Shown piece by piece: positions 1 to 64,000 of a DNA stretch of 64,000 nucleotides. Below the pieces are notes generated by a model that worked only from the letters and a program-made list of their open reading frames with translations, was not told the origin of the DNA and did not search any database. The position numbers were made by a program, and so were the translations under genes. The first letter of the stretch is position 1. Each line of letters starts with the position of its first letter. Origin of the DNA: Gracilibacillus ureilyticus (GTDB lineage Bacteria; Bacillota; Bacilli; Bacillales; Amphibacillaceae); assembly GCF_900111195.1 (NCBI RefSeq), contig NZ_FOGL01000008.1:62001-126000 (forward strand). The letters run 5' to 3'.

Positions 1-57
1 AATATCATCAATCGGATAATCCGCTTTTCGAAAATCATTCACATTTATTTTATTCAT
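1..57 (-). CDS. N-terminal fragment of an unidentified gene (nitroreductase-like start)
   Basis: Only the first 19 codons are inside the window; the gene runs off the left edge. The start is an ATG 8 nt after a clean GGAGG ribosome binding site. The visible peptide is MNKINVNDFRKADYPIDDI. The DFRKADYPID stretch resembles the beginning of one nitroreductase subfamily, in which it precedes an RWSPR motif, but 19 residues cannot settle the family. The existence of a gene is well supported by the start signal; the function is a guess. Confidence 0.5.
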   Translation of the reverse strand, partial: MNKINVNDFRKADYPIDDI

Positions 58-174
58 TATAAGTTCCTCCTCTTTTCATTTCCATTATAAGAGAATGGAC
101 TTTTAAGTTCAAAAAATGGGATTTTATCACCTCAATAGGCGAATGACATACATTGTTATAAAGGAGGATAGCTG

Positions 175-342
175 ATGCGGACATTTTTTTCATTTTTTTT
201 CATCATGGTAATTGGTTTTCTCATCTTTATCCCTGTTTTACTGCTCATCATTCCATTTATAGGTATAAAGGTCTTCTTAATAATTGCTTCATTGTTCATA
301 TTTGGCTTCTTTGTAGAGATATTTAAGTCTTATTTCGGATAA
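175..342 (+). CDS. Small hydrophobic membrane protein, 55 aa
   Basis: An open frame of 55 codons begins with ATG preceded by AAGGAGG at good spacing and ends in TAA. The product is almost wholly hydrophobic, with two likely membrane helices (about residues 4-28 and 31-49) and one lysine between them, then a short FKSYFG tail. I do not recognise a family. It lies between the divergent clipped gene and the regulator at 428, in the same direction as the regulator. The ribosome binding site makes it a credible gene; its role is unknown. Confidence 0.6.
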   Translation: MRTFFSFFFIMVIGFLIFIPVLLLIIPFIGIKVFLIIASLFIFGFFVEIFKSYFG

Positions 343-427
343 AATGGAAAAATTATAGTAAAAAAAGAAGGAAAAGGAATCATTATGTCGAATGTATTAT
401 TAATTTAAAAGAAAAGGGGTTGAGAAA

Positions 428-1696
428 GTGTTTCATTATGGTAAGTTAATTAAAGACTACCGTAAGAGAAAACAAATGACACAGAAAGAGCTAGCCATTG
501 TGAGTGATTGTTCAGATTCCTATATCAGCAAAATGGAAACAGGTAAAATCGAGCCACCGAATGAACTGCTTGTAAAAATTTCAGAGATACTCGAAATTAA
601 GGAATTACAGGGTGACTATACTGCGGCCCACATACTTGAAGAAAAGCTGGAAGAATGGCATACAGCCATCACCGATCATCAGCTTCCAATTGCGGACAAG
701 CTTTTCAATGAAATAAAACCCAACATCCCAATACACCGGATAGAGCTTAACACACGTTATTATATATTCCTTTTTCGTTATTTTTTATTGCAATTTGATC
801 ATACTAAGGCAAAAACTTTATTGCCAAAAATTATGAGTCTCACCAAAACGGTATATGAACCGGAACTGTACATCTGCTACAAATCACTCGGTTATTATTT
901 TATTTTGGATCATGACTATAAAAATGCATTCCACTATTTGCAGCTAGCATTAGGTCTAAAAGAATCCATTGATAACGAAGACCCGGAGATCCATATTTAT
1001 TTTGCCATCATTTATATCTTTTTAAATAAACCCGCCGATGCAGAGAACGAAATCTTCAAAGCAAAGCATCAATATGAAAAGTCAATTGATCCAATTAATA
1101 ACCTCCTTTGTAAATACTTACTCACAATCCCTGACATAATGCTTCATAAATATGACGAGGCCATTGTTTCGTTAACTAACATATTAGAACAATCATCCCA
1201 CCATACACTTCAAATCAAATATGAGTTCATATATGTCACTTTAGGTTATATTTATACCGAACTGAAAGATTTTAATAAAGCGGTTACATTATTGAAAAAG
1301 GCCATATCTGCCGAGAATATACCAAGCTTTAAGGTGAAATACCTTTACTTTCTCGCTATTGTTTATGCAGAAAATGGACAGAAAAAAGAAGCTATTGATT
1401 ACATCCAGATTGGGCTGCGATTGAAGGCAAATGAAAAATATCAGCACTTATTATATATGTTAAAACAAATTATTACAGACAGACTCTATTCCAGTCATTC
1501 TCTGCTTTATCTGCAGGAAAATATGCTGCCATTCTTCTCAAGCAGAGGAGACCGTATGCAATTTAATGAATGTCATTTAATGCTTGCAGCGATATATCGT
1601 AAAATGTTTCAATACAAAAAAGCATCCTACCATCTTTACAATGTTATAAACGATGATTTTCAGCTAGCTGAATTAACTGAAAAGTATTCTACTTAA
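428..1696 (+). CDS. XRE-type helix-turn-helix regulator with TPR repeats (RNPP/Rgg-like)
   Basis: The protein has 422 residues and a GTG start after an AAAAGGGG ribosome binding site. Residues about 6-60 form an XRE-type DNA-binding domain (TQKELAIVSDCSDSYISKME). The remaining 350 or so residues are helical with tetratricopeptide-like repeats (for example around YTELKDFNKAVTLLKKAI). This architecture is shared with RNPP quorum-sensing regulators such as PlcR and Rgg and with other Firmicutes HTH-TPR regulators. RNPP members bind short exported peptides, but I see no pro-peptide gene next to it: the next gene is a DUF1540 protein. The domain call is secure; peptide binding and targets are inference. 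Confidence 0.85.
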   Translation: MFHYGKLIKDYRKRKQMTQKELAIVSDCSDSYISKMETGKIEPPNELLVKISEILEIKELQGDYTAAHILEEKLEEWHTAITDHQLPIADKLFNEIKPNIPIHRIELNTRYYIFLFRYFLLQFDHTKAKTLLPKIMSLTKTVYEPELYICYKSLGYYFILDHDYKNAFHYLQLALGLKESIDNEDPEIHIYFAIIYIFLNKPADAENEIFKAKHQYEKSIDPINNLLCKYLLTIPDIMLHKYDEAIVSLTNILEQSSHHTLQIKYEFIYVTLGYIYTELKDFNKAVTLLKKAISAENIPSFKVKYLYFLAIVYAENGQKKEAIDYIQIGLRLKANEKYQHLLYMLKQIITDRLYSSHSLLYLQENMLPFFSSRGDRMQFNECHLMLAAIYRKMFQYKKASYHLYNVINDDFQLAELTEKYST

Positions 1697-1766
1697 GGGA
1701 TACCAGGAATATCCACACATATATTAGTCTAATTGATTGATACTTTTAGTGTAGGAGGTGTGAAGG

Positions 1767-1922
1767 ATGGCAAAAGACGTGAAATGTGAAGTGAATAATT
1801 GTAAATATTGGATGGATGGTAACAGATGTCAGGCAAATGTTATCTATGTTGTAAGTCATACAGGTAAAAGTGCTTCAAATGAACACGAGACTGATTGTCA
1901 TACCTTTGAAGCGAAAGTCTAA
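1767..1922 (+). CDS. DUF1540 small Cys-rich protein, 51 aa
   Basis: ATG follows an AGGAGGTG ribosome binding site. The 51-residue product has cysteines at 7, 12, 21 and 44, with the spacing VKCEVNNCKYW and DGNRCQA that marks DUF1540, a small probably metal-binding family common in Bacilli and Clostridia. Its function is not established. It ends shortly before the hairpin at 2002, which probably terminates it, and lies convergent to the minus-strand gene at 2036. Confidence 0.85.
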   Translation: MAKDVKCEVNNCKYWMDGNRCQANVIYVVSHTGKSASNEHETDCHTFEAKV

Positions 1923-2001
1923 TATTCCTTTTTAGTAACTTTTCTCACTAGCACTATCAAATAAGATGGTTCTTACCCATCATTCTTACCTTCTTTATTG
2001 T

Positions 2002-2027
2002 CCATAGCTAACGTGTGTTAGCTATGG
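2002..2027. terminator. Bidirectional hairpin terminator
   Basis: A perfect 11-bp inverted repeat (CCATAGCTAAC / GTTAGCTATGG) with a 4-nt loop sits between two convergent genes. It is followed on the plus strand by a moderately T-rich stretch, so it can end the DUF1540 transcript and probably also the opposing one. Confidence 0.7.
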
Positions 2028-2035
2028 TTGATTTG

Positions 2036-2752
2036 TTAATTGACATGGCTGAGCATTTCTTTCATTAACTGGCTTTTTTTTGAACTTTTCTTTGACACAT
2101 ACTGATCATAGACAGGCTGTGCTTCCGATTTGCTAAATCCATTACTCTCTAATTCATTTACTAATTGGTGATAAACCTGGTTAAATGCACTATCTGTTTT
2201 GTTTTCCAACCGATCTGCGGCAGACTTGTATTTTTGAAACAAGTAAGTATAGGAGACATTCTCACCTGACTTTTTCTTTTCCTTATATTCGCCATAGGCA
2301 TATGCTGCCAACTCACTCAGTCTGGCGTTAGCCTGATTCTGAAGTGAGGTGAATGTCTGCTGGTATTTTGAAACAATTTCTTCCGCTGTTTGTTCTTCCT
2401 GTCCTTTAATTTCCACACGGACCGCATTTTTTTCCCGGAAATCGCTTGAGGTACCGTCATCATCGGAATGATTTTCATTGTATATCTCCACAGATTTATC
2501 TGGTGTGTCTTCATCTGGGTCCGAATTATTTATTGAATTATTGTCATTCTCTGTTGCTATGTTTTCGCTGTCACCCTCGTCTTGGTTCTCTACCGGAGGA
2601 GAGTCCGGCAATGTTATTTCATATTCATCTTCCACAATATCATCGACCTGTTCATCTTCAATATCATAATTTTTTATAAATAAGAAATAGACAAATAACC
2701 CTGCTCCTGTAATGACTAATCCTAATAATGAAAATACAACTTTCTTCCACAC
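2036..2752 (-). CDS. Membrane-anchored protein with acidic linker and helical C-terminal domain
   Basis: The 238-residue protein starts with a short basic segment and one hydrophobic helix (about residues 5-27), a signal anchor. It continues with a strongly acidic Asp/Glu/Asn/Ser-rich linker (about 30-110) and ends in a lysine-rich helical domain (about 115-238) with coiled-coil character. I do not recognise a family. The layout suggests a protein tethered in the membrane with an extended wall-spanning spacer and a folded outer domain. It is upstream of no other gene on its strand before the terminator at 2002; the VanZ-like gene precedes it with 71 nt between. Confidence 0.7.
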   Translation of the reverse strand: MWKKVVFSLLGLVITGAGLFVYFLFIKNYDIEDEQVDDIVEDEYEITLPDSPPVENQDEGDSENIATENDNNSINNSDPDEDTPDKSVEIYNENHSDDDGTSSDFREKNAVRVEIKGQEEQTAEEIVSKYQQTFTSLQNQANARLSELAAYAYGEYKEKKKSGENVSYTYLFQKYKSAADRLENKTDSAFNQVYHQLVNELESNGFSKSEAQPVYDQYVSKKSSKKSQLMKEMLSHVN

Positions 2753-2823
2753 GATTTATCACCCATATCTCTGTAGTCTAGAAAAATATAGTAGTTATTT
2801 TTATGGTACTGTTATTTAAATTG

Positions 2824-3288
2824 TTACTCATTTGATGAATGTGATTTTCGCCATTTACCTATCAGGTAATATACTATAATCCCCCCACATGCACCTGTAC
2901 TATCAATGATTACATCACTGACCTGAGCACCGCGCCCGAGAATAAATAACTGATGCAATTCATCAATGACAGCAAACAGAACACAGAAAAGGATTGTAAT
3001 TAACGCGTGTTGTCTAAATTCCAAACCACTTTTAGACCTTCGAAGTGCATTTATTAGTAACATACTGCATACGAAATAAATCAAAAAATGGGCAATTTTT
3101 CTTATCCTGCTATTCAGATTTCTATGATGAATTTCTATCCCTTCTGGAAGAAGATTATCCAGTACGCTGAGAATAGCTTGCGTTACCCCTGTACTAAGCT
3201 GATTAGATACAGATGCCGGCTGATGTGAGAGATAGAAGATCACCCCTAAACAAAAGATAACGGCAAACCATGGAAGGTACTTATACAC
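2824..3288 (-). CDS. VanZ-like membrane protein
   Basis: The 154-residue product has four predicted membrane helices and the VanZ family signature: RKIAHFLIYF, then VIDELHQLFILGRGAQVSDVI, then a final glycine-rich helix. VanZ proteins are small membrane proteins named for teicoplanin resistance, but most homologues have no proven role. I chose the GTG at 3288 because GAGGAG stands 6 nt upstream of it; an in-frame TTG 24 nt earlier has no good ribosome binding site and adds only polar residues. A lone VanZ homologue does not imply glycopeptide resistance. Confidence 0.85.
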   Translation of the reverse strand: MYKYLPWFAVIFCLGVIFYLSHQPASVSNQLSTGVTQAILSVLDNLLPEGIEIHHRNLNSRIRKIAHFLIYFVCSMLLINALRRSKSGLEFRQHALITILFCVLFAVIDELHQLFILGRGAQVSDVIIDSTGACGGIIVYYLIGKWRKSHSSNE

Positions 3289-3431
3289 TGAACTCTCCTC
3301 ATTCTGAAACAAGAAAAAGTAAATAAAATATAGAACACTCCGCTTCTCTTATTCCTGTAAGATGAAATTCCAATCATTTCTAATTTACTAAAAATAACTG
3401 GATATTGTCTACTTTTCCATCAATCTTTTTC

Positions 3432-3482
3432 AAAAAAAAATACTTACTACCCTTCTTCATGGTTGAAGAGTAATAAGTATTT
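3432..3482 (-). terminator. Intrinsic terminator after the sortase gene
   Basis: On the minus strand, AATACTTA pairs with TAAGTATT and the inner TCTTC with GAAGG, giving a long hairpin, followed directly by a run of eight T. It starts a few nucleotides after the sortase stop codon. Confidence 0.8.
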
Positions 3483-3485
3483 TAT

Positions 3486-4118
3486 TTATTGTGGACTGCT
3501 TTTCAATTCTGTATAAACAATGTAACGATCTGGTGCATCACCAATGAAATCAAAAGGATAGCATGTTGTAAGTGTTAATGTTTCATAATCCTTCGGCACC
3601 GCAACAGTCCTGTCGTCTGCACTCACAATTTCGAAATCAACTGCTTCATAAATGAAATCTCCATACTTTGTCGAAAAGGTAATTTCATCTCCTGTTTCCA
3701 GGTGCTCTAATTCACGAAAAACCGTATCCCGGTGACCGCTTAATATAACATGTCCACCTTGACCAGGAAGCATTGTACCCATCATATGACCGATACCTTC
3801 CTCTAATTCACTTTCGCGTGTACCTTGTACAACTGGATAAGATAAATCCAGTGATTCAATATTTAGCGCTCCTAGGCTTTCTCCCGGTTTCGGTATCGTC
3901 TCCCAATAGTCTGTTTTAAACACTTTCGGTTTATTTTCCGGTTTATATGGCATGACTACCGTTTTAGAAAGGTAGACTGTTGATTTCGTCATCTCCCAGC
4001 CAAAGATTGCCACTATGGAGATTCCCGCTATGATAAAGGAAATGGGTATGCCAATCAATACCCATTTCCACACTTTGCGTTTTTTTGACTTAGCTTGTCC
4101 TCTTCTTTTCATTCCCAT
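3486..4118 (-). CDS. srtD: Class D sortase
   Basis: The 210-residue enzyme has a basic N-terminus, one membrane anchor (about 17-40) and an extracellular sortase domain. The catalytic residues are visible: His129 in SGHRDT, Cys186 in TLTTCYPF and Arg198 in DRYIV. TLTTCYPF matches class D sortases of Bacillus, which recognise LPxTA-type signals rather than the LPxTG of class A. The gene lies 24 nt downstream of a gene whose product ends in LPNTAT, a hydrophobic helix and a basic tail, so the pair forms a dedicated sortase-substrate unit. Transcription ends at the terminator at 3432-3482. Confidence 0.93.
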   Translation of the reverse strand: MGMKRRGQAKSKKRKVWKWVLIGIPISFIIAGISIVAIFGWEMTKSTVYLSKTVVMPYKPENKPKVFKTDYWETIPKPGESLGALNIESLDLSYPVVQGTRESELEEGIGHMMGTMLPGQGGHVILSGHRDTVFRELEHLETGDEITFSTKYGDFIYEAVDFEIVSADDRTVAVPKDYETLTLTTCYPFDFIGDAPDRYIVYTELKSSPQ

Positions 4119-4142
4119 TTATATCAGCCCTATCATTAATAA

Positions 4143-4841
4143 TTAAAATTTACGAGCTAATCTTACAGCAGGGAATAATGCTACCAAACCTAATGCCAAT
4201 AATCCACCGCCAATGGCCATCGCCATAGGTATATTTGTTGCAGTATTAGGTAATTGTGACTCCGGCATAGGTACAAATGTTTCTGATTCCTGTAATTCTG
4301 TTGCTGCAGCTACCGCTTCTTTTAAAGCGTTTATCTTAGCTGCCAAGCTGGCTGCACTGATATCTTCAATTGAAGGATCATATGATACTAGTTCATTTCC
4401 ATCAAGATCAGTAACTGATAAACGTAAGCTGGAAGTATTAATTTCTGCTAAATTTGCTGTAAAATCAATTACATTTCCATTACCGTCAACTAAGTTAACT
4501 ACTAAATGTGCTTTCTGTGCACTGTCATTTAAAAGAGCTGCGACTGTGTTACGATCTGCATCTGATAATTCCTCAGGAGAATTAACTCCTGCTAAAATAC
4601 TTTGTGCTTCTTCGGCATTTGCTACGATACTTTCCAATTCAGAATCTGTGATTCCCGCTGTTTGTAAGTGTGTGTAAAGATAGCTAGTTTCCTGGTCATC
4701 TGCAATATTCATAGACTCAATAGCACCTACAAGTTCCTGCGCTGCATCTCCTTCAGCTGCAGAAATACTGACAAGCGGACTAAATAGAGAGATTACGAGA
4801 GTTGTTAGAGCCACCACTAGGCCTTTTTTCATCGTGTTCAT
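4143..4841 (-). CDS. Acidic surface protein with LPxTA sorting signal (sortase D substrate)
   Basis: The 232-residue precursor has a signal peptide (about 1-28), an acidic, Ala/Asp/Glu-rich helical mature region, and a C-terminal sorting signal: LPNTAT at about 198-203, a hydrophobic helix and the basic tail RLARKF. It resembles the processed acidic surface protein family (LPXTA type) that accompanies class D sortases in Bacilli; its function is not established. The start follows AAGGAG with wide spacing (13 nt), and a second in-frame ATG lies at codon 4. The sortase gene follows on the same transcript. Confidence 0.88.
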   Translation of the reverse strand: MNTMKKGLVVALTTLVISLFSPLVSISAAEGDAAQELVGAIESMNIADDQETSYLYTHLQTAGITDSELESIVANAEEAQSILAGVNSPEELSDADRNTVAALLNDSAQKAHLVVNLVDGNGNVIDFTANLAEINTSSLRLSVTDLDGNELVSYDPSIEDISAASLAAKINALKEAVAAATELQESETFVPMPESQLPNTATNIPMAMAIGGGLLALGLVALFPAVRLARKF

Positions 4842-5160
4842 TACTTTAAATCATCTCCTTTTTTAAGTTTGTTATATTATATCAAATCAATAATATAATT
4901 TCACCAAATAAGTCGAATTTTGACAAATAATTTAATATTTGTAATTTTCTCGTCATACTAGGAGTTAAAGTCTCCCAAAAATTATTTCTGTGTTTTCCCT
5001 TTGATTTACATCTACATAGATAACTTCCCATTTTTATATCGTGTAAAACTACTTTTTAAAAGGAAATTATTAGTCAAAGTAGTTGACTCTAATTATTCCT
5101 AAACCGAACCGATCCCCCTCCCCATTTCACAGGGAAATACCTCTCATTTGGTATGTATTT
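4842..5160. other. Intergenic region between divergent genes
   Basis: This AT-rich stretch separates the minus-strand surface-protein gene from the plus-strand cellulase gene and must hold the promoter of the sortase unit. I see no convincing open frame with a ribosome binding site and no long inverted repeat. Confidence 0.5.
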
Positions 5161-5189
5161 TTCACATATTTGTTATGTTAATTTAGTAT
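5161..5189 (+). promoter_or_regulatory. Probable sigma-A promoter of the cellulase gene
   Basis: TTCACA at 5161-5166 and TAGTAT at 5184-5189 are separated by 17 nt, an acceptable though not perfect vegetative promoter. It lies about 40 nt upstream of the GTG start and its -10 box abuts the CcpA-like site. Confidence 0.5.
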
Positions 5190-5203
5190 AGAAAGCGTTT
5201 ACT
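5189..5203 (+). promoter_or_regulatory. cre-like site (CcpA operator) upstream of the cellulase gene
   Basis: TAGAAAGCGTTTACT matches the catabolite-responsive element consensus WTGNAANCGNWNNCW at every defined base except the second. It overlaps the predicted -10 box and start point, a position from which CcpA normally represses. Glucose repression of the cellulase is therefore likely. Confidence 0.6.
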
Positions 5204-5227
5204 AAAATATTCAGGAGGGATTTATCT

Positions 5228-7483
5228 GTGAAAAACTATTTATCAAAAGTTATCCTATTATCCATTGTATTTCTGTGTCTCACCTCTAACTTCTCATTTG
5301 CTGAAGTAGATGGAGATACTCCTGTCGATATCAGCGATTATGCAAAGAACATGCAGCCTGGCTGGAATCTTGGTAATACGTACGATGCTGTCGGTGAGGA
5401 TGAAACAGCTTGGGGAAATCCTTACGTTACAAAAGAACTTATTGAAAAGATTGCTGAAGAAGGATTTAAAAGTATCCGGATTCCGATTACATTCGACCAG
5501 AGGATGGATACTGATGGCGATTATTTAATTGACCAGGATTTTCTCATCCGTATTGATCAGACGATTCAATGGGCACTAGAAGAAGAGCTTTACGTCATGA
5601 TCAATGTTCATCATGATTCTTGGGTATGGATAGAGAACGGGATGCAGGAAAACCATGATCAGACAGTTGCTCGTTTTAATGCTATCTGGACGCAATTAGC
5701 TGATCATTACAAAGATTACTCTGTCAAACTTATGTTTGAAAGTATTAATGAACCGAGATTTTCAGGAACAGAAGAAGAGAGCCTGAATTACTTAGATGAA
5801 TTAAATGAAAGCTTTTACGAAATTGTCAGAAAGTCCGGCGGCAACAATGATATTCGCCCATTGGTTATACCAACCCTTCACACCGGGTCAGAGCCTGTTT
5901 ATCTGGAGAGACTGGACAGCTTCATTGAAACATTAGATGATCCAAACATTATAGCAACTGTCCATTATTATGGCTTTTGGCCATTTAGTGTGAATATTGC
6001 TAGAGCTACTAGATTTAATGACGAGGTTAAAAATGATATCATCACAGTATTTGACAGGGTACATGACACTTTTACAGCAAAAGGAATTCCGGTAATCATT
6101 GGAGAGTATGGTTTATTAGGCTTCGACACAGATATCGGGGCTATCCAGCAGGGTGAAAAGTTAAAGTTCTTTGAGTTTATGACCCATTATGCCCAGGAAA
6201 AGAACCTTGTTCATATGCTTTGGGACAATGGACAGCACCTGAACCGGAACACGCTTGAATGGTCTGATTCCGAATTCTTCGAGATGCTGCAAACAAGCTG
6301 GGACACCAGATCAGCTGTTCCTGATGACAATTTTATATATCTGGAAAAAGGAAAAGAATGGACAGATAAATCATTAACCTTCGAACTGAACGGGAATGAA
6401 TTCCTTGAAGTTTCCATGAATAATCAGCTTCTAGAAGAAAATGAAGATTATACAATCAATGAAAATACCATCACATTTAAAAAGTCTTTTCTTCAGTCAA
6501 TCTCTTCAGAGGAAACAGGGTCGATAGCTACTATTCATATAGCCTTTACAGACGGTGTTGACTGGAACATCGACGTAAGACAATTTAGCAGACCACAGCT
6601 GGGTGAAGCAGAAGGTTCAACAGTTAGTTTTAAAATCCCGGCTGAATTCAATGGTGACCAGCTAGCAACAATGGAAGCATATTATGAAGACGGGTCCATT
6701 GCCGGTCCGCAAAATTGGACATCATTTAAGGAATTTGGATATACATTCTCACCTAACTATGATGATGGTTATATTGAATTAAATGAAAACTTTTTTAATG
6801 AAACAAACGATGGTCTAGTCAACCTTACGTTTTACTTCTGGAGTGGTAAAACAGTGGAATACACGATCGAGAAATCCGAGAAGACTGTGAAAAGTGCGAG
6901 TGGAGATGTCCCGGCGAAAGAATTCACAGATATCTTCTCAGGCCATTGGGCGAAGGATGCTATCCAGTTACTAGCAAATAAGGGAATATTGAATGGGTAT
7001 CCCAATGGAACGTTTCGTCCTGATTCTACGATCAGCCGAGCAGAAATTGCCCAAATTGTTGCAGCAGGGCTGGACCTGGAAGCTGGTAATATCAATACCC
7101 GTTTCAAGGACGTGACAGGTAAAGAGTGGTATGCAAATAATTTATATGCACTAGCTGAAAATAATGTTATTGCCGGATTTACTGATGGAACGTTTCGACC
7201 GACAGCTAAAGTAACGCGTGCTGAGTTAGCCGCAATATTAGGCCGTGCTCTTGAATCTACTGAAGTGGAGCTGCCAAGCAATAATAAAACAATCGAAGAC
7301 TTTACTGATGCAGCAAAAATCCCTGAGTGGGCAAAAGATGATATCGAAACAATCATCCAACATGATATTATGCAAGGATTTCCAAATGGCCGGTTTTTCG
7401 CAACAGATTTTGCAACCCGTGCAGAAGCAGCAGCTGCGCTCGGGAATTTTCTGAAAAAGGTTAAAGGCTGGCCTCCGCTTTAG
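5228..7483 (+). CDS. Cell-surface GH5 endoglucanase with CBM_X2, CBM46 and three SLH domains
   Basis: The 751-residue protein starts with GTG after CAGGAGGG and has a signal peptide (about 1-25). The GH5 domain spans about 35-365, with acid/base Glu175 in ESINEP and nucleophile Glu293 in IIGEYGLLG, plus the HYYGFWP substrate-cleft motif. About 368-455 resembles a CBM_X2 immunoglobulin-like module and 460-560 a CBM46. This GH5_4-CBM_X2-CBM46 order is known from Bacillus endoglucanases such as BhCel5B, which act on cellulose and xyloglucan. Three SLH repeats (about 570-750; NGYPNGTFRPDS is one core) anchor it to the pyruvylated wall polymer, so it should act on the cell surface. It stands alone between promoter and terminator. 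Confidence 0.92.
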   Translation: MKNYLSKVILLSIVFLCLTSNFSFAEVDGDTPVDISDYAKNMQPGWNLGNTYDAVGEDETAWGNPYVTKELIEKIAEEGFKSIRIPITFDQRMDTDGDYLIDQDFLIRIDQTIQWALEEELYVMINVHHDSWVWIENGMQENHDQTVARFNAIWTQLADHYKDYSVKLMFESINEPRFSGTEEESLNYLDELNESFYEIVRKSGGNNDIRPLVIPTLHTGSEPVYLERLDSFIETLDDPNIIATVHYYGFWPFSVNIARATRFNDEVKNDIITVFDRVHDTFTAKGIPVIIGEYGLLGFDTDIGAIQQGEKLKFFEFMTHYAQEKNLVHMLWDNGQHLNRNTLEWSDSEFFEMLQTSWDTRSAVPDDNFIYLEKGKEWTDKSLTFELNGNEFLEVSMNNQLLEENEDYTINENTITFKKSFLQSISSEETGSIATIHIAFTDGVDWNIDVRQFSRPQLGEAEGSTVSFKIPAEFNGDQLATMEAYYEDGSIAGPQNWTSFKEFGYTFSPNYDDGYIELNENFFNETNDGLVNLTFYFWSGKTVEYTIEKSEKTVKSASGDVPAKEFTDIFSGHWAKDAIQLLANKGILNGYPNGTFRPDSTISRAEIAQIVAAGLDLEAGNINTRFKDVTGKEWYANNLYALAENNVIAGFTDGTFRPTAKVTRAELAAILGRALESTEVELPSNNKTIEDFTDAAKIPEWAKDDIETIIQHDIMQGFPNGRFFATDFATRAEAAAALGNFLKKVKGWPPL

Positions 7484-7555
7484 TGTGACTCTAGAATACT
7501 TTTGACAAAAACCGTTCGGCTTCAAACATCCCTGTATTTTGATAAAAACACATTA

Positions 7556-7592
7556 AAAATTCTCAGGAACAATCCATATTCCTGAGAATTTT
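7556..7592 (+). terminator. Terminator downstream of the cellulase gene
   Basis: A perfect 14-bp inverted repeat (AAAATTCTCAGGAA / TTCCTGAGAATTTT) with a 9-nt loop, followed by TATTATTT, stands about 70 nt after the cellulase stop codon. Confidence 0.75.
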
Positions 7593-7829
7593 ATTATTTA
7601 CTACAATCTGCTACTTGCTAAAAATAGTTGAGTAACATTTGAGCAAAGGTCAATTGTGGATCATCCTGTGGGATCAGGACGAACTGAAGCCTTCTAAGCT
7701 GCAAACAAAATACTACAAATTTTACTTGTGTAGATGTGTTCCATATTATGTGTTTTATTCTGTTTTAGCAGGGGGCGCATGATAGCTTCATTCTCAGGTA
7801 TTGCTGTATTCCCTGCTATCTTATATTTT
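7593..7829. other. Intergenic region between convergent genes
   Basis: No credible gene. It contains TAGCAGGG (about 7769) and CCCTGCTA (about 7814), an 8-bp inverted repeat with a long loop, followed on the plus strand by a T-rich run. This may act as a weak terminator for read-through toward the ABC transporter genes. Confidence 0.4.
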
Positions 7830-8816
7830 TTACCCGGTACCTGCCTTTTTCTCGCTTCTCCATACGATCACACGCTGTAACACAATAAACAGGAGCAACA
7901 GTACACCGATAGCAATTTTAGTCCACCATGAGCTAAGCGTCCCTTCAAAAACGATAATTGTTTGAATAATTCCAAGAATCAGTACACCTACTACACTTCC
8001 TGCTACATAACCAGCACCCCCCGTTAGAAGCGTGCCGCCAATTACCACAGCTGCAATCGTATCCAGCTCCATACCGTTAGCATGCAATCCGTAGCCTGAT
8101 AGCATATAAAAGGTAAAAATTAAACCAGCCAAGGAAGCGAGAAAACCACTTAATGTATAGATAAGTATTTTCGTCCTCGTCACTGGTAAACCCATCAGCA
8201 ATGCGGATTGTTCACTGCCGCCAATGGCATAGACCGTCCTGCCAAAATTGGTGAAATGGGCTATAAATATTGCAATCGCCGCAACAATCAGAGCAATAAC
8301 CACACTTATTGAAATAAAATTATTTCCCGGTAAAGGAATTTGCGAGTTTGCCATATACGAAAAGAAAGGGTGATCAATAGAAATAGTTTCCACACTAATC
8401 AAATAACTGAGTCCACGCGCCAGAAACATCCCCGCTAATGTAACAATAAATGGCTGCAAATTGTAAAAGTGGATTAATGAACCTTGAATCATCCCCAAAA
8501 TAGTACCAACTAACAAACTAACAGGAACAACGATCCATGGAGATAACTGTGCTTCCATTGTTAAACTTGCAGCAACCATGCTAGTCAGAGCGATCACAGA
8601 TCCGACAGACAGGTCAATCCCACCTGATAGGATTACAAATGTCATTCCAACTGCTATAACAATAAGAAAAGCATTATCAATAAACAGATTGAGAAATACC
8701 TGTGTGGATAAAAATCCTGTATAGCGTAACGAACCAAAGCTGAACATTAGAACAAACAGGGCAATTGTTGCTACTAATGGGAGTTGTTTATAATCCAGTG
8801 ATAATCGATTGATCAT
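7830..8816 (-). CDS. Sugar ABC transporter permease, YjfF type
   Basis: The 328-residue membrane protein belongs to the RbsC-like branched permease family of carbohydrate class 2 ABC importers. The family signature GGIDLSVGSVIALTSM lies at about 66-80 and the C-terminal VIGGTLLTGGAGYVAGS motif near 257-275. About nine membrane helices are expected. It is the last gene of a four-gene operon and overlaps the previous permease gene by 4 nt (ATGA). The paired permeases YtfT and YjfF with the ATPase YtfR and binding protein YtfQ form a galactofuranose importer in E. coli; the sugar taken up here cannot be read from sequence. Confidence 0.88.
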   Translation of the reverse strand: MINRLSLDYKQLPLVATIALFVLMFSFGSLRYTGFLSTQVFLNLFIDNAFLIVIAVGMTFVILSGGIDLSVGSVIALTSMVAASLTMEAQLSPWIVVPVSLLVGTILGMIQGSLIHFYNLQPFIVTLAGMFLARGLSYLISVETISIDHPFFSYMANSQIPLPGNNFISISVVIALIVAAIAIFIAHFTNFGRTVYAIGGSEQSALLMGLPVTRTKILIYTLSGFLASLAGLIFTFYMLSGYGLHANGMELDTIAAVVIGGTLLTGGAGYVAGSVVGVLILGIIQTIIVFEGTLSSWWTKIAIGVLLLLFIVLQRVIVWRSEKKAGTG

Positions 8817-9853
8817 AATAATGTCGCCCCCTCTTTTCCTTTTTGCTCCCCTGCTCCTTTCACCTTACCAAAACCGAAGACTTTGCGGCGGAATTCCGGT
8901 GATTGTAATAAGCACACAATTAATACGACAAGTGCTTTAACTACCAAATTAGTCTCTGCCGGGATACCAATGGAATAAATTGTAGTCGTTAAACTTTGGA
9001 TAATCAGTGCTCCAATAACTGTCCCTGTAAGATAGAACCGCCCACCCATTAAAGAAGTTCCACCAATAACAACTGCTAAAATGGCATCGAGTTCAAACCA
9101 TAATCCTGCATTGTTTCCATCCGCACTCATTACGTTAGAGGATAAGATTAAACCGCCAACCCCAGCGCAAAATCCTGAAAACATGTATACCATTAACATA
9201 ATATTTTTCGAATTGATCCCAGCCAGCCTGCTCGCATCTGGATTTGATCCAACTGACTCTATAAAAAGTCCAAGTGCTGTTTTTCTCGTTAACAAAACAG
9301 CTATAAGAAAAACAAATGCTGCAATAAAAATGGAAAACGGCAAGGCCAATAAATAGCCGCCACCAATAAATGAATATGGATCATAGTATACAGTAGTGAT
9401 TTGCCCGCCAGTAATCAGCTGTGCGACACCTCTCCCAGCAACCATTAAGATTAATGTTGCGACAATCGGCTGCACACCAACCCTGGAGACAAGCAAACCA
9501 TTCCAGCCCCCAACAAATGTACAAATCAATAATGAAAGCCCAATAGCCATTAGTAATGGTCCTAAACCTGTACCATCCGCACTAGCAACGGTCATCGCAC
9601 CAATTGCTCCAGACATAGCAATCACTGACCCTACACTTAAATCAATTCCTTTTGTTGCAATTACTAGAGTCATCCCTATCGATATCAGTATTAACGGGGC
9701 TCCACGGTTTAAAATATCAATCAGACTTCCTGTTAGCCTGCCATTTCGTATTTCCATTGAAAAGAAACTGCTATCAAAAAACAAATTGATTAGTAAAATT
9801 AGCATTAATACGAGAATCGGCCAAAACAGTCTGGATTTTATTATAGCTTTCAA
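8813..9853 (-). CDS. Sugar ABC transporter permease, YtfT type
   Basis: The 346-residue protein has the same family signature (TKGIDLSVGSVIAMSGAIGA, about 65-84) and VIGGTSLMGGRF near the C-terminus, with about nine membrane helices. It would form the heterodimeric channel with the YjfF-type protein, whose start codon it overlaps. The gene lies only 4 nt downstream of the ATPase gene, so the three are co-translated. Its C-terminal tail is basic and glycine-rich (KGAGEQKGKEG), which is not part of the membrane domain. Confidence 0.88.
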   Translation of the reverse strand: MKAIIKSRLFWPILVLMLILLINLFFDSSFFSMEIRNGRLTGSLIDILNRGAPLILISIGMTLVIATKGIDLSVGSVIAMSGAIGAMTVASADGTGLGPLLMAIGLSLLICTFVGGWNGLLVSRVGVQPIVATLILMVAGRGVAQLITGGQITTVYYDPYSFIGGGYLLALPFSIFIAAFVFLIAVLLTRKTALGLFIESVGSNPDASRLAGINSKNIMLMVYMFSGFCAGVGGLILSSNVMSADGNNAGLWFELDAILAVVIGGTSLMGGRFYLTGTVIGALIIQSLTTTIYSIGIPAETNLVVKALVVLIVCLLQSPEFRRKVFGFGKVKGAGEQKGKEGATLL

Positions 9854-9857
9854 TATG

Positions 9858-11372
9858 TCACCCTCCTCCGGCCATTTCTTTCATAACGTCCTGTTGTGTT
9901 AGTTTGCCGTCATTATCAAACTCTTTTACTTTCTTTCTATCTCGGAGTACTGCTATTCTGTCACACGTTCGTAATATCTCTTCTATTTCTGAAGAAATAA
10001 ATAAAATCGATTTATTCTCTTTACTTAACTTCGTCATTAACTTCATAATTTCTGTTTTTGCACCTATATCAATACCACGAGTAGGTTCATCGAGTATTAA
10101 CAGATCCGGATCGGTTACCAGCCACCTTGCAAGCATCACTTTTTGCTGGTTCCCTCCACTAAGGTTTTTAATTAATTGCTCTGGATTAGCCGGATTAATA
10201 TTTAATAATTGAATATATTCATCCGCAATCTTCATTTGCTTTGCTTTTGAAAGATAGCGAAACCAGCCATACACACTTTGAATTGCAAGAATCATATTCT
10301 CTCTAACTGTTAACTCAGGGATGATTCCTTCTGTTTTTCTATTTTCCGAACAAAAGCCAATTTTATATAAAATCGCATTCCTTGGGGATGAAAAGTGGGC
10401 TTCCTTACCATTTACTTTAATTTTTCCTTTATCTTTTTTATCTGCTCCAAATAAAACACGGGCCATCTCTGTTCTTCCTGATCCTAACAATCCGGCAAGT
10501 CCGACTATTTCTCCTTTTCTCATTTCCAAATCAAATGGTTCCACTTTCCCCTTAAGTCCAACCTCATCTGCCTGTAGAAAGGACTGTGTACTCTCTGTTG
10601 TATTGCCTGTGTTTTTAGAAGAAATTGCTTCCATCTCCTCTAATTCTTTGCCGATCATTTTCGAAACAAGGTCCATACGGCTGATTTCTGCCGTTTTATA
10701 CTCCCCAATCCATTCACCATTACGTAATACTGTTAAGCGATCGGTTATTTCAAAGATCTGGTCTAAAAAGTGGCTGACAAATACGATCGCAAGGCCGTCC
10801 TTTTTTAATTGTCTCATTACTGCAAATAGCTGCTGCACTTCGTCCCGGTCGAGACTTGAGGTCGGTTCATCCAAGATAAGGATTTTGGCTGATACATTAA
10901 GCGCCCTTGCAATAGCGACCATTTGCTGTATAGCTACTGAATAGGAGGATAACAGTTTCGTTACATCAATTTTTAACTGTAATCTTTCTAATAATTTCTC
11001 TGCACGCTGATGCATTTCCTTCCATGCTAATCTCCCGTATTTCTTAATTTCCCGGCCGATAAAAATGTTTTCTGTTACAGAAAGGTTGGAACATAGATTC
11101 ACCTCCTGATATACAGTAGTAATCCCGTGTTCCTGAGCCTTTAACGGACTGCTAATATGAACAGGATTCCCTTCAAGCGTTACAGTCCCCTGATCAATCG
11201 GATAAACCCCTGTCAGAACTTTGATCAATGTGGATTTTCCAGCACCATTTTCGCCCATGAGTGCGTGAACTTCACCTGGATAGAGCCTCAGCTGCACATC
11301 AGAAAGTGCCTTCACACCTGGGAATTCTTTCACAATATTGGTCATTTCTAATCTCGGCAATTGTTCGGCCAA
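9858..11372 (-). CDS. Sugar ABC transporter ATP-binding protein, YtfR/RbsA type
   Basis: The 504-residue protein contains two ATPase domains, as usual for carbohydrate class 2 importers. The first has Walker A GENGAGKST at about 40-48, a signature-like SVAIQQM and Walker B ILILDEPTSSLD. The second has the degenerate P-loop GLLGSGRTE, the signature LSGGNQQK and Walker B LLILDEPTRGID. It starts with TTG after GAGGGAGG. It follows the binding-protein gene after a gap containing a 13-bp hairpin, and its two permease partners follow without gaps. Cytoplasmic, on the membrane inner face. Confidence 0.92.
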   Translation of the reverse strand: MAEQLPRLEMTNIVKEFPGVKALSDVQLRLYPGEVHALMGENGAGKSTLIKVLTGVYPIDQGTVTLEGNPVHISSPLKAQEHGITTVYQEVNLCSNLSVTENIFIGREIKKYGRLAWKEMHQRAEKLLERLQLKIDVTKLLSSYSVAIQQMVAIARALNVSAKILILDEPTSSLDRDEVQQLFAVMRQLKKDGLAIVFVSHFLDQIFEITDRLTVLRNGEWIGEYKTAEISRMDLVSKMIGKELEEMEAISSKNTGNTTESTQSFLQADEVGLKGKVEPFDLEMRKGEIVGLAGLLGSGRTEMARVLFGADKKDKGKIKVNGKEAHFSSPRNAILYKIGFCSENRKTEGIIPELTVRENMILAIQSVYGWFRYLSKAKQMKIADEYIQLLNINPANPEQLIKNLSGGNQQKVMLARWLVTDPDLLILDEPTRGIDIGAKTEIMKLMTKLSKENKSILFISSEIEEILRTCDRIAVLRDRKKVKEFDNDGKLTQQDVMKEMAGGG

Positions 11373-11399
11373 TTTGCCTACCTCCCTCTCAAATCAGTA

Positions 11400-11430
11400 A
11401 GCCTAAAGCAAATCAGTTTTGCTTTAGGCT
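11400..11430 (-). terminator. Intercistronic hairpin between binding-protein and ATPase genes
   Basis: A perfect 13-bp inverted repeat (AGCCTAAAGCAAA / TTTGCTTTAGGCT) with a 5-nt loop lies in the 82-nt gap. It lacks a T-run on the minus strand, so it is more likely a 3' stabiliser or partial attenuator than a full terminator. Such hairpins let the binding protein be made in excess over the membrane subunits. Confidence 0.6.
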
Positions 11431-11454
11431 ACTTCATTGCGTTATTACTATCGC

Positions 11455-12534
11455 TTAATATTCACGCGTTGGTAAAAGTTCTTCTGCCTGATCCATCGTG
11501 TACATGCTTTCTTCTACTGCGATACGTTTCTCTAATTCTTCCCCGGCAAAGTTCTGTTCGATTAATTCTACTAATTGCGGTCCAAATAATGGATTACATT
11601 CGATAGTTACGTTCATTTTCCCATCTGCCATTGCTTCAAATGCACCTCTTACTGCATCTACGCCAATTATGGTAATGTCTTCTCCTGGCTTTAGCCCATA
11701 TTCTTCAATTGCCTGAATGGCACCAATGGCCATATCGTCATTGTGTGCATACAATACATCAATATTTTCACCATCTGATTTCAGGAACGCTTCCATAACT
11801 TCTTTACCTTTTGCTCTAGTAAAATCACCTGTTTGTGATTTAATAATGCTGAATTTCTCATCTTGCCCGATAATTTCTTCAAAACCTTCTTTACGGTCAA
11901 TTGCCGGTGCAGAACCAACTGTTCCCTGTAGTTCTACAATATTAACAGGACCTTCTTCGTCTGCCATTTCTTCCACTAACCAGTTTCCTGCTTTTCGTCC
12001 CTCTTCAATGAAATCAGAACCGAGGAATGTCACCCATAAGGAATCGTCCTCAACGTCTACAGCACGGTCAACCAGAAATACAGGTATACCTGCATCTTTT
12101 GCTTCCTGCAGTACTGTTTCAAAACCTGTCTCCACTACCGGAGAAAAAACGATCGCATCAACTTTTTGTGTAATAAAAGAACGAATTGCTTTTATCTGGT
12201 TCTCCTGCTTTTGTTGTGCATCAGAAAATTTTAACTCATGACCAGCATCTTTGATCGCATCCTGAATCGACTTTGTATTAGCAGTACGCCACTCACTTTC
12301 CGCACCTACCTGGGAAAAACCGATGACTAATTTTTCACCAGCCTTATCCGTATTTTCTTCTTCCCCAGTGTCACTATCTGTCTCTTCCTCGTTATCTGCC
12401 GCTGTTTGTTCTGAATTGTTATCTGTTGGCTCACTGCTCTCTCCGCTTTCTTCATTTGAACCACAAGCTGCTAACAGAATTAGTAAAGCAAATAATAGCA
12501 CCAATAACCCTTTAACTTTTAAAAGATCTTTCAT
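11455..12534 (-). CDS. Sugar ABC transporter substrate-binding lipoprotein, YtfQ type
   Basis: The 359-residue product begins with MKDLLKVKGLL, a hydrophobic segment and the lipobox LAACGS, followed by a Ser/Glu/Asp-rich spacer, then a periplasmic-binding-protein type 1 domain (starting near KLVIGFSQVG). Motifs such as VDAIVFSPV and the sugar-site region VFLVDRAVD are typical of YtfQ/RbsB-like proteins. I placed the start at ATG 12534, 10 nt after GGGGAGG; another ATG at 12540 is 4 nt from it, and a longer frame to 12582 has no signal. It is first in the operon, which has a cre-like site upstream, and is transcribed divergently from the sensor operon. Confidence 0.9.
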   Translation of the reverse strand: MKDLLKVKGLLVLLFALLILLAACGSNEESGESSEPTDNNSEQTAADNEEETDSDTGEEENTDKAGEKLVIGFSQVGAESEWRTANTKSIQDAIKDAGHELKFSDAQQKQENQIKAIRSFITQKVDAIVFSPVVETGFETVLQEAKDAGIPVFLVDRAVDVEDDSLWVTFLGSDFIEEGRKAGNWLVEEMADEEGPVNIVELQGTVGSAPAIDRKEGFEEIIGQDEKFSIIKSQTGDFTRAKGKEVMEAFLKSDGENIDVLYAHNDDMAIGAIQAIEEYGLKPGEDITIIGVDAVRGAFEAMADGKMNVTIECNPLFGPQLVELIEQNFAGEELEKRIAVEESMYTMDQAEELLPTREY

Positions 12535-12589
12535 TATCATGTAACCTCCCCTTTTCTCTTCTCCATTAAAATGTCGGTACATTCACATT

Positions 12590-12604
12590 TTAAAACGCTT
12601 ACAA
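12590..12604 (-). promoter_or_regulatory. cre-like site upstream of the sugar ABC operon
   Basis: Read on the minus strand, TTGTAAGCGTTTTAA matches WTGNAANCGNWNNCW except at position 14. It lies 56 nt ahead of the chosen start codon of the binding-protein gene, in the divergent promoter region that the neighbouring YesN-type regulator would also be expected to bind. Confidence 0.5.
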
Positions 12605-12821
12605 TATTTTTGTAATAGATATTCTTTTGAAAAAAATTAATTATTTATCGAATTTCATTTATAAATGTTTAATTTTTTTAGTTATAATTGTGTTATTTTT
12701 TAAAATAAGGAAAATAGACTATAGAAACTAGTTCAAATGAGTTAGAATATAAGAAAGCATTTTTCCTGATTTATTAAAAGATAACGAGCGTATCTTAAAA
12801 CCATTAGTTAGGAGTTTAAAA

Positions 12822-14063
12822 ATGAATGCGTTTTCAAAATTAAATAAATTATCGATCCGCTCAAAATTCCTTATTCTATTTATTTTGCTTTTCGTATGGT
12901 TTGGTCTTATACAGCTTGTACAGCTCTTCTTATTTATAAATTATATTAAGCAATATAACGAAATAACGGAAACTATCCATTTAACTAACTCAATCCATGG
13001 TCAGCTTAGAGATCAGTTAGAAGAGGAAATTAGAGATATTGTTTATGGAAAAGTTTATTTTGAAGATGGGAAGCAATATCATATTTTAACCCAAATGGAG
13101 GGAAATCTTAACACAGTTGCAGAAAAGGAAATGGCACAACCTTTTACCAATGAGATTGAAGAGGTAAGGACAATACTTGCAACAACTACCGAATATGTTG
13201 ACAAACTTGGCGAGCAGATTAAATTTAATGCACCTGCAGAAGAAAGATACATATCCCAGGAATATATTGGGATTGCCTCTGAATTAATTAATGAACATGT
13301 GCAGACATTATTGCAAAAAACTTTGCAGGAAAGTGAAAGACAAAAAGAAGCGATGAAGGAAAAAATCAATCGTGACATTGTTATCAGTGTTACTGTCTAC
13401 ATACTATTAGTAGTAGTTATTTTTTTCATTATCTGGATTGCATCCAAACACATGTTAAAACCAATCTATTCTTTGCAGCATCTTGCCAGAGAAATTGCGA
13501 AAGGTAACCTGAAAGTGAAGATTACTCCTGTGAAAGCGACAAATGAAATAGATGATCTTTATAACGGTTTTCTTTCAATGACCAATTATTTAAAGCAAAT
13601 TATCAGTCAAGTACAGCATACAAGCAAGGAAATCATCCATACATCAAAGCAAATTCATCAAAGTACGGAGGAAAATCTCTCAGCAGGTGAACAAATGACA
13701 GCAACCAGTCAATTTATCACAAATGATTTACAACACCAGCATAACCAATTACAACAACTAGAACGTGAGAATCAGAAATTATTAGAGAAGCAAATAACCT
13801 TTCAGAGTAAATTAGATAATCTCCCCGGAGAGCACCGCCTTATCCATGAACACACTTCTATTACCATCACGATGATCATCCAGTTGCAGAAAAATATTGA
13901 AGAATTTAAAACACAAATTACTGCATGCTTTTCCAATATGGAAGTAATCGGGGCACTGGGAGAAGAGCAGCTGACTACCATTGAAGAAATTGCCGAAAAC
14001 TCTGATAAGCAGCTCGCCTATTTAGCACAATTACAGCAGCAGTTAAGGCAATTTACCATTTAA
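12822..14063 (+). CDS. MCP-like HAMP membrane sensor without a typical signalling tip
   Basis: The 413-residue protein has two membrane helices (about 17-38 and 188-208) flanking an extracellular helical domain, a HAMP domain (about 209-262) and a coiled-coil tail (263-413). It resembles a methyl-accepting chemotaxis protein in layout, but I cannot find the conserved hairpin tip that contacts CheW/CheA, and the tail is much shorter than usual. It heads an operon of sensor kinase, response regulator and tethered sugar-binding protein, 24 nt ahead of the kinase. It probably helps sensing rather than steering flagella; this role is inference. Confidence 0.75.
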   Translation: MNAFSKLNKLSIRSKFLILFILLFVWFGLIQLVQLFLFINYIKQYNEITETIHLTNSIHGQLRDQLEEEIRDIVYGKVYFEDGKQYHILTQMEGNLNTVAEKEMAQPFTNEIEEVRTILATTTEYVDKLGEQIKFNAPAEERYISQEYIGIASELINEHVQTLLQKTLQESERQKEAMKEKINRDIVISVTVYILLVVVIFFIIWIASKHMLKPIYSLQHLAREIAKGNLKVKITPVKATNEIDDLYNGFLSMTNYLKQIISQVQHTSKEIIHTSKQIHQSTEENLSAGEQMTATSQFITNDLQHQHNQLQQLERENQKLLEKQITFQSKLDNLPGEHRLIHEHTSITITMIIQLQKNIEEFKTQITACFSNMEVIGALGEEQLTTIEEIAENSDKQLAYLAQLQQQLRQFTI

Positions 14064-14087
14064 CTGCAACCCAGGGGATGATGTATC

Positions 14088-15821
14088 GTGTACAGGAAGT
14101 GGTTCACTTGGTTAGACAAAAGCTTACGTATAAAAATGCTTGTTATGTTTGTTCTGTTAACTGTCTTTCCTTTAGTTTTGATAGGATTTATATCTTATAT
14201 GAAATCTTCGAATATTGTTTCCGAACGAGCATACAGTCTGGCGCAAATTAAAACAAGTCAAATAACAAGGGAAATAGATGTACTTTTCCAGGACATTAAC
14301 CGTTTTAATGAAATAGGAAAACAAGAGAGCACTGTTCAATTCCTGTTGCGTCAGGAGGAAACCTATGATGAGGCCAAAGAAATCTTAAGATTGTTTGACT
14401 TTTACCAGAAGAGTTATTTATCAGGAGAAGATATTCTGGACATTCAAATAACGAACATGGAAGGGAAAACAATCAGTGATAACAAAGGTGTCTATCAACG
14501 CAGTGATATAAAAACTGAGGATTGGCCTGCAGAATATCCTGCACAGCCTTCTATGGAGATTATTTACCGGGACGGCTTCCCGCAGCTGGAAGTAACGAAT
14601 ACGATTGTTTGGGATATAACAGATGCAGTGATCGGGTTATTAAAAATAACAATAGATACTTCAGCGATAACCTCTGTGCTGGATAACGTTCAGTTAACGG
14701 AAAGCAGTTCTTTTTATATCGTATCAAATAACCAAAGTATATTTTTCCAACAGGAATCGCAACCTTCACCGGCTGCTCCCTACTTCGACTTTTCTAGAAT
14801 CACAGCAAAAGATCAAGGATATTACAGCAGTAATGGTTGGTTTTATGTATATGAAACTTCGAAAATGACAGATTGGAAAGTGATCGGCCAGGCTCCCGTA
14901 CAGGAGATCATGAAGGACAGCAATGAAATTCGCACATTGATTTTTTTAACAGTTATTTGCAGCATTATTTTCATTATCGGACTTTATATGTTTATTTCTA
15001 ACAAGCTGATCCTGCCAATTCACATATTAAAAAGCAAAATGACGCAAGCTGCAGAAGGAAATCTTAATGCTAAAGTCAATCCGGTTGGAGAAGATGAAAT
15101 CGCCACATTAGGGTACAGCTTCAACCAGATGATCTCAAAAATAAAAACACTTTTAGATCAGAGTATTGAAGAGCAAAAGAAACTGAAGGCAGCAGAATTC
15201 AGGACAATGCAGGCCCAAATCAACCCGCATTTTCTGTATAACACGCTCGATACGATCGTCTGGCTGGCTGAAGCGAAGCAGCATGAATCTGTCATTGAAC
15301 TGACAAAGGCACTGTCGCAATATAGCAGAATATCGCTTAGCAAAGGAAAAGACTGGATTACTATTGCGGATGAAATGTCTCATATTGACAGTTATTTATA
15401 TATTCAGCAAACGAGATATGAAGATATTTTGGATGTTACGGTCAATGTGGATCAACACCTGTATCGTTATCATATTTTAAAGCTTTTACTACAGCCAATT
15501 GTAGAGAATGCCATATATCATGGTATAAAAAACAAACGAGGCAAAGGTTACTTACGGATTAACGGTACATTAGAAGCGGATGATCTGATCAGGTTTGATG
15601 TGATTGATAATGGAATCGGAATGGATGAAGCACGCCTGCAGAAATTAAAAAATCATCTAATCTCAGGCGAGGTTGTTCCCGATTCCAAAAGCGGATTTGG
15701 ACTAATTAATGTGCAACAGCGAATACAGTTATATTACGGAAAAGAATATGGCATAAAGATAAACAGCTGGAAAGGCTCTGGTACACGAGTAACAATAACC
15801 ATTCCAAAAAGGGGCGAGTAA
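14088..15821 (+). CDS. YesM-family sensor histidine kinase
   Basis: The 577-residue kinase starts with GTG behind AGGGGATG. It has a membrane helix (about 17-37), an extracellular sensor region to about 280, a second helix (283-303), a HAMP domain (304-357), a His_kinase domain with the phospho-acceptor His381 in QINPHFLYNTLD, and an HATPase domain (PIVENAIYHG, DNGIGMDE, GFGLINVQQR). These are YesM/LytS-type features. Its stop codon is 2 nt before the YesN-type regulator. Together they probably sense extracellular sugar and control the divergent ABC operon. Confidence 0.92.
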   Translation: MYRKWFTWLDKSLRIKMLVMFVLLTVFPLVLIGFISYMKSSNIVSERAYSLAQIKTSQITREIDVLFQDINRFNEIGKQESTVQFLLRQEETYDEAKEILRLFDFYQKSYLSGEDILDIQITNMEGKTISDNKGVYQRSDIKTEDWPAEYPAQPSMEIIYRDGFPQLEVTNTIVWDITDAVIGLLKITIDTSAITSVLDNVQLTESSSFYIVSNNQSIFFQQESQPSPAAPYFDFSRITAKDQGYYSSNGWFYVYETSKMTDWKVIGQAPVQEIMKDSNEIRTLIFLTVICSIIFIIGLYMFISNKLILPIHILKSKMTQAAEGNLNAKVNPVGEDEIATLGYSFNQMISKIKTLLDQSIEEQKKLKAAEFRTMQAQINPHFLYNTLDTIVWLAEAKQHESVIELTKALSQYSRISLSKGKDWITIADEMSHIDSYLYIQQTRYEDILDVTVNVDQHLYRYHILKLLLQPIVENAIYHGIKNKRGKGYLRINGTLEADDLIRFDVIDNGIGMDEARLQKLKNHLISGEVVPDSKSGFGLINVQQRIQLYYGKEYGIKINSWKGSGTRVTITIPKRGE

Positions 15822-15823
15822 AG

Positions 15824-17323
15824 TTGAAAAAAGTATTTTTAGTTGACGATGAAGCAGTGATCCGACGGGGAATCGCTCAAAAAATTGATTGGGAAAACGA
15901 AGGATTCATCTATTGCGGAGATGCTTCTGACGGAGAAATGGCGTTACCGTTAATTGAAAGACATCAGCCGGATATTGTAATTACAGACATTAAGATGCCT
16001 TTTATGGACGGTTTAACACTGGCAGGAAGATTAAAAGAATCAATGCCACATATTAAGATAATTATTTTAAGTGGACATGATGAATTCGAATATGCCCAGC
16101 AGGCGATACGGATACAGGTGGAAGAGTACTGTCTGAAACCTGTCAGCAGTCAGGATTTAGTAAATATCTTACGCAAGGTAAAGGCAGAAATGGATACAAA
16201 AAGAACTGAATTTAAAAATATGGAAACAAATGAGGAACTATATGAGCAGCTTTGCAAAGGTGCACTTTCAACAGAAGAAATTAACCACCAGGCGAAAAGT
16301 CTACAGGTGGATTTAATCGCAGGTTATTATACTGTTCTTGTCATTGAGAAAAATAATGAGCCATTACATCAGCATATTACAAGCTGCCAACCATTATTAT
16401 TCGCAAAAGATACGAAATGGGTCCTTATATTAAAAAATGACATAGAGCAAATGCTGCTGGAACAAATAGATAAGATCAAACAGCTGTTAACCTCACATCA
16501 CCCTTCTCTTTTATATGGATTAGGGTCGATTGAAACAAGAACCGAACATATAACTGTATCTTATGAAAATGCATTAGAAGCATACAATTACAGTCGTGCC
16601 ATCCAGTCATACACCTTTTTACAGGATGATCAGGATGTACACCGGGAGTTAATGCAATCTTTTGACAGAAGAAAGCTGATTCATTTCCTGAAATTTGGCC
16701 AGCAAAGTCAATTAGATGCTTTCATTCAGTCATATGCCAGTTTTATTTACCAACGGGATCTCTCCAATATATTTCTCTATTATTTTCTGCTGGATTTTAC
16801 GATCACACTTCGCCATCACTTGGAAGAGTCCGAGTATGACGAGCGATGTAAGGAGATAATCGAACCATTAGAAAAATCCCTCCACCAGATCCGAACGAAA
16901 GAAGAAATGATTGAATTGATGAAGGAAATGTTAAGGCCATTGTTAATCCACCATGAGCACCAGTTCAGCAAGCATGGCAATGTGATTCAACAGGTAAAAC
17001 AAATAGTAACTGCAAGGTACCATGATTCCAGCTTGTCCCTTCAGGAAATAGCAAAAGAGGTTAATATTAGCGCATCATATCTCAGTAATATTTTCAGTAA
17101 GGAACTGAATCAAACAATTACGGAATTTTTAACAAAGACAAGGATGGAACAGGCAAAACATTTATTACAAACAACCAGTGATAAAACATATGAGATTGCT
17201 TATAAAGTAGGCTTTAATGATTCCCATTATTTCTGTCATACCTTCAAAAAAGTAACAGGAATGACAACAAAGGAATATCGAAATTATGCTGCAGAAACTC
17301 TATCAGCAACTAGTTTCACCTAA
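15824..17323 (+). CDS. YesN-type response regulator with AraC DNA-binding domain
   Basis: The 499-residue protein begins at a TTG codon after GGGGCGAG. The receiver domain (1-120) shows the acidic pocket VDDE, the phosphorylated Asp55 in VITDIKMPFMDG and Lys105 in CLKPVS. A middle helical region (about 150-390) is of the kind found in YesN proteins. The C-terminal 100 residues form two AraC helix-turn-helix motifs (LQEIAKEVNISASYLSNIF and YEIAYKVGFNDSHYFCHTFK). It is paired with the kinase just upstream. The probable target is the intergenic region ahead of the YtfQ-type gene. Confidence 0.93.
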   Translation: MKKVFLVDDEAVIRRGIAQKIDWENEGFIYCGDASDGEMALPLIERHQPDIVITDIKMPFMDGLTLAGRLKESMPHIKIIILSGHDEFEYAQQAIRIQVEEYCLKPVSSQDLVNILRKVKAEMDTKRTEFKNMETNEELYEQLCKGALSTEEINHQAKSLQVDLIAGYYTVLVIEKNNEPLHQHITSCQPLLFAKDTKWVLILKNDIEQMLLEQIDKIKQLLTSHHPSLLYGLGSIETRTEHITVSYENALEAYNYSRAIQSYTFLQDDQDVHRELMQSFDRRKLIHFLKFGQQSQLDAFIQSYASFIYQRDLSNIFLYYFLLDFTITLRHHLEESEYDERCKEIIEPLEKSLHQIRTKEEMIELMKEMLRPLLIHHEHQFSKHGNVIQQVKQIVTARYHDSSLSLQEIAKEVNISASYLSNIFSKELNQTITEFLTKTRMEQAKHLLQTTSDKTYEIAYKVGFNDSHYFCHTFKKVTGMTTKEYRNYAAETLSATSFT

Positions 17324-17339
17324 AAAATGAGGGATACAG

Positions 17340-18287
17340 ATGAAAAAGTGGATTTTTGCTATTATTGCACTTTCTGTTTTAATCAGTATTTTTATATTAT
17401 TCACCTCAATCGAACAACCTTTGCCACAGGAAGATTTGGTAATAGATATGGAAGAGAAATCTTCTGACTATACATTTGCGATCATTTATCCTGTCGCACA
17501 TCCTTTTTTCGAAAAGGTAACCAAAACAGCCCGTGAACATGCAGCAGATTTGGGTGTGAATATTGTTATTGATGCACCGAAAGTTGCTTCTGCAGAAGAT
17601 CAGGCAATGATTCTGCAAAAATATATAGATCAACAAGTAGACGGTATTGCAATTGGACCAACAGATCCGGAAACGATAACCCCCATTATCAATGAAGCAA
17701 TAGATGAGGGAATACCAGTTGTTTGTTTTGATACCGATGCTCCAAACAGTAACCGGTATGCCTATATCGGGACAGATAATTATTTGGCTGGTCTGCATTT
17801 AGGTGAAACGGTAGCAAAACATTTAGATTATCGGGGAGATATCCTTGTTAGCAGCGGTTTACCAACGATGGAAAATCTGCGCCTCCGGATAGAAGGCTTA
17901 AAAGCTGCAGTTGAACAATATCCGCAATTAGAGATAGAAGAAATTGCCCATAGTAACGGAACACACCCAGATACATTAGCAAATATTGAAAAACTGGTAG
18001 AAAATCATCCTGAATTTGAAGGTTTTGTCGGGATAGATTCGCTGGCTGGTCCAGCAGCCATTACGGTATGGAAAGCTCACGGACTTAATAAAACAGCGGT
18101 GACGTTCGATGACTTGCCCGTTACTCTGGAAGGTGTGAAAAACGGACAAATAACGAGTGCAATTTCCCAAAATCAAAGTAAATGGGGTGAACTGCTCGTC
18201 AACCGTCTGTTTGAACTGATAAACGAAGAAATTGTAAAGGAAAAAGAATATACCGATACAATTGAGATTGATTCTATATCTAAATGA
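17340..18287 (+). CDS. Membrane-tethered sugar-binding protein, probable sensor subunit
   Basis: The 315-residue protein is a type 1 periplasmic binding protein (RbsB-like; DGIAIGPTDP, VVCFDTDAPNS, YIGTDNYLAG) with an N-terminal hydrophobic helix (about 4-24) but no lipobox cysteine, so it should stay anchored by that helix. It follows the response regulator by 16 nt in the sensor operon, separate from the transport operon, which has its own lipoprotein. Clostridial XylFII, a binding protein that senses xylose together with a LytS kinase and YesN regulator, is the closest described arrangement. I infer that this protein presents bound sugar to the kinase at 14088 rather than feeding the transporter. 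Confidence 0.82.
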   Translation: MKKWIFAIIALSVLISIFILFTSIEQPLPQEDLVIDMEEKSSDYTFAIIYPVAHPFFEKVTKTAREHAADLGVNIVIDAPKVASAEDQAMILQKYIDQQVDGIAIGPTDPETITPIINEAIDEGIPVVCFDTDAPNSNRYAYIGTDNYLAGLHLGETVAKHLDYRGDILVSSGLPTMENLRLRIEGLKAAVEQYPQLEIEEIAHSNGTHPDTLANIEKLVENHPEFEGFVGIDSLAGPAAITVWKAHGLNKTAVTFDDLPVTLEGVKNGQITSAISQNQSKWGELLVNRLFELINEEIVKEKEYTDTIEIDSISK

Positions 18288-18348
18288 CATTAACCAGAAG
18301 ATTGTAAATTTAAATCACGGTCTATCGGCTGAAAAATCGTTAGGGATA

Positions 18349-18396
18349 AGAAGAACCATTCTGTTACTTAATTTTCACGTGCGGAGTGGTTCTTCT
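18349..18396 (+). terminator. Hairpin ending the sensor operon
   Basis: AGAAGAACCA and TGGTTCTTCT form a perfect 10-bp stem with a 28-nt loop about 60 nt after the stop codon of the binding-protein gene. The following bases are only mildly T-rich, so termination strength is uncertain. Confidence 0.55.
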
Positions 18397-18477
18397 CTTA
18401 ACATAGTAAAGAAAGAAAAAAACAATGACAGATAATAAAATAATAGCAAAAGAAACAATACCTGTATTTTCTAACAC
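18364..18477 (-). CDS. Possible 37-aa single-pass membrane peptide
   Basis: A GTG codon 6 nt after GAGGTG opens a short frame whose product has one hydrophobic helix (IVSFAIILLSVIVFFFLYY) and the basic tail VKRRTTPHVKIK, a typical small membrane protein layout with a positive-inside tail. Its end overlaps the hairpin at 18349-18396. I know no family for it. The composition supports coding but the evidence is thin. Confidence 0.35.
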   Translation of the reverse strand: MLENTGIVSFAIILLSVIVFFFLYYVKRRTTPHVKIK

Positions 18478-18603
18478 AACCTGCACCTCACGAATCACTT
18501 CCTGTTACCGTTACAAACATAATGAATAATATGATTGTATCATATGGTTTCTGCAGGTGTGTTGTTAAGTATCCTTTACAGGGAATTCAGAAAACTCCTT
18601 CCT

Positions 18604-19704
18604 TCACACCAGTTCTATATCCTTTATAAAGAGATTTAGTTTCTCCAACCGGATCACCGGCATATGGATACTGGCACTTATTGTGAACATTTTATCTGCA
18701 GACAGGATGACAATGTCCAAGCCTTTTTCATATTCGAACAAATAGTCTGCAATAATTTTTTCATCATTCTCGTCTGTTCTCAGATTATTATCTTTCATAA
18801 ACTGATAATTCCACTTCTTGACGATAAACTCACACAGATTGCCAGTTTGCTTTCCGCTCACCACCAGCTCCTCTAATCTGTCCCGAGCTCTCAACCCTTT
18901 GGATCTTTTCACCGGATCGTCGCCTTTTATATTGTAATCCCATTCACCCTGAACTGTTTTACTGATCAACAGCTTATGACGTTTCAGTTCTTCAATAATA
19001 TAATCATCACATTCCATAAAAATGTTCGTATCAATCGCGATTCTTACGTTTTTCCCTTCCCATTGTCTCAAGTGACTGATATTTGTCCGCATTATTCGGA
19101 GGGTTTCCTTGTGTGACTCGAGATGCTGCTCAATTTTAGTATGTATCTGGTTAGTAAATGTATGGATTTGCTCGTTTCGTTCACCAACAGTTTGAATTGC
19201 TTTTTTGACCTTGGCAGCTTTTTCCTCTTCCTTTTTCATACCCCTCTTTAAGTCAACTATCTGGTCTTCGATATTATGAATATCACTTTCAATACGTTGA
19301 ACTTGTTTATGCGCTTTATAAAGTCGATAAACCTGGTAAACTGCCCACACTCTTTTAGCTGTACCAAACACTAGAAGGGATATCAGAATTTCCTTTAATG
19401 CCGCAAGCCAGCTCCACCCGCTGTGGTAATTCGAAACAATGATAAAGCCAATGGTAAAGGATAATATAAGTGATAAAATATACACTTTTGTTTTGCTGTT
19501 ATTTTTTATACTTAACTGCCAGATCATAGATTCAGGAAACATGATCGTTGCAAGCATATAATCCAACAGATTAGAATCCAGTTTTCTGCCATTATCCTCT
19601 TTACCGAGCACATCATATAAAAGATAAGCATTCAGGCCAAACAGCAGCAGTCCAATAATGACAGGAAGACCTATCCAGTATCCAATAAAAGTAATGATTT
19701 CCAT
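18604..19704 (-). CDS. Membrane-anchored coiled-coil protein with C-terminal PIN-like domain
   Basis: The 366-residue protein has one hydrophobic helix at about 6-30 and a hydrophobic pair near 70-115, a long coiled coil (about 130-210), and a C-terminal PIN-like domain. The latter shows RIAIDTNIFME (first acidic residue), TVQGEWDYN, NDEKIIADYL and VILSADKMF, which fit the four acidic positions of PIN ribonucleases. PIN domains are usually small cytosolic toxins or RNases, so a membrane-anchored version with a coiled-coil stalk is unusual. The gene lies 16 nt downstream of another membrane-anchored coiled-coil protein gene, so they are probably co-expressed. RNase activity is inference. Confidence 0.72.
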   Translation of the reverse strand: MEIITFIGYWIGLPVIIGLLLFGLNAYLLYDVLGKEDNGRKLDSNLLDYMLATIMFPESMIWQLSIKNNSKTKVYILSLILSFTIGFIIVSNYHSGWSWLAALKEILISLLVFGTAKRVWAVYQVYRLYKAHKQVQRIESDIHNIEDQIVDLKRGMKKEEEKAAKVKKAIQTVGERNEQIHTFTNQIHTKIEQHLESHKETLRIMRTNISHLRQWEGKNVRIAIDTNIFMECDDYIIEELKRHKLLISKTVQGEWDYNIKGDDPVKRSKGLRARDRLEELVVSGKQTGNLCEFIVKKWNYQFMKDNNLRTDENDEKIIADYLFEYEKGLDIVILSADKMFTISASIHMPVIRLEKLNLFIKDIELV

Positions 19705-19720
19705 TTATCCCGCACCCTCT

Positions 19721-20527
19721 CTAGTAATTGTTAGAATTATCATGGCCAAAGTCGTCATATCCATAATCATCCATAGAATCCATATCGTCCATTCCATTAT
19801 CCATATCATCCGGCTCCTCATCGAAAGGATGAAAACCCATCCCGTTTGCTTCTCCATCCTCCATTTCCGCCCGTATCATATCACCATGGTTATTATTCAT
19901 ATCTTCTTCCATTTGCAGTTGTTCTTCCGTTTGCAGCTGTTCTTCCAGCTGTTGCTGCTCCTCGATTTGCCTTTGTTGTTCTTCCATTAATCTTTGCTGC
20001 TCTTCCCATTCATGTTCTTCCAATATCCTCTCTTCTTCCTGGATCAAGTCATCATCCTCCTGAAGTTGCCAATCATGCTCATCTTCCATGTAAGGCAGTT
20101 CATCAAAGTTTTCTTCCTGTTCTGTAATCACTAAGTTATCCGAGTCATCTAGATAACCACCAAATAAATCCAGATTATTCATTTCATCCAATTCCGTTTG
20201 ATTGTATGTATTTAAGATACTTAATGCCTGCTCTTCTGCAAGCTTCATTCCCATTATTGCATGGCTTTTTTCAATAAACTTTTCCTTTATATCAAGCAGT
20301 TGAGCTTGTTCCTGCTTTGTTTGTTTGAGAATGTCATGCAGTTCTTCCCCCTTCCCAATCACAGCAGCCTGAGCGTATGCTAAGCCGGTTAACTGTTCTT
20401 GTCTTTCCTGATACTGATCTGTAACTGCAGTCAATTGTTCCCTTAATCCTTCTAAATCATAGTCTTTTGAAAAAAATGCGACCAATCCAAAAATTAGAAT
20501 ACCAATGATAACTAAAGCTGTTAACAT
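19721..20527 (-). CDS. Membrane-anchored, Glu/Gln-rich coiled-coil protein
   Basis: The 268-residue protein starts at ATG 20527, 7 nt after GAGGAGG. It has one membrane helix (MLTALVIIGILIFGLVAFFS), a coiled-coil region, a Glu/Gln-rich helical stretch (about 160-220, with repeated EEQQ units) and a Met/Asp/Asn/Tyr-rich acidic tail ending in DDFGHDNSNNY. I know no family. It immediately precedes the membrane PIN-like protein, so the two likely assemble at the membrane through their coiled coils. The tail is low-complexity and probably disordered. Confidence 0.7.
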   Translation of the reverse strand: MLTALVIIGILIFGLVAFFSKDYDLEGLREQLTAVTDQYQERQEQLTGLAYAQAAVIGKGEELHDILKQTKQEQAQLLDIKEKFIEKSHAIMGMKLAEEQALSILNTYNQTELDEMNNLDLFGGYLDDSDNLVITEQEENFDELPYMEDEHDWQLQEDDDLIQEEERILEEHEWEEQQRLMEEQQRQIEEQQQLEEQLQTEEQLQMEEDMNNNHGDMIRAEMEDGEANGMGFHPFDEEPDDMDNGMDDMDSMDDYGYDDFGHDNSNNY

Positions 20528-20676
20528 ATCATGCCCTCCTCTTGATTCCACATCCAATTTGTGCTAAATTTTAATTATGGCTAAAATCCGATAACTATTG
20601 TAAAATTATCATATTACTAATTTTCAGAAATTTCAACAGGTTTTTTCTGGATATAATTAATATAGGAGGAGTCGAA

Positions 20677-21204
20677 ATGAAATTATTCCAGGTTTATACA
20701 GTAAGAGGGAGCCGCTTATGGCCTGTTGCTTTATACAGAAAAGAGCTAAATAAGGATCTTAAACGTTTGTCCTCATTAGAGGAGATTAAACAGACATTAA
20801 TCGAAAACCAAGAAATCACTGTATGCGAATACACAGCTATGGGCGAATATTCGTTAATTGATGCTATGGTTTATAAAAAAGGTATGATCGGCTCCATTGT
20901 TGGTCCTGTGCCGTTCACACCGATTAATCAAATGTCTCTTGAGCATGTTTTATCGATTAAGGAAGCGGCAGAGATCTGGAACCTGTCAGATGGAAACATC
21001 ATTCGCAAAGCAATCGACCGCGGTAACTTTCAGGAAGGAGAAGTGCGGAAATCAGGATCTACCTGGCTAATTTCCTATGCAGGGATGCAGCGCATGTATG
21101 AAGCTGTCCCTGAAACAAGAGAAAATGAATACCCAAGACTTCGTGTTCATAAGATGGAATTCGATTTTGAAAAAGGCAAGATGAAGCCGATCGCATTATT
21201 CTAA
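20677..21204 (+). CDS. Helix-turn-helix protein of unknown role
   Basis: The 175-residue product begins at ATG after ATAGGAGG. The N-terminal 90 residues are of unknown fold; the region about 92-145 (LSIKEAAEIWNLSDGNIIRK) looks like an excisionase/MerR-type winged helix-turn-helix, and SGSTWLISYAGMQRMY matches the recognition wing seen in such domains. A TATAAT-like hexamer lies at 20652-20657. No phage or recombination genes are nearby, so a role as a DNA-binding accessory or regulator is only possible. It lies 37 nt ahead of the small membrane protein at 21242. Confidence 0.7.
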   Translation: MKLFQVYTVRGSRLWPVALYRKELNKDLKRLSSLEEIKQTLIENQEITVCEYTAMGEYSLIDAMVYKKGMIGSIVGPVPFTPINQMSLEHVLSIKEAAEIWNLSDGNIIRKAIDRGNFQEGEVRKSGSTWLISYAGMQRMYEAVPETRENEYPRLRVHKMEFDFEKGKMKPIALF

Positions 21205-21241
21205 TTATGGACCTTAAAAAAGATGAAAAGAGGAATAACAA

Positions 21242-21580
21242 ATGTTTGGAATAAAATCCACATATCCTTTAGAAAAAATTGCCTGCAACTCATGCGATAA
21301 CCCGCAAGTCATTCGGCTGATGAGACACCGGATCTGTTTTAATCAGCTTGTTCTCATGATATGGCTGTTGATTCCTGTAGTTTTTATTTACAAGAGAAAT
21401 AACAATCTCCTCTTGTTACTTTACCTATCAATTACGGTATTTACAGTTTTAAGTGTCATTCAACTGTACAGGATACTAAAATTTTGGAAAAGAGAGAAAG
21501 AAGAATGGTACCTTTATTGTTTGTCCTGTAAACATATGGGGCAGGCATCTGCTAAAGAGGTTATGGAAGCATGCAAATAA
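21242..21580 (+). CDS. Small two-helix membrane protein with CxxC pairs
   Basis: The 112-residue product has a CNSC pair near residue 15, two membrane helices (about 35-54 and 58-80), and a second CLSC pair near residue 95. With both helices crossing, the two CxxC motifs would lie on the same, probably cytoplasmic, side and could form one zinc site. I know no named family. It follows the HTH protein gene by 37 nt and may be co-transcribed with it. Confidence 0.62.
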   Translation: MFGIKSTYPLEKIACNSCDNPQVIRLMRHRICFNQLVLMIWLLIPVVFIYKRNNNLLLLLYLSITVFTVLSVIQLYRILKFWKREKEEWYLYCLSCKHMGQASAKEVMEACK

Positions 21581-21713
21581 TGCCCTGCTGAAAGCAAGGC
21601 GCTTTGCCTACCCTTTATTATTTTACTTACCTAAAAACAAGAAATCCATTATAATTAACATAAGGTAAAAGGTGCTTATGTTCCATAAACCAGTTAATAG
21701 AGGGCGGGTTAAA

Positions 21714-22580
21714 ATGTACAAGAACAGTATTTATAACAGCCTCCAGCATAATCATATCTATCCTGAAATTACTTATTACTATTATAAAGATTGGGAAGAG
21801 TTCCGGATGGAAACACATACCCATCCAGCCATTGAAATCATGTACATGGTGAGGGGCAAATGCAAAATAGTTGTCAATAATACACAATATACACTGAATC
21901 AGAAGCAGTTCATCTTAATCGACAGTAATATTCCACACAGGCTCACAGTGGAAAAAGGCAAGCCGTGCCGAATGCTCAATATTGAATTTACACTCCACAA
22001 AAGCAGCCACTACTCTGTATTAGGTTCTCTAGTAAATGAATGCAGTGAGGTGAAAGAATTCCTGCAGAACCAAAAGCCATACATCATTCAAAAAGATATT
22101 AAGGAAGTTTATCAATCACTCAGGAATTTAGTCTTTGAACTTGATAATAAAAAATATGAGCAAAAAACCATGGTGAATCTATTAATCTCACAACTCCTTA
22201 TTCAGATTTCCCGCAATCAATTAGAATCAAAGGTAAGAGAACTGCAAGACGCCGATTACTATGTCTCAAAAATAATTAATTATCTTCACGAAAATTATGA
22301 TGGGCACATTAAAACAGCCGACTTATCTGAACTTGTTCACCTCCATCCAAATTATTTGCACAAAATTTTCAGAAACACGATGAATTGTACGATCATTGAA
22401 TATTTAACAAAAATAAGAATGGACAAGGCGAAAATGCTATTAAACAAAACGGACATGTCTGTAACAGAGATAACAGAGTTTGTCGGGATTACCAGCAGCC
22501 AGTACTTTAGTAAGATTTTTAAAAAGGCAACAGGACTTACTCCAATGAAATACAGAGAATTACGAACCATCCGGAAATAA
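21714..22580 (+). CDS. AraC-family transcriptional regulator
   Basis: The 288-residue protein has an N-terminal cupin-like sugar-binding domain (THTHPAIEIMYMVRGKCKI) and two C-terminal helix-turn-helix motifs (about 195-285: IKTADLSELVHLHPNYLHKIF and TEITEFVGITSSQYFSKIF). It lies just upstream of the alpha-galactosidase gene on the same strand, so it probably activates it in response to an alpha-galactoside or a product. Start choice is uncertain: ATG 21714 follows GAGGGCGG, while an in-frame ATG at 21678 follows AAAAGGTG and would add 12 residues. Confidence 0.9.
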   Translation: MYKNSIYNSLQHNHIYPEITYYYYKDWEEFRMETHTHPAIEIMYMVRGKCKIVVNNTQYTLNQKQFILIDSNIPHRLTVEKGKPCRMLNIEFTLHKSSHYSVLGSLVNECSEVKEFLQNQKPYIIQKDIKEVYQSLRNLVFELDNKKYEQKTMVNLLISQLLIQISRNQLESKVRELQDADYYVSKIINYLHENYDGHIKTADLSELVHLHPNYLHKIFRNTMNCTIIEYLTKIRMDKAKMLLNKTDMSVTEITEFVGITSSQYFSKIFKKATGLTPMKYRELRTIRK

Positions 22581-22621
22581 GTGAGAATATTACACATTAA
22601 TCCGTCAAGCTGATTAGAAAT

Positions 22622-22636
22622 ATTAAATCGCTTTCA
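22622..22636 (+). promoter_or_regulatory. cre-like site upstream of the alpha-galactosidase gene
   Basis: ATTAAATCGCTTTCA matches WTGNAANCGNWNNCW except at position 3. It is 42 nt ahead of the start codon, a plausible place for CcpA repression of this catabolic gene. Confidence 0.5.
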
Positions 22637-22677
22637 CTATTACGGTGTTAAGATACTTAGTAAAGGAGGGGTAACAG

Positions 22678-24213
22678 ATGTCATTTAAAGTAACGTTTAT
22701 TGGTGCAGGAAGTATTGGTTTTACACGTGGCTTATTACGCGATCTGCTGTCAGTGCCTGAATTCCGTAACATTTCGATCGCTTTTACCGATATTTCTGCT
22801 AAAAACTTGGGAATGGTAAAAGAACTGTGTCAGCGTGACATCGATGAAAACGGTCTTAATATTACAATCGAAGCAACAACCGACAGAAAGCAGGCTTTAA
22901 AAAATGCCCGCTATATTTTAAACGTTGTCCGCATTGGCGGTCTGGAGGCATTCCAGACAGATATTGATATTCCGTTAAAATACGGGGTTGATCAATGTGT
23001 TGGCGACACTTTATGCGCCGGCGGGATCATGTATGGCCAAAGGGGAATTGCTGAAATGCTGGATATTTGCAAAGATATTAACACATACGCAGAAGATGAT
23101 TGTCTTTTATTAAATTATGCCAATCCAATGGCGATGGTCACTTGGGCATGCAATGTTTACGGCAATGTCCGCACAATTGGATTATGTCACGGTGTCCAGC
23201 ACGGGCACAGACAAATTGCAGATGTATTAGGAAAACCTAAAGAAGAGATTGATATCATCTGTGCCGGGATTAATCATCAGACGTGGTATATCCAAGTCAG
23301 CCACAAAGGCGAGGACATGACAGGCAGGTTACTGGATGCTTTTCAATCTCACCCAGAGTTTAAGAATACCGAAAAAGTCCGTATTGATATGTTGAAAAGA
23401 TTCGGTTACTACAGTACAGAATCTAATGGCCATTTAAGTGAATATTTACCATGGTATCGGAAGCGTCCGGAGGAAATTGAAAAGTGGATTGACCTTGGCA
23501 CATGGATTAATGGTGAAACCGGAGGCTATTTACGCGTATGTACAGAAGGGAGAAACTGGTTCGAGACTGATTTTCCGAACTGGTTAGAAGATCCACCTTT
23601 TGAATATAAACAGGAATTGAGAAGTGAAGAACATGGCTCTTATATTATCGAAGGATTGGAAACCGGCCGAATATACCGGGGACATTTTAATACAGTAAAT
23701 AATGGTATTATCACTAATTTGCCGGATGATGCAATCATTGAAGCGCCAGGATATGTCGACCGTAATGGTATCAATATGCCTGTTGTTGGTGATCTGCCAC
23801 TAGGCTGCGCAGCTGTATGCAATAACAGCATTTCTGTCCAGCGCCTAGCAGTAACAGCGGCTGTTCACGGAGATATTCAGTTACTTCGACAGGCAATGAT
23901 GATGGACCCGCTAGTTGGCGCGGTCTGCAATCCCCCGGAAATCTGGCAAATGGTTGATGAATTATTAGTAAGCCAGGAAAAATGGCTGCCTCAATATCAC
24001 CATGAAATACCAAAAGCGAAAGAAAGACTTCAAAAAGGCGACCTAATCCCTGTAAAAAAATATGCCGGTGCAGCGAGACTTCCGATCAAATCAGTCGAAG
24101 AACTTGCCAAAGACAGGGATGCCGCCAATAAAAATGCCGGTGAGGCGGATAAGGCGAAGGAACGGGCAGCGGCTGTCCTTTCATCCCATTCCGGTAATAG
24201 TGATGCTGAATAG
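22678..24213 (+). CDS. melA: GH4 alpha-galactosidase
   Basis: The 511-residue enzyme belongs to glycoside hydrolase family 4, which uses NAD and a divalent metal in a redox elimination mechanism. Visible are the NAD motif FIGAGSIGFTRG at about 7-18, LLNYANPMAMVTWA, the metal-site Cys in LCHGVQHG and His in CAGINHQTWY, and GYYSTESNGHLSEYLPWY. These match E. coli MelA rather than the phospho-glucosidases of the family. It cleaves terminal alpha-galactose from melibiose or raffinose-type sugars in the cytoplasm. Its start follows AAGGAGGGG. The C-terminal 40 residues are Ala/Asp/Lys-rich and extend beyond the catalytic domain. Confidence 0.92.
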   Translation: MSFKVTFIGAGSIGFTRGLLRDLLSVPEFRNISIAFTDISAKNLGMVKELCQRDIDENGLNITIEATTDRKQALKNARYILNVVRIGGLEAFQTDIDIPLKYGVDQCVGDTLCAGGIMYGQRGIAEMLDICKDINTYAEDDCLLLNYANPMAMVTWACNVYGNVRTIGLCHGVQHGHRQIADVLGKPKEEIDIICAGINHQTWYIQVSHKGEDMTGRLLDAFQSHPEFKNTEKVRIDMLKRFGYYSTESNGHLSEYLPWYRKRPEEIEKWIDLGTWINGETGGYLRVCTEGRNWFETDFPNWLEDPPFEYKQELRSEEHGSYIIEGLETGRIYRGHFNTVNNGIITNLPDDAIIEAPGYVDRNGINMPVVGDLPLGCAAVCNNSISVQRLAVTAAVHGDIQLLRQAMMMDPLVGAVCNPPEIWQMVDELLVSQEKWLPQYHHEIPKAKERLQKGDLIPVKKYAGAARLPIKSVEELAKDRDAANKNAGEADKAKERAAAVLSSHSGNSDAE

Positions 24214-24230
24214 ATAAAAAAACATTAAAC

Positions 24231-24258
24231 ACAAGAGGACGGGTGACTGTCCTCTTGT
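24231..24258 (+). terminator. Hairpin downstream of the alpha-galactosidase gene
   Basis: ACAAGAGGAC and GTCCTCTTGT form a perfect 10-bp stem with an 8-nt loop just after the stop codon. The T-run is weak (CTCTAATT), so it may be a stabilising or bidirectional end rather than a strong terminator. Confidence 0.65.
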
Positions 24259-24701
24259 CTCTAATTCGGTATGCAATTCTTGAAGTATAATATTGCTATG
24301 AAGTACAGTGAAGTTTCTATCTTTCGGTGTACTGATCTCTGTTTCATTATACATATTCAACAATTTGTGCCCCACTGACTAGATTTGGGAGCTACAAAAC
24401 AGATTCTTATGCATATGAATATCTTAATGCCTCTATCAATGCTCTTTCCGTTCCATAGAGCAATACGAGTAGCTGGTATCTCTTTAATTGGTTGCATGAA
24501 ATAAAAACGGGGCCTGTGAAACAAAAACCTAACTTGAACTGGGAAGTGATATTTACTCTGCCATCTACTAAGATATCCCCTAACCACAATTCGCAATAAT
24601 TTGTTAGCTGGAATATATAACAACACTTGGGCACTTCAGCACATTATGCAGCGGGAGTACAAGCCCTAAATCACCAAAGCGCGAGAAGTAAAGGCATCAA
24701 A
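24259..24701. other. 443-nt region with no recognisable gene
   Basis: It separates the alpha-galactosidase gene from the 3' end of the exopolysaccharide cluster (convergent). Open frames of 60-90 codons exist on the minus strand but have no ribosome binding site and no family I recognise. It may hold decayed coding sequence, but I cannot name a parent gene. Confidence 0.35.
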
Positions 24702-25814
24702 TTAAGCCTTAACACTCCGTAATTGTTCATATAGGTTAATTAACTTTTTGCTCTCTGCTTCCCAGTTAAATTTGCTCAGAACAGCACTTTTACCGTTTTC
24801 CCCCATCGCCCTCGCCTTTTCTGGATTATTCATCACCCATTGAATCGCACTGCTAATTTCATTTACATTTAAAGGATCAACCGTAAGTCCACATTGGTTC
24901 CCTTCGATGATCTCTTTCCACAATGGGAAATTGGAAGCAATCACGGGAAGTCCAGTTGCCATATATTCAAACATTTTAATTGGCAAAGAATCTTTATAAT
25001 TCATCTTTGGCTCTAACACCACCAGCCCTGCCATCGATGTCTCAAGCTCTTTTTTGATTTGATTTCTATTAAGAAAGCCCATGTAATCTACCTTTTCCCA
25101 TCCTGGCAATTCCTCTACAATTGCTTTCTCGCGCTTATTTGCAAATTTTCCAGCGAGCTTGAAGACAGCGTCAGTATTGGCAATCGATTTTACACAATTA
25201 ACACTTCCACGGTCTTTTGAAATGCCACCAATATAAATTACACTTTTTTCTTTCTGAATATCCTTTATCAAATAAGGATCATACAATTCCTCTAAAATTG
25301 GATAATTATTGACATTTATCACACAATCGTTTAATTTTTGGAACCTTTCTTTGATGTGTGGAGTAGCGGTCACCAAGGCACTGAATTTTTTAACTGCTTG
25401 GTTCTCATATTTCTCAAAAAAGAAAGATACCAATTTTCTTAAATAGTTCGGTATCCAATGTTTTGATAATATCTGTCTAGGAACATCTTCATGAATATCG
25501 TAAATGACTTTTTTCCCTTTTTTTCTAAGCTTTAAACCAATAGGAATCAGTTCTGGATCATGAAAATGATAGATTTCTGCATTTACATCTAGTGCTTTGC
25601 GGTAGATGTCTCTAGTTAAATTCTTAGCTCTTTTAATTCTCCCATTATACGGATTCCTTACACCGTGTACATGAATTCCATTCAAACTTGTTTCTTCCGT
25701 ATTTGGAGCGATTAAATGAACTTCAAAATCAGCTTTTACTAGGAATGAACACTCTTTAATAGAGATACGTATATCATCATATCGGTGCACAGAAGTAATG
25801 TGACATATTTTCAT
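24702..25814 (-). CDS. Glycosyltransferase, GT4 family (last gene of the exopolysaccharide cluster)
   Basis: The 370-residue protein has the GT-B layout of family GT4: N-terminal acceptor domain with AEIYHFHDPELIPIG, the donor-site loop VIYIGGISKDRG, and SLPIKMFEYMATGLPVIAS, which contains the conserved E of the donor-binding motif. It should add one sugar to the lipid-linked repeat unit on the cytoplasmic side. It overlaps the polymerase gene by 1 nt. The sugar cannot be told from sequence, though GlcNAc3NAcA or GlcNAc would fit the pathway genes present. Confidence 0.88.
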   Translation of the reverse strand: MKICHITSVHRYDDIRISIKECSFLVKADFEVHLIAPNTEETSLNGIHVHGVRNPYNGRIKRAKNLTRDIYRKALDVNAEIYHFHDPELIPIGLKLRKKGKKVIYDIHEDVPRQILSKHWIPNYLRKLVSFFFEKYENQAVKKFSALVTATPHIKERFQKLNDCVINVNNYPILEELYDPYLIKDIQKEKSVIYIGGISKDRGSVNCVKSIANTDAVFKLAGKFANKREKAIVEELPGWEKVDYMGFLNRNQIKKELETSMAGLVVLEPKMNYKDSLPIKMFEYMATGLPVIASNFPLWKEIIEGNQCGLTVDPLNVNEISSAIQWVMNNPEKARAMGENGKSAVLSKFNWEAESKKLINLYEQLRSVKA

Positions 25815-27127
25815 TAAGAAATTTTCCCTTCTTCCTTTATAGAATCATTCTTTTTCCTAAATAAACTGGTTGTCAGCCAAGTTACAAAGATAGCAAACAA
25901 GATCCCATGTGTCGCAAAGCTAGTAAACATAGCTGAATTAACGAGTGACATTGAAGGAATAGCCATAATGGATGCAGCAAGTATGAATGGCGCTGGCCTT
26001 GCTAAACTATCCAGCAATACAAGTACAAATCCTAAAATAATTAAAAAGATAAAAATACCAAAAAACCCAAAGTTCAAAAATGCATCCGCGAATATACCGA
26101 CATTGGGACTGAAGTCTTCCCCGTAAACATCCCTCGCTATCAGCCTAACTGGTGTTAGTCCATAAGGGTTTTCGGTCACCCTGGAAAGAATAGAGTGGGA
26201 TAACATATACTTATCTGCCTGATTGAAATATTCATAATAAACAAAATGCAAATTAGAAGGCGCAAAGAATAAACGTCTCAGAAAAATAGATAACATCAGG
26301 ATATCTCCTGTTATTTTGTATAGGAAAAACATGCTGGACATAAAGATAGACAGCAATATAGACATGAACATGAGTAATCCATTTTTATAACCTTTTTTTG
26401 TAAGAAAGTGTAATGCGAGCACCACTAATGGCGCGAAAAGAAAACTTTTAAAATTTGTCATCGAAAATAAAAACACTTGTAAGAATAGCGTGATAAAAAT
26501 AATAGATTTTCTCTTTTTCAACAAACCATAAGTTAAAGAAGTTAAATTGATGACGTGCGCCTGCCAAGGAAGCAAGTAAGTAATAAGTGTATTACTGCTA
26601 TTCACATAGCCTTGTCTTGTGCTGTATACATCTAATAAATTGAGATTTATTCTAGTCAAACCACCAGCAGCAATGAGATACCCATAAACAAACAGACTAA
26701 TTCCTATCAGAATACTAATTGCTAGATTACTACCTTCTTTTAATTGAAAGTTGTTAATAGGCTTGAATTTACTAATGATTAGATATAAAAGCAGTATAGA
26801 GGCAGAAATGACCCAGAAATACATTCTGGAATGATTCTCAAGCCAATAGAGTGAAGAAATTGGCAAATATAAATTTAAATATAGAATGTACACGACGATC
26901 TTACTTGGTTTATCATAATCATCCAGTTTTGCTAATAGAAATGATAAAAGAATCACGACAAGATAGGATTCCAGCATCTTTATTCCATTAACATCCACGT
27001 TGAAACCGGAATACTCAAACAATGGGTGAACAAATGTAAGGTATCCGTACTCAAGTAAACCTTTAAACAGCAAGATGAATAGGATAGTGAAAATATATTT
27101 TTTCTTTATTGCAAAGTTACTTATCAT
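25814..27127 (-). CDS. Wzy-like exopolysaccharide polymerase
   Basis: The 437-residue membrane protein has about 11 hydrophobic helices and a large extracytoplasmic loop near 275-335 containing charged residues (SRVTENPYGLTPVRLIARDV). That layout matches O-antigen/capsule polymerases (Wzy/WzyE), which are poorly conserved in sequence. Its place between flippase and glycosyltransferase genes supports the call. It overlaps the flippase gene by 11 nt. It would join flipped repeat units outside the membrane. Confidence 0.78.
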   Translation of the reverse strand: MISNFAIKKKYIFTILFILLFKGLLEYGYLTFVHPLFEYSGFNVDVNGIKMLESYLVVILLSFLLAKLDDYDKPSKIVVYILYLNLYLPISSLYWLENHSRMYFWVISASILLLYLIISKFKPINNFQLKEGSNLAISILIGISLFVYGYLIAAGGLTRINLNLLDVYSTRQGYVNSSNTLITYLLPWQAHVINLTSLTYGLLKKRKSIIFITLFLQVFLFSMTNFKSFLFAPLVVLALHFLTKKGYKNGLLMFMSILLSIFMSSMFFLYKITGDILMLSIFLRRLFFAPSNLHFVYYEYFNQADKYMLSHSILSRVTENPYGLTPVRLIARDVYGEDFSPNVGIFADAFLNFGFFGIFIFLIILGFVLVLLDSLARPAPFILAASIMAIPSMSLVNSAMFTSFATHGILFAIFVTWLTTSLFRKKNDSIKEEGKIS

Positions 27128-28445
27128 ATAAATTCCTCTTTACTAGCTTCTTGTTTTTTTGTAAATAATGTAGAGATAAATAAAATAAAACCGAATATAA
27201 CAGGAACATACTGATTGAAAAAATCAATAATGTCCTCTCAGCTTCCCAATAGAAGAACCTAGACGGAACAATAATCGTTGCTAAGGATACAAGAACTCTT
27301 CCTATATCCCACACCAATTGTACATGCTGCTTTCCTAAAATATTCAATGTCTGTGATAATGGTACAACCGTAAACTGTCCGATAAATAACAGCGCTAAAA
27401 TTTGCATATAAACACCTGAGTCAGACCACTCTTCACCAAAGATGAATGAAAAGGCAGGTTCGCCATAAACAGCTAGTAAAATAATTGGAATTCCACCAAA
27501 TAAGAGTAAATTTTTAGCTGTCTTAAGATATAAATTGCGAACATGCCTTATATCTTCTTTTAATAGTTTCGGTGCTTCGTGTAAATATACTTGTGAAATT
27601 GATTGACTTACCAAAGAACTTGGAAGTCCAAGCACACGTTGGGTTAAAGCATAAAACCCAGCAACCACTGGATCATAAGCAAATGTCAACATAATTGGAG
27701 TTGAGTGAGTGGAAAGACTATTAATCAATCCAGCAGGCATGGAATACATCGGAAATTTTTTAAAGTTTGCAGCAGCTGTTTTCATACTTTCAAAAGACAA
27801 ATAACTTTTCACCATTTGATAAGACTGTTTTAGATTAGCTTTTACCATTAAATATGATCCGATCAAAGCACCAATAATTCTCCCAATGATATCTCCTGCA
27901 ATCAAACCGAAACCGGAGTTTGAAATCCCACCAAGTAGTAGTTGGGATACAACTTTCCCTATACTTGTGCCCACCTTTATGTTGGTAATTCCTTTGAACT
28001 TCTCCATCCTTATAAAAAAGTAGATGATATTATTGGTAAAACCTAAAAATAGAACCGTAAATGGGATTAGCCAGATTAGCAGGTTTATAAAATCTTCTAC
28101 TTCTAAAAGGGAGAATATATACTCCCCAAAACAAACAAAAAGGATCCAATAGACGAAAGCTACAACACAAATTAGCAGCATATTAAATCCAAATAGATTA
28201 ATGAGTTCCTTCTTTGTTCTTGTTAACGGTAGTGCCAATTCATATCGCAATGACACCACCGAGTTTAAAATCGAAATAATTGAAATAAATGTTGCTAATA
28301 TCCCGAATGCCTCGGGTGTATACATCCTTGTTAAGATAGGCGAAGATAGAACGATCAATCCTTGGGCAAATACGGTTCCTCCAACCAATATAAAAACGTT
28401 TTTTAAAAATTTATTTTGTAGCAGTTTTCCCCTGTACTTTTTCAT
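27117..28445 (-). CDS. Wzx-like polysaccharide flippase
   Basis: The 442-residue protein has 12 or so membrane helices and the MOP/PST-family pattern (FVLVGGTVFAQGLIVLSSPI, LTRMYTPEAFG near the N-terminus). It should move lipid-linked repeat units across the membrane. It sits next to the polymerase and is the first of the last three genes. The 377-nt gap upstream holds no gene. Confidence 0.88.
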   Translation of the reverse strand: MKKYRGKLLQNKFLKNVFILVGGTVFAQGLIVLSSPILTRMYTPEAFGILATFISIISILNSVVSLRYELALPLTRTKKELINLFGFNMLLICVVAFVYWILFVCFGEYIFSLLEVEDFINLLIWLIPFTVLFLGFTNNIIYFFIRMEKFKGITNIKVGTSIGKVVSQLLLGGISNSGFGLIAGDIIGRIIGALIGSYLMVKANLKQSYQMVKSYLSFESMKTAAANFKKFPMYSMPAGLINSLSTHSTPIMLTFAYDPVVAGFYALTQRVLGLPSSLVSQSISQVYLHEAPKLLKEDIRHVRNLYLKTAKNLLLFGGIPIILLAVYGEPAFSFIFGEEWSDSGVYMQILALLFIGQFTVVPLSQTLNILGKQHVQLVWDIGRVLVSLATIIVPSRFFYWEAERTLLIFSISMFLLYSVLFYLSLHYLQKNKKLVKRNLYDK

Positions 28446-28822
28446 CTACTGCAAATCTCCATCTCTAATAAGTCTTACAATAATTTGTAATAATTTTTCC
28501 ATTATTACATTTACTTTTAGCAATTTATCGTATCAAACATAACCTGCACGATTTCCATATTTCACCTAACAACACTGTTCCTTTGTAATGACTAATCCAT
28601 CAGTAACATTACCAATGCAGTAGATGTCTTTCAACTTCCTCTACCTTGTTCTCTTGCACATCCAAACCATTAACTCTAATAACCAAAATTTATTTATCCA
28701 CCTCTATGGAAGTTAATATAACCAAGAACATCCACATCGACTTCTACGGTTATGTTATGTAACTTATTATTTCAGCTAATTCACAACATGATAATTTAGT
28801 TGTTCCACTATTCCATCTTCCC
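28446..28822. other. Gap between flippase and dehydrogenase genes
   Basis: No credible gene. An imperfect inverted repeat spans 28710-28765: AAGTTA with TAACTT and ATAACC with GGTTAT form two aligned helices. Lacking a T-run, it may be an RNA element rather than a terminator. The long gap inside a dense cluster suggests a loss or a recombination scar. Confidence 0.35.
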
Positions 28823-29833
28823 TTACAGTTGAATGGGCTGATTTTTTTGTGCTGATTCATAAAAACTTAAGACAAGTTCAAGTGCTCTTCTTCCATCTTC
28901 TCCGGTTACAGCAGGATTCCTGCCTTCTTTAATTGCATTCACCATATCTTCCATAATCCACTGGTGACCTGGAGTGCCCCACGGATCCGCTTTAATCCTT
29001 TCTTTCAAATCATTTATTTCCCTTTCTGACATATCTTTAATGTCGAGATGTTCGAAATAAATGGCATTTGAACCTCCAATTTTAACTGTACCTTTCTCAC
29101 CGAATATTGTAATAGACTCTTCATAGTTTTTAGGATACACAGTAGTCGAAGCTTCTACTGTTCCAAGTGCACCTGAATCAAATTTTATAGTTCCGATAGA
29201 GACGTCTTCAGCTTCTATATTTCTAAATCTTGTTGCTTCCATACTAAACACTTGTTCAGGAGAGCCCATAAACCATAACAATAAATCAAGATTATGAATT
29301 GCTTGATTCATTAAAACTCCGCCATCATGCTGTTTAGTTCCTCTCCAAGGAGCTTGGTCATAGTATTCCTGATTTCTGTTCCAATTCACAATACAGCTTG
29401 CATGGCTAATCTTTCCTAATAGACCTTGGTCTATAATTTTTCTCAGCTCTTGAACAACCGGTCTAAAACGGTTCGGATGAACAACAGCTAGTTTTATATT
29501 ATTAATTTTACAAGCATTGACAATTGTATCAGTATCTTCGACTGTCATAGCAATCGGCTTCTCTACAATAATATGTTTTTTTGCTTCTGCCACTTGCACT
29601 GCTATAGAAGCATGGAAACCACTTGGAGTACAAATACACACTATATCAATATCCTCTTTTTCCAGCATATCTTCTAATTCAGTATAAGGTTTTGCATCAT
29701 ATTCTTCTTTATAAAAATCCATTACAGTTGGAACCTTATCACAGACTGCAACGAGCTTAGCAGCATCAATTTTCTCAATTGCTGCTGCATGCTTTTTTGC
29801 TATAAAGCCGCATCCAACAATTGCAAAATTCAT
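28823..29833 (-). CDS. UDP-GlcNAcA 3-dehydrogenase, WbpB/WlbA type
   Basis: The 336-residue protein belongs to the Gfo/Idh/MocA oxidoreductases: an N-terminal NAD fold (AIVGCGFIAKKHA), the EKPIA motif and the catalytic HDGGVLMNQAIHNLDLL. WbpB/WlbA oxidises C3 of UDP-N-acetyl-glucuronic acid. Its partners are present upstream: WbpE-type aminotransferase, WbpD-type acetyltransferase and WbpA-type 6-dehydrogenase. Together they make UDP-GlcNAc(3NAc)A. Recycling of NAD in this pathway is coupled to alpha-ketoglutarate in some members. The call rests on the gene set. Confidence 0.85.
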   Translation of the reverse strand: MNFAIVGCGFIAKKHAAAIEKIDAAKLVAVCDKVPTVMDFYKEEYDAKPYTELEDMLEKEDIDIVCICTPSGFHASIAVQVAEAKKHIIVEKPIAMTVEDTDTIVNACKINNIKLAVVHPNRFRPVVQELRKIIDQGLLGKISHASCIVNWNRNQEYYDQAPWRGTKQHDGGVLMNQAIHNLDLLLWFMGSPEQVFSMEATRFRNIEAEDVSIGTIKFDSGALGTVEASTTVYPKNYEESITIFGEKGTVKIGGSNAIYFEHLDIKDMSEREINDLKERIKADPWGTPGHQWIMEDMVNAIKEGRNPAVTGEDGRRALELVLSFYESAQKNQPIQL

Positions 29834-29865
29834 AACGAAACCTCTTCCTTTTTCATATATTTGAC

Positions 29866-30996
29866 TTAATCACTCATAAAATCTTGTATTACATCACATA
29901 CTCTTGTAATTTCTCCCTCCTTTAGATATGGATGCATTGGGAGTGACAGAACGGTATCACAAAGCTTGTTTGTAACAGGGAAATCTCTCTCATCAAATGG
30001 TAAATCAGAAAATGCCTGTTGACGATGCATCGGTTTAGTATAATAAATCATACTAGGAATATTATTTTCTTTTAGCTTATCTTGTAAGGCGTTCCGCTGT
30101 TTTTTTGAAACGAGTTTAATGGTATATTGAGCAAAGCTTGAATAATAACCTTCTGGAATAAAAGGTGTTTCTACAATATTTTGCAGTCTTTCACTATAAA
30201 GTTGGTAAGCTCTATTTACTCCATCTAGTTCATGTTCTTTAAATGCATGTAATTTTACTTGTAAGATCGCCGCCTGTATGGTATCTAATCTAGAATTAAT
30301 ACCAATTCTTACATTATCATACTTGTTTTCACCTTTCCCATGCGTTTTATAGGAACGAAGCATTTCAGCTGTTTCATCACTATCGGTAAAAACTGCCCCA
30401 CCGTCTCCATAACAACCTAAAGGCTTAGCAGGGAAAAAGGAAGTTGTTGCAGCGTTACCGAAACTGCATGCCATTTCGCCATTAATGTTTCCACCAAACC
30501 CTTGAGCACCATCTTCCAAAACAAGCAGATTGTAACTTTTAGCAATTTTTTCTATTTCATTATAGTTAGCTGGTAGTCCAAACAGATCAACTGGTATAAC
30601 TACTTTAGGATTTAATTTTCCTTCTTTATTTACTTTTTCAATAGATTGTGTAAGTTTTTCAGGATCAATATTGAAAGTCTTTTCATCCACATCAACAAAA
30701 ACTGGTGTTGCTCCGTTAAATGAAACCACTTCTCCTGTTGAGAAGAATGTAAAATCAGGTACAAAAACAGCATCGCCTTCTTTTACATCCCATGCCATCA
30801 AAACCAGTGATAAAGCATCCGTGCCATTAGCACATGTAATACAGTGCTTAACACCAACGTATTCAGCTAAATCTTTTTCTAGCTCATTTACTGGTTTGCC
30901 ACCTATATATTGGCCAGTATTTAGCACATTATGAATAGCATCATCAATAACAGATTTATACTGAGTATATTGAGCTTTTAAGTCACGAAACTGCAT
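29866..30996 (-). CDS. UDP-3-oxo-GlcNAcA aminotransferase, WbpE/WlbC type
   Basis: The 376-residue PLP enzyme is in the DegT/DnrJ/EryC1 family. Visible are the cofactor-anchoring stretch GTDALSLVLMAW, the aspartate in VLEDGAQGFGG and the Schiff-base lysine in SFFPAKPLGCYGDGG (K of PAKPLG). It would transfer an amino group to C3 of the sugar made by the WbpB-type enzyme just downstream. It is 32 nt from that gene and 14 nt from the acetyltransferase gene, so the three are co-transcribed. Confidence 0.88.
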   Translation of the reverse strand: MQFRDLKAQYTQYKSVIDDAIHNVLNTGQYIGGKPVNELEKDLAEYVGVKHCITCANGTDALSLVLMAWDVKEGDAVFVPDFTFFSTGEVVSFNGATPVFVDVDEKTFNIDPEKLTQSIEKVNKEGKLNPKVVIPVDLFGLPANYNEIEKIAKSYNLLVLEDGAQGFGGNINGEMACSFGNAATTSFFPAKPLGCYGDGGAVFTDSDETAEMLRSYKTHGKGENKYDNVRIGINSRLDTIQAAILQVKLHAFKEHELDGVNRAYQLYSERLQNIVETPFIPEGYYSSFAQYTIKLVSKKQRNALQDKLKENNIPSMIYYTKPMHRQQAFSDLPFDERDFPVTNKLCDTVLSLPMHPYLKEGEITRVCDVIQDFMSD

Positions 30997-31010
30997 ACTT
31001 TACCTCTTTC

Positions 31011-31577
31011 CTATTCTTTAATTTCCGTTAAGCTATCTTCTATTAATTTATAAGATCTATCACATTCTTTACAATGATAATCTTCTTTTATTGGAAGACC
31101 GCATTCACAAACCCAACCAATTTGTTTTGCCGGAACTCCAGCCACTAATGCATAGTCTGGTACATCTTTTGTTACAACGGCTCCCGAAGCAATCATGGCC
31201 CAGGAACCGATGGTATTTCCGCATATAATCGTTGCGTTTGCCCCTATAGAAGCACCATATTTGACTAGCGTTTTTTTATATGCAGCACTACCTTTAGGGT
31301 ATTTACTTCTTGGGGTTAAGTCATTGGTGAAAACCATAGACGGACCACAGAACACATAATCTTCTAATTCCACACCCTCATATACAGAAACGTTATTTTG
31401 AATCTTTACTCCATTACCAATTTTAACGTTGTTAGATACATTTACATTCTGCCCTATTGAACATTTCTCTCCAATTTCTGCACCCGAATGAATATGACTA
31501 AAATGCCAAATCTTTGTCCCTGCTCCTATCTTTACGTTCTCATCAATATAACTACTTTCATGTACAAAATATTGCAT
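31011..31577 (-). CDS. N-acetyltransferase with left-handed beta helix, WbpD/WlbB type
   Basis: The 188-residue protein consists largely of hexapeptide repeats ([40 protein letters not shown]), the left-handed beta helix of trimeric acyltransferases. It ends with a Cys-rich tail ([20 protein letters not shown]) that may bind zinc. It would acetylate the 3-amino group of UDP-GlcNAc3NA with acetyl-CoA. Its position between WbpA and WbpE types fits that step. Confidence 0.88.
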
Positions 31578-31629
31578 TGAAATGTCTCCTTATCTAGCCC
31601 ACTGAGAAGAAATCCTTTTGGATACTATC

Positions 31630-32955
31630 CTATAGCAACTCAATATTGTCTCTATTTGTTATATCCTTCATAGCATTTTTTGTATCAAATATAGCTTTTG
31701 CATGCTCTTGGACTAGCGTGTAATCTACCATTGTATGGTCAGTTGTTATCATAACCAGATCCGCAGATTCAATTAATTCTACTGTTAAATCAGGTTCCCC
31801 CTTTTTAACTTTTCCATGAGCTTTGTATTCTGGTACATATGGGTCATAGAAAATAACTTCTGCTCCCTCTTTTTCTAATTCATTAATTACTCTAATAGCT
31901 GCACTTTCCCTGCAGTCATCAATATCTTTTTTGTATGCCACACCAAGCACAAGTACTATTGAGCCATTCATTGCTTTTTTGTGTTTATTCAAAATTTTGC
32001 TAGCTCTCTCCACACAGTATTCAGGCATTCTATCATTTACCATCATTGAGGATTCAATCATCAATGTATGAAAATCAAATTCCCTCGCCTTCCAAGACAG
32101 GTAATATGGATCAAGAGGAATACAATGCCCCCCCAGTCCCGGTCCTGGATAAAATGCTTGAAAACCATATGGTTTTGATTTTGCAGCTTCTATAACCTCC
32201 CAAAAATTTATTCCCATTTTTTCACTAAGAATTGCTAGTTCATTGACTAATCCTATATTAATATTTCTGTATATATTCTCTAAAATCTTCTCCATCTCTG
32301 CTATCGCTGGCGAGGAAACACGATGGATAGGGGCTTCTAAAATACTTTCATACAAAGCTGCAGCTACATCAGTACATTTTGATGTAGATCCACCTACAAC
32401 TTTTGGTGTATTTTTGGTTTTAAAAGTTAGATTACCAGGATCTACTCTTTCAGGTGAATACGCTAAGTAGAAGTCCTCTCCACATTTCAATCCGGATTCT
32501 TCAAGTATTGGCTTCAAAAGTTCTTCAGTTGTTCCTGGATAGGTTGTGGATTCTAACACTATTAACATATCTTTATGCATGTAGGGTACGATGCTTTTTG
32601 CAGAGGCTTTCACATAACTAATATCAGGCTGTTGATATTTATCTAGAGGTGTAGGAACACAAATACTTACACAATCTGCTTGCGCTACTTTTTCGAAATC
32701 CGTAGTTGCTAATAAATCTCCGGATTTAACTAGTTCAGCAAGGTCCTCGTTCACTACATCACCAATATAATTTTCTCCATGATTAACCATTTCCACTTTC
32801 GATTCTTGAACATCGAATCCAATGGTTTTATATCCAGCTTTCGCTTTTTCAACAGCCAGCGGAAGACCGACATAGCCCAGACCGATGACTCCAAGAGTTG
32901 CAGTTTTGCTTAGTAACTTATCCTTCAAATTACTTGTTGAGGTAGCAGTATTCAT
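31630..32955 (-). CDS. UDP-GlcNAc 6-dehydrogenase, WbpA type
   Basis: The 441-residue protein is a UDP-sugar 6-dehydrogenase: NAD motif VIGLGYVGLPLAVE, ESTTYPGTTEE, AYSPERVDPGN and the catalytic Cys in PGPGLGGHCIPLDPYYL. The SPERVDPGN stretch and neighbourhood point to UDP-GlcNAc rather than UDP-glucose as substrate; it makes UDP-N-acetyl-glucuronic acid, the first step of the GlcNAc3NAcA branch. The truncated epimerase gene lies 21 nt upstream. Confidence 0.88.
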   Translation of the reverse strand: MNTATSTSNLKDKLLSKTATLGVIGLGYVGLPLAVEKAKAGYKTIGFDVQESKVEMVNHGENYIGDVVNEDLAELVKSGDLLATTDFEKVAQADCVSICVPTPLDKYQQPDISYVKASAKSIVPYMHKDMLIVLESTTYPGTTEELLKPILEESGLKCGEDFYLAYSPERVDPGNLTFKTKNTPKVVGGSTSKCTDVAAALYESILEAPIHRVSSPAIAEMEKILENIYRNINIGLVNELAILSEKMGINFWEVIEAAKSKPYGFQAFYPGPGLGGHCIPLDPYYLSWKAREFDFHTLMIESSMMVNDRMPEYCVERASKILNKHKKAMNGSIVLVLGVAYKKDIDDCRESAAIRVINELEKEGAEVIFYDPYVPEYKAHGKVKKGEPDLTVELIESADLVMITTDHTMVDYTLVQEHAKAIFDTKNAMKDITNRDNIELL

Positions 32956-32976
32956 AAGATTAGTATCCTCCCTTTA

Positions 32977-33357
32977 CTATAGAGCATTACATATATTCTC
33001 AGCAGAATTCCCATCACCGAATAACATAGGTTGGGGGTGTTTCAAACAGTCTAATTCTCTCGTAACCGCGCTTAGAATTGAATCAATATTAATTGAACTT
33101 AAAACATTCCAACCGTTTTCTAAAGTTTCCACCCATTCTGTTTGATCTCTTAGTGTTGTGCATGGTGTTTTAAGAAAGAAAGCCTCTTTCTGCAGGCCAC
33201 CAGAATCCGTTACAACCATGTATGCATTTGCTGTAAGATATAACATCATTAGATAACCAACTGGTTTTATTAGGGTTACATTATTCAACTTTATATCTAG
33301 TTTATTAATCAATTTTCTTGTTCTTGGATGAATTGGCAGGATTATTGGCTTATCCAT
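32977..33357 (-). pseudogene. Truncated UDP-N-acetylglucosamine 2-epimerase (C-terminal third)
   Basis: The open frame gives 126 residues that match the C-terminal part of non-hydrolysing UDP-HexNAc 2-epimerases (WecB/WbpI): ILPIHPRTRKLI and TDSGGLQKEAFFLKTPCTTL are signature motifs of a family of about 360-380 residues. In frame upstream, only about ten related codons remain before stop codons, and the next gene starts at 33506. The ATG has no properly spaced ribosome binding site. About 240 N-terminal residues with the nucleotide-binding half are missing, so it is almost surely inactive. In WbpI pathways this enzyme converts UDP-GlcNAc3NAcA to the ManNAc3NAcA form. Confidence 0.88.
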
Positions 33358-33505
33358 TTCCTCAAAAGAAAAAATAATTAGTTTTGTTTTTTGGTACTAT
33401 CAATGTTTTCTACTCGAATAAATTGTTGCTAAGTAATAATCATTCGCAAGCCTTCACTTCCAAATTTTACATACAACACTATAATTTCAATACAAAAGCT
33501 TAAAC

Positions 33506-34759
33506 TTAAAATAGTTCTTCCAGTTTTCTAGTGAGCTTTTGAAAATCAAAGTCTTGCGCAGCTTTAATAGCATTATTACAGTAATTGGTGTAATCCTCTT
33601 TTGACAATTCAGATACTTTCAAGATATTCTCAGCTAGTTGCTTTTCATTTGCATTATCTATTACTACTCCACAGTTATATTTTTTAATTAAATCGTATCC
33701 AAACTCACAATCTGATATAGTTGGTTTCCCGCTTGCAAAATATTCAAACAATTTATTTAGACTTGCACCATATCTTTTGATACCATTTTGTTCAAAATGC
33801 ATAATATTTAGGTTAGACTTGCTTAAAATGTATGGTATTTTATTTTTATCTATAAAGCCTTTAAACTTGATGTTTTGTAAGTTTTTACTCTTACAATACT
33901 GTTCTAATTTTTCTTTTTCTGGTCCATCACCGAAAATTAGAAAGCTAATGTTTTTCCGTCCGACTCTATCTATATATTCTGCCGCCTTAACAATTTTCAT
34001 AATATTATTTACTTTTCTAATAGAACCTGTATAAATGACCTTAAATTTCTTAATATTATTTAAGTCCGAATCATCCAAAACATTAATTTGGCTATTATAG
34101 TTAAATTTTTTTAAATCTACACCATTATTAATATGATATATTTTGCTCATATCAACAGGTCCGCCATTTTCTTCATTCCATTTTTTAGATACCACATAAT
34201 CCTTCCCCCCCTCCATTGTAAATATTAATTTATCAGCTCTTTTATATATCCATTTTTCTCCCTTAAATAATAACTTGGATAATGTACTGTTTCTTTTTAA
34301 AGTACCGTAAGCGACTAAAGTTTCTGGCCATAAATCTCTTATTTCACAAATACACGGTATATTAAATTTTTTCGCTATCTTTATTCCAGCAACTAAAGTA
34401 AGAGGGTGAACACTTGAAGCTAAAATTACCTTTGGTTTACCATATTGTTTTGCGTAAGCTTTTGAAACTAAAAAAATATTTTTGTAAAAGGAAAACATAT
34501 TTATGATCCGTTTTTTCCCATTACCAATATATTTAGGTGTTTTTACGAAGATAAATGCAACCCCATTAATAATGTCGGAGGTATACATTCTACCCCCAGT
34601 ATCAATATGATCACTTGAGTTATGAATAGTTGAAGCACAGAAAATAGTTGGACTATATCCCCTTTTAATTAAGTTTTCTGCAAACCAAAAATGCCTCCCT
34701 GCCCTATCTCTATACATGTTTGTAGCATAATGATTAAAAATCCAAATATTCTTCTTCAT
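33506..34759 (-). CDS. Glycosyltransferase, GT4 family (WbuB-like)
   Basis: The 417-residue protein has GT-B features: N-terminal WIFNHYATNMYRDRAGRHFWF, IRDLWPETLVAYG, the donor-site VIYTGSIRKVNN and GASLNKLFEYFASGKPTI, where the conserved glutamate lies. It resembles WbuB/Cap1F-type enzymes, which add ManNAc- or FucNAc-like sugars. It ends 148 nt before the truncated epimerase gene. Codon use seems more AT-rich than in flanking pathway genes, which would fit an exchanged cassette. Confidence 0.87.
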   Translation of the reverse strand: MKKNIWIFNHYATNMYRDRAGRHFWFAENLIKRGYSPTIFCASTIHNSSDHIDTGGRMYTSDIINGVAFIFVKTPKYIGNGKKRIINMFSFYKNIFLVSKAYAKQYGKPKVILASSVHPLTLVAGIKIAKKFNIPCICEIRDLWPETLVAYGTLKRNSTLSKLLFKGEKWIYKRADKLIFTMEGGKDYVVSKKWNEENGGPVDMSKIYHINNGVDLKKFNYNSQINVLDDSDLNNIKKFKVIYTGSIRKVNNIMKIVKAAEYIDRVGRKNISFLIFGDGPEKEKLEQYCKSKNLQNIKFKGFIDKNKIPYILSKSNLNIMHFEQNGIKRYGASLNKLFEYFASGKPTISDCEFGYDLIKKYNCGVVIDNANEKQLAENILKVSELSKEDYTNYCNNAIKAAQDFDFQKLTRKLEELF

Positions 34760-34762
34760 GCT

Positions 34763-35380
34763 TTAAACTCTCCTAGCTGGTACACCAACATAAGTACCAG
34801 GGTCATTTATATCCTTAACTACCACAGCACCTGCACCAATTTTACAATCATTCGTAATTTTTATATTATTACTTACTACCCCGCCAATTCCTAACCAAGA
34901 TGATTTTCCAACTTTAACTGAACCAGCTAAGTTAGCGCCTGGTGATATATGCACAAACTCTTCGATCCAATTATCATGGTCTATTGTAGAACCAGTGTTG
35001 ATAATGCAACCTTTTTCTATTCTCGTACAGCAGTTAACAATTACTCCAGCCATAATAGCTGTACCAACTCCTATATCTACTTGTGACCCTATTACGGCAT
35101 CCGGGTGAATTAACACCGGAATACTTGCACCAATTGTTTCTAGCATTTCATGAAGTCTCTTTCTGGTAGAATTATTTCCAATACCGACAAATACCTCGTA
35201 CTTGTCTATATGGAAATAAACATCCTTGGAATGCCCGATGACTTCTAAATCCATTGTTGATTTAATACTCGCATCGTCATCTAAGAAAGCTATTTCCTTC
35301 CACTTGTCCATTTTAATTGCGATATCTGCCACAACCTTACCATGACCACTGGCACCTATTATAAGTAGTTTGTCTTTCAT
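34763..35380 (-). CDS. epsM: Sugar N-acetyltransferase, PglD/EpsM type
   Basis: The 205-residue protein has an N-terminal PglD domain (LLIIGASGHGKVVADIA, a UDP-sugar site) and a left-handed beta helix of hexapeptide repeats. The catalytic His is in NTGSTIDHDNWIEEFVHISPG. PglD acetylates the 4-amino group of UDP-4-amino-sugar to give UDP-N,N'-diacetylbacillosamine. It overlaps the PglC-type gene by 4 nt and is in the same order as B. subtilis epsL-epsM. Confidence 0.9.
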   Translation of the reverse strand: MKDKLLIIGASGHGKVVADIAIKMDKWKEIAFLDDDASIKSTMDLEVIGHSKDVYFHIDKYEVFVGIGNNSTRKRLHEMLETIGASIPVLIHPDAVIGSQVDIGVGTAIMAGVIVNCCTRIEKGCIINTGSTIDHDNWIEEFVHISPGANLAGSVKVGKSSWLGIGGVVSNNIKITNDCKIGAGAVVVKDINDPGTYVGVPARRV

Positions 35381-36024
35381 GACTCGATTCTTCTTTCTTT
35401 TTTTGTTCCTTTAAAGGGTTCCATTGTAGGGGTACTTCCAGAATTAATCCCTTCTCTGACAAATACTTTCTTAATAGTCAGGAAAATTATCTTCCAATCT
35501 CCTATGAAACTTACATTTTCTACATACTTAACATCGAGATTAAATTTATCTTCCCAGTTAATTGCATTCCTCCCATTAATCTGTGCCAAACCAGATAGTC
35601 CCGGCCTAACTTCATGCCGGCGTTTTTGATGATCACTGTATAATGGTAAATACTGCACCAATAGTGGTCTTGGACCGATAATTGACATATCACCTTTTAA
35701 AATATTAAATAATTCAGGCAGTTCATCAAGAGAAGTAGAACGCAGCAATTGGCCAAACTTAGTCAATCTAACACTGTCAGGCAAAAAATTTCCGTTTTCG
35801 TCTTTCTCATCTGTCATTGTCCTAAACTTATACATCATAAAAATTTCCTCATTCATCCCTGGTCTATTCTGTTTAAATAGAACTGGGCTGCCCAGTTTCA
35901 ACCTCACAAGTATAGCCACTGTTAGAAATACCGGACTTAGAATAATAATAGCAACTAAAGAAAGGATGAAATCCATCGGTCTCTTTACAAATCTTCTGTA
36001 TATCCCTCCTTTGGAATTTTTCAT
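35377..36024 (-). CDS. epsL: Initiating phosphoglycosyl transferase, PglC/EpsL type
   Basis: The 215-residue protein is a monotopic phosphoglycosyl transferase: a membrane hairpin (about 14-36), FKQNRPGMNEEIFMMYKFRTM, the catalytic Asp-Glu pair in LRSTSLDELPELFNILKGD, and PGLSGLAQINGRN. It transfers a phospho-sugar from UDP to undecaprenyl phosphate to begin each repeat unit; with PglD/E/F present, that sugar is likely diNAcBac. I placed the start at ATG 36024, which overlaps the previous stop codon (TAATG); a GTG 12 nt upstream is an alternative. Confidence 0.92.
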   Translation of the reverse strand: MKNSKGGIYRRFVKRPMDFILSLVAIIILSPVFLTVAILVRLKLGSPVLFKQNRPGMNEEIFMMYKFRTMTDEKDENGNFLPDSVRLTKFGQLLRSTSLDELPELFNILKGDMSIIGPRPLLVQYLPLYSDHQKRRHEVRPGLSGLAQINGRNAINWEDKFNLDVKYVENVSFIGDWKIIFLTIKKVFVREGINSGSTPTMEPFKGTKKERRIES

Positions 36025-37154
36025 TATTCTAACCACAACCTCTTAATAGTCTTAATTACTCTCCAAAGATCCTCCTCCGTCATCTTCGTATCGGACGGCA
36101 AACAGATACCATTCTCAAACAAATTCTCCGACACATCACTTCCGACAAAATCATATTTTTCAAAGTAAGGCTGTAAATGCATGGGCTTCCACACTGGTCT
36201 TGATTCAATATTCTCTCCTTCAAGTACCTCCATTATGTCAATTGGTCTAACATTTCCTGTTAGTGTCATACAACTTAACCAGTAATTTGGTTCATCCCAT
36301 TCATTACTTGGCATGAATTCAACGCCTTCAAGCCCGCCAAGTTCTCTCTTATAAAAATCAACTATGTACCTTTTCTTTACAACTCTATCTTCTAAAACTT
36401 TTAGTTGCCCTCTTCCTATTCCAGCAACAACATTACTCATTCGGTAATTGAACCCTAATTCACTGTGTTGATAATGTCTCGTCTGATCTCTAGATTGAGT
36501 CGCCCAGAATCTAGCCTTCGCAATTTTTCCTTCATTATTGGAAACTAGCATTCCACCACCAGAAGTAGTGATAATCTTATTGCCATTAAAAGAAAAGATA
36601 CCATAATCACCAATAGATCCAGTATGTTTCCCTTTATAGTAAGTACCCAATGACTCAGCAGCATCTTCTATAACGGCCACATTATGTTTCTTGCAAATTT
36701 CCATTATTTTGTCCATATCTGCAGATAAACCATATAAATGGACAACTATTACTGCCTTTACCTGTGGATATTTTTCAAATGCCTCTTCTAATGCATTAGG
36801 ACTGATATTCCATGTTTCATAATCGCTGTCTATAAACACCGGAGTGGCATTTTGATAAATGACAGGGTTAACAGTAGCCGAAAAAGTGAGGGTTGGGCAA
36901 AATACAATATCACCTTCTCCAACGCCTGCTGCTTTTAGCGCCAGATGAATGGCTGCTGTTCCCGAGGAAAGTGCTGCAGCAGCTTTGGAACCAACCAGCT
37001 CTGCAAGCTCTTTTTCAAATTCATTCACGTTTTCGCCTAGGGGAGCAATCCAGTTGGTATCAAAAGCTTCTTTTATGTATTGCATTTCATAACCTTCCTC
37101 GCTCATATGAGGTGAAGAAAGGTATATTCTTTCTTTTACTTTTGTTGACTGCAT
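36024..37154 (-). CDS. epsN: UDP-4-keto-sugar aminotransferase, PglE/EpsN type
   Basis: The 376-residue PLP enzyme is of the DegT family: LSSGTAAIHLALKAAGV, the aspartate in AVIEDAAESLGTYYKG, and the Schiff-base lysine in FSFNGNKIITTSGGGM. The FNGNK form is typical of PglE/EpsN enzymes that make UDP-bacillosamine precursors. It starts at ATG, 9 nt after AAGGAG. It follows a 364-nt leader that holds the pseudoknot at 37366-37405. Confidence 0.92.
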   Translation of the reverse strand: MQSTKVKERIYLSSPHMSEEGYEMQYIKEAFDTNWIAPLGENVNEFEKELAELVGSKAAAALSSGTAAIHLALKAAGVGEGDIVFCPTLTFSATVNPVIYQNATPVFIDSDYETWNISPNALEEAFEKYPQVKAVIVVHLYGLSADMDKIMEICKKHNVAVIEDAAESLGTYYKGKHTGSIGDYGIFSFNGNKIITTSGGGMLVSNNEGKIAKARFWATQSRDQTRHYQHSELGFNYRMSNVVAGIGRGQLKVLEDRVVKKRYIVDFYKRELGGLEGVEFMPSNEWDEPNYWLSCMTLTGNVRPIDIMEVLEGENIESRPVWKPMHLQPYFEKYDFVGSDVSENLFENGICLPSDTKMTEEDLWRVIKTIKRLWLE

Positions 37155-37329
37155 ATATCTAGACTCCTTTCCCTGGTTAATTTTAGTAAATTAGAACTTT
37201 CTTGGAACCCCATTTTTCCAACTAACTGCTAAGCCACTAAAAAACTTGTCGAACCAACTTAAATTTGTATGAATATCACCGGAGAATTTATAAATGGTTT
37301 ATCAATCCTTTTGTGTTCATATTTAAACC

Positions 37330-37405
37330 TGGGCATCCAATCCCATCTCAAACTACCGACAACTAGCGTCTTAGGCTCTCATACCCAAAACGCGACCGAG
37401 AGCCT
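37330..37405 (-). ncRNA. Candidate eps-associated RNA (EAR-like) with H-type pseudoknot
   Basis: Read on the minus strand, AGGCTCTC (37405-37398), GCGTTTT (37393-37387), GAGAGCCT (37380-37373) and AAGACGC (37372-37366) pair in the order A, B, A', B'. Helix A is a perfect 8 bp and helix B 7 bp with one G-U, with loops of 4, 6 and 0 nt: a compact H-type pseudoknot. A TGGG/CCCA hairpin (37330-37345) follows. The element lies in a long gap inside the eps operon. B. subtilis eps has an RNA (EAR, the epsC motif) with a pseudoknot that drives processive antitermination; identity with it is inference. Confidence 0.6.
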
Positions 37406-37518
37406 CCATTGATAAAGGCAAAGGAGACATTACCTAACATTTTCCGCAAGACAAATCACATAATTTTAATAAAGACCATGCTAATGCTAGTTTCTAATAA
37501 AGAATAAGCCCAAAACCT

Positions 37519-39351
37519 CTAACCTTCTACTAGCTTCAGCCTTCCCCTTCGCTCATCATATACGATTGCCATTAACTGCTCTTTTAATCCTTCTTTAGAA
37601 TACTCATTAAAAGAATCAATTAAATCTACTAGACAGCGTTTGTTCACGTTAACCGTCTTTCCGACATAAATCTTTTCATAGATTGCTTCTGGATGCACTT
37701 CCTTCTCGCCGAGTAATTCTTCATACATCTTCTCACCTGGTCTGATCCCGGTATACTCAATTGGAATCTCATTTTCTGAATAGCCAGATAATTTAATCAA
37801 GTTCCTGGCCAAATCAACAATTTTTACGGGTTCACCCATATCTAACACGAAAATTTCACCGCCACTTGCTAATGTGCCAGCCTGGATAACGAGTCTCGAT
37901 GCTTCTGGTATTGTCATGAAGTATCTGGTCATTTCAGGGTGAGTAACTGTTACAGGACCGCCCCGTTCAATTTGTTTCTTGAATAACGGAATAACACTGC
38001 CGCGGCTTCCGAGTACGTTTCCGAATCTTACAGCAACAAACTTTGTTTCACTTCTAGCAGCTAAATCCTGAACTATCATTTCTGCTACACGCTTAGTTGC
38101 TCCCATTACATTAGTGGGATTAACAGCTTTGTCTGTGGAAATAAGAACAAATGTGTGAATACCGAATGTATCGGCAGCCTCTGCTACATTCTTCGTTCCA
38201 ATGATATTATTTTTAAATGCCTCATGAGGATTGTATTCCATTAATGGTACATGCTTATGAGCTGCCGCATGGTAGATAATTTCAGGTTTATACTCATTGA
38301 CAATTTCAAACATTCGATTGCGATCCTGAACATCTGCAATAATAGGAATAATTTCTATTTCGGTATGACCACACTTTTGTCGAAGTTCGATATCAATTGA
38401 GTAAATGCTGAATTCACCATGACCGACCAGTAAAATCCGCTCTGGGTTGAACCGCACCAGCTGTCTGCAAATTTCTGACCCGATGGAGCCTCCAGCACCT
38501 GTTACCATCACCGTTCTATTCGTTACATATTCAGTAATGGAATTAATATCAAGCTCTACCGGTTCACGGCCAAGTACGTCCTCAACATCCACATTTTTCA
38601 AAGTGCTAACCGAGACTTTCCCTGAAACAATATCTTCAATTTTCGGTACCATCTGTACTTTTGCACTTGTGCCATTACATATAGTAACCATTTCCGTTAG
38701 GGCTCCATTTGTTAAAGATGGGATCGCAATTATAATATGTTCAACCGCTAATTTTTTCACCAATTCAGGAATATCTTTTGTACTGCCTGCTACTGGCAAA
38801 TCATATAATTGCATTTTGTGCTTTGTTATATCATCATCCACAAAAGCAACTGGGTATAATTCATTATGTTTCGGTTCATTTTTTAACTGTCTTGCAATCA
38901 TCGCACCTGCTGAACCGGCACCAACGATTAATGTCCGCTTCTTATATTTTTGTTCATTAATGCAATTATCACGGAAGACGCGCCAAACAAACCTTGAACC
39001 ACCGATAAGTGCAATATGTAATAACCATGTTACGATTAAGGCACGTTTATAAATAGAAAAATCATTGATGAGAAGCTGAACAATGGCTGTTGTAACAATT
39101 GAAAAGGTGATCGCTTTAACGATTGCGATCATCTCACCAATACTTGCATAGGACCATACTTTATGATAAAGCTTATATTTTGCTGCAAATATATGATGAA
39201 GTGCTAACAATGCAAATGCACTTAACCACAATTTATTAAGAGAGTCAAAATCGTTATTTGGATAAACAATCCATGTGGCGATAAAAATCGCTGTACTAAC
39301 AATGAGAGAATCCATTAACACTAATAGAAATATTCTTAGTTTGTAGCTCAT
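37519..39351 (-). CDS. epsC: UDP-GlcNAc 4,6-dehydratase, PglF/EpsC type
   Basis: The 610-residue protein has four N-terminal membrane helices, a first nucleotide-binding domain (LIVGAGSAGAMIARQL) and a C-terminal short-chain dehydrogenase/reductase domain (VTGAGGSIGSEICRQL; the Tyr-x-x-x-Lys is replaced as usual by a STDKAVNPTNVMGATKR form). It converts UDP-GlcNAc to UDP-4-keto-6-deoxy sugar, the first step to bacillosamine. I placed the start at ATG 39351 after GGAGAGG; an upstream in-frame extension to 39414 lacks a signal. It is the counterpart of B. subtilis epsC. Confidence 0.9.
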   Translation of the reverse strand: MSYKLRIFLLVLMDSLIVSTAIFIATWIVYPNNDFDSLNKLWLSAFALLALHHIFAAKYKLYHKVWSYASIGEMIAIVKAITFSIVTTAIVQLLINDFSIYKRALIVTWLLHIALIGGSRFVWRVFRDNCINEQKYKKRTLIVGAGSAGAMIARQLKNEPKHNELYPVAFVDDDITKHKMQLYDLPVAGSTKDIPELVKKLAVEHIIIAIPSLTNGALTEMVTICNGTSAKVQMVPKIEDIVSGKVSVSTLKNVDVEDVLGREPVELDINSITEYVTNRTVMVTGAGGSIGSEICRQLVRFNPERILLVGHGEFSIYSIDIELRQKCGHTEIEIIPIIADVQDRNRMFEIVNEYKPEIIYHAAAHKHVPLMEYNPHEAFKNNIIGTKNVAEAADTFGIHTFVLISTDKAVNPTNVMGATKRVAEMIVQDLAARSETKFVAVRFGNVLGSRGSVIPLFKKQIERGGPVTVTHPEMTRYFMTIPEASRLVIQAGTLASGGEIFVLDMGEPVKIVDLARNLIKLSGYSENEIPIEYTGIRPGEKMYEELLGEKEVHPEAIYEKIYVGKTVNVNKRCLVDLIDSFNEYSKEGLKEQLMAIVYDERRGRLKLVEG

Positions 39352-39670
39352 TATAGCCCCAACCTCTCCATTAATTATTAATATTATGTAATAACTTTTG
39401 ACCTGTTCCTTCATTAATAAGAGGAGGATTTCTATTTATTCTCTTACCCTCAAATCTGTTAAATGTATTATTTTCCGCTAGCTACCTTTACAATATCCAT
39501 ACAGAATTCTAATCATGTGTTTGCAAACTTCAGTGTTTTCCCGACATCATACCTCTTCCCCGAAATTTCATAGCCAAAACAACCTTGTACATATTTTTAT
39601 TGCTGAATACATCCGTTAACCGGATCTCTCCGCAGTTCCCTTTATGTCTTTAAAGGTTGGATTCTTTTAA
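39352..39670. other. Gap between phosphatase and epsC genes
   Basis: 319 nt without a credible gene. It contains a small hairpin, ATCCG/CGGAT with a 5-nt loop (39611-39625), in a stretch more GC-rich than its surroundings. It is the position in which B. subtilis carries its EAR element (just upstream of epsC), but I do not see the two-helix pseudoknot here. Confidence 0.4.
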
Positions 39671-40438
39671 CTAGAAGAGACCCATAAATTTCTTGCTTTT
39701 AATTTCTCCTGGCGCTCCCCCAATGATTAGTTGATTATGAACAACAGCATAAGCATTGTCCATAAAATAGGAAGTGACCTGTGTGCCAAATTCTTTTTTC
39801 AACACACGGTGGGCATCCTTTGTAACAAAGCCTCTTGTCTTCACGTTGTGAGCATCTGATGCAATAAAGTGAGTTAGATTTGCTTCTATACATTGCATAC
39901 AGAATTTTTTAACCTTTTTCCCAAAATGACCAGTAACACTTGCTTCAGTTAGTTGAGTTAAAGCACCTTCCCGAACAAGATCAACTAATATGTTGGGGTG
40001 TTCTATTAATTCGTTGTTTCTTTCAGGGTGAACAATAATAGGTTTGACTCCTTGCACTTGCAAGTCAAATAGAAGTTGTTTTGTATAACGTGGAACATGA
40101 TTGAATGGAAGTTCCACGAATAAATAACCACTCGTTTCATTTAAGGGTAAAAGCTGTCCATTTATTAAATCTGTAATCATTTCTCCATTTATTCGTGTTT
40201 CTTGACCAGGCAGGATTGTAAGAGGAATATCTGATTCTTTTAATATTTCATTTAACTGCTGTACTGCTTCAATTATTTCGATTTTATAGTTATTATATTT
40301 GCTGTTTAATTGATGAGGTGTGGCAATTATCGTGTCAATTCCCTGCGAAACTGCACTTTTCGCCATTTCTATGCTTTCCGTTATATGTTTCGCACCATCA
40401 TCTCTTCCAGGCAGGATATGACAATGTAAATCTATCAT
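39671..40438 (-). CDS. Tyrosine-protein phosphatase, CpsB/CapC (PHP) family
   Basis: The 255-residue protein is a PHP-family manganese-dependent phosphatase: metal ligands in DLHCHILPGRDDGA at the N-terminus, ATPHQ at about 40, IVHPERN near 140 and ASDAHN near 195. It removes phosphate from tyrosines of the BY-kinase and so sets polysaccharide chain length or output. It is separated from the kinase gene by a 356-nt gap with a terminator. Confidence 0.92.
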   Translation of the reverse strand: MIDLHCHILPGRDDGAKHITESIEMAKSAVSQGIDTIIATPHQLNSKYNNYKIEIIEAVQQLNEILKESDIPLTILPGQETRINGEMITDLINGQLLPLNETSGYLFVELPFNHVPRYTKQLLFDLQVQGVKPIIVHPERNNELIEHPNILVDLVREGALTQLTEASVTGHFGKKVKKFCMQCIEANLTHFIASDAHNVKTRGFVTKDAHRVLKKEFGTQVTSYFMDNAYAVVHNQLIIGGAPGEIKSKKFMGLF

Positions 40439-40756
40439 TAAGTATCAACACCTTTTCTGTCATTACATTTAAGCTTTCATTCTTTATAAAAAAAAGCGTT
40501 TAACTCATCTCATTTCTCTAACACTACCAATCTTCGATGCAAATAACATACCTTCATTTCCCTCCCTGCAATTAAACACTTCGTAAGTAATTACCCCATT
40601 TTTGACCATTTTATACATAAAATACTGATTAATTTGATTTTTTTACATTATAATAGTCAAAATTTTCATCCTTCCTCAGAATAATTCTTCTGCAAAACGA
40701 CTAGTTTACTAAATATTAAAATTCTCATTTCATAATGATTGTGGTACTTGATAAAT
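40439..40756. other. Gap between kinase and phosphatase genes
   Basis: No credible gene. The stretch is AT-rich and may hold a second promoter for the phosphatase and downstream eps genes, as the terminator at 40757-40790 lies just upstream on the same strand. I could not identify a clear -35/-10 pair. Confidence 0.4.
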
Positions 40757-40790
40757 AAAAATGCCTATCCCTCATCATGAAGGATAGGCA
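40757..40790 (-). terminator. Strong intrinsic terminator after the BY-kinase gene
   Basis: On the minus strand, TGCCTATCC pairs with GGATAGGCA (9 bp, 11-nt loop), followed by TTTTTATTT. It starts a few nucleotides after the kinase stop codon and stands inside the eps cluster. Confidence 0.8.
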
Positions 40791-40794
40791 CTTA

Positions 40795-41496
40795 TTATGT
40801 TGTCCCGTAATAGTAATATTGTGAACCTCGTTTAATCTCTTTATCATTTAATACGACACCGAGTAATTTAGCATTTCCTTTATCCAATAATTCCTTCGCC
40901 CTTTGTGCTGATTCATACTCTGTCTGTTTACTCCGTACAATCATCACAACACCCTCGCATAAATTGCCCAGAATCTGTGCATCTGTTACAGCAAGTACAG
41001 GTGGTGTATCAAAAATCACCAGATCATACTGAGCAACAGCTTCTTCTACTAATTGCTCCATTTTCTTTGAACCTAACAACTCAGAAGGGTTCGGCGGAAT
41101 AGGCCCGCAAGCAAGCAAATCCAATCCGGATATCTCGCTGCTTATAATCGATTCGTCCAGAGTATACCCCCCAACAAGGACAGAGCTCAATCCCTGAAGA
41201 TTATCCATTTGGAAGGTATAATGCAATGTTGGTTTCCGCATATCGGCATCAATTAAGAGAACTTTCTTGCCTTGCTGTGCAAACACAACTGCTAGATTAG
41301 CAGTAATAGTTGATTTCCCTTCAGCAGGCCCGGATGATGTAATCAATAAAGAATTCAGTTCTCCATCTACTGAAGCAAACTGGAGATTTGTACGAACTGT
41401 TTTATACTGCTCTGAAATGGGTGAGCGCGGATTTAATTTTGTAATCAGCTGACGCATCTTTACACCTTTTTTAAACTGTTTTTTTCCTCTGACCAC
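40795..41496 (-). CDS. epsB: BY-kinase (CapB/EpsB type)
   Basis: The 233-residue protein is a bacterial tyrosine kinase catalytic subunit: Walker A SSGPAEGKSTITANLA, Walker A' LLIDADMRKPTLH and Walker B VIFDTPPVLAVTD. It ends in a tyrosine cluster (GSQYYYYGTT), the autophosphorylation tail. It needs the activator encoded at 41471, whose gene it overlaps by 26 nt. The GTG at 41496 follows GGGGGAG; an ATG at 41457 is an alternative. Dephosphorylated by the PHP phosphatase. Confidence 0.92.
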   Translation of the reverse strand: MVRGKKQFKKGVKMRQLITKLNPRSPISEQYKTVRTNLQFASVDGELNSLLITSSGPAEGKSTITANLAVVFAQQGKKVLLIDADMRKPTLHYTFQMDNLQGLSSVLVGGYTLDESIISSEISGLDLLACGPIPPNPSELLGSKKMEQLVEEAVAQYDLVIFDTPPVLAVTDAQILGNLCEGVVMIVRSKQTEYESAQRAKELLDKGNAKLLGVVLNDKEIKRGSQYYYYGTT

Positions 41497-42232
41497 TCAT
41501 GCTCCCCCTCTCTCTTCTCGGACTATTCTGAGACGCTCTTGTTGATTGAGTATCTTCATCCGCCACATGGGCAATTACACCGAGAATTGGCAATTCCAGT
41601 TTATTTTCAATATCCTGTTCATCTTTTATCGTATTGTCTAAGTATTCCAGTAAGAAAGCAAGCCCGACACCTGCCATTAAGCCAACAACCATGGCGATTG
41701 CAATGTTGAGCAAGGGCTTTGGACTAACCGGTGTAGGATCAGCCGCAGCCATAGCTTCTGTTAGTATATTCACATTATTTACATTCATTAATTCTGGTAA
41801 ATCATTTTGAAAAATCTGTACGGTAGTATTAGCAATTTCTACTGCACGATCAGGGTCAGTGTCACTTGCGGTTAATGTAACTACCTGGGAATTCTGTCCA
41901 CTTGAAACAGTGATACTCTGGCCTAATTGGTTGGCAGAAACCGCTAAATCCAGTTCTTCGACCACCTGACTAAGTATACGGTTACTTTTAATGATGTCGT
42001 TATACGTATTAATTATTTCTACATTCGAACGAATTTGATTATAATCCACAACATTCGCTTCGTTTGTTTCCTGGTTAACGATAAATTGAGTACTAGACTC
42101 ATAGGTTGGAGTTATCATAAAAAAACTAACTAATGCACTGACTAATATTGCTCCAACAGTTAAACCAACAATGAGTAATATTCGTTTCTTCAGTATACTA
42201 AGTATTTCTTTCAGCGATATCGTTTCCTCCAT
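41471..42232 (-). CDS. epsA: Wzz-type chain-length and kinase-activator protein (CapA/EpsA)
   Basis: The 253-residue membrane protein has two helices (about 20-40 and 165-190) around an extracellular domain, the Wzz family pattern (ISLKEILSILKKRILLI; PTPVSPKPLLNIAIAMVVG). Its cytoplasmic tail switches on the BY-kinase. The start ATG 42232 follows TGGAGG by 9 nt; the frame to 42295 is open but unsignalled. It is the first gene of the exopolysaccharide operon and follows the promoter at 42294-42302. Confidence 0.92.
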   Translation of the reverse strand: MEETISLKEILSILKKRILLIVGLTVGAILVSALVSFFMITPTYESSTQFIVNQETNEANVVDYNQIRSNVEIINTYNDIIKSNRILSQVVEELDLAVSANQLGQSITVSSGQNSQVVTLTASDTDPDRAVEIANTTVQIFQNDLPELMNVNNVNILTEAMAAADPTPVSPKPLLNIAIAMVVGLMAGVGLAFLLEYLDNTIKDEQDIENKLELPILGVIAHVADEDTQSTRASQNSPRRERGSMSGQRKKTV

Positions 42233-42293
42233 GCCTCGTAACCTCCAAGTAAAGTATGTGATTGTTCTGATTGATGTAGTGCTCCGTGCGTGC

Positions 42294-42302
42294 ATTATAC
42301 CA
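42294..42302 (-). promoter_or_regulatory. Extended -10 promoter of the exopolysaccharide operon
   Basis: On the minus strand TGGTATAAT gives a perfect TATAAT with the TGn extension. The -35 region is weak (TGTCCC-like at 17 nt), typical of extended -10 promoters or of ones that need an activator. It lies about 60 nt ahead of the epsA start codon. Confidence 0.65.
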
Positions 42303-42350
42303 TAATTTATGTAAGTGGGACACTGATAAGCAAAAAAGGGAACAAAAGGG

Positions 42351-42380
42351 AAAAGGCAGGATTATCCCCCCTGTCCTTTT
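42351..42380 (-). terminator. Terminator of the YvrJ/DUF2922/DUF1659 unit
   Basis: On the minus strand AAAAGG(A)CAGG pairs with CCTGCCTTTT around a 9-nt loop, followed by T-rich bases. It stands just after the YvrJ gene and ahead of the eps promoter. Confidence 0.65.
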
Positions 42381-42387
42381 CCTCTTT

Positions 42388-42525
42388 TCATCGCATCTTC
42401 TCAGGCAGTGCGACAATGGATTCGATTAATGTGTTTAATTTTGTTTCGATGCGGTGTAACAGATAAAAAGTTACAGCAACCGGAAATCCTAAATCAGTGA
42501 TTAACGCTATCCATGTCTGGTCCAT
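42388..42525 (-). CDS. YvrJ-family small protein, 45 aa
   Basis: The product has a short hydrophobic helix, WIALITDLGFPVAVTFYLL, then an amphipathic helix, RIETKLNTLIESIVALPEK, the hallmark of the YvrJ family. Function is unknown. The ATG at 42525 follows GGAG by 7 nt. It is the third of a set with DUF2922 and DUF1659 proteins. Confidence 0.85.
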   Translation of the reverse strand: MDQTWIALITDLGFPVAVTFYLLHRIETKLNTLIESIVALPEKMR

Positions 42526-42595
42526 AACTACACTCCTTTTCTTATATTTAGAAAAAAGGAGCTGCAAACAGAACACAGCCCCTCTCCCCCATCCA

Positions 42596-42808
42596 TTACA
42601 ATTCAATTTCTGTTACATTTCTTTCCACAACACGGGCACTTTTCTTACCAATTAAATCCCCACCTGTTGAAAAAAAAGCATTCTCGGCGATAATGGCATC
42701 CATAGCCGCATTGACTACTTGTGGATCTACCGGTTCAACCGGTTCGTCTAGGGAAACCGTTACTGTTTTTCCTTCTTCATTCTCAAATTTTAACTCAATT
42801 GTTTTCAA
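42596..42808 (-). CDS. DUF2922 protein, 70 aa
   Basis: The product is a small beta-rich protein with LKTIELKFENEEGKTVTVSL and ending in RVVERNVTEIEL, matching DUF2922, a family found only in Firmicutes and always near DUF1659. Function unknown. It starts with TTG 8 nt after AAAGGAGG. It lies between the DUF1659 and YvrJ genes. Confidence 0.87.
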   Translation of the reverse strand: MKTIELKFENEEGKTVTVSLDEPVEPVDPQVVNAAMDAIIAENAFFSTGGDLIGKKSARVVERNVTEIEL

Positions 42809-42842
42809 TGGAAGCACCTCCTTTCCTATTAATTAATCAAGC

Positions 42843-43067
42843 TTACTCTGCAGTGATTATTTCCGCATCGTTTCGCTTGATTTGGAATAATGTTTGCTGC
42901 TGAAGCGGTACTAAAGCATCCGTAATTGCTAACAACTGATCTGATGTTGCATTCACTTTTACATTGTTGAATGATTTCGTTTTGTATGTCATGTCACCAC
43001 TTACCGGATCAATCCCGCTCTCGAAAACTAGCTGCAATCTTGAATCAACTCTTTCTGCAACTGCCAT
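42843..43067 (-). CDS. DUF1659 protein, 74 aa
   Basis: The product has the DUF1659 pattern: MAVAERVDSRLQLVFESGID, TYKTKSFNNVKVNATSDQLL. Function is unknown. ATG 43067 follows GGGAGG by 8 nt. It leads a unit of three tiny genes with DUF2922 and YvrJ products, each with its own strong ribosome binding site. Confidence 0.87.
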   Translation of the reverse strand: MAVAERVDSRLQLVFESGIDPVSGDMTYKTKSFNNVKVNATSDQLLAITDALVPLQQQTLFQIKRNDAEIITAE

Positions 43068-43376
43068 TACTATCACCTCCCTTCACTTCTATAATCAATT
43101 TCCAGAGGCAAAAAGTAGCATTAAAGTTTTAAAAAATTAAAAATCTTTTTTCCGTTATGAATATGGACATAAAATATCCTCATATACTGTTATGAAGCAG
43201 ATCTATAAATCCTGCAGAAAAACCAGTATTATGCGGTTTTTGAATAGAAGAGATCTGAAAATCTATCAATTGTCGTCAAATTTTAATATAATCGTCATCT
43301 TTTCCATAGTGACAGTTAATTTATTTCATAGTAAAATGTAAATTGATGCTAAATTTTTTGTTAAGGAGCATAAAAT
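43068..43376. other. Divergent intergenic region
   Basis: 309 nt between the DUF1659 gene (minus) and the LCP gene (plus). It must hold two promoters. AAAAACC and GGTTTTT (about 43219-43242) form a 7-bp hairpin. I could not assign -35/-10 boxes with confidence. Confidence 0.4.
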
Positions 43377-44429
43377 ATGTCAGAATCCCGAAACGAAATG
43401 AGAAAGATTGCAAAAAAGCGGAAAAGAATGAGAAGACTGATCTTTGCTTTAGTATTCGTTCTTTTTCTAGCTGGTGGAGTTGGGGTTTATGCAATGAACC
43501 TCATCAATAAAGCAGAAGAAGTTGTGAAAGATTCATATGAAGATGATGGTAGAGAGGAAGGCTCCGAACTAAGAGATGTAGAAGTAGACCCTCAACAAGA
43601 CAATATCTCCATTCTATTCATCGGAATTGACGAAAGTGAGAAACGATTAGAATCTAATCAAACCAACAAATTATCCGATGCGCTCATATTAGCGACATTA
43701 AATAGTGAAGATCACAGTGTAAAACTGTTAAGCATTCCTCGCGATACGTATACGTACGTTCCCGAAAGAGACAGATATACAAAAATTAATCATGCCCATT
43801 CATATGGCGGCCCTAAAGCAACAATTGAAACAGTCGAAAGTTTCCTCAACGTACCTGTTGATTACTATGTACGAGTGAATTTTAATGCCTTCATGGATGT
43901 TGTAGACACCTTAGGCGGAATTACAGTCGATGTACCTGTAGAAATATATGAACAGGATTCCAATGATGTTGCAAATGCGATTCACTTAACACCAGGTGTG
44001 CAACAGCTGGATGGTGAAGAAGCATTAGCTTTGGCAAGAACGAGAAAAATTGACAATGATATTGAACGCGGAAAACGTCAGCAGGAAATTATTAAGGCGA
44101 TCATGAAGCGTGCTTTATCCGTTGATTCTGTTTTAAAATATGATGATATCATGGAAGCTGTCGGAGATAATATGAAAACAAATATGACATTCCATGAAAT
44201 GCAAAGTCTGATTTCCTATGCAAAAACTGGTAATATTAATATTGAGACATATACATTGGACGGCACAGACACCTATATTGATAATATTTATTATTATCAG
44301 GTCGATGAAACCAGCCTTGCAAATGTATCCAACACATTGAATTCACACTTATCAATGGATACGACGACAAATGTGCTTGCCCCCAATCAATCATCAAGCT
44401 CTCTGACAGCACAGCCGAGCATAGATTAA
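43377..44429 (+). CDS. LytR-CpsA-Psr (LCP) wall-polymer ligase
   Basis: The 350-residue protein has a basic N-terminus, one membrane helix (about 20-40) and an extracellular LCP domain with the conserved Asp in NISILFIGIDES, SIPRDTYTYVP (Arg and Asp bind the polyprenyl phosphate), KINHAHSYGGP and ALARTRKIDNDIERGKRQQ. LCP enzymes attach anionic polymers or secondary wall polysaccharides to peptidoglycan from a lipid carrier. Its place ahead of SecA2, SlaP and the SLH enzymes suggests it joins the SLH-binding polymer. It ends at a strong terminator. Confidence 0.92.
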   Translation: MSESRNEMRKIAKKRKRMRRLIFALVFVLFLAGGVGVYAMNLINKAEEVVKDSYEDDGREEGSELRDVEVDPQQDNISILFIGIDESEKRLESNQTNKLSDALILATLNSEDHSVKLLSIPRDTYTYVPERDRYTKINHAHSYGGPKATIETVESFLNVPVDYYVRVNFNAFMDVVDTLGGITVDVPVEIYEQDSNDVANAIHLTPGVQQLDGEEALALARTRKIDNDIERGKRQQEIIKAIMKRALSVDSVLKYDDIMEAVGDNMKTNMTFHEMQSLISYAKTGNINIETYTLDGTDTYIDNIYYYQVDETSLANVSNTLNSHLSMDTTTNVLAPNQSSSSLTAQPSID

Positions 44430-44450
44430 TTTTCATATGAATTTCCCAAT

Positions 44451-44491
44451 GTGATGGTTCTCATTTCCAACAGAGAATCGTCACTTTTTTT
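44451..44491 (+). terminator. Terminator after the LCP gene
   Basis: GTGATGGTTCTC and GAGAATCGTCAC form a 12-bp stem with two G-U pairs and a 10-nt loop, followed by seven T. Confidence 0.85.
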
Positions 44492-44574
44492 ATTGGATAG
44501 ATATTAAATAAGGGACATTCATGTTATACTATTTTAGTAGTTATTTGTGAAAGTTTACAAGGAGCGTTAATATC

Positions 44575-46944
44575 ATGAATTTAATAACTAAATGGAAAGA
44601 ATCCCAACAATATAAAGTATATAAAAAATACCAAAGAATAGTTGAAGAGATCAACCAGCTGGAAGAGATTTATGCAAAATTATCCGACAGCCAGTTAAAA
44701 AATAAAACAACCGAATTCAAAAAATACTTAGAAAACGGCGGATCAATTGAACAAATTAAAGTAGAAGCATTTGCCACAGTGAGAGAAGCTTCCAAAAGAG
44801 TTCTGGGACTGCGTCACTATGATGTCCAGCTAATTGGCGGGCTTGTACTATTAGAAGGAAATATTGCAGAAATGCCAACAGGTGAAGGGAAAACGTTAGT
44901 AGCTTCTCTTCCGAGTTATTTGCGTGCGTTGGAGGGCAAAGGAGTTCACGTGATTACTGTGAATGATTACTTGGCAAGGCGTGACCGTGACTTAATCGGG
45001 CAAATTCATTCCTTCCTTGGTCTAACCGTCGGAATCAATGTACCAGGTATGGATCCCAACGAAAAAGTGAGAGCATATCAGGCAGATATTACTTACGGTA
45101 TTGGAACAGAATTCGGCTTTGATTTTCTTCGAGATAATATGACCTATGCCGCAAGCCAAAAAGTGCAGCGTCCTTATCATTATGCAATTATTGATGAAGT
45201 GGACAGTGTGTTAATAGACGAAGCGAAGACACCACTGATCGTCGCAGGGAAAGCAAGACTAAGCGAGAACCTTCATCAGGTCTGTTCCAAAGTAGTAAAA
45301 ACATTAAAAGAAGGCAAAGATTATCAATATGACCTTGAATTAAAAACAGTTAATTTTAAAGAAGACGGAATTAATAAAATCGAAAAGATCTTCGCAATCG
45401 ATAATTTTTATGATCTGGAACACCGTGCTCTCAATCATTACATGAATCAGGCATTAAGAGCGAAAGTACTTTTCGAACGTGATGTGGATTATATTGTGGA
45501 AGATAGCGAAATTAAGCTTGTTGACATGAATACAGGCCGTATTATGGACGGAAGAAGTTTAAGTGAAGGGCTTCATCAGGCAATAGAAGCTAAAGAAGGA
45601 CTTAAAGTAACCGAGGAAAATAAAGCACAGGCTTCTATTACCATTCAGAATTACTATCACATGTATCCTGTTATTGGCGGTATGACTGGTACGGCAAAAA
45701 CGGAAGAAGCAGAATTTCAGAAAGTTTACGGAATGGATGTTATTCCTATTCCAACAAACAAACCAGTTATACGGGAAGATATGAAAGATATGATCTTCCA
45801 AACGAAAGAGCAGAAATATAACTTTTTAGTAGAAGAAGTGAAAAAACGCCACGCAAAAGGACAGCCAATCCTTATTGGTACAACCTCTATTATTCAGTCG
45901 GAAATTGTCGCGAAATACCTGGATAAAGAAAAACTGGATTATCAGTTGCTGAATGCGAAAAGTGTTGAAAGAGAAGTTCACCTGATCTCACTCGCAGGGC
46001 AAAAATCTCAAATTACGATTGCTACAAACATGGCAGGACGCGGAACAGATATTATGTTAGGTGAAGGTGTTGCTGAACTTGGCGGTCTCCATGTAATCGG
46101 AACAGAACGTCATGAAAGCAGAAGAATTGATAACCAGTTAAAAGGCCGTTCAGGACGTCAGGGAGATCCTGGTTCTTCCCAATTCATTATTTCACTAGAG
46201 GACGAGCTTGTGAAACGCTTCGGGCATGACCTGATGGAGCGCGTCAAAGATAAAGTTACTGCAGATAAAAACGGAGTAGTGACAAATAAACAAGTAAATG
46301 AATGGATCGATACCATTCAAAAAATAAGTGAAGGGCAGCATTTCCAGTTCCGTGAATTTAACTTTCAGTTAGAGCAGGTAATTAATGAACAGCGCAAAGT
46401 GATTTATCAGTTGCGTGACAAAATTCTAACTGAAGAACAGGTTGTGAAATTAATCAGCCAGTATGCAGAGGATGTAATTAATCATTTAGTTGACCGTTTC
46501 ATTGATCCGGAACTTTTACCAGACCAGTGGGAGCAGGAGAAACTTATTACAAGCTTGAATGAAGTGTTATTCGTCGAGATTCCGGAGGATACCCGTATAG
46601 AAGAATATGATGCCGTGGAACCATTTATCAAAGACTTGTTACAGCAGCATTTTGAAGTCTTCGCCAAATTAAACTATGATACAATGGCAGAAGAACATGT
46701 TCGTAAAGGTGCTCTATCTGTCATTGATCGTAACTGGACAACACACCTGGAGGAAATGGGAAGATTAAAAGACGGAATTGGCATGCGTTCTTACCAGCAG
46801 GAAGATCCGATTCAAATCTATACAAAAGAAGGTTACCAGATCTTTGAATGGATGTATAAACAAACAGAAGGTCAAATTCACCAGTTTTTTGTTAGTTCTT
46901 TCAAAGCAATCATGTTTAAATTAATGAAAGAAGAGGAGAAGTGA
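44575..46944 (+). CDS. secA2: Accessory Sec translocase ATPase SecA2
   Basis: The 789-residue ATPase has Walker A GEGKT at 103-107, the DEVD box at 207-210, and GRGTDIML and GRSGRQGDPG of the second ATPase motor. It ends without the Cys-rich zinc-binding tail of housekeeping SecA1, and its length matches SecA2 proteins. Next to it is slaP, as in Bacillus anthracis where SecA2 exports S-layer proteins. It probably exports SLH proteins here. ATG follows AAGGAGCG; an extended -10 hexamer TATACT lies at 44525-44530. Confidence 0.92.
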   Translation: MNLITKWKESQQYKVYKKYQRIVEEINQLEEIYAKLSDSQLKNKTTEFKKYLENGGSIEQIKVEAFATVREASKRVLGLRHYDVQLIGGLVLLEGNIAEMPTGEGKTLVASLPSYLRALEGKGVHVITVNDYLARRDRDLIGQIHSFLGLTVGINVPGMDPNEKVRAYQADITYGIGTEFGFDFLRDNMTYAASQKVQRPYHYAIIDEVDSVLIDEAKTPLIVAGKARLSENLHQVCSKVVKTLKEGKDYQYDLELKTVNFKEDGINKIEKIFAIDNFYDLEHRALNHYMNQALRAKVLFERDVDYIVEDSEIKLVDMNTGRIMDGRSLSEGLHQAIEAKEGLKVTEENKAQASITIQNYYHMYPVIGGMTGTAKTEEAEFQKVYGMDVIPIPTNKPVIREDMKDMIFQTKEQKYNFLVEEVKKRHAKGQPILIGTTSIIQSEIVAKYLDKEKLDYQLLNAKSVEREVHLISLAGQKSQITIATNMAGRGTDIMLGEGVAELGGLHVIGTERHESRRIDNQLKGRSGRQGDPGSSQFIISLEDELVKRFGHDLMERVKDKVTADKNGVVTNKQVNEWIDTIQKISEGQHFQFREFNFQLEQVINEQRKVIYQLRDKILTEEQVVKLISQYAEDVINHLVDRFIDPELLPDQWEQEKLITSLNEVLFVEIPEDTRIEEYDAVEPFIKDLLQQHFEVFAKLNYDTMAEEHVRKGALSVIDRNWTTHLEEMGRLKDGIGMRSYQQEDPIQIYTKEGYQIFEWMYKQTEGQIHQFFVSSFKAIMFKLMKEEEK

Positions 46945-46951
46945 TCGCAGT

Positions 46952-47851
46952 ATGTTTCCTTTTTTAGACCGTAAAAAAAATAAAGTTTCCAGAAATGAGC
47001 AGGAAGTAAGTGCAGCAGATGTGCTTGGAAATGAGATTGATACAGATGGAAGTAATGATGAGTTAGTTGAAACGATACTTTCCATCCACCCCAGCTGGAA
47101 CTTACCGGAAGAAGAAAAATATGTGTTTGCCTTTCATAATAATGAAGCGAAAGCATTAAAGCCAAATCAGTTATCCATTACTACAGTTGATTTAGAGGAA
47201 CGTAAACATGAGTACCAGTTTATTGTTCTGATCAGACATAGTGTGAATAAAGCCATCAATTTAGGTGAAGCAAGTATTGTTTTACTAGATGAAGAAAAGC
47301 GGACAGTTATTAAAAAGAAATTCAACTTGTCTAATGCAGGAAAGCTGCCACCTAAAAGCAGCCGTCCATGGAAATTCAGCTTTACGAAAAAAGAGTTAAG
47401 CAAATTGGATGCAGAGCCTAATGATAACTGGTCAATTGCATTTGAATTAAAAAGAAAACACCAGTTAGATCTTGAAGAATCATGGAAACAATCACTTGCT
47501 CAGGAAAGCATTGAACAATTAGAGAAGATTGTTTCTTCTGCTAAACCATTAAAACCCGGGGAAGTAAACTTCATGGGGATTGAAGCTAAATTCCTTGATG
47601 ACAACCAATTATCTGTAACCATCTTAATCAGAAATGGTGCAGAGCGCGATTTAAATATTGAGAAATTACCGATTATGATAACAGATGCATCAGGCGAAGT
47701 GATTGCCAAAGGCGGATTCCAATTCGATAAACTTACAATTAAAGCAAATACAAGCAAGCCATGGCGATTTATCTTCCCATCTTCTCTCATATTAAAAGAG
47801 AAAGAAAATATAGACTTAAGCAAATGGCAGGCACAAGTAATTCAGAAGTAA
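46952..47851 (+). CDS. slaP: SlaP-type accessory Sec S-layer assembly protein
   Basis: The 299-residue protein is soluble by appearance and composed of two similar halves of about 110 residues, each with a pattern like KPSRPWKFSFTKKEL / TSKPWRFIFPSS. This duplicated architecture matches the accessory Sec system S-layer assembly protein of Bacillus, a SecA2 partner needed for S-layer export. The gene begins 7 nt after secA2. Direct chaperoning of SLH substrates is inference. It ends at a double hairpin. Confidence 0.88.
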   Translation: MFPFLDRKKNKVSRNEQEVSAADVLGNEIDTDGSNDELVETILSIHPSWNLPEEEKYVFAFHNNEAKALKPNQLSITTVDLEERKHEYQFIVLIRHSVNKAINLGEASIVLLDEEKRTVIKKKFNLSNAGKLPPKSSRPWKFSFTKKELSKLDAEPNDNWSIAFELKRKHQLDLEESWKQSLAQESIEQLEKIVSSAKPLKPGEVNFMGIEAKFLDDNQLSVTILIRNGAERDLNIEKLPIMITDASGEVIAKGGFQFDKLTIKANTSKPWRFIFPSSLILKEKENIDLSKWQAQVIQK

Positions 47852-47862
47852 TAAGATGAATT

Positions 47863-47902
47863 CAATCCGAACTATTTTTATTCAGTTCGGATTGTTTGTT
47901 TT
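47863..47902 (+). terminator. Terminator after slaP
   Basis: CAATCCGAACT and AGTTCGGATTG form a perfect 11-bp stem, 10-nt loop, followed by TTTGTTTT. A second, related inverted repeat stands 110 nt further on. Confidence 0.85.
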
Positions 47903-48008
47903 CCTGGAGATAGTATATTAACTCTACAGCTTCCATTTGTGCTGTTCTTTTGACCTCGAATTATTCCTTCGGAGCGACTGACAGTTGCAAATTAACGATA
48001 ATACAAAT

Positions 48009-48062
48009 AAAACCGAACTGCAACGAATGTAAAAATTCGATGTTAGTTCGGTTTTTGTTTTT
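48009..48062. terminator. Bidirectional terminator between slaP and the subtilase gene
   Basis: AAAACCGAACT and AGTTCGGTTTT form an 11-bp stem with an inner CGAAT/ATTCG helix; T-runs follow on both strands. It probably ends the minus-strand subtilase-amidase transcript. It shares the CCGAACT core with the upstream terminator. Confidence 0.8.
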
Positions 48063-48086
48063 GCTATATTGTCTTAATCGCTTCTT

Positions 48087-49733
48087 TTAGTTACGCATTT
48101 CCTCGTTTAAAAGTCTGCCAAGAATTACGGAAAATTCAGCACGTGTTATTTGGTTATCCGGCTTAAACTTACCGCTAGGATAACCAGAGATAATATCCAA
48201 TTCTGCCAGATCATTAACGGCATCTTCATAAAATTGTGATTCGTCCACATCATTAAATTGATCTTTGCTGTTTATCTGTATCTGAAAAGCTGATTGGATA
48301 ATTACAGCAGCCTCACCTCTTGTTATCGGTCTCGCCGGCATAAATGTTTGATCAGGGTAACCTGAAACAATATTTGCATCTGATAAGGAAGCAATATATC
48401 CTGATGCGAAATAATCCTGTTTTACATCTGAAAAATCAGTAAGTCGTTTGGTACCATCCAAATCCAACACGGTTCCGATAATAGTTGCTGCCTCTCCCCT
48501 GGTTATCTGGTTGTCAGCCTTGTACGTTCCATCAGGATAACCACCAATATAATTAGACTGGCGTAAAAAATACACATAATCTGCAAACCATATCGATGGA
48601 TCTATATCCCAAAACCAGCTGTCAGGAGCCTGAATCAGTCCATATCCGTATTCATCGTCTCTTCCCTTAGCACCTAAATCTTCCACATTACTGTTTATAA
48701 TTTTCATCAAAGAATTTTTATCAATGTTCGGATAAACTTCTTTATAAAGCGCCAGAATACCCGTGACATAAGGTGCAGCCATCGACGTTCCGCTCATTTC
48801 CACATAATCAGGCTCTTCAAAATACGTACTTAAAATATCTTCACCTGGTGCGACATACTGTAATGAAGGACCCTGGTAAGAAAATTCCGATCTTCTTAGT
48901 TGATTATTTACAGATCCTACACTAATCACATTGGAAAAGCGGGCTGGAAAAAGAACATCATCTGTAACCTGGCCATCCTCTTCGGCATTTCCGGAAGATG
49001 CTACCACCAGAATTCCTGCTTCATCTGCAGCATCCACGGCTTTTTTTAATGAAATAGACGGGATCGGGGTCGTGACACTTAAATTTATTATGTCTAATTC
49101 CTGTTCAATTGCCCACTCAATACCTGCCATAATATCTGCTTGACGGCCTTCCCCATTTATGTCTAATGATTTAATTGCATAAAGGTTCACATCCGGTGCA
49201 ACACCTACTACACCAACCTCGTTGTCCAGTCCTGCAATAATACCAGCCACATGTGTCCCGTGACCATTATCATCTTCATAAGATGAAGTTCCTTCAATAA
49301 AACTGATCCCTCCGGAAACATTGAGATCAGGATGATTCTGTTTAATACCTGTATCGATCACACCAACCTTGACATCTTTCCCTGTAATTCCATTCTGTTC
49401 ATAGAACTTGCTGTTGATAGCCGCATTGCCCCAGCTTTTGAATTGGATATTTGTTTTAATCAGCTGGTCTGTTTCAGTCCAGTCCACCTCTTCTATTTCT
49501 GAAAGCATGTCCCTGTACTGGGATGGTAATGAGATAGAGATCGCCTGAATGCTTTCATACATATGATGTAATTCATAAGGTATTCCATCCAAAACATGTA
49601 AATCAATTGTTTGATCAAATCCTACAATAATTCTTTCCTTATCAGGTGATTCCTTGGTGTCATTTGCCATTACTTCCAAGCTATTGCTAGTTATTAAAAG
49701 AAACAGCGCAATAATAAAGTACAGTTTTTTCAT
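48087..49733 (-). CDS. Subtilisin-like protease with three SLH domains
   Basis: The 548-residue protein has a signal peptide (about 1-23), a prodomain-like segment (35-100) and an S8 domain with Asp127 (VGVIDTGI), His158 (NGHGTHVAG) and Ser317 (SGTSMAAPY). Three SLH repeats (about 375-545; IGGYPDGTYKADNQITRGEA is one) fix it to the wall. It is 3 nt downstream of the SLH-amidase gene, hence co-transcribed. A role in processing of surface or wall proteins is likely; substrate unknown. Export by SecA2 is possible. Confidence 0.93.
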   Translation of the reverse strand: MKKLYFIIALFLLITSNSLEVMANDTKESPDKERIIVGFDQTIDLHVLDGIPYELHHMYESIQAISISLPSQYRDMLSEIEEVDWTETDQLIKTNIQFKSWGNAAINSKFYEQNGITGKDVKVGVIDTGIKQNHPDLNVSGGISFIEGTSSYEDDNGHGTHVAGIIAGLDNEVGVVGVAPDVNLYAIKSLDINGEGRQADIMAGIEWAIEQELDIINLSVTTPIPSISLKKAVDAADEAGILVVASSGNAEEDGQVTDDVLFPARFSNVISVGSVNNQLRRSEFSYQGPSLQYVAPGEDILSTYFEEPDYVEMSGTSMAAPYVTGILALYKEVYPNIDKNSLMKIINSNVEDLGAKGRDDEYGYGLIQAPDSWFWDIDPSIWFADYVYFLRQSNYIGGYPDGTYKADNQITRGEAATIIGTVLDLDGTKRLTDFSDVKQDYFASGYIASLSDANIVSGYPDQTFMPARPITRGEAAVIIQSAFQIQINSKDQFNDVDESQFYEDAVNDLAELDIISGYPSGKFKPDNQITRAEFSVILGRLLNEEMRN

Positions 49734-49736
49734 TCT

Positions 49737-51161
49737 TTATTCCTTCCAATTATAGTAATCCATTATCCCTTGAGCAATTGCTTCTCCGGCTTCTTCCTTT
49801 TTAGCAAGCAATATCTTCACATCACCTGTATTAGTTAAGAACCCTAATTCAACCAGCGCTGATGGCAATGAATTATACTTAATTACCTGGAAGCCGCCTT
49901 CCTTTACTCCACGGTCATTCGTACCTAATGCTTTTACCAGCCTTGTCTGGATAAATTCAGCCAGCTTCTTACTATCTGTTGCCCTCGAAGCTGTAGAATA
50001 GAAAGTCTCTGTACCATTCGCACTGGCAGTTGCTGCATTTGCATGGATACTGACAAAAGCGTCAGAATTGGCATTCTCTGCGATCTCTACACGTCTGCCC
50101 AGGGAAAGGAACGTATCATCAGTTCTTGTCATCACTACCTTGATTCCTTCCGCTTCGAGATACTGACGAACATATTTTGCCACATCCAGGTTAATATCCT
50201 TTTCTTTAACTCCATTTGCTGTAGCGCCTGGATCGTGATCACCATGACCTGGATCAATCGTGATGATTCCTCTTAATTTTTCCGGCTGATCCATTAAGTA
50301 ATCAGCATGAACATACCCTATGATGCTGCCTGATTCAATTTGTGCCCAATCCCCGGAATACTTCAGCACTTTCACTTCATTGTTCCGATATAAACTTCCG
50401 ACTTTAGAATATGAAGTACCTGGTCCGCTTCTTACATTAAGTGATGTAGTTACATTCACATATTTCGTAGCGATAGGCTTGTCTGGCTCCGGGTCAGGTT
50501 TCGGAGCAGGTGCAGGCTCTGGTTTCGGTTCTGGCTTCGGAGCAGGTGCGGGCTGTGGTTTATCAACAACCGGATTCAATGCTCTGAACACCATGATCGA
50601 AAATTCTGCCCGGTTTATCGGTTTATCTGGTTTGAAAGTACCATCAGGATAACCTGATACAATCTCTGCAGCGTAAACTTTACTTATAAATGACTCATAA
50701 CTCGTCCCGACAACATCCGAAAAGGTTACATTAGCTTTGTCCGACAATTCAAACGCTCTCGATACGATTACCGCCATTTCTCCTCTAGTAATGGAATCAT
50801 CCGGTTTAAAGGTACCATTTGGATAACCCGATACAATTCCTTTGTTCACTGCTGACTGAATATATCCTGAAGCATAGTGTGACACATCCACATCTGAAAA
50901 TAAACTGGAGGCTTGCTGATTCCCATCTAAATGAAGGGCTCTCCCGATCATTGTAGCTGCTTCTGCTCTTGTCACATTATTATTTGGCTTAAAAGTACCA
51001 TTTGTATAACCAGTGATAATCCCCTCTTCGATTAATGGATTAATCATATCTTTATACTTTTCGGGAACATCTGGCAATGTATTCGCGGAAACAGATTGAC
51101 TCAAACAGATGAAGCTCACCATCATAATGAATAATACGGAGGATAGGATCTTTTTGTGCAT
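49737..51161 (-). CDS. SLH-anchored N-acetylmuramoyl-L-alanine amidase
   Basis: The 474-residue protein has a signal peptide (about 1-26), three SLH domains (30-195), a Pro/Lys/Glu linker of PAP and KPEP units (about 197-228), an SH3b domain (about 232-290) and an Amidase_3 domain with zinc ligands in DPGHGDHDPG, KEKDINLDV and SIHANA and the catalytic Glu in LVELGFL. It cleaves the amide bond between glycan and peptide in peptidoglycan. It pairs with the SLH subtilase. SLH anchoring would concentrate it on the wall surface, perhaps at septa as in BslO-type chain separation. Confidence 0.93.
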   Translation of the reverse strand: MHKKILSSVLFIMMVSFICLSQSVSANTLPDVPEKYKDMINPLIEEGIITGYTNGTFKPNNNVTRAEAATMIGRALHLDGNQQASSLFSDVDVSHYASGYIQSAVNKGIVSGYPNGTFKPDDSITRGEMAVIVSRAFELSDKANVTFSDVVGTSYESFISKVYAAEIVSGYPDGTFKPDKPINRAEFSIMVFRALNPVVDKPQPAPAPKPEPKPEPAPAPKPDPEPDKPIATKYVNVTTSLNVRSGPGTSYSKVGSLYRNNEVKVLKYSGDWAQIESGSIIGYVHADYLMDQPEKLRGIITIDPGHGDHDPGATANGVKEKDINLDVAKYVRQYLEAEGIKVVMTRTDDTFLSLGRRVEIAENANSDAFVSIHANAATASANGTETFYSTASRATDSKKLAEFIQTRLVKALGTNDRGVKEGGFQVIKYNSLPSALVELGFLTNTGDVKILLAKKEEAGEAIAQGIMDYYNWKE

Positions 51162-51474
51162 TTGCTATTTTCCTTTCTTTATGTAAAATGATTTTTTAGT
51201 AATGGACGGAAAACTAGTAATCTTCCAACAAAAACCCGTTAGAAATTAGTGACAATAGACTCTTTACCAAATGCAGAAAGTAATGTATGCTTGTGCATGT
51301 GGGAATTCATGTTTAATCTGAATAGATTACAAGACTAATATACCAACAATCTAGCATTTCTCTACTCATTACAATATATCACAATCCGCGATATTTTCAA
51401 TAGACAATTGGAAATAATTGCTGAAGATTTTTATAGATAAATTTCCATAATAATAAAGGAGGAAAAGTCACGAA
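51162..51474. other. Divergent intergenic region
   Basis: 313 nt between the amidase gene (minus) and the glucosaminidase gene (plus). AT-rich, no gene and no long inverted repeat seen. It should hold promoters for both. Confidence 0.4.
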
Positions 51475-53397
51475 ATGAAGAAGTTTTTTGCATACTTATT
51501 AAGTGTAACCTTAGTCCTTGGATTCATCTCACCAAAAGTCAGCTATGCAGCAGATGATATCACTGGACACTTCTTTGAACATTCGATCCGTACACTTGTC
51601 AACAAGGGGGTTTACAGTGGCTATGAGGATGGTTCATACAAGCCTGATAAGGAAGTTAGCCGGGCGGAATTTACTTCATTGTTAGTAAGAGCGCTTGATC
51701 TCTCTGTAAATGGCAGTACGAAAGAGTTTTCAGATGTCAGTGAAGGCGAATGGTATTATGAAGCCATTTCGATTGGTACAAGTCACGGTTTTATTTCCGG
51801 ATATCCTAGTGGTGAATTCAAACCAGACGACAATATTACAAGGCAGGAGATGGCATCCATTATCCACCGTGCCGCAATTGCTCAGGGTCTTGTATATGGG
51901 GAAAAGCCGTTGACATTTTCAGATAACGGTCAGATTAATCCGGTTTTCCATTCATCTGTAAAGTACATGTTATATTTGAACATAATGGTTGGTAAAGGCG
52001 GAAACCGCTTTGCACCTAAAGATTTCACGACAAGAGGGGAAACAGCTGCAGTCCTTGTCCGTTTACTGGACCGGATCACCAATCCATTAGTAATTGTAGA
52101 AAAGACTAACTATAATTACACTTTTTCACACATGGTAGATGTTCAGATGACAAGAACACCAAAGGTTGATGGAGCGGGAATCTACATAGCGAGCCGCTCA
52201 ATGATAGAATACTATGCGAATCCTAGTAATTTTGATCCGAGCTCAAGTGAATATTTCCAGTTCTTAGATCTTTCAAAAAGTGCGGGAGTGGACCCAACAG
52301 AGATAAACACGAAAGTATTATCAAATAAAGGTGTACTGACAGGACAAGCCAATGCTTTTATTCAAGCAGGAAAAGCAAATAATGTAAACGAAATATATTT
52401 AATCGCCCATGCACTGCATGAAACAGGGAATGGTGCATCCAGCTTAGCTAAAGGGATACCTGTTGATGATAAAGGGAATATCGTTGCAGAAAAGGATGCA
52501 AAACATACTGTATACAATGTGTATGGATATGGAGCAAAAGATAGTGATCCTATTAGAGGCGGAGCAAAATATGCTTTTGACAACAAATGGTTCACAGTAA
52601 AAGATGCTATTATCGGCGGTGCTGCTGATATTGCTGACAATTATATCAATGATGGACAAAACACATTATACAAAATGAGGTGGAACCCGGATAGCCCAGG
52701 TCATCCTCAATATGCGACACACGTTATGTGGGCAACGATCCAGGCAGGGAAAATGGACTCCATGTACAGTTTAATAGATAATAAGGTTCTAAATTTCGAA
52801 GTACCAGTATTCAACAGCCAGCCTGGTAAGACAACAAAACCATCTGGTGTTGCTCAATACTATGTTGATACTAGTGTAGCCGGCAAAGTGATGTACACAA
52901 GTGCCGATTATCTGAACTTCCGTACAGGACCAACTACAAGCTTTGATGTAATTACTCAATTGCCTCAAGGCACAAAAGTAACCTTAGTCGGCCATAATGG
53001 CGGATGGTACAAAATCACTGCAAACGGCAAAACAGGATGGGTAGACGGAAGCTATCTAGTGGAAAATAAAGATTCCTTGAAACAAGGTGATATCAATACA
53101 CCCAGTACAGAGGAAGACGACAGTACAGAAGAAGCAGATAGCAATAACACCGAAGAAACTACCGAAGAATCACCACTGGAAATAAGCAGACTTCCATTAC
53201 AGGAAGATGGCAATGCAACAGTTAACAAAGATTATGTTGCAGTAAGATCCGAACCTTTTGAAGAAGGTTATGAAGTAGTTACTGAGTTGAAACAAAACGC
53301 AAAGGTTACTGTCATCTTTAAGCAGGATGAATGGTATTACGTTTCTGCAGGTGGCAAGGCAGGGTTTATCCATCAGGATGAACTTAACGTACAATAG
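51475..53397 (+). CDS. SLH-anchored beta-N-acetylglucosaminidase (autolysin)
   Basis: The 640-residue protein has a signal peptide (about 1-26), three SLH repeats (30-205, one is YSGYEDGSYKPDKEVSRAEF), a glucosaminidase domain (about 215-440) with the conserved Glu in YLIAHALHETGNG and VYGYGA, an SH3 domain (about 460-520) with RTGPTTSFDVI, an acidic linker (EEDDSTEEADS) and a second SH3 (about 570-640). It cuts the glycan strand of peptidoglycan. BslO of B. anthracis, an SLH glucosaminidase, separates daughter chains, a likely role here. It starts after AAGGAGG. Confidence 0.93.
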   Translation: MKKFFAYLLSVTLVLGFISPKVSYAADDITGHFFEHSIRTLVNKGVYSGYEDGSYKPDKEVSRAEFTSLLVRALDLSVNGSTKEFSDVSEGEWYYEAISIGTSHGFISGYPSGEFKPDDNITRQEMASIIHRAAIAQGLVYGEKPLTFSDNGQINPVFHSSVKYMLYLNIMVGKGGNRFAPKDFTTRGETAAVLVRLLDRITNPLVIVEKTNYNYTFSHMVDVQMTRTPKVDGAGIYIASRSMIEYYANPSNFDPSSSEYFQFLDLSKSAGVDPTEINTKVLSNKGVLTGQANAFIQAGKANNVNEIYLIAHALHETGNGASSLAKGIPVDDKGNIVAEKDAKHTVYNVYGYGAKDSDPIRGGAKYAFDNKWFTVKDAIIGGAADIADNYINDGQNTLYKMRWNPDSPGHPQYATHVMWATIQAGKMDSMYSLIDNKVLNFEVPVFNSQPGKTTKPSGVAQYYVDTSVAGKVMYTSADYLNFRTGPTTSFDVITQLPQGTKVTLVGHNGGWYKITANGKTGWVDGSYLVENKDSLKQGDINTPSTEEDDSTEEADSNNTEETTEESPLEISRLPLQEDGNATVNKDYVAVRSEPFEEGYEVVTELKQNAKVTVIFKQDEWYYVSAGGKAGFIHQDELNVQ

Positions 53398-53407
53398 GAT
53401 ATGAATC

Positions 53408-53443
53408 AAAATAGAAGGAGACTTATATGTTTCCTTCTATTTT
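53408..53443 (+). terminator. Terminator after the glucosaminidase gene
   Basis: AAAATAGAAGGA and TCCTTCTATTTT form a perfect 12-bp stem with a 12-nt loop just after the stop codon; the T-run is part of the stem. Confidence 0.75.
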
Positions 53444-53492
53444 TATGTTAATATTTATTAGTATGGATCATTAGATGAAGGAGTTATAGTGA

Positions 53493-54233
53493 ATGAAGAC
53501 AGTAAATATCATGGATGTCCCTTTTCTTTATACGGACCAGTCCAATTTTGTTTCCTTAATAGATCAGCATATCCAATCAAAGGAAAGGACTTTTGTTGTT
53601 ACAGCAAATCCGGAGATTGTGATGAAAGCTCAGGAAGATCCTGTATTTAAACAATATATTGATAAAGCAACATATGTAACAGCTGACGGTATTGGGATTG
53701 TAATCGGTGCAAAACTGTTAAATAATCCGTTGCCGGAAAGAGTAACAGGTTATGATACGATGATTCAATTACTGGAAAAAGCAAATCAGAACCATTATTC
53801 GATTTATCTTCTTGGCGCTCAGCAGGAAACCCTTGACAAGACAAAAGCAAATATTTTAAAAGATTACCCTAATGTAAAAATTGTCGGTTCCCATAACGGC
53901 TTTTTTGATTGGGACAATAATCAGATTGCTGACGAAATTGGTGAATTGAAACCTGATATGACATTTGTGGCTCTTGGTGTTCCAAGACAAGAGAAATGGA
54001 TCGCTGAAAATATCGACCGTTTTTCTCACGGAATATTTATGGGGATTGGCGGTTCCTTTGATGTTATTGCAGGGACTGTGAAGCGTGCTCCAGTCGTTTG
54101 GCAGAAACTCAATTTAGAATGGCTTTACCGTTTAGCAAAACAGCCAAGCAGATGGAGGAGAATGATGGCCCTTCCCCATTTCGGTCTGAAAGTACTTGGA
54201 ATGAAATTGACAGGAAAAGGTAAACCTTCATGA
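53493..54233 (+). CDS. tagA: WecG/TagA-type N-acetylmannosaminyl transferase
   Basis: The 246-residue protein has the WecG/TagA/CpsF family pattern: FVVTANPEIVMKAQEDP, YVTADGIGIV with the catalytic Asp, and VALGVPRQEKWIA, plus a basic C-terminal appendage that touches the membrane. It adds ManNAc to GlcNAc-PP-undecaprenol and so makes the linkage unit of teichoic acid or of the secondary wall polysaccharide to which SLH domains bind. It overlaps the flippase gene by 4 nt. Confidence 0.92.
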   Translation: MKTVNIMDVPFLYTDQSNFVSLIDQHIQSKERTFVVTANPEIVMKAQEDPVFKQYIDKATYVTADGIGIVIGAKLLNNPLPERVTGYDTMIQLLEKANQNHYSIYLLGAQQETLDKTKANILKDYPNVKIVGSHNGFFDWDNNQIADEIGELKPDMTFVALGVPRQEKWIAENIDRFSHGIFMGIGGSFDVIAGTVKRAPVVWQKLNLEWLYRLAKQPSRWRRMMALPHFGLKVLGMKLTGKGKPS

Positions 54234-55783
54234 GTGCATCTACCTTTGTCAAAAGTACATTAATTTTAACGATTGCAACATTATTGTCGAAAGTATTGGG
54301 CAGTGTGTTTCGGATTCCATTGCAGAATATTGCAGGAGATGAAGTGTTAGGGATATTCAGTTTAGTTTATCCTGTATATATGGTGGCGCTAATACTATCC
54401 GTTGCAGGACTGCCTCTTGCTATATCAAAGTTGATCGCAGAAGCACATACTAAACAGGATAAAAGGTCTATCAGGGAGATTTATATTACAGCTAGCATTT
54501 TAGCGATTTTGTTCGGTATTGTGAGTTTCAGTTTGATATTCTTGTTCTCTGAATATATTGCCAATGCGATTGGAGGGCCTTCTACAAGAATTGCTTTAAT
54601 CGTCGTTGCTGGTACATTACTTGTTGCACCTTATATGGCAGTATACCGTGGTTATTTCCAGGGAACAGGTGATATGAAACCAACTGCTCTTTCACAAGTG
54701 CTGGAACAGTTTGTTCGTGTAGGGCTTATTTTAGTCATTGCCTATTACTTAGTAGAGCAAGGATATTCTGATGAAATTATCGCAGGTGGGGTGATGGCTG
54801 GTTCCATTATTGGTGCTTTAGCTTCCCTTCTCTACTTACGGGTAAAATACCACAGAGCTCATATAGAAATACCCGAAGGCCATCAGTATTCTTTGCCTCT
54901 TTTTAAGAAATGGATGAAAGTCATCTTGTCAATTTCGATCCCGATTGCGATTGGGTCATTAACAATGGCTTTATTCAATATGGTTGATTCAGTTACCGTG
55001 ACTTACGGGTTACGAGTATCAGGTGTCTCAACAGATGAGGTAAATTATTTGTATGGAATTTACGGAAGGGGTTTGACGGTTGTTCAGATTGCAACAGTTT
55101 TTGCAACATCGATTGTCCTTCCATTAGTGCCATTAATTACTCAGAAATTAACGAACAAAGATAGCGAAGGAACAAGGAACATCATTGAAAAAACATATCG
55201 TATGACACATTTAATTTCATGGCCGGCAGCTGCTGGTTTACTTGTATTAACTGCCCCATTAAATTTAGGCTTATTTACAAACATGGAAGATAATACGATG
55301 CTTGCAATCATTAATGCAAGCTCTGTTTTCACATCTTTCACGCTGCTAGGAACGGGAATTTTACAAGGGATGAACCTAGCCCGAACTGCGGCTTTTATAA
55401 TTTTAGGCGGAGTTGTTTTAAAGACTGTAGCAAACACCTTGTTTGTTCAATGGTATGGACTAAATGGGGCTGCATGGGCCACAATGCTTGTTTATATTGT
55501 AATTTTTATTATTAACACGATCATTATATACCGCCATATACCTTTCAGACTGTTTGATAAAAATGTTATGAAGATCCTGTTCTCTGCAGTCGTAATGGGG
55601 GCTGTTATTGGTACTCCTTTATACTTTTTTGAAGCAGGAGAGATGACGAGATTAGCAGCAATGGGCTATGTAATGGTAGCTATCGCTATTGGAGCAGTTA
55701 TCTATGGTGGACTGTTGATTCTGTTAAAAGCAGTGAATTTAGCAGAATTACCGGTTATCGGAAAAAGATTTAAGAAAAAGTAG
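54230..55783 (+). CDS. Lipid-linked saccharide flippase (MOP family, SpoVB/YtgP type)
   Basis: The 517-residue protein has 14 predicted membrane helices and the N-terminal pattern TIATLLSKVLGSVFRIPL, as in YtgP/SpoVB/MurJ-like proteins. It likely moves either lipid II or, given the adjacent tagA, the lipid-linked wall polysaccharide. Overlap with tagA (ATGA) suggests tight coupling. Which lipid it carries is not visible in sequence. Confidence 0.85.
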   Translation: MSASTFVKSTLILTIATLLSKVLGSVFRIPLQNIAGDEVLGIFSLVYPVYMVALILSVAGLPLAISKLIAEAHTKQDKRSIREIYITASILAILFGIVSFSLIFLFSEYIANAIGGPSTRIALIVVAGTLLVAPYMAVYRGYFQGTGDMKPTALSQVLEQFVRVGLILVIAYYLVEQGYSDEIIAGGVMAGSIIGALASLLYLRVKYHRAHIEIPEGHQYSLPLFKKWMKVILSISIPIAIGSLTMALFNMVDSVTVTYGLRVSGVSTDEVNYLYGIYGRGLTVVQIATVFATSIVLPLVPLITQKLTNKDSEGTRNIIEKTYRMTHLISWPAAAGLLVLTAPLNLGLFTNMEDNTMLAIINASSVFTSFTLLGTGILQGMNLARTAAFIILGGVVLKTVANTLFVQWYGLNGAAWATMLVYIVIFIINTIIIYRHIPFRLFDKNVMKILFSAVVMGAVIGTPLYFFEAGEMTRLAAMGYVMVAIAIGAVIYGGLLILLKAVNLAELPVIGKRFKKK

Positions 55784-55807
55784 GGGCAGGTGTACTGCCT
55801 CTTTTTT
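55783..55807 (+). terminator. Terminator after the flippase gene
   Basis: GGGGCAG and CTGCCTC form a 7-bp stem with one G-U pair and a 5-nt loop, followed by six T, starting at the last base of the stop codon. Confidence 0.75.
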
Positions 55808-55861
55808 ATTTAATAGAGTTGGTATATGATAGAAATGAATAATCTGGAAAGGAAGATGATG

Positions 55862-56764
55862 TTGAGAAAAAAATCGACAGAACTGCTGGTATATGAGCAC
55901 TTAGCCAAGCGAAAGTCTTTATCAGAAGCGGAAGCAAAAAAACACAGGAAATTGAAAAGAGGATACGAAGGAGAGGTTTTATTTGATTCGTATGTAGAAG
56001 AAATAAAACAAGATTATATTCTGATCCGGAATATGTGGCTTTCCTGTAACGGTAAAGTTTTCGAAATTGATCACGCACTTTTAATCGAAAACGCGATTTA
56101 TTTATATGAGGTAAAGAATTTTATCGGCGAATATTATTATTCCGATGATAAACTATATCTCTTTTCCGGTAGAGAAATTGACGATCCATTAACTCAATTA
56201 AAAAGAACAGAATCATTATTGAATCAATTATTCCATCAATTAGGTTACCAGGTTCCAACTCAGGCCGCCGTTGTCTTCGTCAACCCCGAATGCACAATCT
56301 TCAAAGCACCGCGAAATAAACTCCTGCTCCCAACACAATTAAATCGTTATTTTCGCACACTCCCTCAAAACAGACCAATAGATCCTAAATTCCACCATTT
56401 ATCCAATAAACTTAATTCTTTAAGACTTGAAAAATCCCCCTACGAAAAACTTCCTGAATTTCATTATGAGGACTTACAGAAAGGAATCCCTTGTCTGAAA
56501 TGTAACGGATTTTACAAAAGAGCTGAAGGAAAAATGTGTATTTGTCAGAACTGTGGAGAGAAAGAACTCGCCCAATCAGCAATACTGCGAAATATTGAAG
56601 AATTCATGATACTGTTTCCAAGCGAAAAAGTAACTAGTGAAAAAATAAGGGACTGGTGCAATATCCCGGTTCCCTTAAGAAGGATTTCGTATACCCTGCT
56701 TAAATACTTAGAAAAGAAAGGAACGAATACTGGCTCATATTATGTGAAGAAGCAGTTAGATTGA
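55862..56764 (+). CDS. NERD-domain protein with zinc-ribbon-like tail
   Basis: The 300-residue product has a NERD nuclease-related domain (about 30-150: KRGYEGEVLFDSYVEEI, CNGKVFEIDHALLI, IYLYEVKNFIG with the Glu-x-Lys core), then a Cys pair region CLKCNGFYKRAEG and CICQNCGE, a likely zinc ribbon, and a winged-helix-like tail. I chose TTG 55862 after GGAAAGGA; ATGs at 55826 and 55856 are closer to a promoter TATGAT and poorly spaced. The function of most NERD proteins is unknown. It has no clear terminator and is followed by the repeat array. Confidence 0.82.
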   Translation: MRKKSTELLVYEHLAKRKSLSEAEAKKHRKLKRGYEGEVLFDSYVEEIKQDYILIRNMWLSCNGKVFEIDHALLIENAIYLYEVKNFIGEYYYSDDKLYLFSGREIDDPLTQLKRTESLLNQLFHQLGYQVPTQAAVVFVNPECTIFKAPRNKLLLPTQLNRYFRTLPQNRPIDPKFHHLSNKLNSLRLEKSPYEKLPEFHYEDLQKGIPCLKCNGFYKRAEGKMCICQNCGEKELAQSAILRNIEEFMILFPSEKVTSEKIRDWCNIPVPLRRISYTLLKYLEKKGTNTGSYYVKKQLD

Positions 56765-56910
56765 GAAATTGTAGTATTGGTAGCTTTAAGCGATTGGGAT
56801 TGCATTTACATCATAAAGGAAAGTACGACAGCGTTAATTTGGGGAGAAATGTATTTGTAATTATGTGCTCTTCGTGTTTAAGAGGATGTTGTTTCTAGTG
56901 AAAATGCAAA
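56765..56910. other. Short gene-free stretch before the repeat array
   Basis: No gene or terminator was seen between the NERD gene and the array of 52-bp repeats. Confidence 0.4.
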
Positions 56911-57310
56911 TTCACGTCGAAATCTTCTCTTGCATCAGCGGAGATTTGGTTGTGATCTCCTCTTCACGGCGAAATCTCATGCACTGAGCATGGAGATTTG
57001 GTTGTGAGCCTCGCTTCACGTCGAAATCTCATGCACTGAGCACGGAGATTTGGTTGTGATCGCTACTTCACGTCGAAATCTTCTCTTACATCAGCGGAGA
57101 TTTGGTTGTGATCTCTACTTCACGTCGAAATCTTCTCTTGCACCAGCGGAGATTTGGTTGTGATCTCTACTTCACGTCGAAATCTCATGCACTGAGCATG
57201 GAGATTTGGTTGTGAGCCTCGCTTCACGTCGAAATCTTCTCTTGCATCAGCGGAGATTTGGTTGTGATCTCCTCTTCACTTTGAAATCTCATGCAGCAAG
57301 CATCAAGATT
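56911..57310. repeat. Tandem array of 52-bp repeats with hairpin cores
   Basis: Seven full units begin at 56911, 56963, 57015, 57067, 57119, 57171 and 57223, each 52 bp, with a degenerate eighth at 57275. Each unit consists of TTCACGTCG, a 28-nt core and GGTTGTGA plus 7 variable nt. Cores come in two types: A (AAATCT, TCTCTTGCATCAGCGG, AGATTT) and B (AAATCTCATGC, ACTGA, GCATGGAGATTT), which folds into an 11-bp stem with one bulge. The order is A-B-B-A-A-B-A then a B-like remnant. The 52-bp period is not a multiple of three, and every unit contains stops; it is non-coding. Confidence 0.92.
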
Positions 57311-57339
57311 AATTATGGCTCCCAGAGCTCCCCACACTA

Positions 57340-57365
57340 ATACCCCGCTGCCAACAGCGGGGTAT
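57340..57365. terminator. GC-rich hairpin after the patB-like gene
   Basis: ATACCCCGCTG and CAGCGGGGTAT form a perfect 11-bp stem with a 4-nt loop, 13 nt beyond the stop codon of the minus-strand gene. There is no T-run, so it may act as a strong pause or RNA stabiliser between the convergent genes rather than a classical terminator. Confidence 0.6.
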
Positions 57366-57378
57366 CCACTCACACGCA

Positions 57379-58374
57379 TTATTCTTTTGTTAAATAAATG
57401 CCAAAGTCCTCTGGTACTTCTGCGGGGTTTTCTTCACTTATTCGTTTTGCAATCAGCTTTCCGACTTCTGGATAGAAGTGGTGGCCGTCAAAATAATTGG
57501 ATAAATCCTCTGTTACGGAATTAGGGTACATAAAATGATGCACTCCCCCAAAAACATCGACCAAATCATCCAGCCAGCGTTCATAGCCTGCTTCATTGCC
57601 CTCTTCAATCATTGCACGGTATAACGGGGCAGATATCGGTGTGGTAAAGATGACAAATTCCGTGTCGGGATTTTCCTCCTTTAAATGCTGCAGTACTGAT
57701 TTCATTTCTTTATTATATTGGTAATTCTCGCCATAAAACTGCTGGCGGAATTTGTATATTTTCGCCTTTGTCTCTTCCTCGATTGTACCGAGTTCAAAAT
57801 GTTTGGCAAATGCAGTATTCTCCCGATTATAATTTCTTAGATCAACGATTTGGTCGTTTTGTGATAAACGGTAATTTTTTCTGGCATATTCCAGCACATC
57901 GAGAGAGAGCAAATTTTTCCAGCGGTAAAAAGGTTCTTTCACTTTTTCTGTATATGGCTCGAGTGAGACAGGATCAGTACTTTCTTTCAGACTGCTTTTA
58001 AAAAAATCTACACCTATAATAATCCGCTCAAATTCGCTGCCTTTCTGCTCTTTTGCAAAATCAATCATCGCTTCATATTCGAGAAAAGACAGATCACTTG
58101 CAGCAAAATTATAGACATCCATTCCGGTAAATTCTTCTGCAGGTATGTAAGTAGTCCTGCTGCTGCCAATTAACAGTGTATCGTAATCCGATTTCCCGTA
58201 ATATAACTGATTCACCTTCTGTTGACGCTCATCAATAACAAACTGCACGTCGTTATTTTCATGAGAATGGCTGAATGTCCAGAGCGGATCAATCCAGTAA
58301 TTGAATCCACCTATTGCCAGTAATACAGCAATTACTAATACAAGAAACACGGATGTAAAGAGCTTATATGACAT
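57379..58374 (-). CDS. SGNH-like exported protein, PatB type
   Basis: The 331-residue protein has an N-terminal membrane anchor (about 7-26) and an outer SGNH-like domain: the block I motif DTLLIGSSRTTYIPAEEF with the nucleophile Ser, YNFAASDLS, and the block V pair DGHHFYPEVG with catalytic Asp and His. PatB proteins pass acetyl groups from the membrane MBOAT protein PatA to wall polysaccharides; in B. anthracis PatA/PatB acetylate the polymer that binds SLH proteins. It lies 77 nt downstream of the patA-like gene. Confidence 0.85.
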   Translation of the reverse strand: MSYKLFTSVFLVLVIAVLLAIGGFNYWIDPLWTFSHSHENNDVQFVIDERQQKVNQLYYGKSDYDTLLIGSSRTTYIPAEEFTGMDVYNFAASDLSFLEYEAMIDFAKEQKGSEFERIIIGVDFFKSSLKESTDPVSLEPYTEKVKEPFYRWKNLLSLDVLEYARKNYRLSQNDQIVDLRNYNRENTAFAKHFELGTIEEETKAKIYKFRQQFYGENYQYNKEMKSVLQHLKEENPDTEFVIFTTPISAPLYRAMIEEGNEAGYERWLDDLVDVFGGVHHFMYPNSVTEDLSNYFDGHHFYPEVGKLIAKRISEENPAEVPEDFGIYLTKE

Positions 58375-58451
58375 GAAAAAATCTCCTTATTTTATAAAAA
58401 TCAACGCCTTTGGGTACTCGTCTTCACAGCAGTCATCCAGCTTATTTTTTC

Positions 58452-59840
58452 TTAAAAATTAAAATAGAGAAACTCTGACACCTGCTGAAGTCTTAATGCT
58501 GCGTAAATGAACAAACATGCAGCGAATGCGGCATAGACAGGATTAGGGCGCAGTCTATCTGTCCACTGGATCGAGTTTTTGACAAACAATGCCAGGAGTG
58601 ATGCACCAATTAAATAGATAAGCAGCTTGTCAGAGTTTTCCATAAACAACTCCATTGTGACAGGTACTGAATCGAAACGAACCATTGCTGTCAGTACATT
58701 GAGTGCTGTCGCAAAATCAGGAGCTCTGAAGAAAACCCATGTTGCATTAATAAATTGAAAGGTAACAAACCATGCAACAATGGCCGGAAGTTTTAGACCT
58801 AACTGATGCCAAAGTCTGTGAACCATCATCGCCATTCCATGCATCACACCCCATGCAATAAACGTCCAGCCAGCCCCGTGCCAAAAACCGCTGATAAAGA
58901 AAACGATAAAAATATGTATATAAGTTCGGCCAACAGATACACGATTTCCACCCAACGGAATATAGATATAACTTGTTAAAAACCTTGATAATGTAATATG
59001 CCATCTCCGCCAGAAATCCTGAATGCTTACTGCTTTATATGGAGAATCAAAATTTATTGGCAAACGGATATTAAACAGCAATGCTAAGCCAATCGCCATA
59101 TCTGAATACCCGCTAAAATCGAAGTATAATTGAAAAGTGTACGAAAGTGATGTAATCCAGCCGTCTGCCAGTGTGAGACTGGCTGAATTAGCGAAACCTT
59201 CATTTGCCCATATCGCGAATGTATCGGCAATCGCTACTTTTTTAAACAGACCAATCGAAAATAGAAACAGTCCCTTAGCGATATTCTCACCATTCATCCG
59301 TTTATTTGTTCTGTCTACATACTGCCCCATTACTTCCTTATGATGAACAATTGGCCCTGCAATTAACTGCGGGAAAAAGGAAATAAATAAGGCATAATGA
59401 AGAAAACTGTTTTCCTCCACCTTGTTCTGGTATACATCGACGAGATATGCAATCTGTTGAAAAGTATAAAAACTGATGGCCAGGGGCAATATTAAATGCA
59501 GGAAGTTATAGTTTGTATCAAATAAAAAGTTAATGTTGCTAACAAAGAAATCGTAATATTTAAAGAATCCGAGCAGACTGACATTAAAGATAATTCCAAT
59601 CGTCAGAATAAGTTTACGATTTTTCTTCCTCTTTAATAAGAAAGTTCCGAATCCGTAATTAATAATAATGGATGCGAGTAACAGCCATAAATAAACAGGA
59701 TTCCACCAGCTGTAAAAAAATAAGGAACCGACAAACAGCCATGCTTTTCCAATCGTCGGATGAATTTTATTACATATAAAATAACCAAAAAACATAACAG
59801 GTAAAAATACAAAAATAAACTCAAACGAGTTGAATAGCAT
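58452..59840 (-). CDS. MBOAT acyltransferase, PatA type
   Basis: The 462-residue membrane protein has about 11 helices and the MBOAT hallmarks FWRRWHITLSRFLTSYIYIP and ISGFWHGAGWTFIAWGVMHG with the catalytic His. It moves acetyl groups from the cytoplasm outward. Its partner is the PatB-like gene just downstream. ATG 59840 follows GAGGGAG by 9 nt; an upstream GTG frame is overlapping the ribosome binding site. DltB-like proteins share the fold, but no dltA/C/D genes are present here. Confidence 0.88.
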   Translation of the reverse strand: MLFNSFEFIFVFLPVMFFGYFICNKIHPTIGKAWLFVGSLFFYSWWNPVYLWLLLASIIINYGFGTFLLKRKKNRKLILTIGIIFNVSLLGFFKYYDFFVSNINFLFDTNYNFLHLILPLAISFYTFQQIAYLVDVYQNKVEENSFLHYALFISFFPQLIAGPIVHHKEVMGQYVDRTNKRMNGENIAKGLFLFSIGLFKKVAIADTFAIWANEGFANSASLTLADGWITSLSYTFQLYFDFSGYSDMAIGLALLFNIRLPINFDSPYKAVSIQDFWRRWHITLSRFLTSYIYIPLGGNRVSVGRTYIHIFIVFFISGFWHGAGWTFIAWGVMHGMAMMVHRLWHQLGLKLPAIVAWFVTFQFINATWVFFRAPDFATALNVLTAMVRFDSVPVTMELFMENSDKLLIYLIGASLLALFVKNSIQWTDRLRPNPVYAAFAACLFIYAALRLQQVSEFLYFNF

Positions 59841-59916
59841 AACGGCAAGCTCCCTCACTAATCTTTAATCAAACACAATCATACTACAAATGTCTAATAT
59901 TGTCATGCTTACTTTT

Positions 59917-59956
59917 TTTCTCAAAAGAAAAAGAGAGGAATACTTTTTTCCTCTCT
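59917..59956 (-). terminator. Terminator of the SLH phosphodiester glycosidase gene
   Basis: On the minus strand AGAGAGGAA pairs with TTCCTCTCT (9 bp, 7-nt loop), followed by TTTTCTTTT. It begins 2 nt after the stop codon. Confidence 0.85.
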
Positions 59957-59958
59957 GA

Positions 59959-61695
59959 TCACTCTTCTGTTGCTCTGTATAAAAATGCAGTAAATTGGGC
60001 TCTCGTTACAGATACGTCCGGACGATATGTTCCGTCAGGGAAACCTGTCGCCAAATTATTGGCTGCCAGTGCATTGACATAGTCATATCCCCAGTGGGTT
60101 GTTTTTACATCTGGGTAATAACCTTTATCTGCCATTGGAATTTCAAAAGCTTTTTGTAACAATACTGCCATTTCAGCTCTTGTTAGTTTGTCGTTCTGCT
60201 TGAAGTATCCATTTCCTTTACCTGTTAACAGGCCTGCATTTTCAGCTGCTGCTATATATTTATAATATTTGTCCGTTGTTTTCACATCTTTAAAACCGGG
60301 ATTTGTTACATTCGACATATCTAAATTCAACTGATTTGCTAATAATATAGCTGCCTGGCTTCTTGTAATGGCATTGTTTGGCCGGAATGTCTTATCAGGA
60401 TAACCGGATATTGTTCCATTTCCTACAAGTGTTTCAATTTCATCATATGCCCAGAAATCGTAGCGTACATCAGTAAAAGTTGATGGTGGTGCTGTAGAGA
60501 TTGCCAGCAAGGTCGTGGATACAGCTCTCTCGTAACCGTCAGATGGTGAGTTCGCCAGTGTAGCAAACTGATTGCCAGGATATCTGACAGCCATTGTTGT
60601 CGAACCGCCTCCATCTAGATTCAGTGCCCTGTCTACACCTAAATCAACCAGATAGTTCGCAAATTCCCGTAAACTCATCCCCGTACTGTAGCCGCTTTGT
60701 CGCCCGTCAACCGTAATATAATAAACACGGTCACCAGATTTGCTGATGGCAACAGCAGTTCTCGGCGCTCTTGTTCTGGCATTTGGACTATTAGGATCCA
60801 TTGTCATCGAGACTTTTCCGTCTTTCACAAGCAATGGCCCGCTCGCTAACATAAACTGAGACTCTTTCCATTTACTATCAACATTTATTGATAATGAAAT
60901 AGAATCTCCTTCTTTAATATTCTCTAAATCTTCCATCCCTTCACCAATACCTGAAATAACAAATCCGTTCTCAGGAATTGCTGTTTTGGATGTATCACCT
61001 TTTGCCCGGACTTTGGATACTTGTCCTGTAACAGTTGTCCCAAATTCATAGGTAGGTTTTGTTGGTAGTGTTACAACAATCTCTCTCCCGTATTGATTGG
61101 TATCGGTATAGCTGCTAGTGAAATCTGACGTATATAATATCGTTTCATTCTCGTACCGCAGTTTGTTCGTACTGGTAATATCATATGTATTCCCATTGTG
61201 AGTATAGGTCATATCAATATTGTAATAATCGATAATTCCTTTTCCGCTGCTGTTTACACCAAAAGCAATCGGCTGGTTCACATATTTATCGGATCCAGGG
61301 AAAATTTCACCGGCATGGATCAATTTATTATCCTTTGACACGAGGTTCATTGCAGTGCCTAAATGGAAAAAGGATGCATTAATTGCACCGACTACCGAAT
61401 GTCCCTGTGTCGAGTTACGTCTCGCTTGTGATGTTGTTCTCTCAAGAGCATTCAGCGCTATCGGCACTCCGACATCTATATGTGTATATTGATTCGGTAA
61501 ATAAACTCCAAGAACCCGAACAGCTTGTTTGGTACTTCCGTCAGACAATCGAATATCTGTATAAGTCACACCTTCTGAAACGGAAAACTGGTCTTTGACA
61601 GTGGCTGCATTTACTCTTACTAAAGGTTCAAACACTAAGGCTAAAACAATCAAAACTACTAAACTACTTAAAATCTTTTTCCCCTGTTGCTTCAA
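59959..61695 (-). CDS. SLH-anchored phosphodiester glycosidase (NAGPA family)
   Basis: The 578-residue protein has a signal peptide (about 1-30), a phosphodiester glycosidase domain (about 75-395) with INASFFH, GFVISGIGEG, TAVAISKSGDRVYYITVDG and the typical ALNLDGGGSTTM, and three SLH repeats (about 405-578; ISGYPDKTFRPNNAITRSQA). The NAGPA family removes sugars linked by phosphodiester bonds; in bacteria teichoic acids and wall glycopolymers are possible targets. It stands alone with its own terminator. Substrate is unknown. Confidence 0.88.
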   Translation of the reverse strand: MKQQGKKILSSLVVLIVLALVFEPLVRVNAATVKDQFSVSEGVTYTDIRLSDGSTKQAVRVLGVYLPNQYTHIDVGVPIALNALERTTSQARRNSTQGHSVVGAINASFFHLGTAMNLVSKDNKLIHAGEIFPGSDKYVNQPIAFGVNSSGKGIIDYYNIDMTYTHNGNTYDITSTNKLRYENETILYTSDFTSSYTDTNQYGREIVVTLPTKPTYEFGTTVTGQVSKVRAKGDTSKTAIPENGFVISGIGEGMEDLENIKEGDSISLSINVDSKWKESQFMLASGPLLVKDGKVSMTMDPNSPNARTRAPRTAVAISKSGDRVYYITVDGRQSGYSTGMSLREFANYLVDLGVDRALNLDGGGSTTMAVRYPGNQFATLANSPSDGYERAVSTTLLAISTAPPSTFTDVRYDFWAYDEIETLVGNGTISGYPDKTFRPNNAITRSQAAILLANQLNLDMSNVTNPGFKDVKTTDKYYKYIAAAENAGLLTGKGNGYFKQNDKLTRAEMAVLLQKAFEIPMADKGYYPDVKTTHWGYDYVNALAANNLATGFPDGTYRPDVSVTRAQFTAFLYRATEE

Positions 61696-61805
61696 TTCAT
61701 AACTCTCCTTCTAAAGTTGTCATCCTCTCATATTATAAACCTATTAACCTTTAATTAATAGATTTTTTTTATTTTTTTGGATAAATTAGGTATTTCCTCC
61801 TGCAT

Positions 61806-61838
61806 AAAAAAAGCCTCTCCCTTTCTCAGGAAGAGACT
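61806..61838 (-). terminator. Terminator of the CAP/stalk-domain protein gene
   Basis: On the minus strand AGTCTCTTCC pairs with GGGAGAGGCT (10 bp, two G-U), followed by seven T. The stem overlaps the stop codon. Confidence 0.85.
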
Positions 61839-63240
61839 AATGAGTATAGTGGCGACTGATAGAGACTTTTTTTTCGGCCTGATCCCAGTTTACCTTTGCT
61901 CCTAAACCTTCAGAAATAAAACGTACCGGGACAAATGTAACACCATTAATAATTTGTGGTGCCACATCAAGATGATAGACTCTGTCATTAATAAATGCCT
62001 TCTTATAATTCGCCTGTAATTTTATGGTCGTACTTCCCTCAGTAATGGTAATTTCTTCTGTCATTTGGTCCCAGTTTACGTCCATTTTTAAATATTCACT
62101 GATTAATCTTAACGGAACCATTGTACGGCCATGATAGATAAACGGTTTTTCCTGATATAATTCAACTTGCTCTTCTTCATTATATAAATAAGCATATTCT
62201 TCCTGCATGATAATTCCTATTTGGATTAATTCCTGTTCGCCTTCATCAAAATAACTGTCCATTGAGAAAAAATCGACTGCATATTCTATTGTTACAGGCT
62301 CGCCTTGAATATCCTTTATTCCCGTAATTTCAATCAGATACTTGCCGTCATAGATGGAAATACCGCTGGGCCTGAATATAATTGCGTTGTTGATTCCATA
62401 TCTTTCGTTATTCACATTAAAATACTTATTTGTACTGCTAACATGATTATACTGATGATCAAGTATCCATTGCTTATTATCTGACTGCCTTGTAATAGTA
62501 ACTTGAACTTCCTCTTCCTTAGGAAGTGAATATTTGTCAGGGTTTAGAGAAACCGACCATGGATGATCACCTTTAAACACCTCTGCAGGGAAATTCGCTA
62601 CTGGCCATGCAATATAGTTATAGTTGACAGCATCCTGACGGCTTTGATCAAATACTTGCATTGTACCATTGGAGTCGGCTAATCCGAAGCCTGTTTTTTT
62701 CAATGGCGGGTTTAAAATCCAGCGCCTGTGCCCAACACTCTCCATATTATGGCCGGTATCAGGCATATAACCGTCAATTATATTTGCCCATAAGTTGTTT
62801 CTGCCATATGATATATTACTGGTAGAAGTAGATTGATAACCTCTGTGGTAAAATTCTTTACTCATATCTTCCGGTTTTTGAGGGGTATGTGAGAAATCTC
62901 CCGAGGCTGCCAATAACAATGCTCCGTGTTGTGCTAAATCATTCAATCCCGGATCCAGGATGACGTCTCCTGGTAATCCTGCCAGTCTCCGCACAAAATT
63001 TGTCCCTTGTAAAGCCTGGTTTAACAGACTTTTATCAACAGTTCCGAGCTGATACGGATAAGAGATAATTGGTAGGGTTTCATGTGTCTGACTGATATTT
63101 GCGTTCTCTATATCTTCCCACATCTTCTTAATTTCAACTTTACTAGGAAAATTGAGTGGTGCTGCTGACAGATTGCCAACAGGTAAAATACATATAAATA
63201 TTATGAGAGCAATAATACCTTTCTGTAATCCCCGATCCAT
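61837..63240 (-). CDS. Secreted CAP-domain protein with copper amine oxidase-like stalk domain
   Basis: The 467-residue protein has a signal peptide (about 1-28), a CAP/SCP domain (about 70-225: LNDLAQHGALLLAASGDFSH, SVGHRRWILNPP) and C-terminal repeats of the copper-amine-oxidase N-terminal-like stalk domain (YHGRTMVPLRLISEYL, INGVTFVPVRFISEGLG), a beta-rich wall-associated module. ATG 63240 is 8 nt after AAGGGGG; the GTG 9 nt upstream overlaps the ribosome binding site. Role is unknown; SCP domains in Firmicutes often bind lipids or act as wall proteins. Confidence 0.85.
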   Translation of the reverse strand: MDRGLQKGIIALIIFICILPVGNLSAAPLNFPSKVEIKKMWEDIENANISQTHETLPIISYPYQLGTVDKSLLNQALQGTNFVRRLAGLPGDVILDPGLNDLAQHGALLLAASGDFSHTPQKPEDMSKEFYHRGYQSTSTSNISYGRNNLWANIIDGYMPDTGHNMESVGHRRWILNPPLKKTGFGLADSNGTMQVFDQSRQDAVNYNYIAWPVANFPAEVFKGDHPWSVSLNPDKYSLPKEEEVQVTITRQSDNKQWILDHQYNHVSSTNKYFNVNNERYGINNAIIFRPSGISIYDGKYLIEITGIKDIQGEPVTIEYAVDFFSMDSYFDEGEQELIQIGIIMQEEYAYLYNEEEQVELYQEKPFIYHGRTMVPLRLISEYLKMDVNWDQMTEEITITEGSTTIKLQANYKKAFINDRVYHLDVAPQIINGVTFVPVRFISEGLGAKVNWDQAEKKVSISRHYTH

Positions 63241-63366
63241 CTGTCCCACCCCCTTTTAATCTGTTTCTACTAATATATTACCCTAATATTTATAGCTTAT
63301 ATACAAAAAAAGATAATTATTCTTTTTTTTGAATTTTCTCTTTACCCCAACATATATTTTAGAGCC

Positions 63367-63400
63367 AAAAAAAAAGCATTGCCGCAATAAGCAGCAATGC
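63367..63400 (-). terminator. Terminator of the DUF6612-like gene
   Basis: On the minus strand GCATTGCTGC pairs with GCGGCAATGC (10 bp, one G-U; 5-nt loop), followed by nine T. Confidence 0.85.
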
Positions 63401-63411
63401 CTTTCTTTCTA

Positions 63412-64000
63412 TTACATAGCTTCGTCTAATTCTTCATATCCTTCAAGGTCACCGTAAGCTTCTTCGAAAGAAACTGCATTATCGATAACTTCTTGAGGAA
63501 TCGTAATCTTTTCAAGTGTGTTTACATTAGAATAAGTGTTTTCCATGTTCTGAACGATAGAAATTTCTTCACCTTCTACAGTAATCACGATATCTGAAGT
63601 CATTGTATCAGAAATTGGTAAAAGTGTTTCTTTGTCTAACACAGAAACGATATCCAATTTGTTAATGTTAAACTGTAAATTTTCAAAGATTTCTTCTTCT
63701 TCCGCACCTAATCCTAAATCAGAAAGGCTTAGAATTTCAGCTAATAACTCTTGGAAACCATCTCCAGAAACAGAGATATGTAACTCATAAGTGTCTTCGT
63801 TTTCAACAACTTCTACTTTATCGTAGAAACGTTCCATTAATTCATACTGTGCTGATGGATCGATTTGTAGGTCACCAAGATCTGCGAATTCTTCCGCAAG
63901 CTCATCTTCATACTTAATCCATTGATCAGTTAAAGAATCATACTCATAGTAACCCTCTTCAGTCATATATGACTCAACAGAGATCTCCTCACCAAGTTGT
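63412..64000 (-). CDS. DUF6612-like protein, C-terminal part
   Basis: The frame is open to the window edge, with QLGEEISVESYMTEEGYYEY as its first visible residues, so the ATG at 63966 is internal. The product is acidic with alternating strands (VENEDTYELHISVSGDGFQ, LDIVSVLDKETLLPISDTMT), a LolA-like lipoprotein fold known as DUF6612, found in Bacilli as exported lipoproteins. The N-terminus with any lipobox is outside the window. It ends at a strong terminator. Confidence 0.7.
   Translation of the reverse strand, partial: QLGEEISVESYMTEEGYYEYDSLTDQWIKYEDELAEEFADLGDLQIDPSAQYELMERFYDKVEVVENEDTYELHISVSGDGFQELLAEILSLSDLGLGAEEEEIFENLQFNINKLDIVSVLDKETLLPISDTMTSDIVITVEGEEISIVQNMENTYSNVNTLEKITIPQEVIDNAVSFEEAYGDLEGYEELDEAM

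Follow-up and report, generated by a model that had tools for sequence, protein, structure and literature searches.

The question raised by this locus is what kind of RNA lies between two exopolysaccharide genes of Gracilibacillus ureilyticus, and what it does to transcription of the genes that follow. The window refers here to the whole stretch of 64,000 nucleotides analyzed, in which all positions below are counted. A preliminary description placed a compact pseudoknot RNA at 37330–37405 within an untranslated leader, and proposed either a relocated EAR or a new element. The untranslated stretch was measured correctly (37155–37518, 364 nt), with a dehydratase gene on one side and a DegT aminotransferase gene on the other, both on the minus strand. 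However, it is an intergenic gap within one same-strand gene run rather than a leader. The elements at the gap are as follows.

37519–39414, minus strand: EpsC-like nucleotide-sugar dehydratase, upstream neighbor (PF02719, 428 bits)
37330–37435, minus strand: EAR (epsC, RF01735) RNA, whole (cmscan 56.9 bits, gathering score 42, model positions 1–117)
36024–37154, minus strand: EpsN-like DegT aminotransferase, downstream neighbor (PF01041, 341 bits)
35377–36036, minus strand: EpsL-like initiating sugar transferase (PF02397)

The EAR/epsC identity, which the preliminary description had suggested checking with the Rfam model, was borne out by a full-length RF01735 match of 106 nt above the gathering score, and so was the location between epsC-like and epsN-like genes. 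This is the sole Rfam match at the gathering threshold in the whole window; the only other candidate at the locus, a sub-threshold match to snR190, was taken as chance. The EAR is in sense orientation inside the exopolysaccharide gene run, as its neighbors were assigned by Pfam, and it is the single epsC/EAR match found in the genome (4.07 Mb in 38 contigs). Judged by the dehydratase, the closest named relatives are members of Gracilibacillus, the top three at 79, 78, and 77%. Thus, 37330–37435 is not a new element but a member of the EAR/epsC family, a known kind of RNA in a common position, in an unusual copy.

Pairing was evaluated in an alignment (A1) of all 60 EAR matches listed for the family, from searches that took one genome per species with strict filters, weak matches being lost. 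In the EAR pairing scheme 95.3% of cells are paired, a percentage that is favored because the scheme was derived from the same 60 sequences. Two-sided changes amount to 142, compared with 38.7 for shuffled sequences and no more than 23 after sliding of the partners. The window copy folds as follows.

37416–37435, minus strand: pseudoknot PK1, AGGU (37435–37432) with GCCU (37419–37416) in the P1 loop; helix 1, 94.6% of cells paired
37402–37428, minus strand: hairpin P1, GUCUCC (37428–37423) with GGAGGC (37407–37402); helix 2, 97.8% paired
37346–37401, minus strand: P2, reduced; either a lower part, UCUCGG (37401–37396) with UUGAGA (37351–37346), or an upper part, 37395–37389 with 37354–37348
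37374–37385, minus strand: hairpin P3, GGU (37385–37383) with GCC (37376–37374); helix 5, 93.9% paired
37358–37370, minus strand: hairpin P4, GACG (37370–37367) with UGUC (37361–37358); helix 6, 91.2% paired
37330–37345, minus strand: hairpin P5 of the MFE fold, UGGG (37345–37342) with CCCA (37333–37330); helix 7, 90.2% paired

The pseudoknot that covaries across the family pairs the first four bases (nGGU) with ACCn in the P1 loop. Its outer pair is seen as UA, AU, CG, GC, and UG, and is unpaired in 10 of the 60 EARs. P1 has two-sided changes at four of its six pairs, and the inner pair of P4 varies among GC, AU, and GU. Support for P5 is weak, as its outer pair is unformed in 21 of 59; moreover, its MFE register is one base off the family columns, and in the family register the window copy forms three of the five pairs. 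An RNA element is therefore present where the preliminary description had put one, but its true extent is 37330–37435, and the covarying pseudoknot lies outside the coordinates first proposed.

The window copy has the lowest Rfam score among the 60 family matches listed, while in the order-wide sample three genomes (G205, G296, and G303) have a best match weaker than it. In the other 59 EARs, 41 columns reach 95% conservation or more and were called conserved. The window EAR departs at 11 of these in alignment A1, or at seven when its 3′ strand is shifted so that UGAG aligns under UGAG. The next most divergent copy has seven departures (eight of 42 in a leave-one-out count), and the median is zero. 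Because the better placement gives the same number as that next copy, the window copy is not alone.

With both placements, changes fall on both sides of the CUGUGGG/CCUUAG region. The window has UUUUGGG for CUGUGGG and CCUAAG for CCUUAG, and UGAGG is gapped in A1 or reads UGAGA if re-placed; these core words were taken from the present alignment, and Rfam does not state them as a rule for the family. Whichever alignment is used, the 3′ strand of P2 is short by about 5 nt, a loss in a helix that almost all of the compared EARs retain. The lower part of P2 is kept in the MFE fold and in the Rfam alignment (UGAG under UGAG), whereas the upper part is paired at six of seven positions in A1, where UGAGG is gapped. 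As the 3′ strands of the two parts overlap and those 5 nt are gone, the lower or the upper part can form, but not both in full. The MFE fold of the window copy also extends the P3 stem to 11 pairs.

In B. subtilis, the EAR sits between epsB and epsC (PMC7858274, PMC10653937). The window EAR is like it in its full-length model match, its sense strand, and its place in an exopolysaccharide gene run, but differs in lying after the dehydratase and before epsN, in having lost part of P2, and in its length of 106 nt. The share of genomes in which an EAR was found is 6 of 17 for the genus, 54 of 159 for the family, and 255 of 397 for the order sample. Sorted by neighbors, the 60 family EARs fall into 27 immediately 5′ of the dehydratase (25 adjoining an epsB-type kinase gene), 21 on its 3′ side at no more than 2 kb, and 12 in other places. 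With 21 of 60 on the 3′ side and 12 elsewhere, the epsB–epsC position does not define the EAR family, and the place 3′ of the dehydratase is a common second arrangement. Being ‘relocated’ in this way is not peculiar to this genome.

For all 21 EARs that are 3′ of the dehydratase, the four genes that follow include one for an EpsL-type transferase, as against 1 of the 27 that are 5′ of it and 8 of the 12 others. This shared placement suggests that in these loci the EAR may serve to have the variable sugar cassette transcribed. A model called R1, applied to 80 named loci surrounding relatives of the dehydratase, found 38 EARs in 35 loci; among the named species, Oceanobacillus manasiensis, Paraliobacillus quinghaiensis, and Ornithinibacillus caprae are examples with an EAR on the 3′ side of the dehydratase. 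Some gene runs have two EARs, one 5′ and one 3′ of the dehydratase, about 3 to 4 kb apart (L066 from genome G137, at 7013–7123 and 10895–11014; L132, at 9721–9832 and 12803–12911).

Within the genus, the dehydratase is found at E 1e-100 in 13 of the 17 genomes. Six of the 13 have an EAR just 3′ of it, and no EAR was found at this junction in the other seven. Copies at the junction score 107, 87, 76.6, 70.1, and 56.9 bits, an order by score and not by phylogeny. EARs of G011, G013, G014, and G001 occupy the same junction as the window EAR, and in G011 the same four genes follow in the same order; the G011 copy is canonical (107 bits), whereas the window copy lacks the 5 nt of P2 and has a changed core. 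A further copy, in G010, is degraded to only 92 nt (42.2 bits with R1), and its stretch is identical to that of Gracilibacillus orientalis (L096). Saliterribacillus persicus has a weak match of 24.7 bits, its 5′ part being best preserved.

An epsN-like gene (78–80% identical) lies within about 30 to 165 nt 3′ of the dehydratase in loci L186, L189, L190, L191, and L196. With this gene next at five junctions of the genus where no EAR was found, the gene order has been retained without the EAR-bearing stretch. One of the five, in G016, has an EAR instead 5′ of a second dehydratase. For L187 and L188, where likewise no EAR was found at the junction, the search of the locus gave no epsN match.

What does this copy do? 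The B. subtilis EAR antiterminates at distal and heterologous terminators, according to a review (PMC7858274), and by analogy the window EAR likely acts in processive antitermination over the distal cassette. We consider it fairly probable that the window EAR is a diverged antitermination RNA, which would make polymerase termination-resistant over the next ~13 kb. Three steps would be involved. First, the EAR would be transcribed within the polysaccharide mRNA. Second, it would fold, with its 5′ pseudoknot and hairpins, while leaving RNA polymerase. Third, the folded EAR would render polymerase resistant to termination through epsN, epsL, epsM, and the variable glycosyltransferase and sugar genes, up to the terminator at 24265–24224. 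Counted for this reading are the RF01735 match, the covarying fold, the same strand as the genes, constraint relative to 4-fold sites, the EpsL-type placement, the B. subtilis precedent, and the finding of just one NusG-domain place in the genome. Counted against it are the lowest listed score, the changed columns, the reduced P2, the scan result of no strong intrinsic terminator before the operon end, and the degraded or absent copies in the genus.

The main rival is that the window copy is a decaying, non-functional EAR, being lost at a junction where the need for antitermination has relaxed. Its 7 to 11 changed columns out of 41, depending on the placement, would fit such decay, as would the fall from 107 to 56.9 bits among the genus copies, with the further one at 42.2, and the seven dehydratase-bearing genomes with no EAR found at the junction. 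On the other hand, PK1 (4/4), P1 (6/6), P3 (3/3), and P4 (4/4) are all fully paired in the window. The window EAR also equals the G011 copy at 90 of 104 aligned bases, versus 35–44% of the 4-fold sites kept between the same two genomes (76/209 in the dehydratase gene, 43/123 in epsN, 30/68 in epsL, and 27/64 in epsM), while the EAR flanks agree near the level of shuffled sequence. We thus regard decay as possible but doubtful, and the window copy as probably functional, perhaps weakened.

Another alternative is the H-type pseudoknot of the preliminary description, as a functional fold of a new element or as an alternative state of the EAR. Both of its helices are possible in the window sequence. 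The first joins AGGCTCTC and GAGAGCCT (37405–37398 with 37380–37373, minus strand) in eight perfect pairs, and the second joins TGGGTAT and ATGCCCA (37387–37381 with 37336–37330) in seven pairs with one G-U, interleaved with the first. The loops, given as 4/6/0 nt, are 10/0/36 nt. Such nested pairing had been thought to have a low chance, but when the 364 nt were shuffled 1000 times with dinucleotides preserved, 172 of the shuffled sequences had an 8-bp perfect stem and a 7-bp stem (one G-U permitted) that interleave, in whichever order, inside a span of 120 nt. The fold energy of 37330–37435 is also unremarkable (z of −1.10).

Among the 60 family EARs, the two helices are formed in 60.3% of cells versus 60.4% in shuffles, and six cells are changed on both sides versus 6.9 expected from shuffles. 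In the second helix, the inner four pairs (GGGU/GCCC) occur in 56 to 59 of the 59 or 60 EARs; they are nearly invariant, so the counts cannot decide between that helix and P5. The two schemes are mutually exclusive, as the first arm overlaps P1, which has strong covariation, and the last arm overlaps P5, which has weak covariation. With no covariation and with the chance frequency in shuffles, this pseudoknot was rejected as the fold, and a functional role for it is very improbable. Judged from sequence, the two helices are real complementary words but not the fold.

LoaP antitermination uses an RNA hairpin, which is a different RNA from the EAR. Antitermination here by a LoaP-type NusG paralogue and not by the EAR itself has next to no probability, because, although LoaP promotes antitermination in B. 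velezensis (PMC12691694) and like the EAR favors terminator readthrough, this 38-contig assembly has a single NusG-domain place, where the LoaP model reaches 107.8 against a cut-off of 125. A specialized NusG is thus unlikely to be involved here.

Returning to the diverged antitermination RNA, we consider the terminators of the gene run, two of which are strong.

40759–40793, minus strand: intrinsic terminator immediately following the epsB-like kinase gene, on the upstream side of the EAR (dG −22.7)
24224–24265, minus strand: intrinsic terminator ending the gene run (dG −21.1, with a T tract)

From the EAR to 24265–24224, an energy scan found no strong intrinsic terminator, only intragenic candidates with dG of −13.2 or weaker. 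In the terminator scans and the energy scan, these were no stronger than candidates on the antisense strand, and they were rejected as EAR targets. Within this downstream stretch, a UDP-GlcNAc 2-epimerase gene (32977–33357, minus strand) is only a C-terminal fragment, its open frame matching the Epimerase_2 profile at 216–346, or at 178–346 with two stops in a wider match. A longer one (profile 4–346) is elsewhere in the genome (G000:C37).

The terminator at 40793–40759, 3.3 kb upstream of the EAR, is the strongest of the scan besides the operon-end one. A terminator lies within 130 nt of the epsB stop in 17 of 17 family loci with a CpsB-type phosphatase gene next, although the sequences differ, and the rate for comparison is 24 of 177 sampled other genes. 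In the window and in the equivalents from 16 other loci, this post-epsB terminator splits the locus ahead of the EAR. For 14 of the 17, the EAR follows the dehydratase and borders on the variable glycan cassette. Where an EAR lies right after epsB, 0 of 25 loci have such a terminator, but this cannot be set directly against the 17 of 17 found over 130 nt, because the EAR cut short the stretch searched (to 40–98 nt for 23 of the 25). Of the remaining loci in the count, 14 have no epsB within 6 kb upstream and four have another gene next (one of the four positive).

The EAR cannot suppress a terminator upstream of it. Therefore, the genes from the phosphatase gene onward would be reached by readthrough or from a promoter of their own. 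In the window, the interval from the post-epsB terminator to the phosphatase gene has no promoter that stands out (99% of shuffles scored as well), and among the 16 other loci two reach 0.05 or less and two have gaps too short to score. In several relatives, a word, CGACAAAACTTCTAATC or similar, containing TCGACA, recurs in this interval, and a related word, TTCGACAAG, is found at 37245–37253 in the window, between the EAR and epsN. We take these words to resemble a Spo0A box.

A more specific form of the antitermination reading can be put forward tentatively. Beyond the conserved post-kinase terminator, the window EAR may represent a reduced subtype, in which the 5′ pseudoknot module and the small hairpins persist while half of P2 and the usual internal-loop core have been lost. 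If so, the reduced subtype would show which modules are dispensable for antitermination. At one junction in one genus, canonical, reduced (window), and degraded EARs occur along with none, making a natural deletion series for the essential parts of this RNA.
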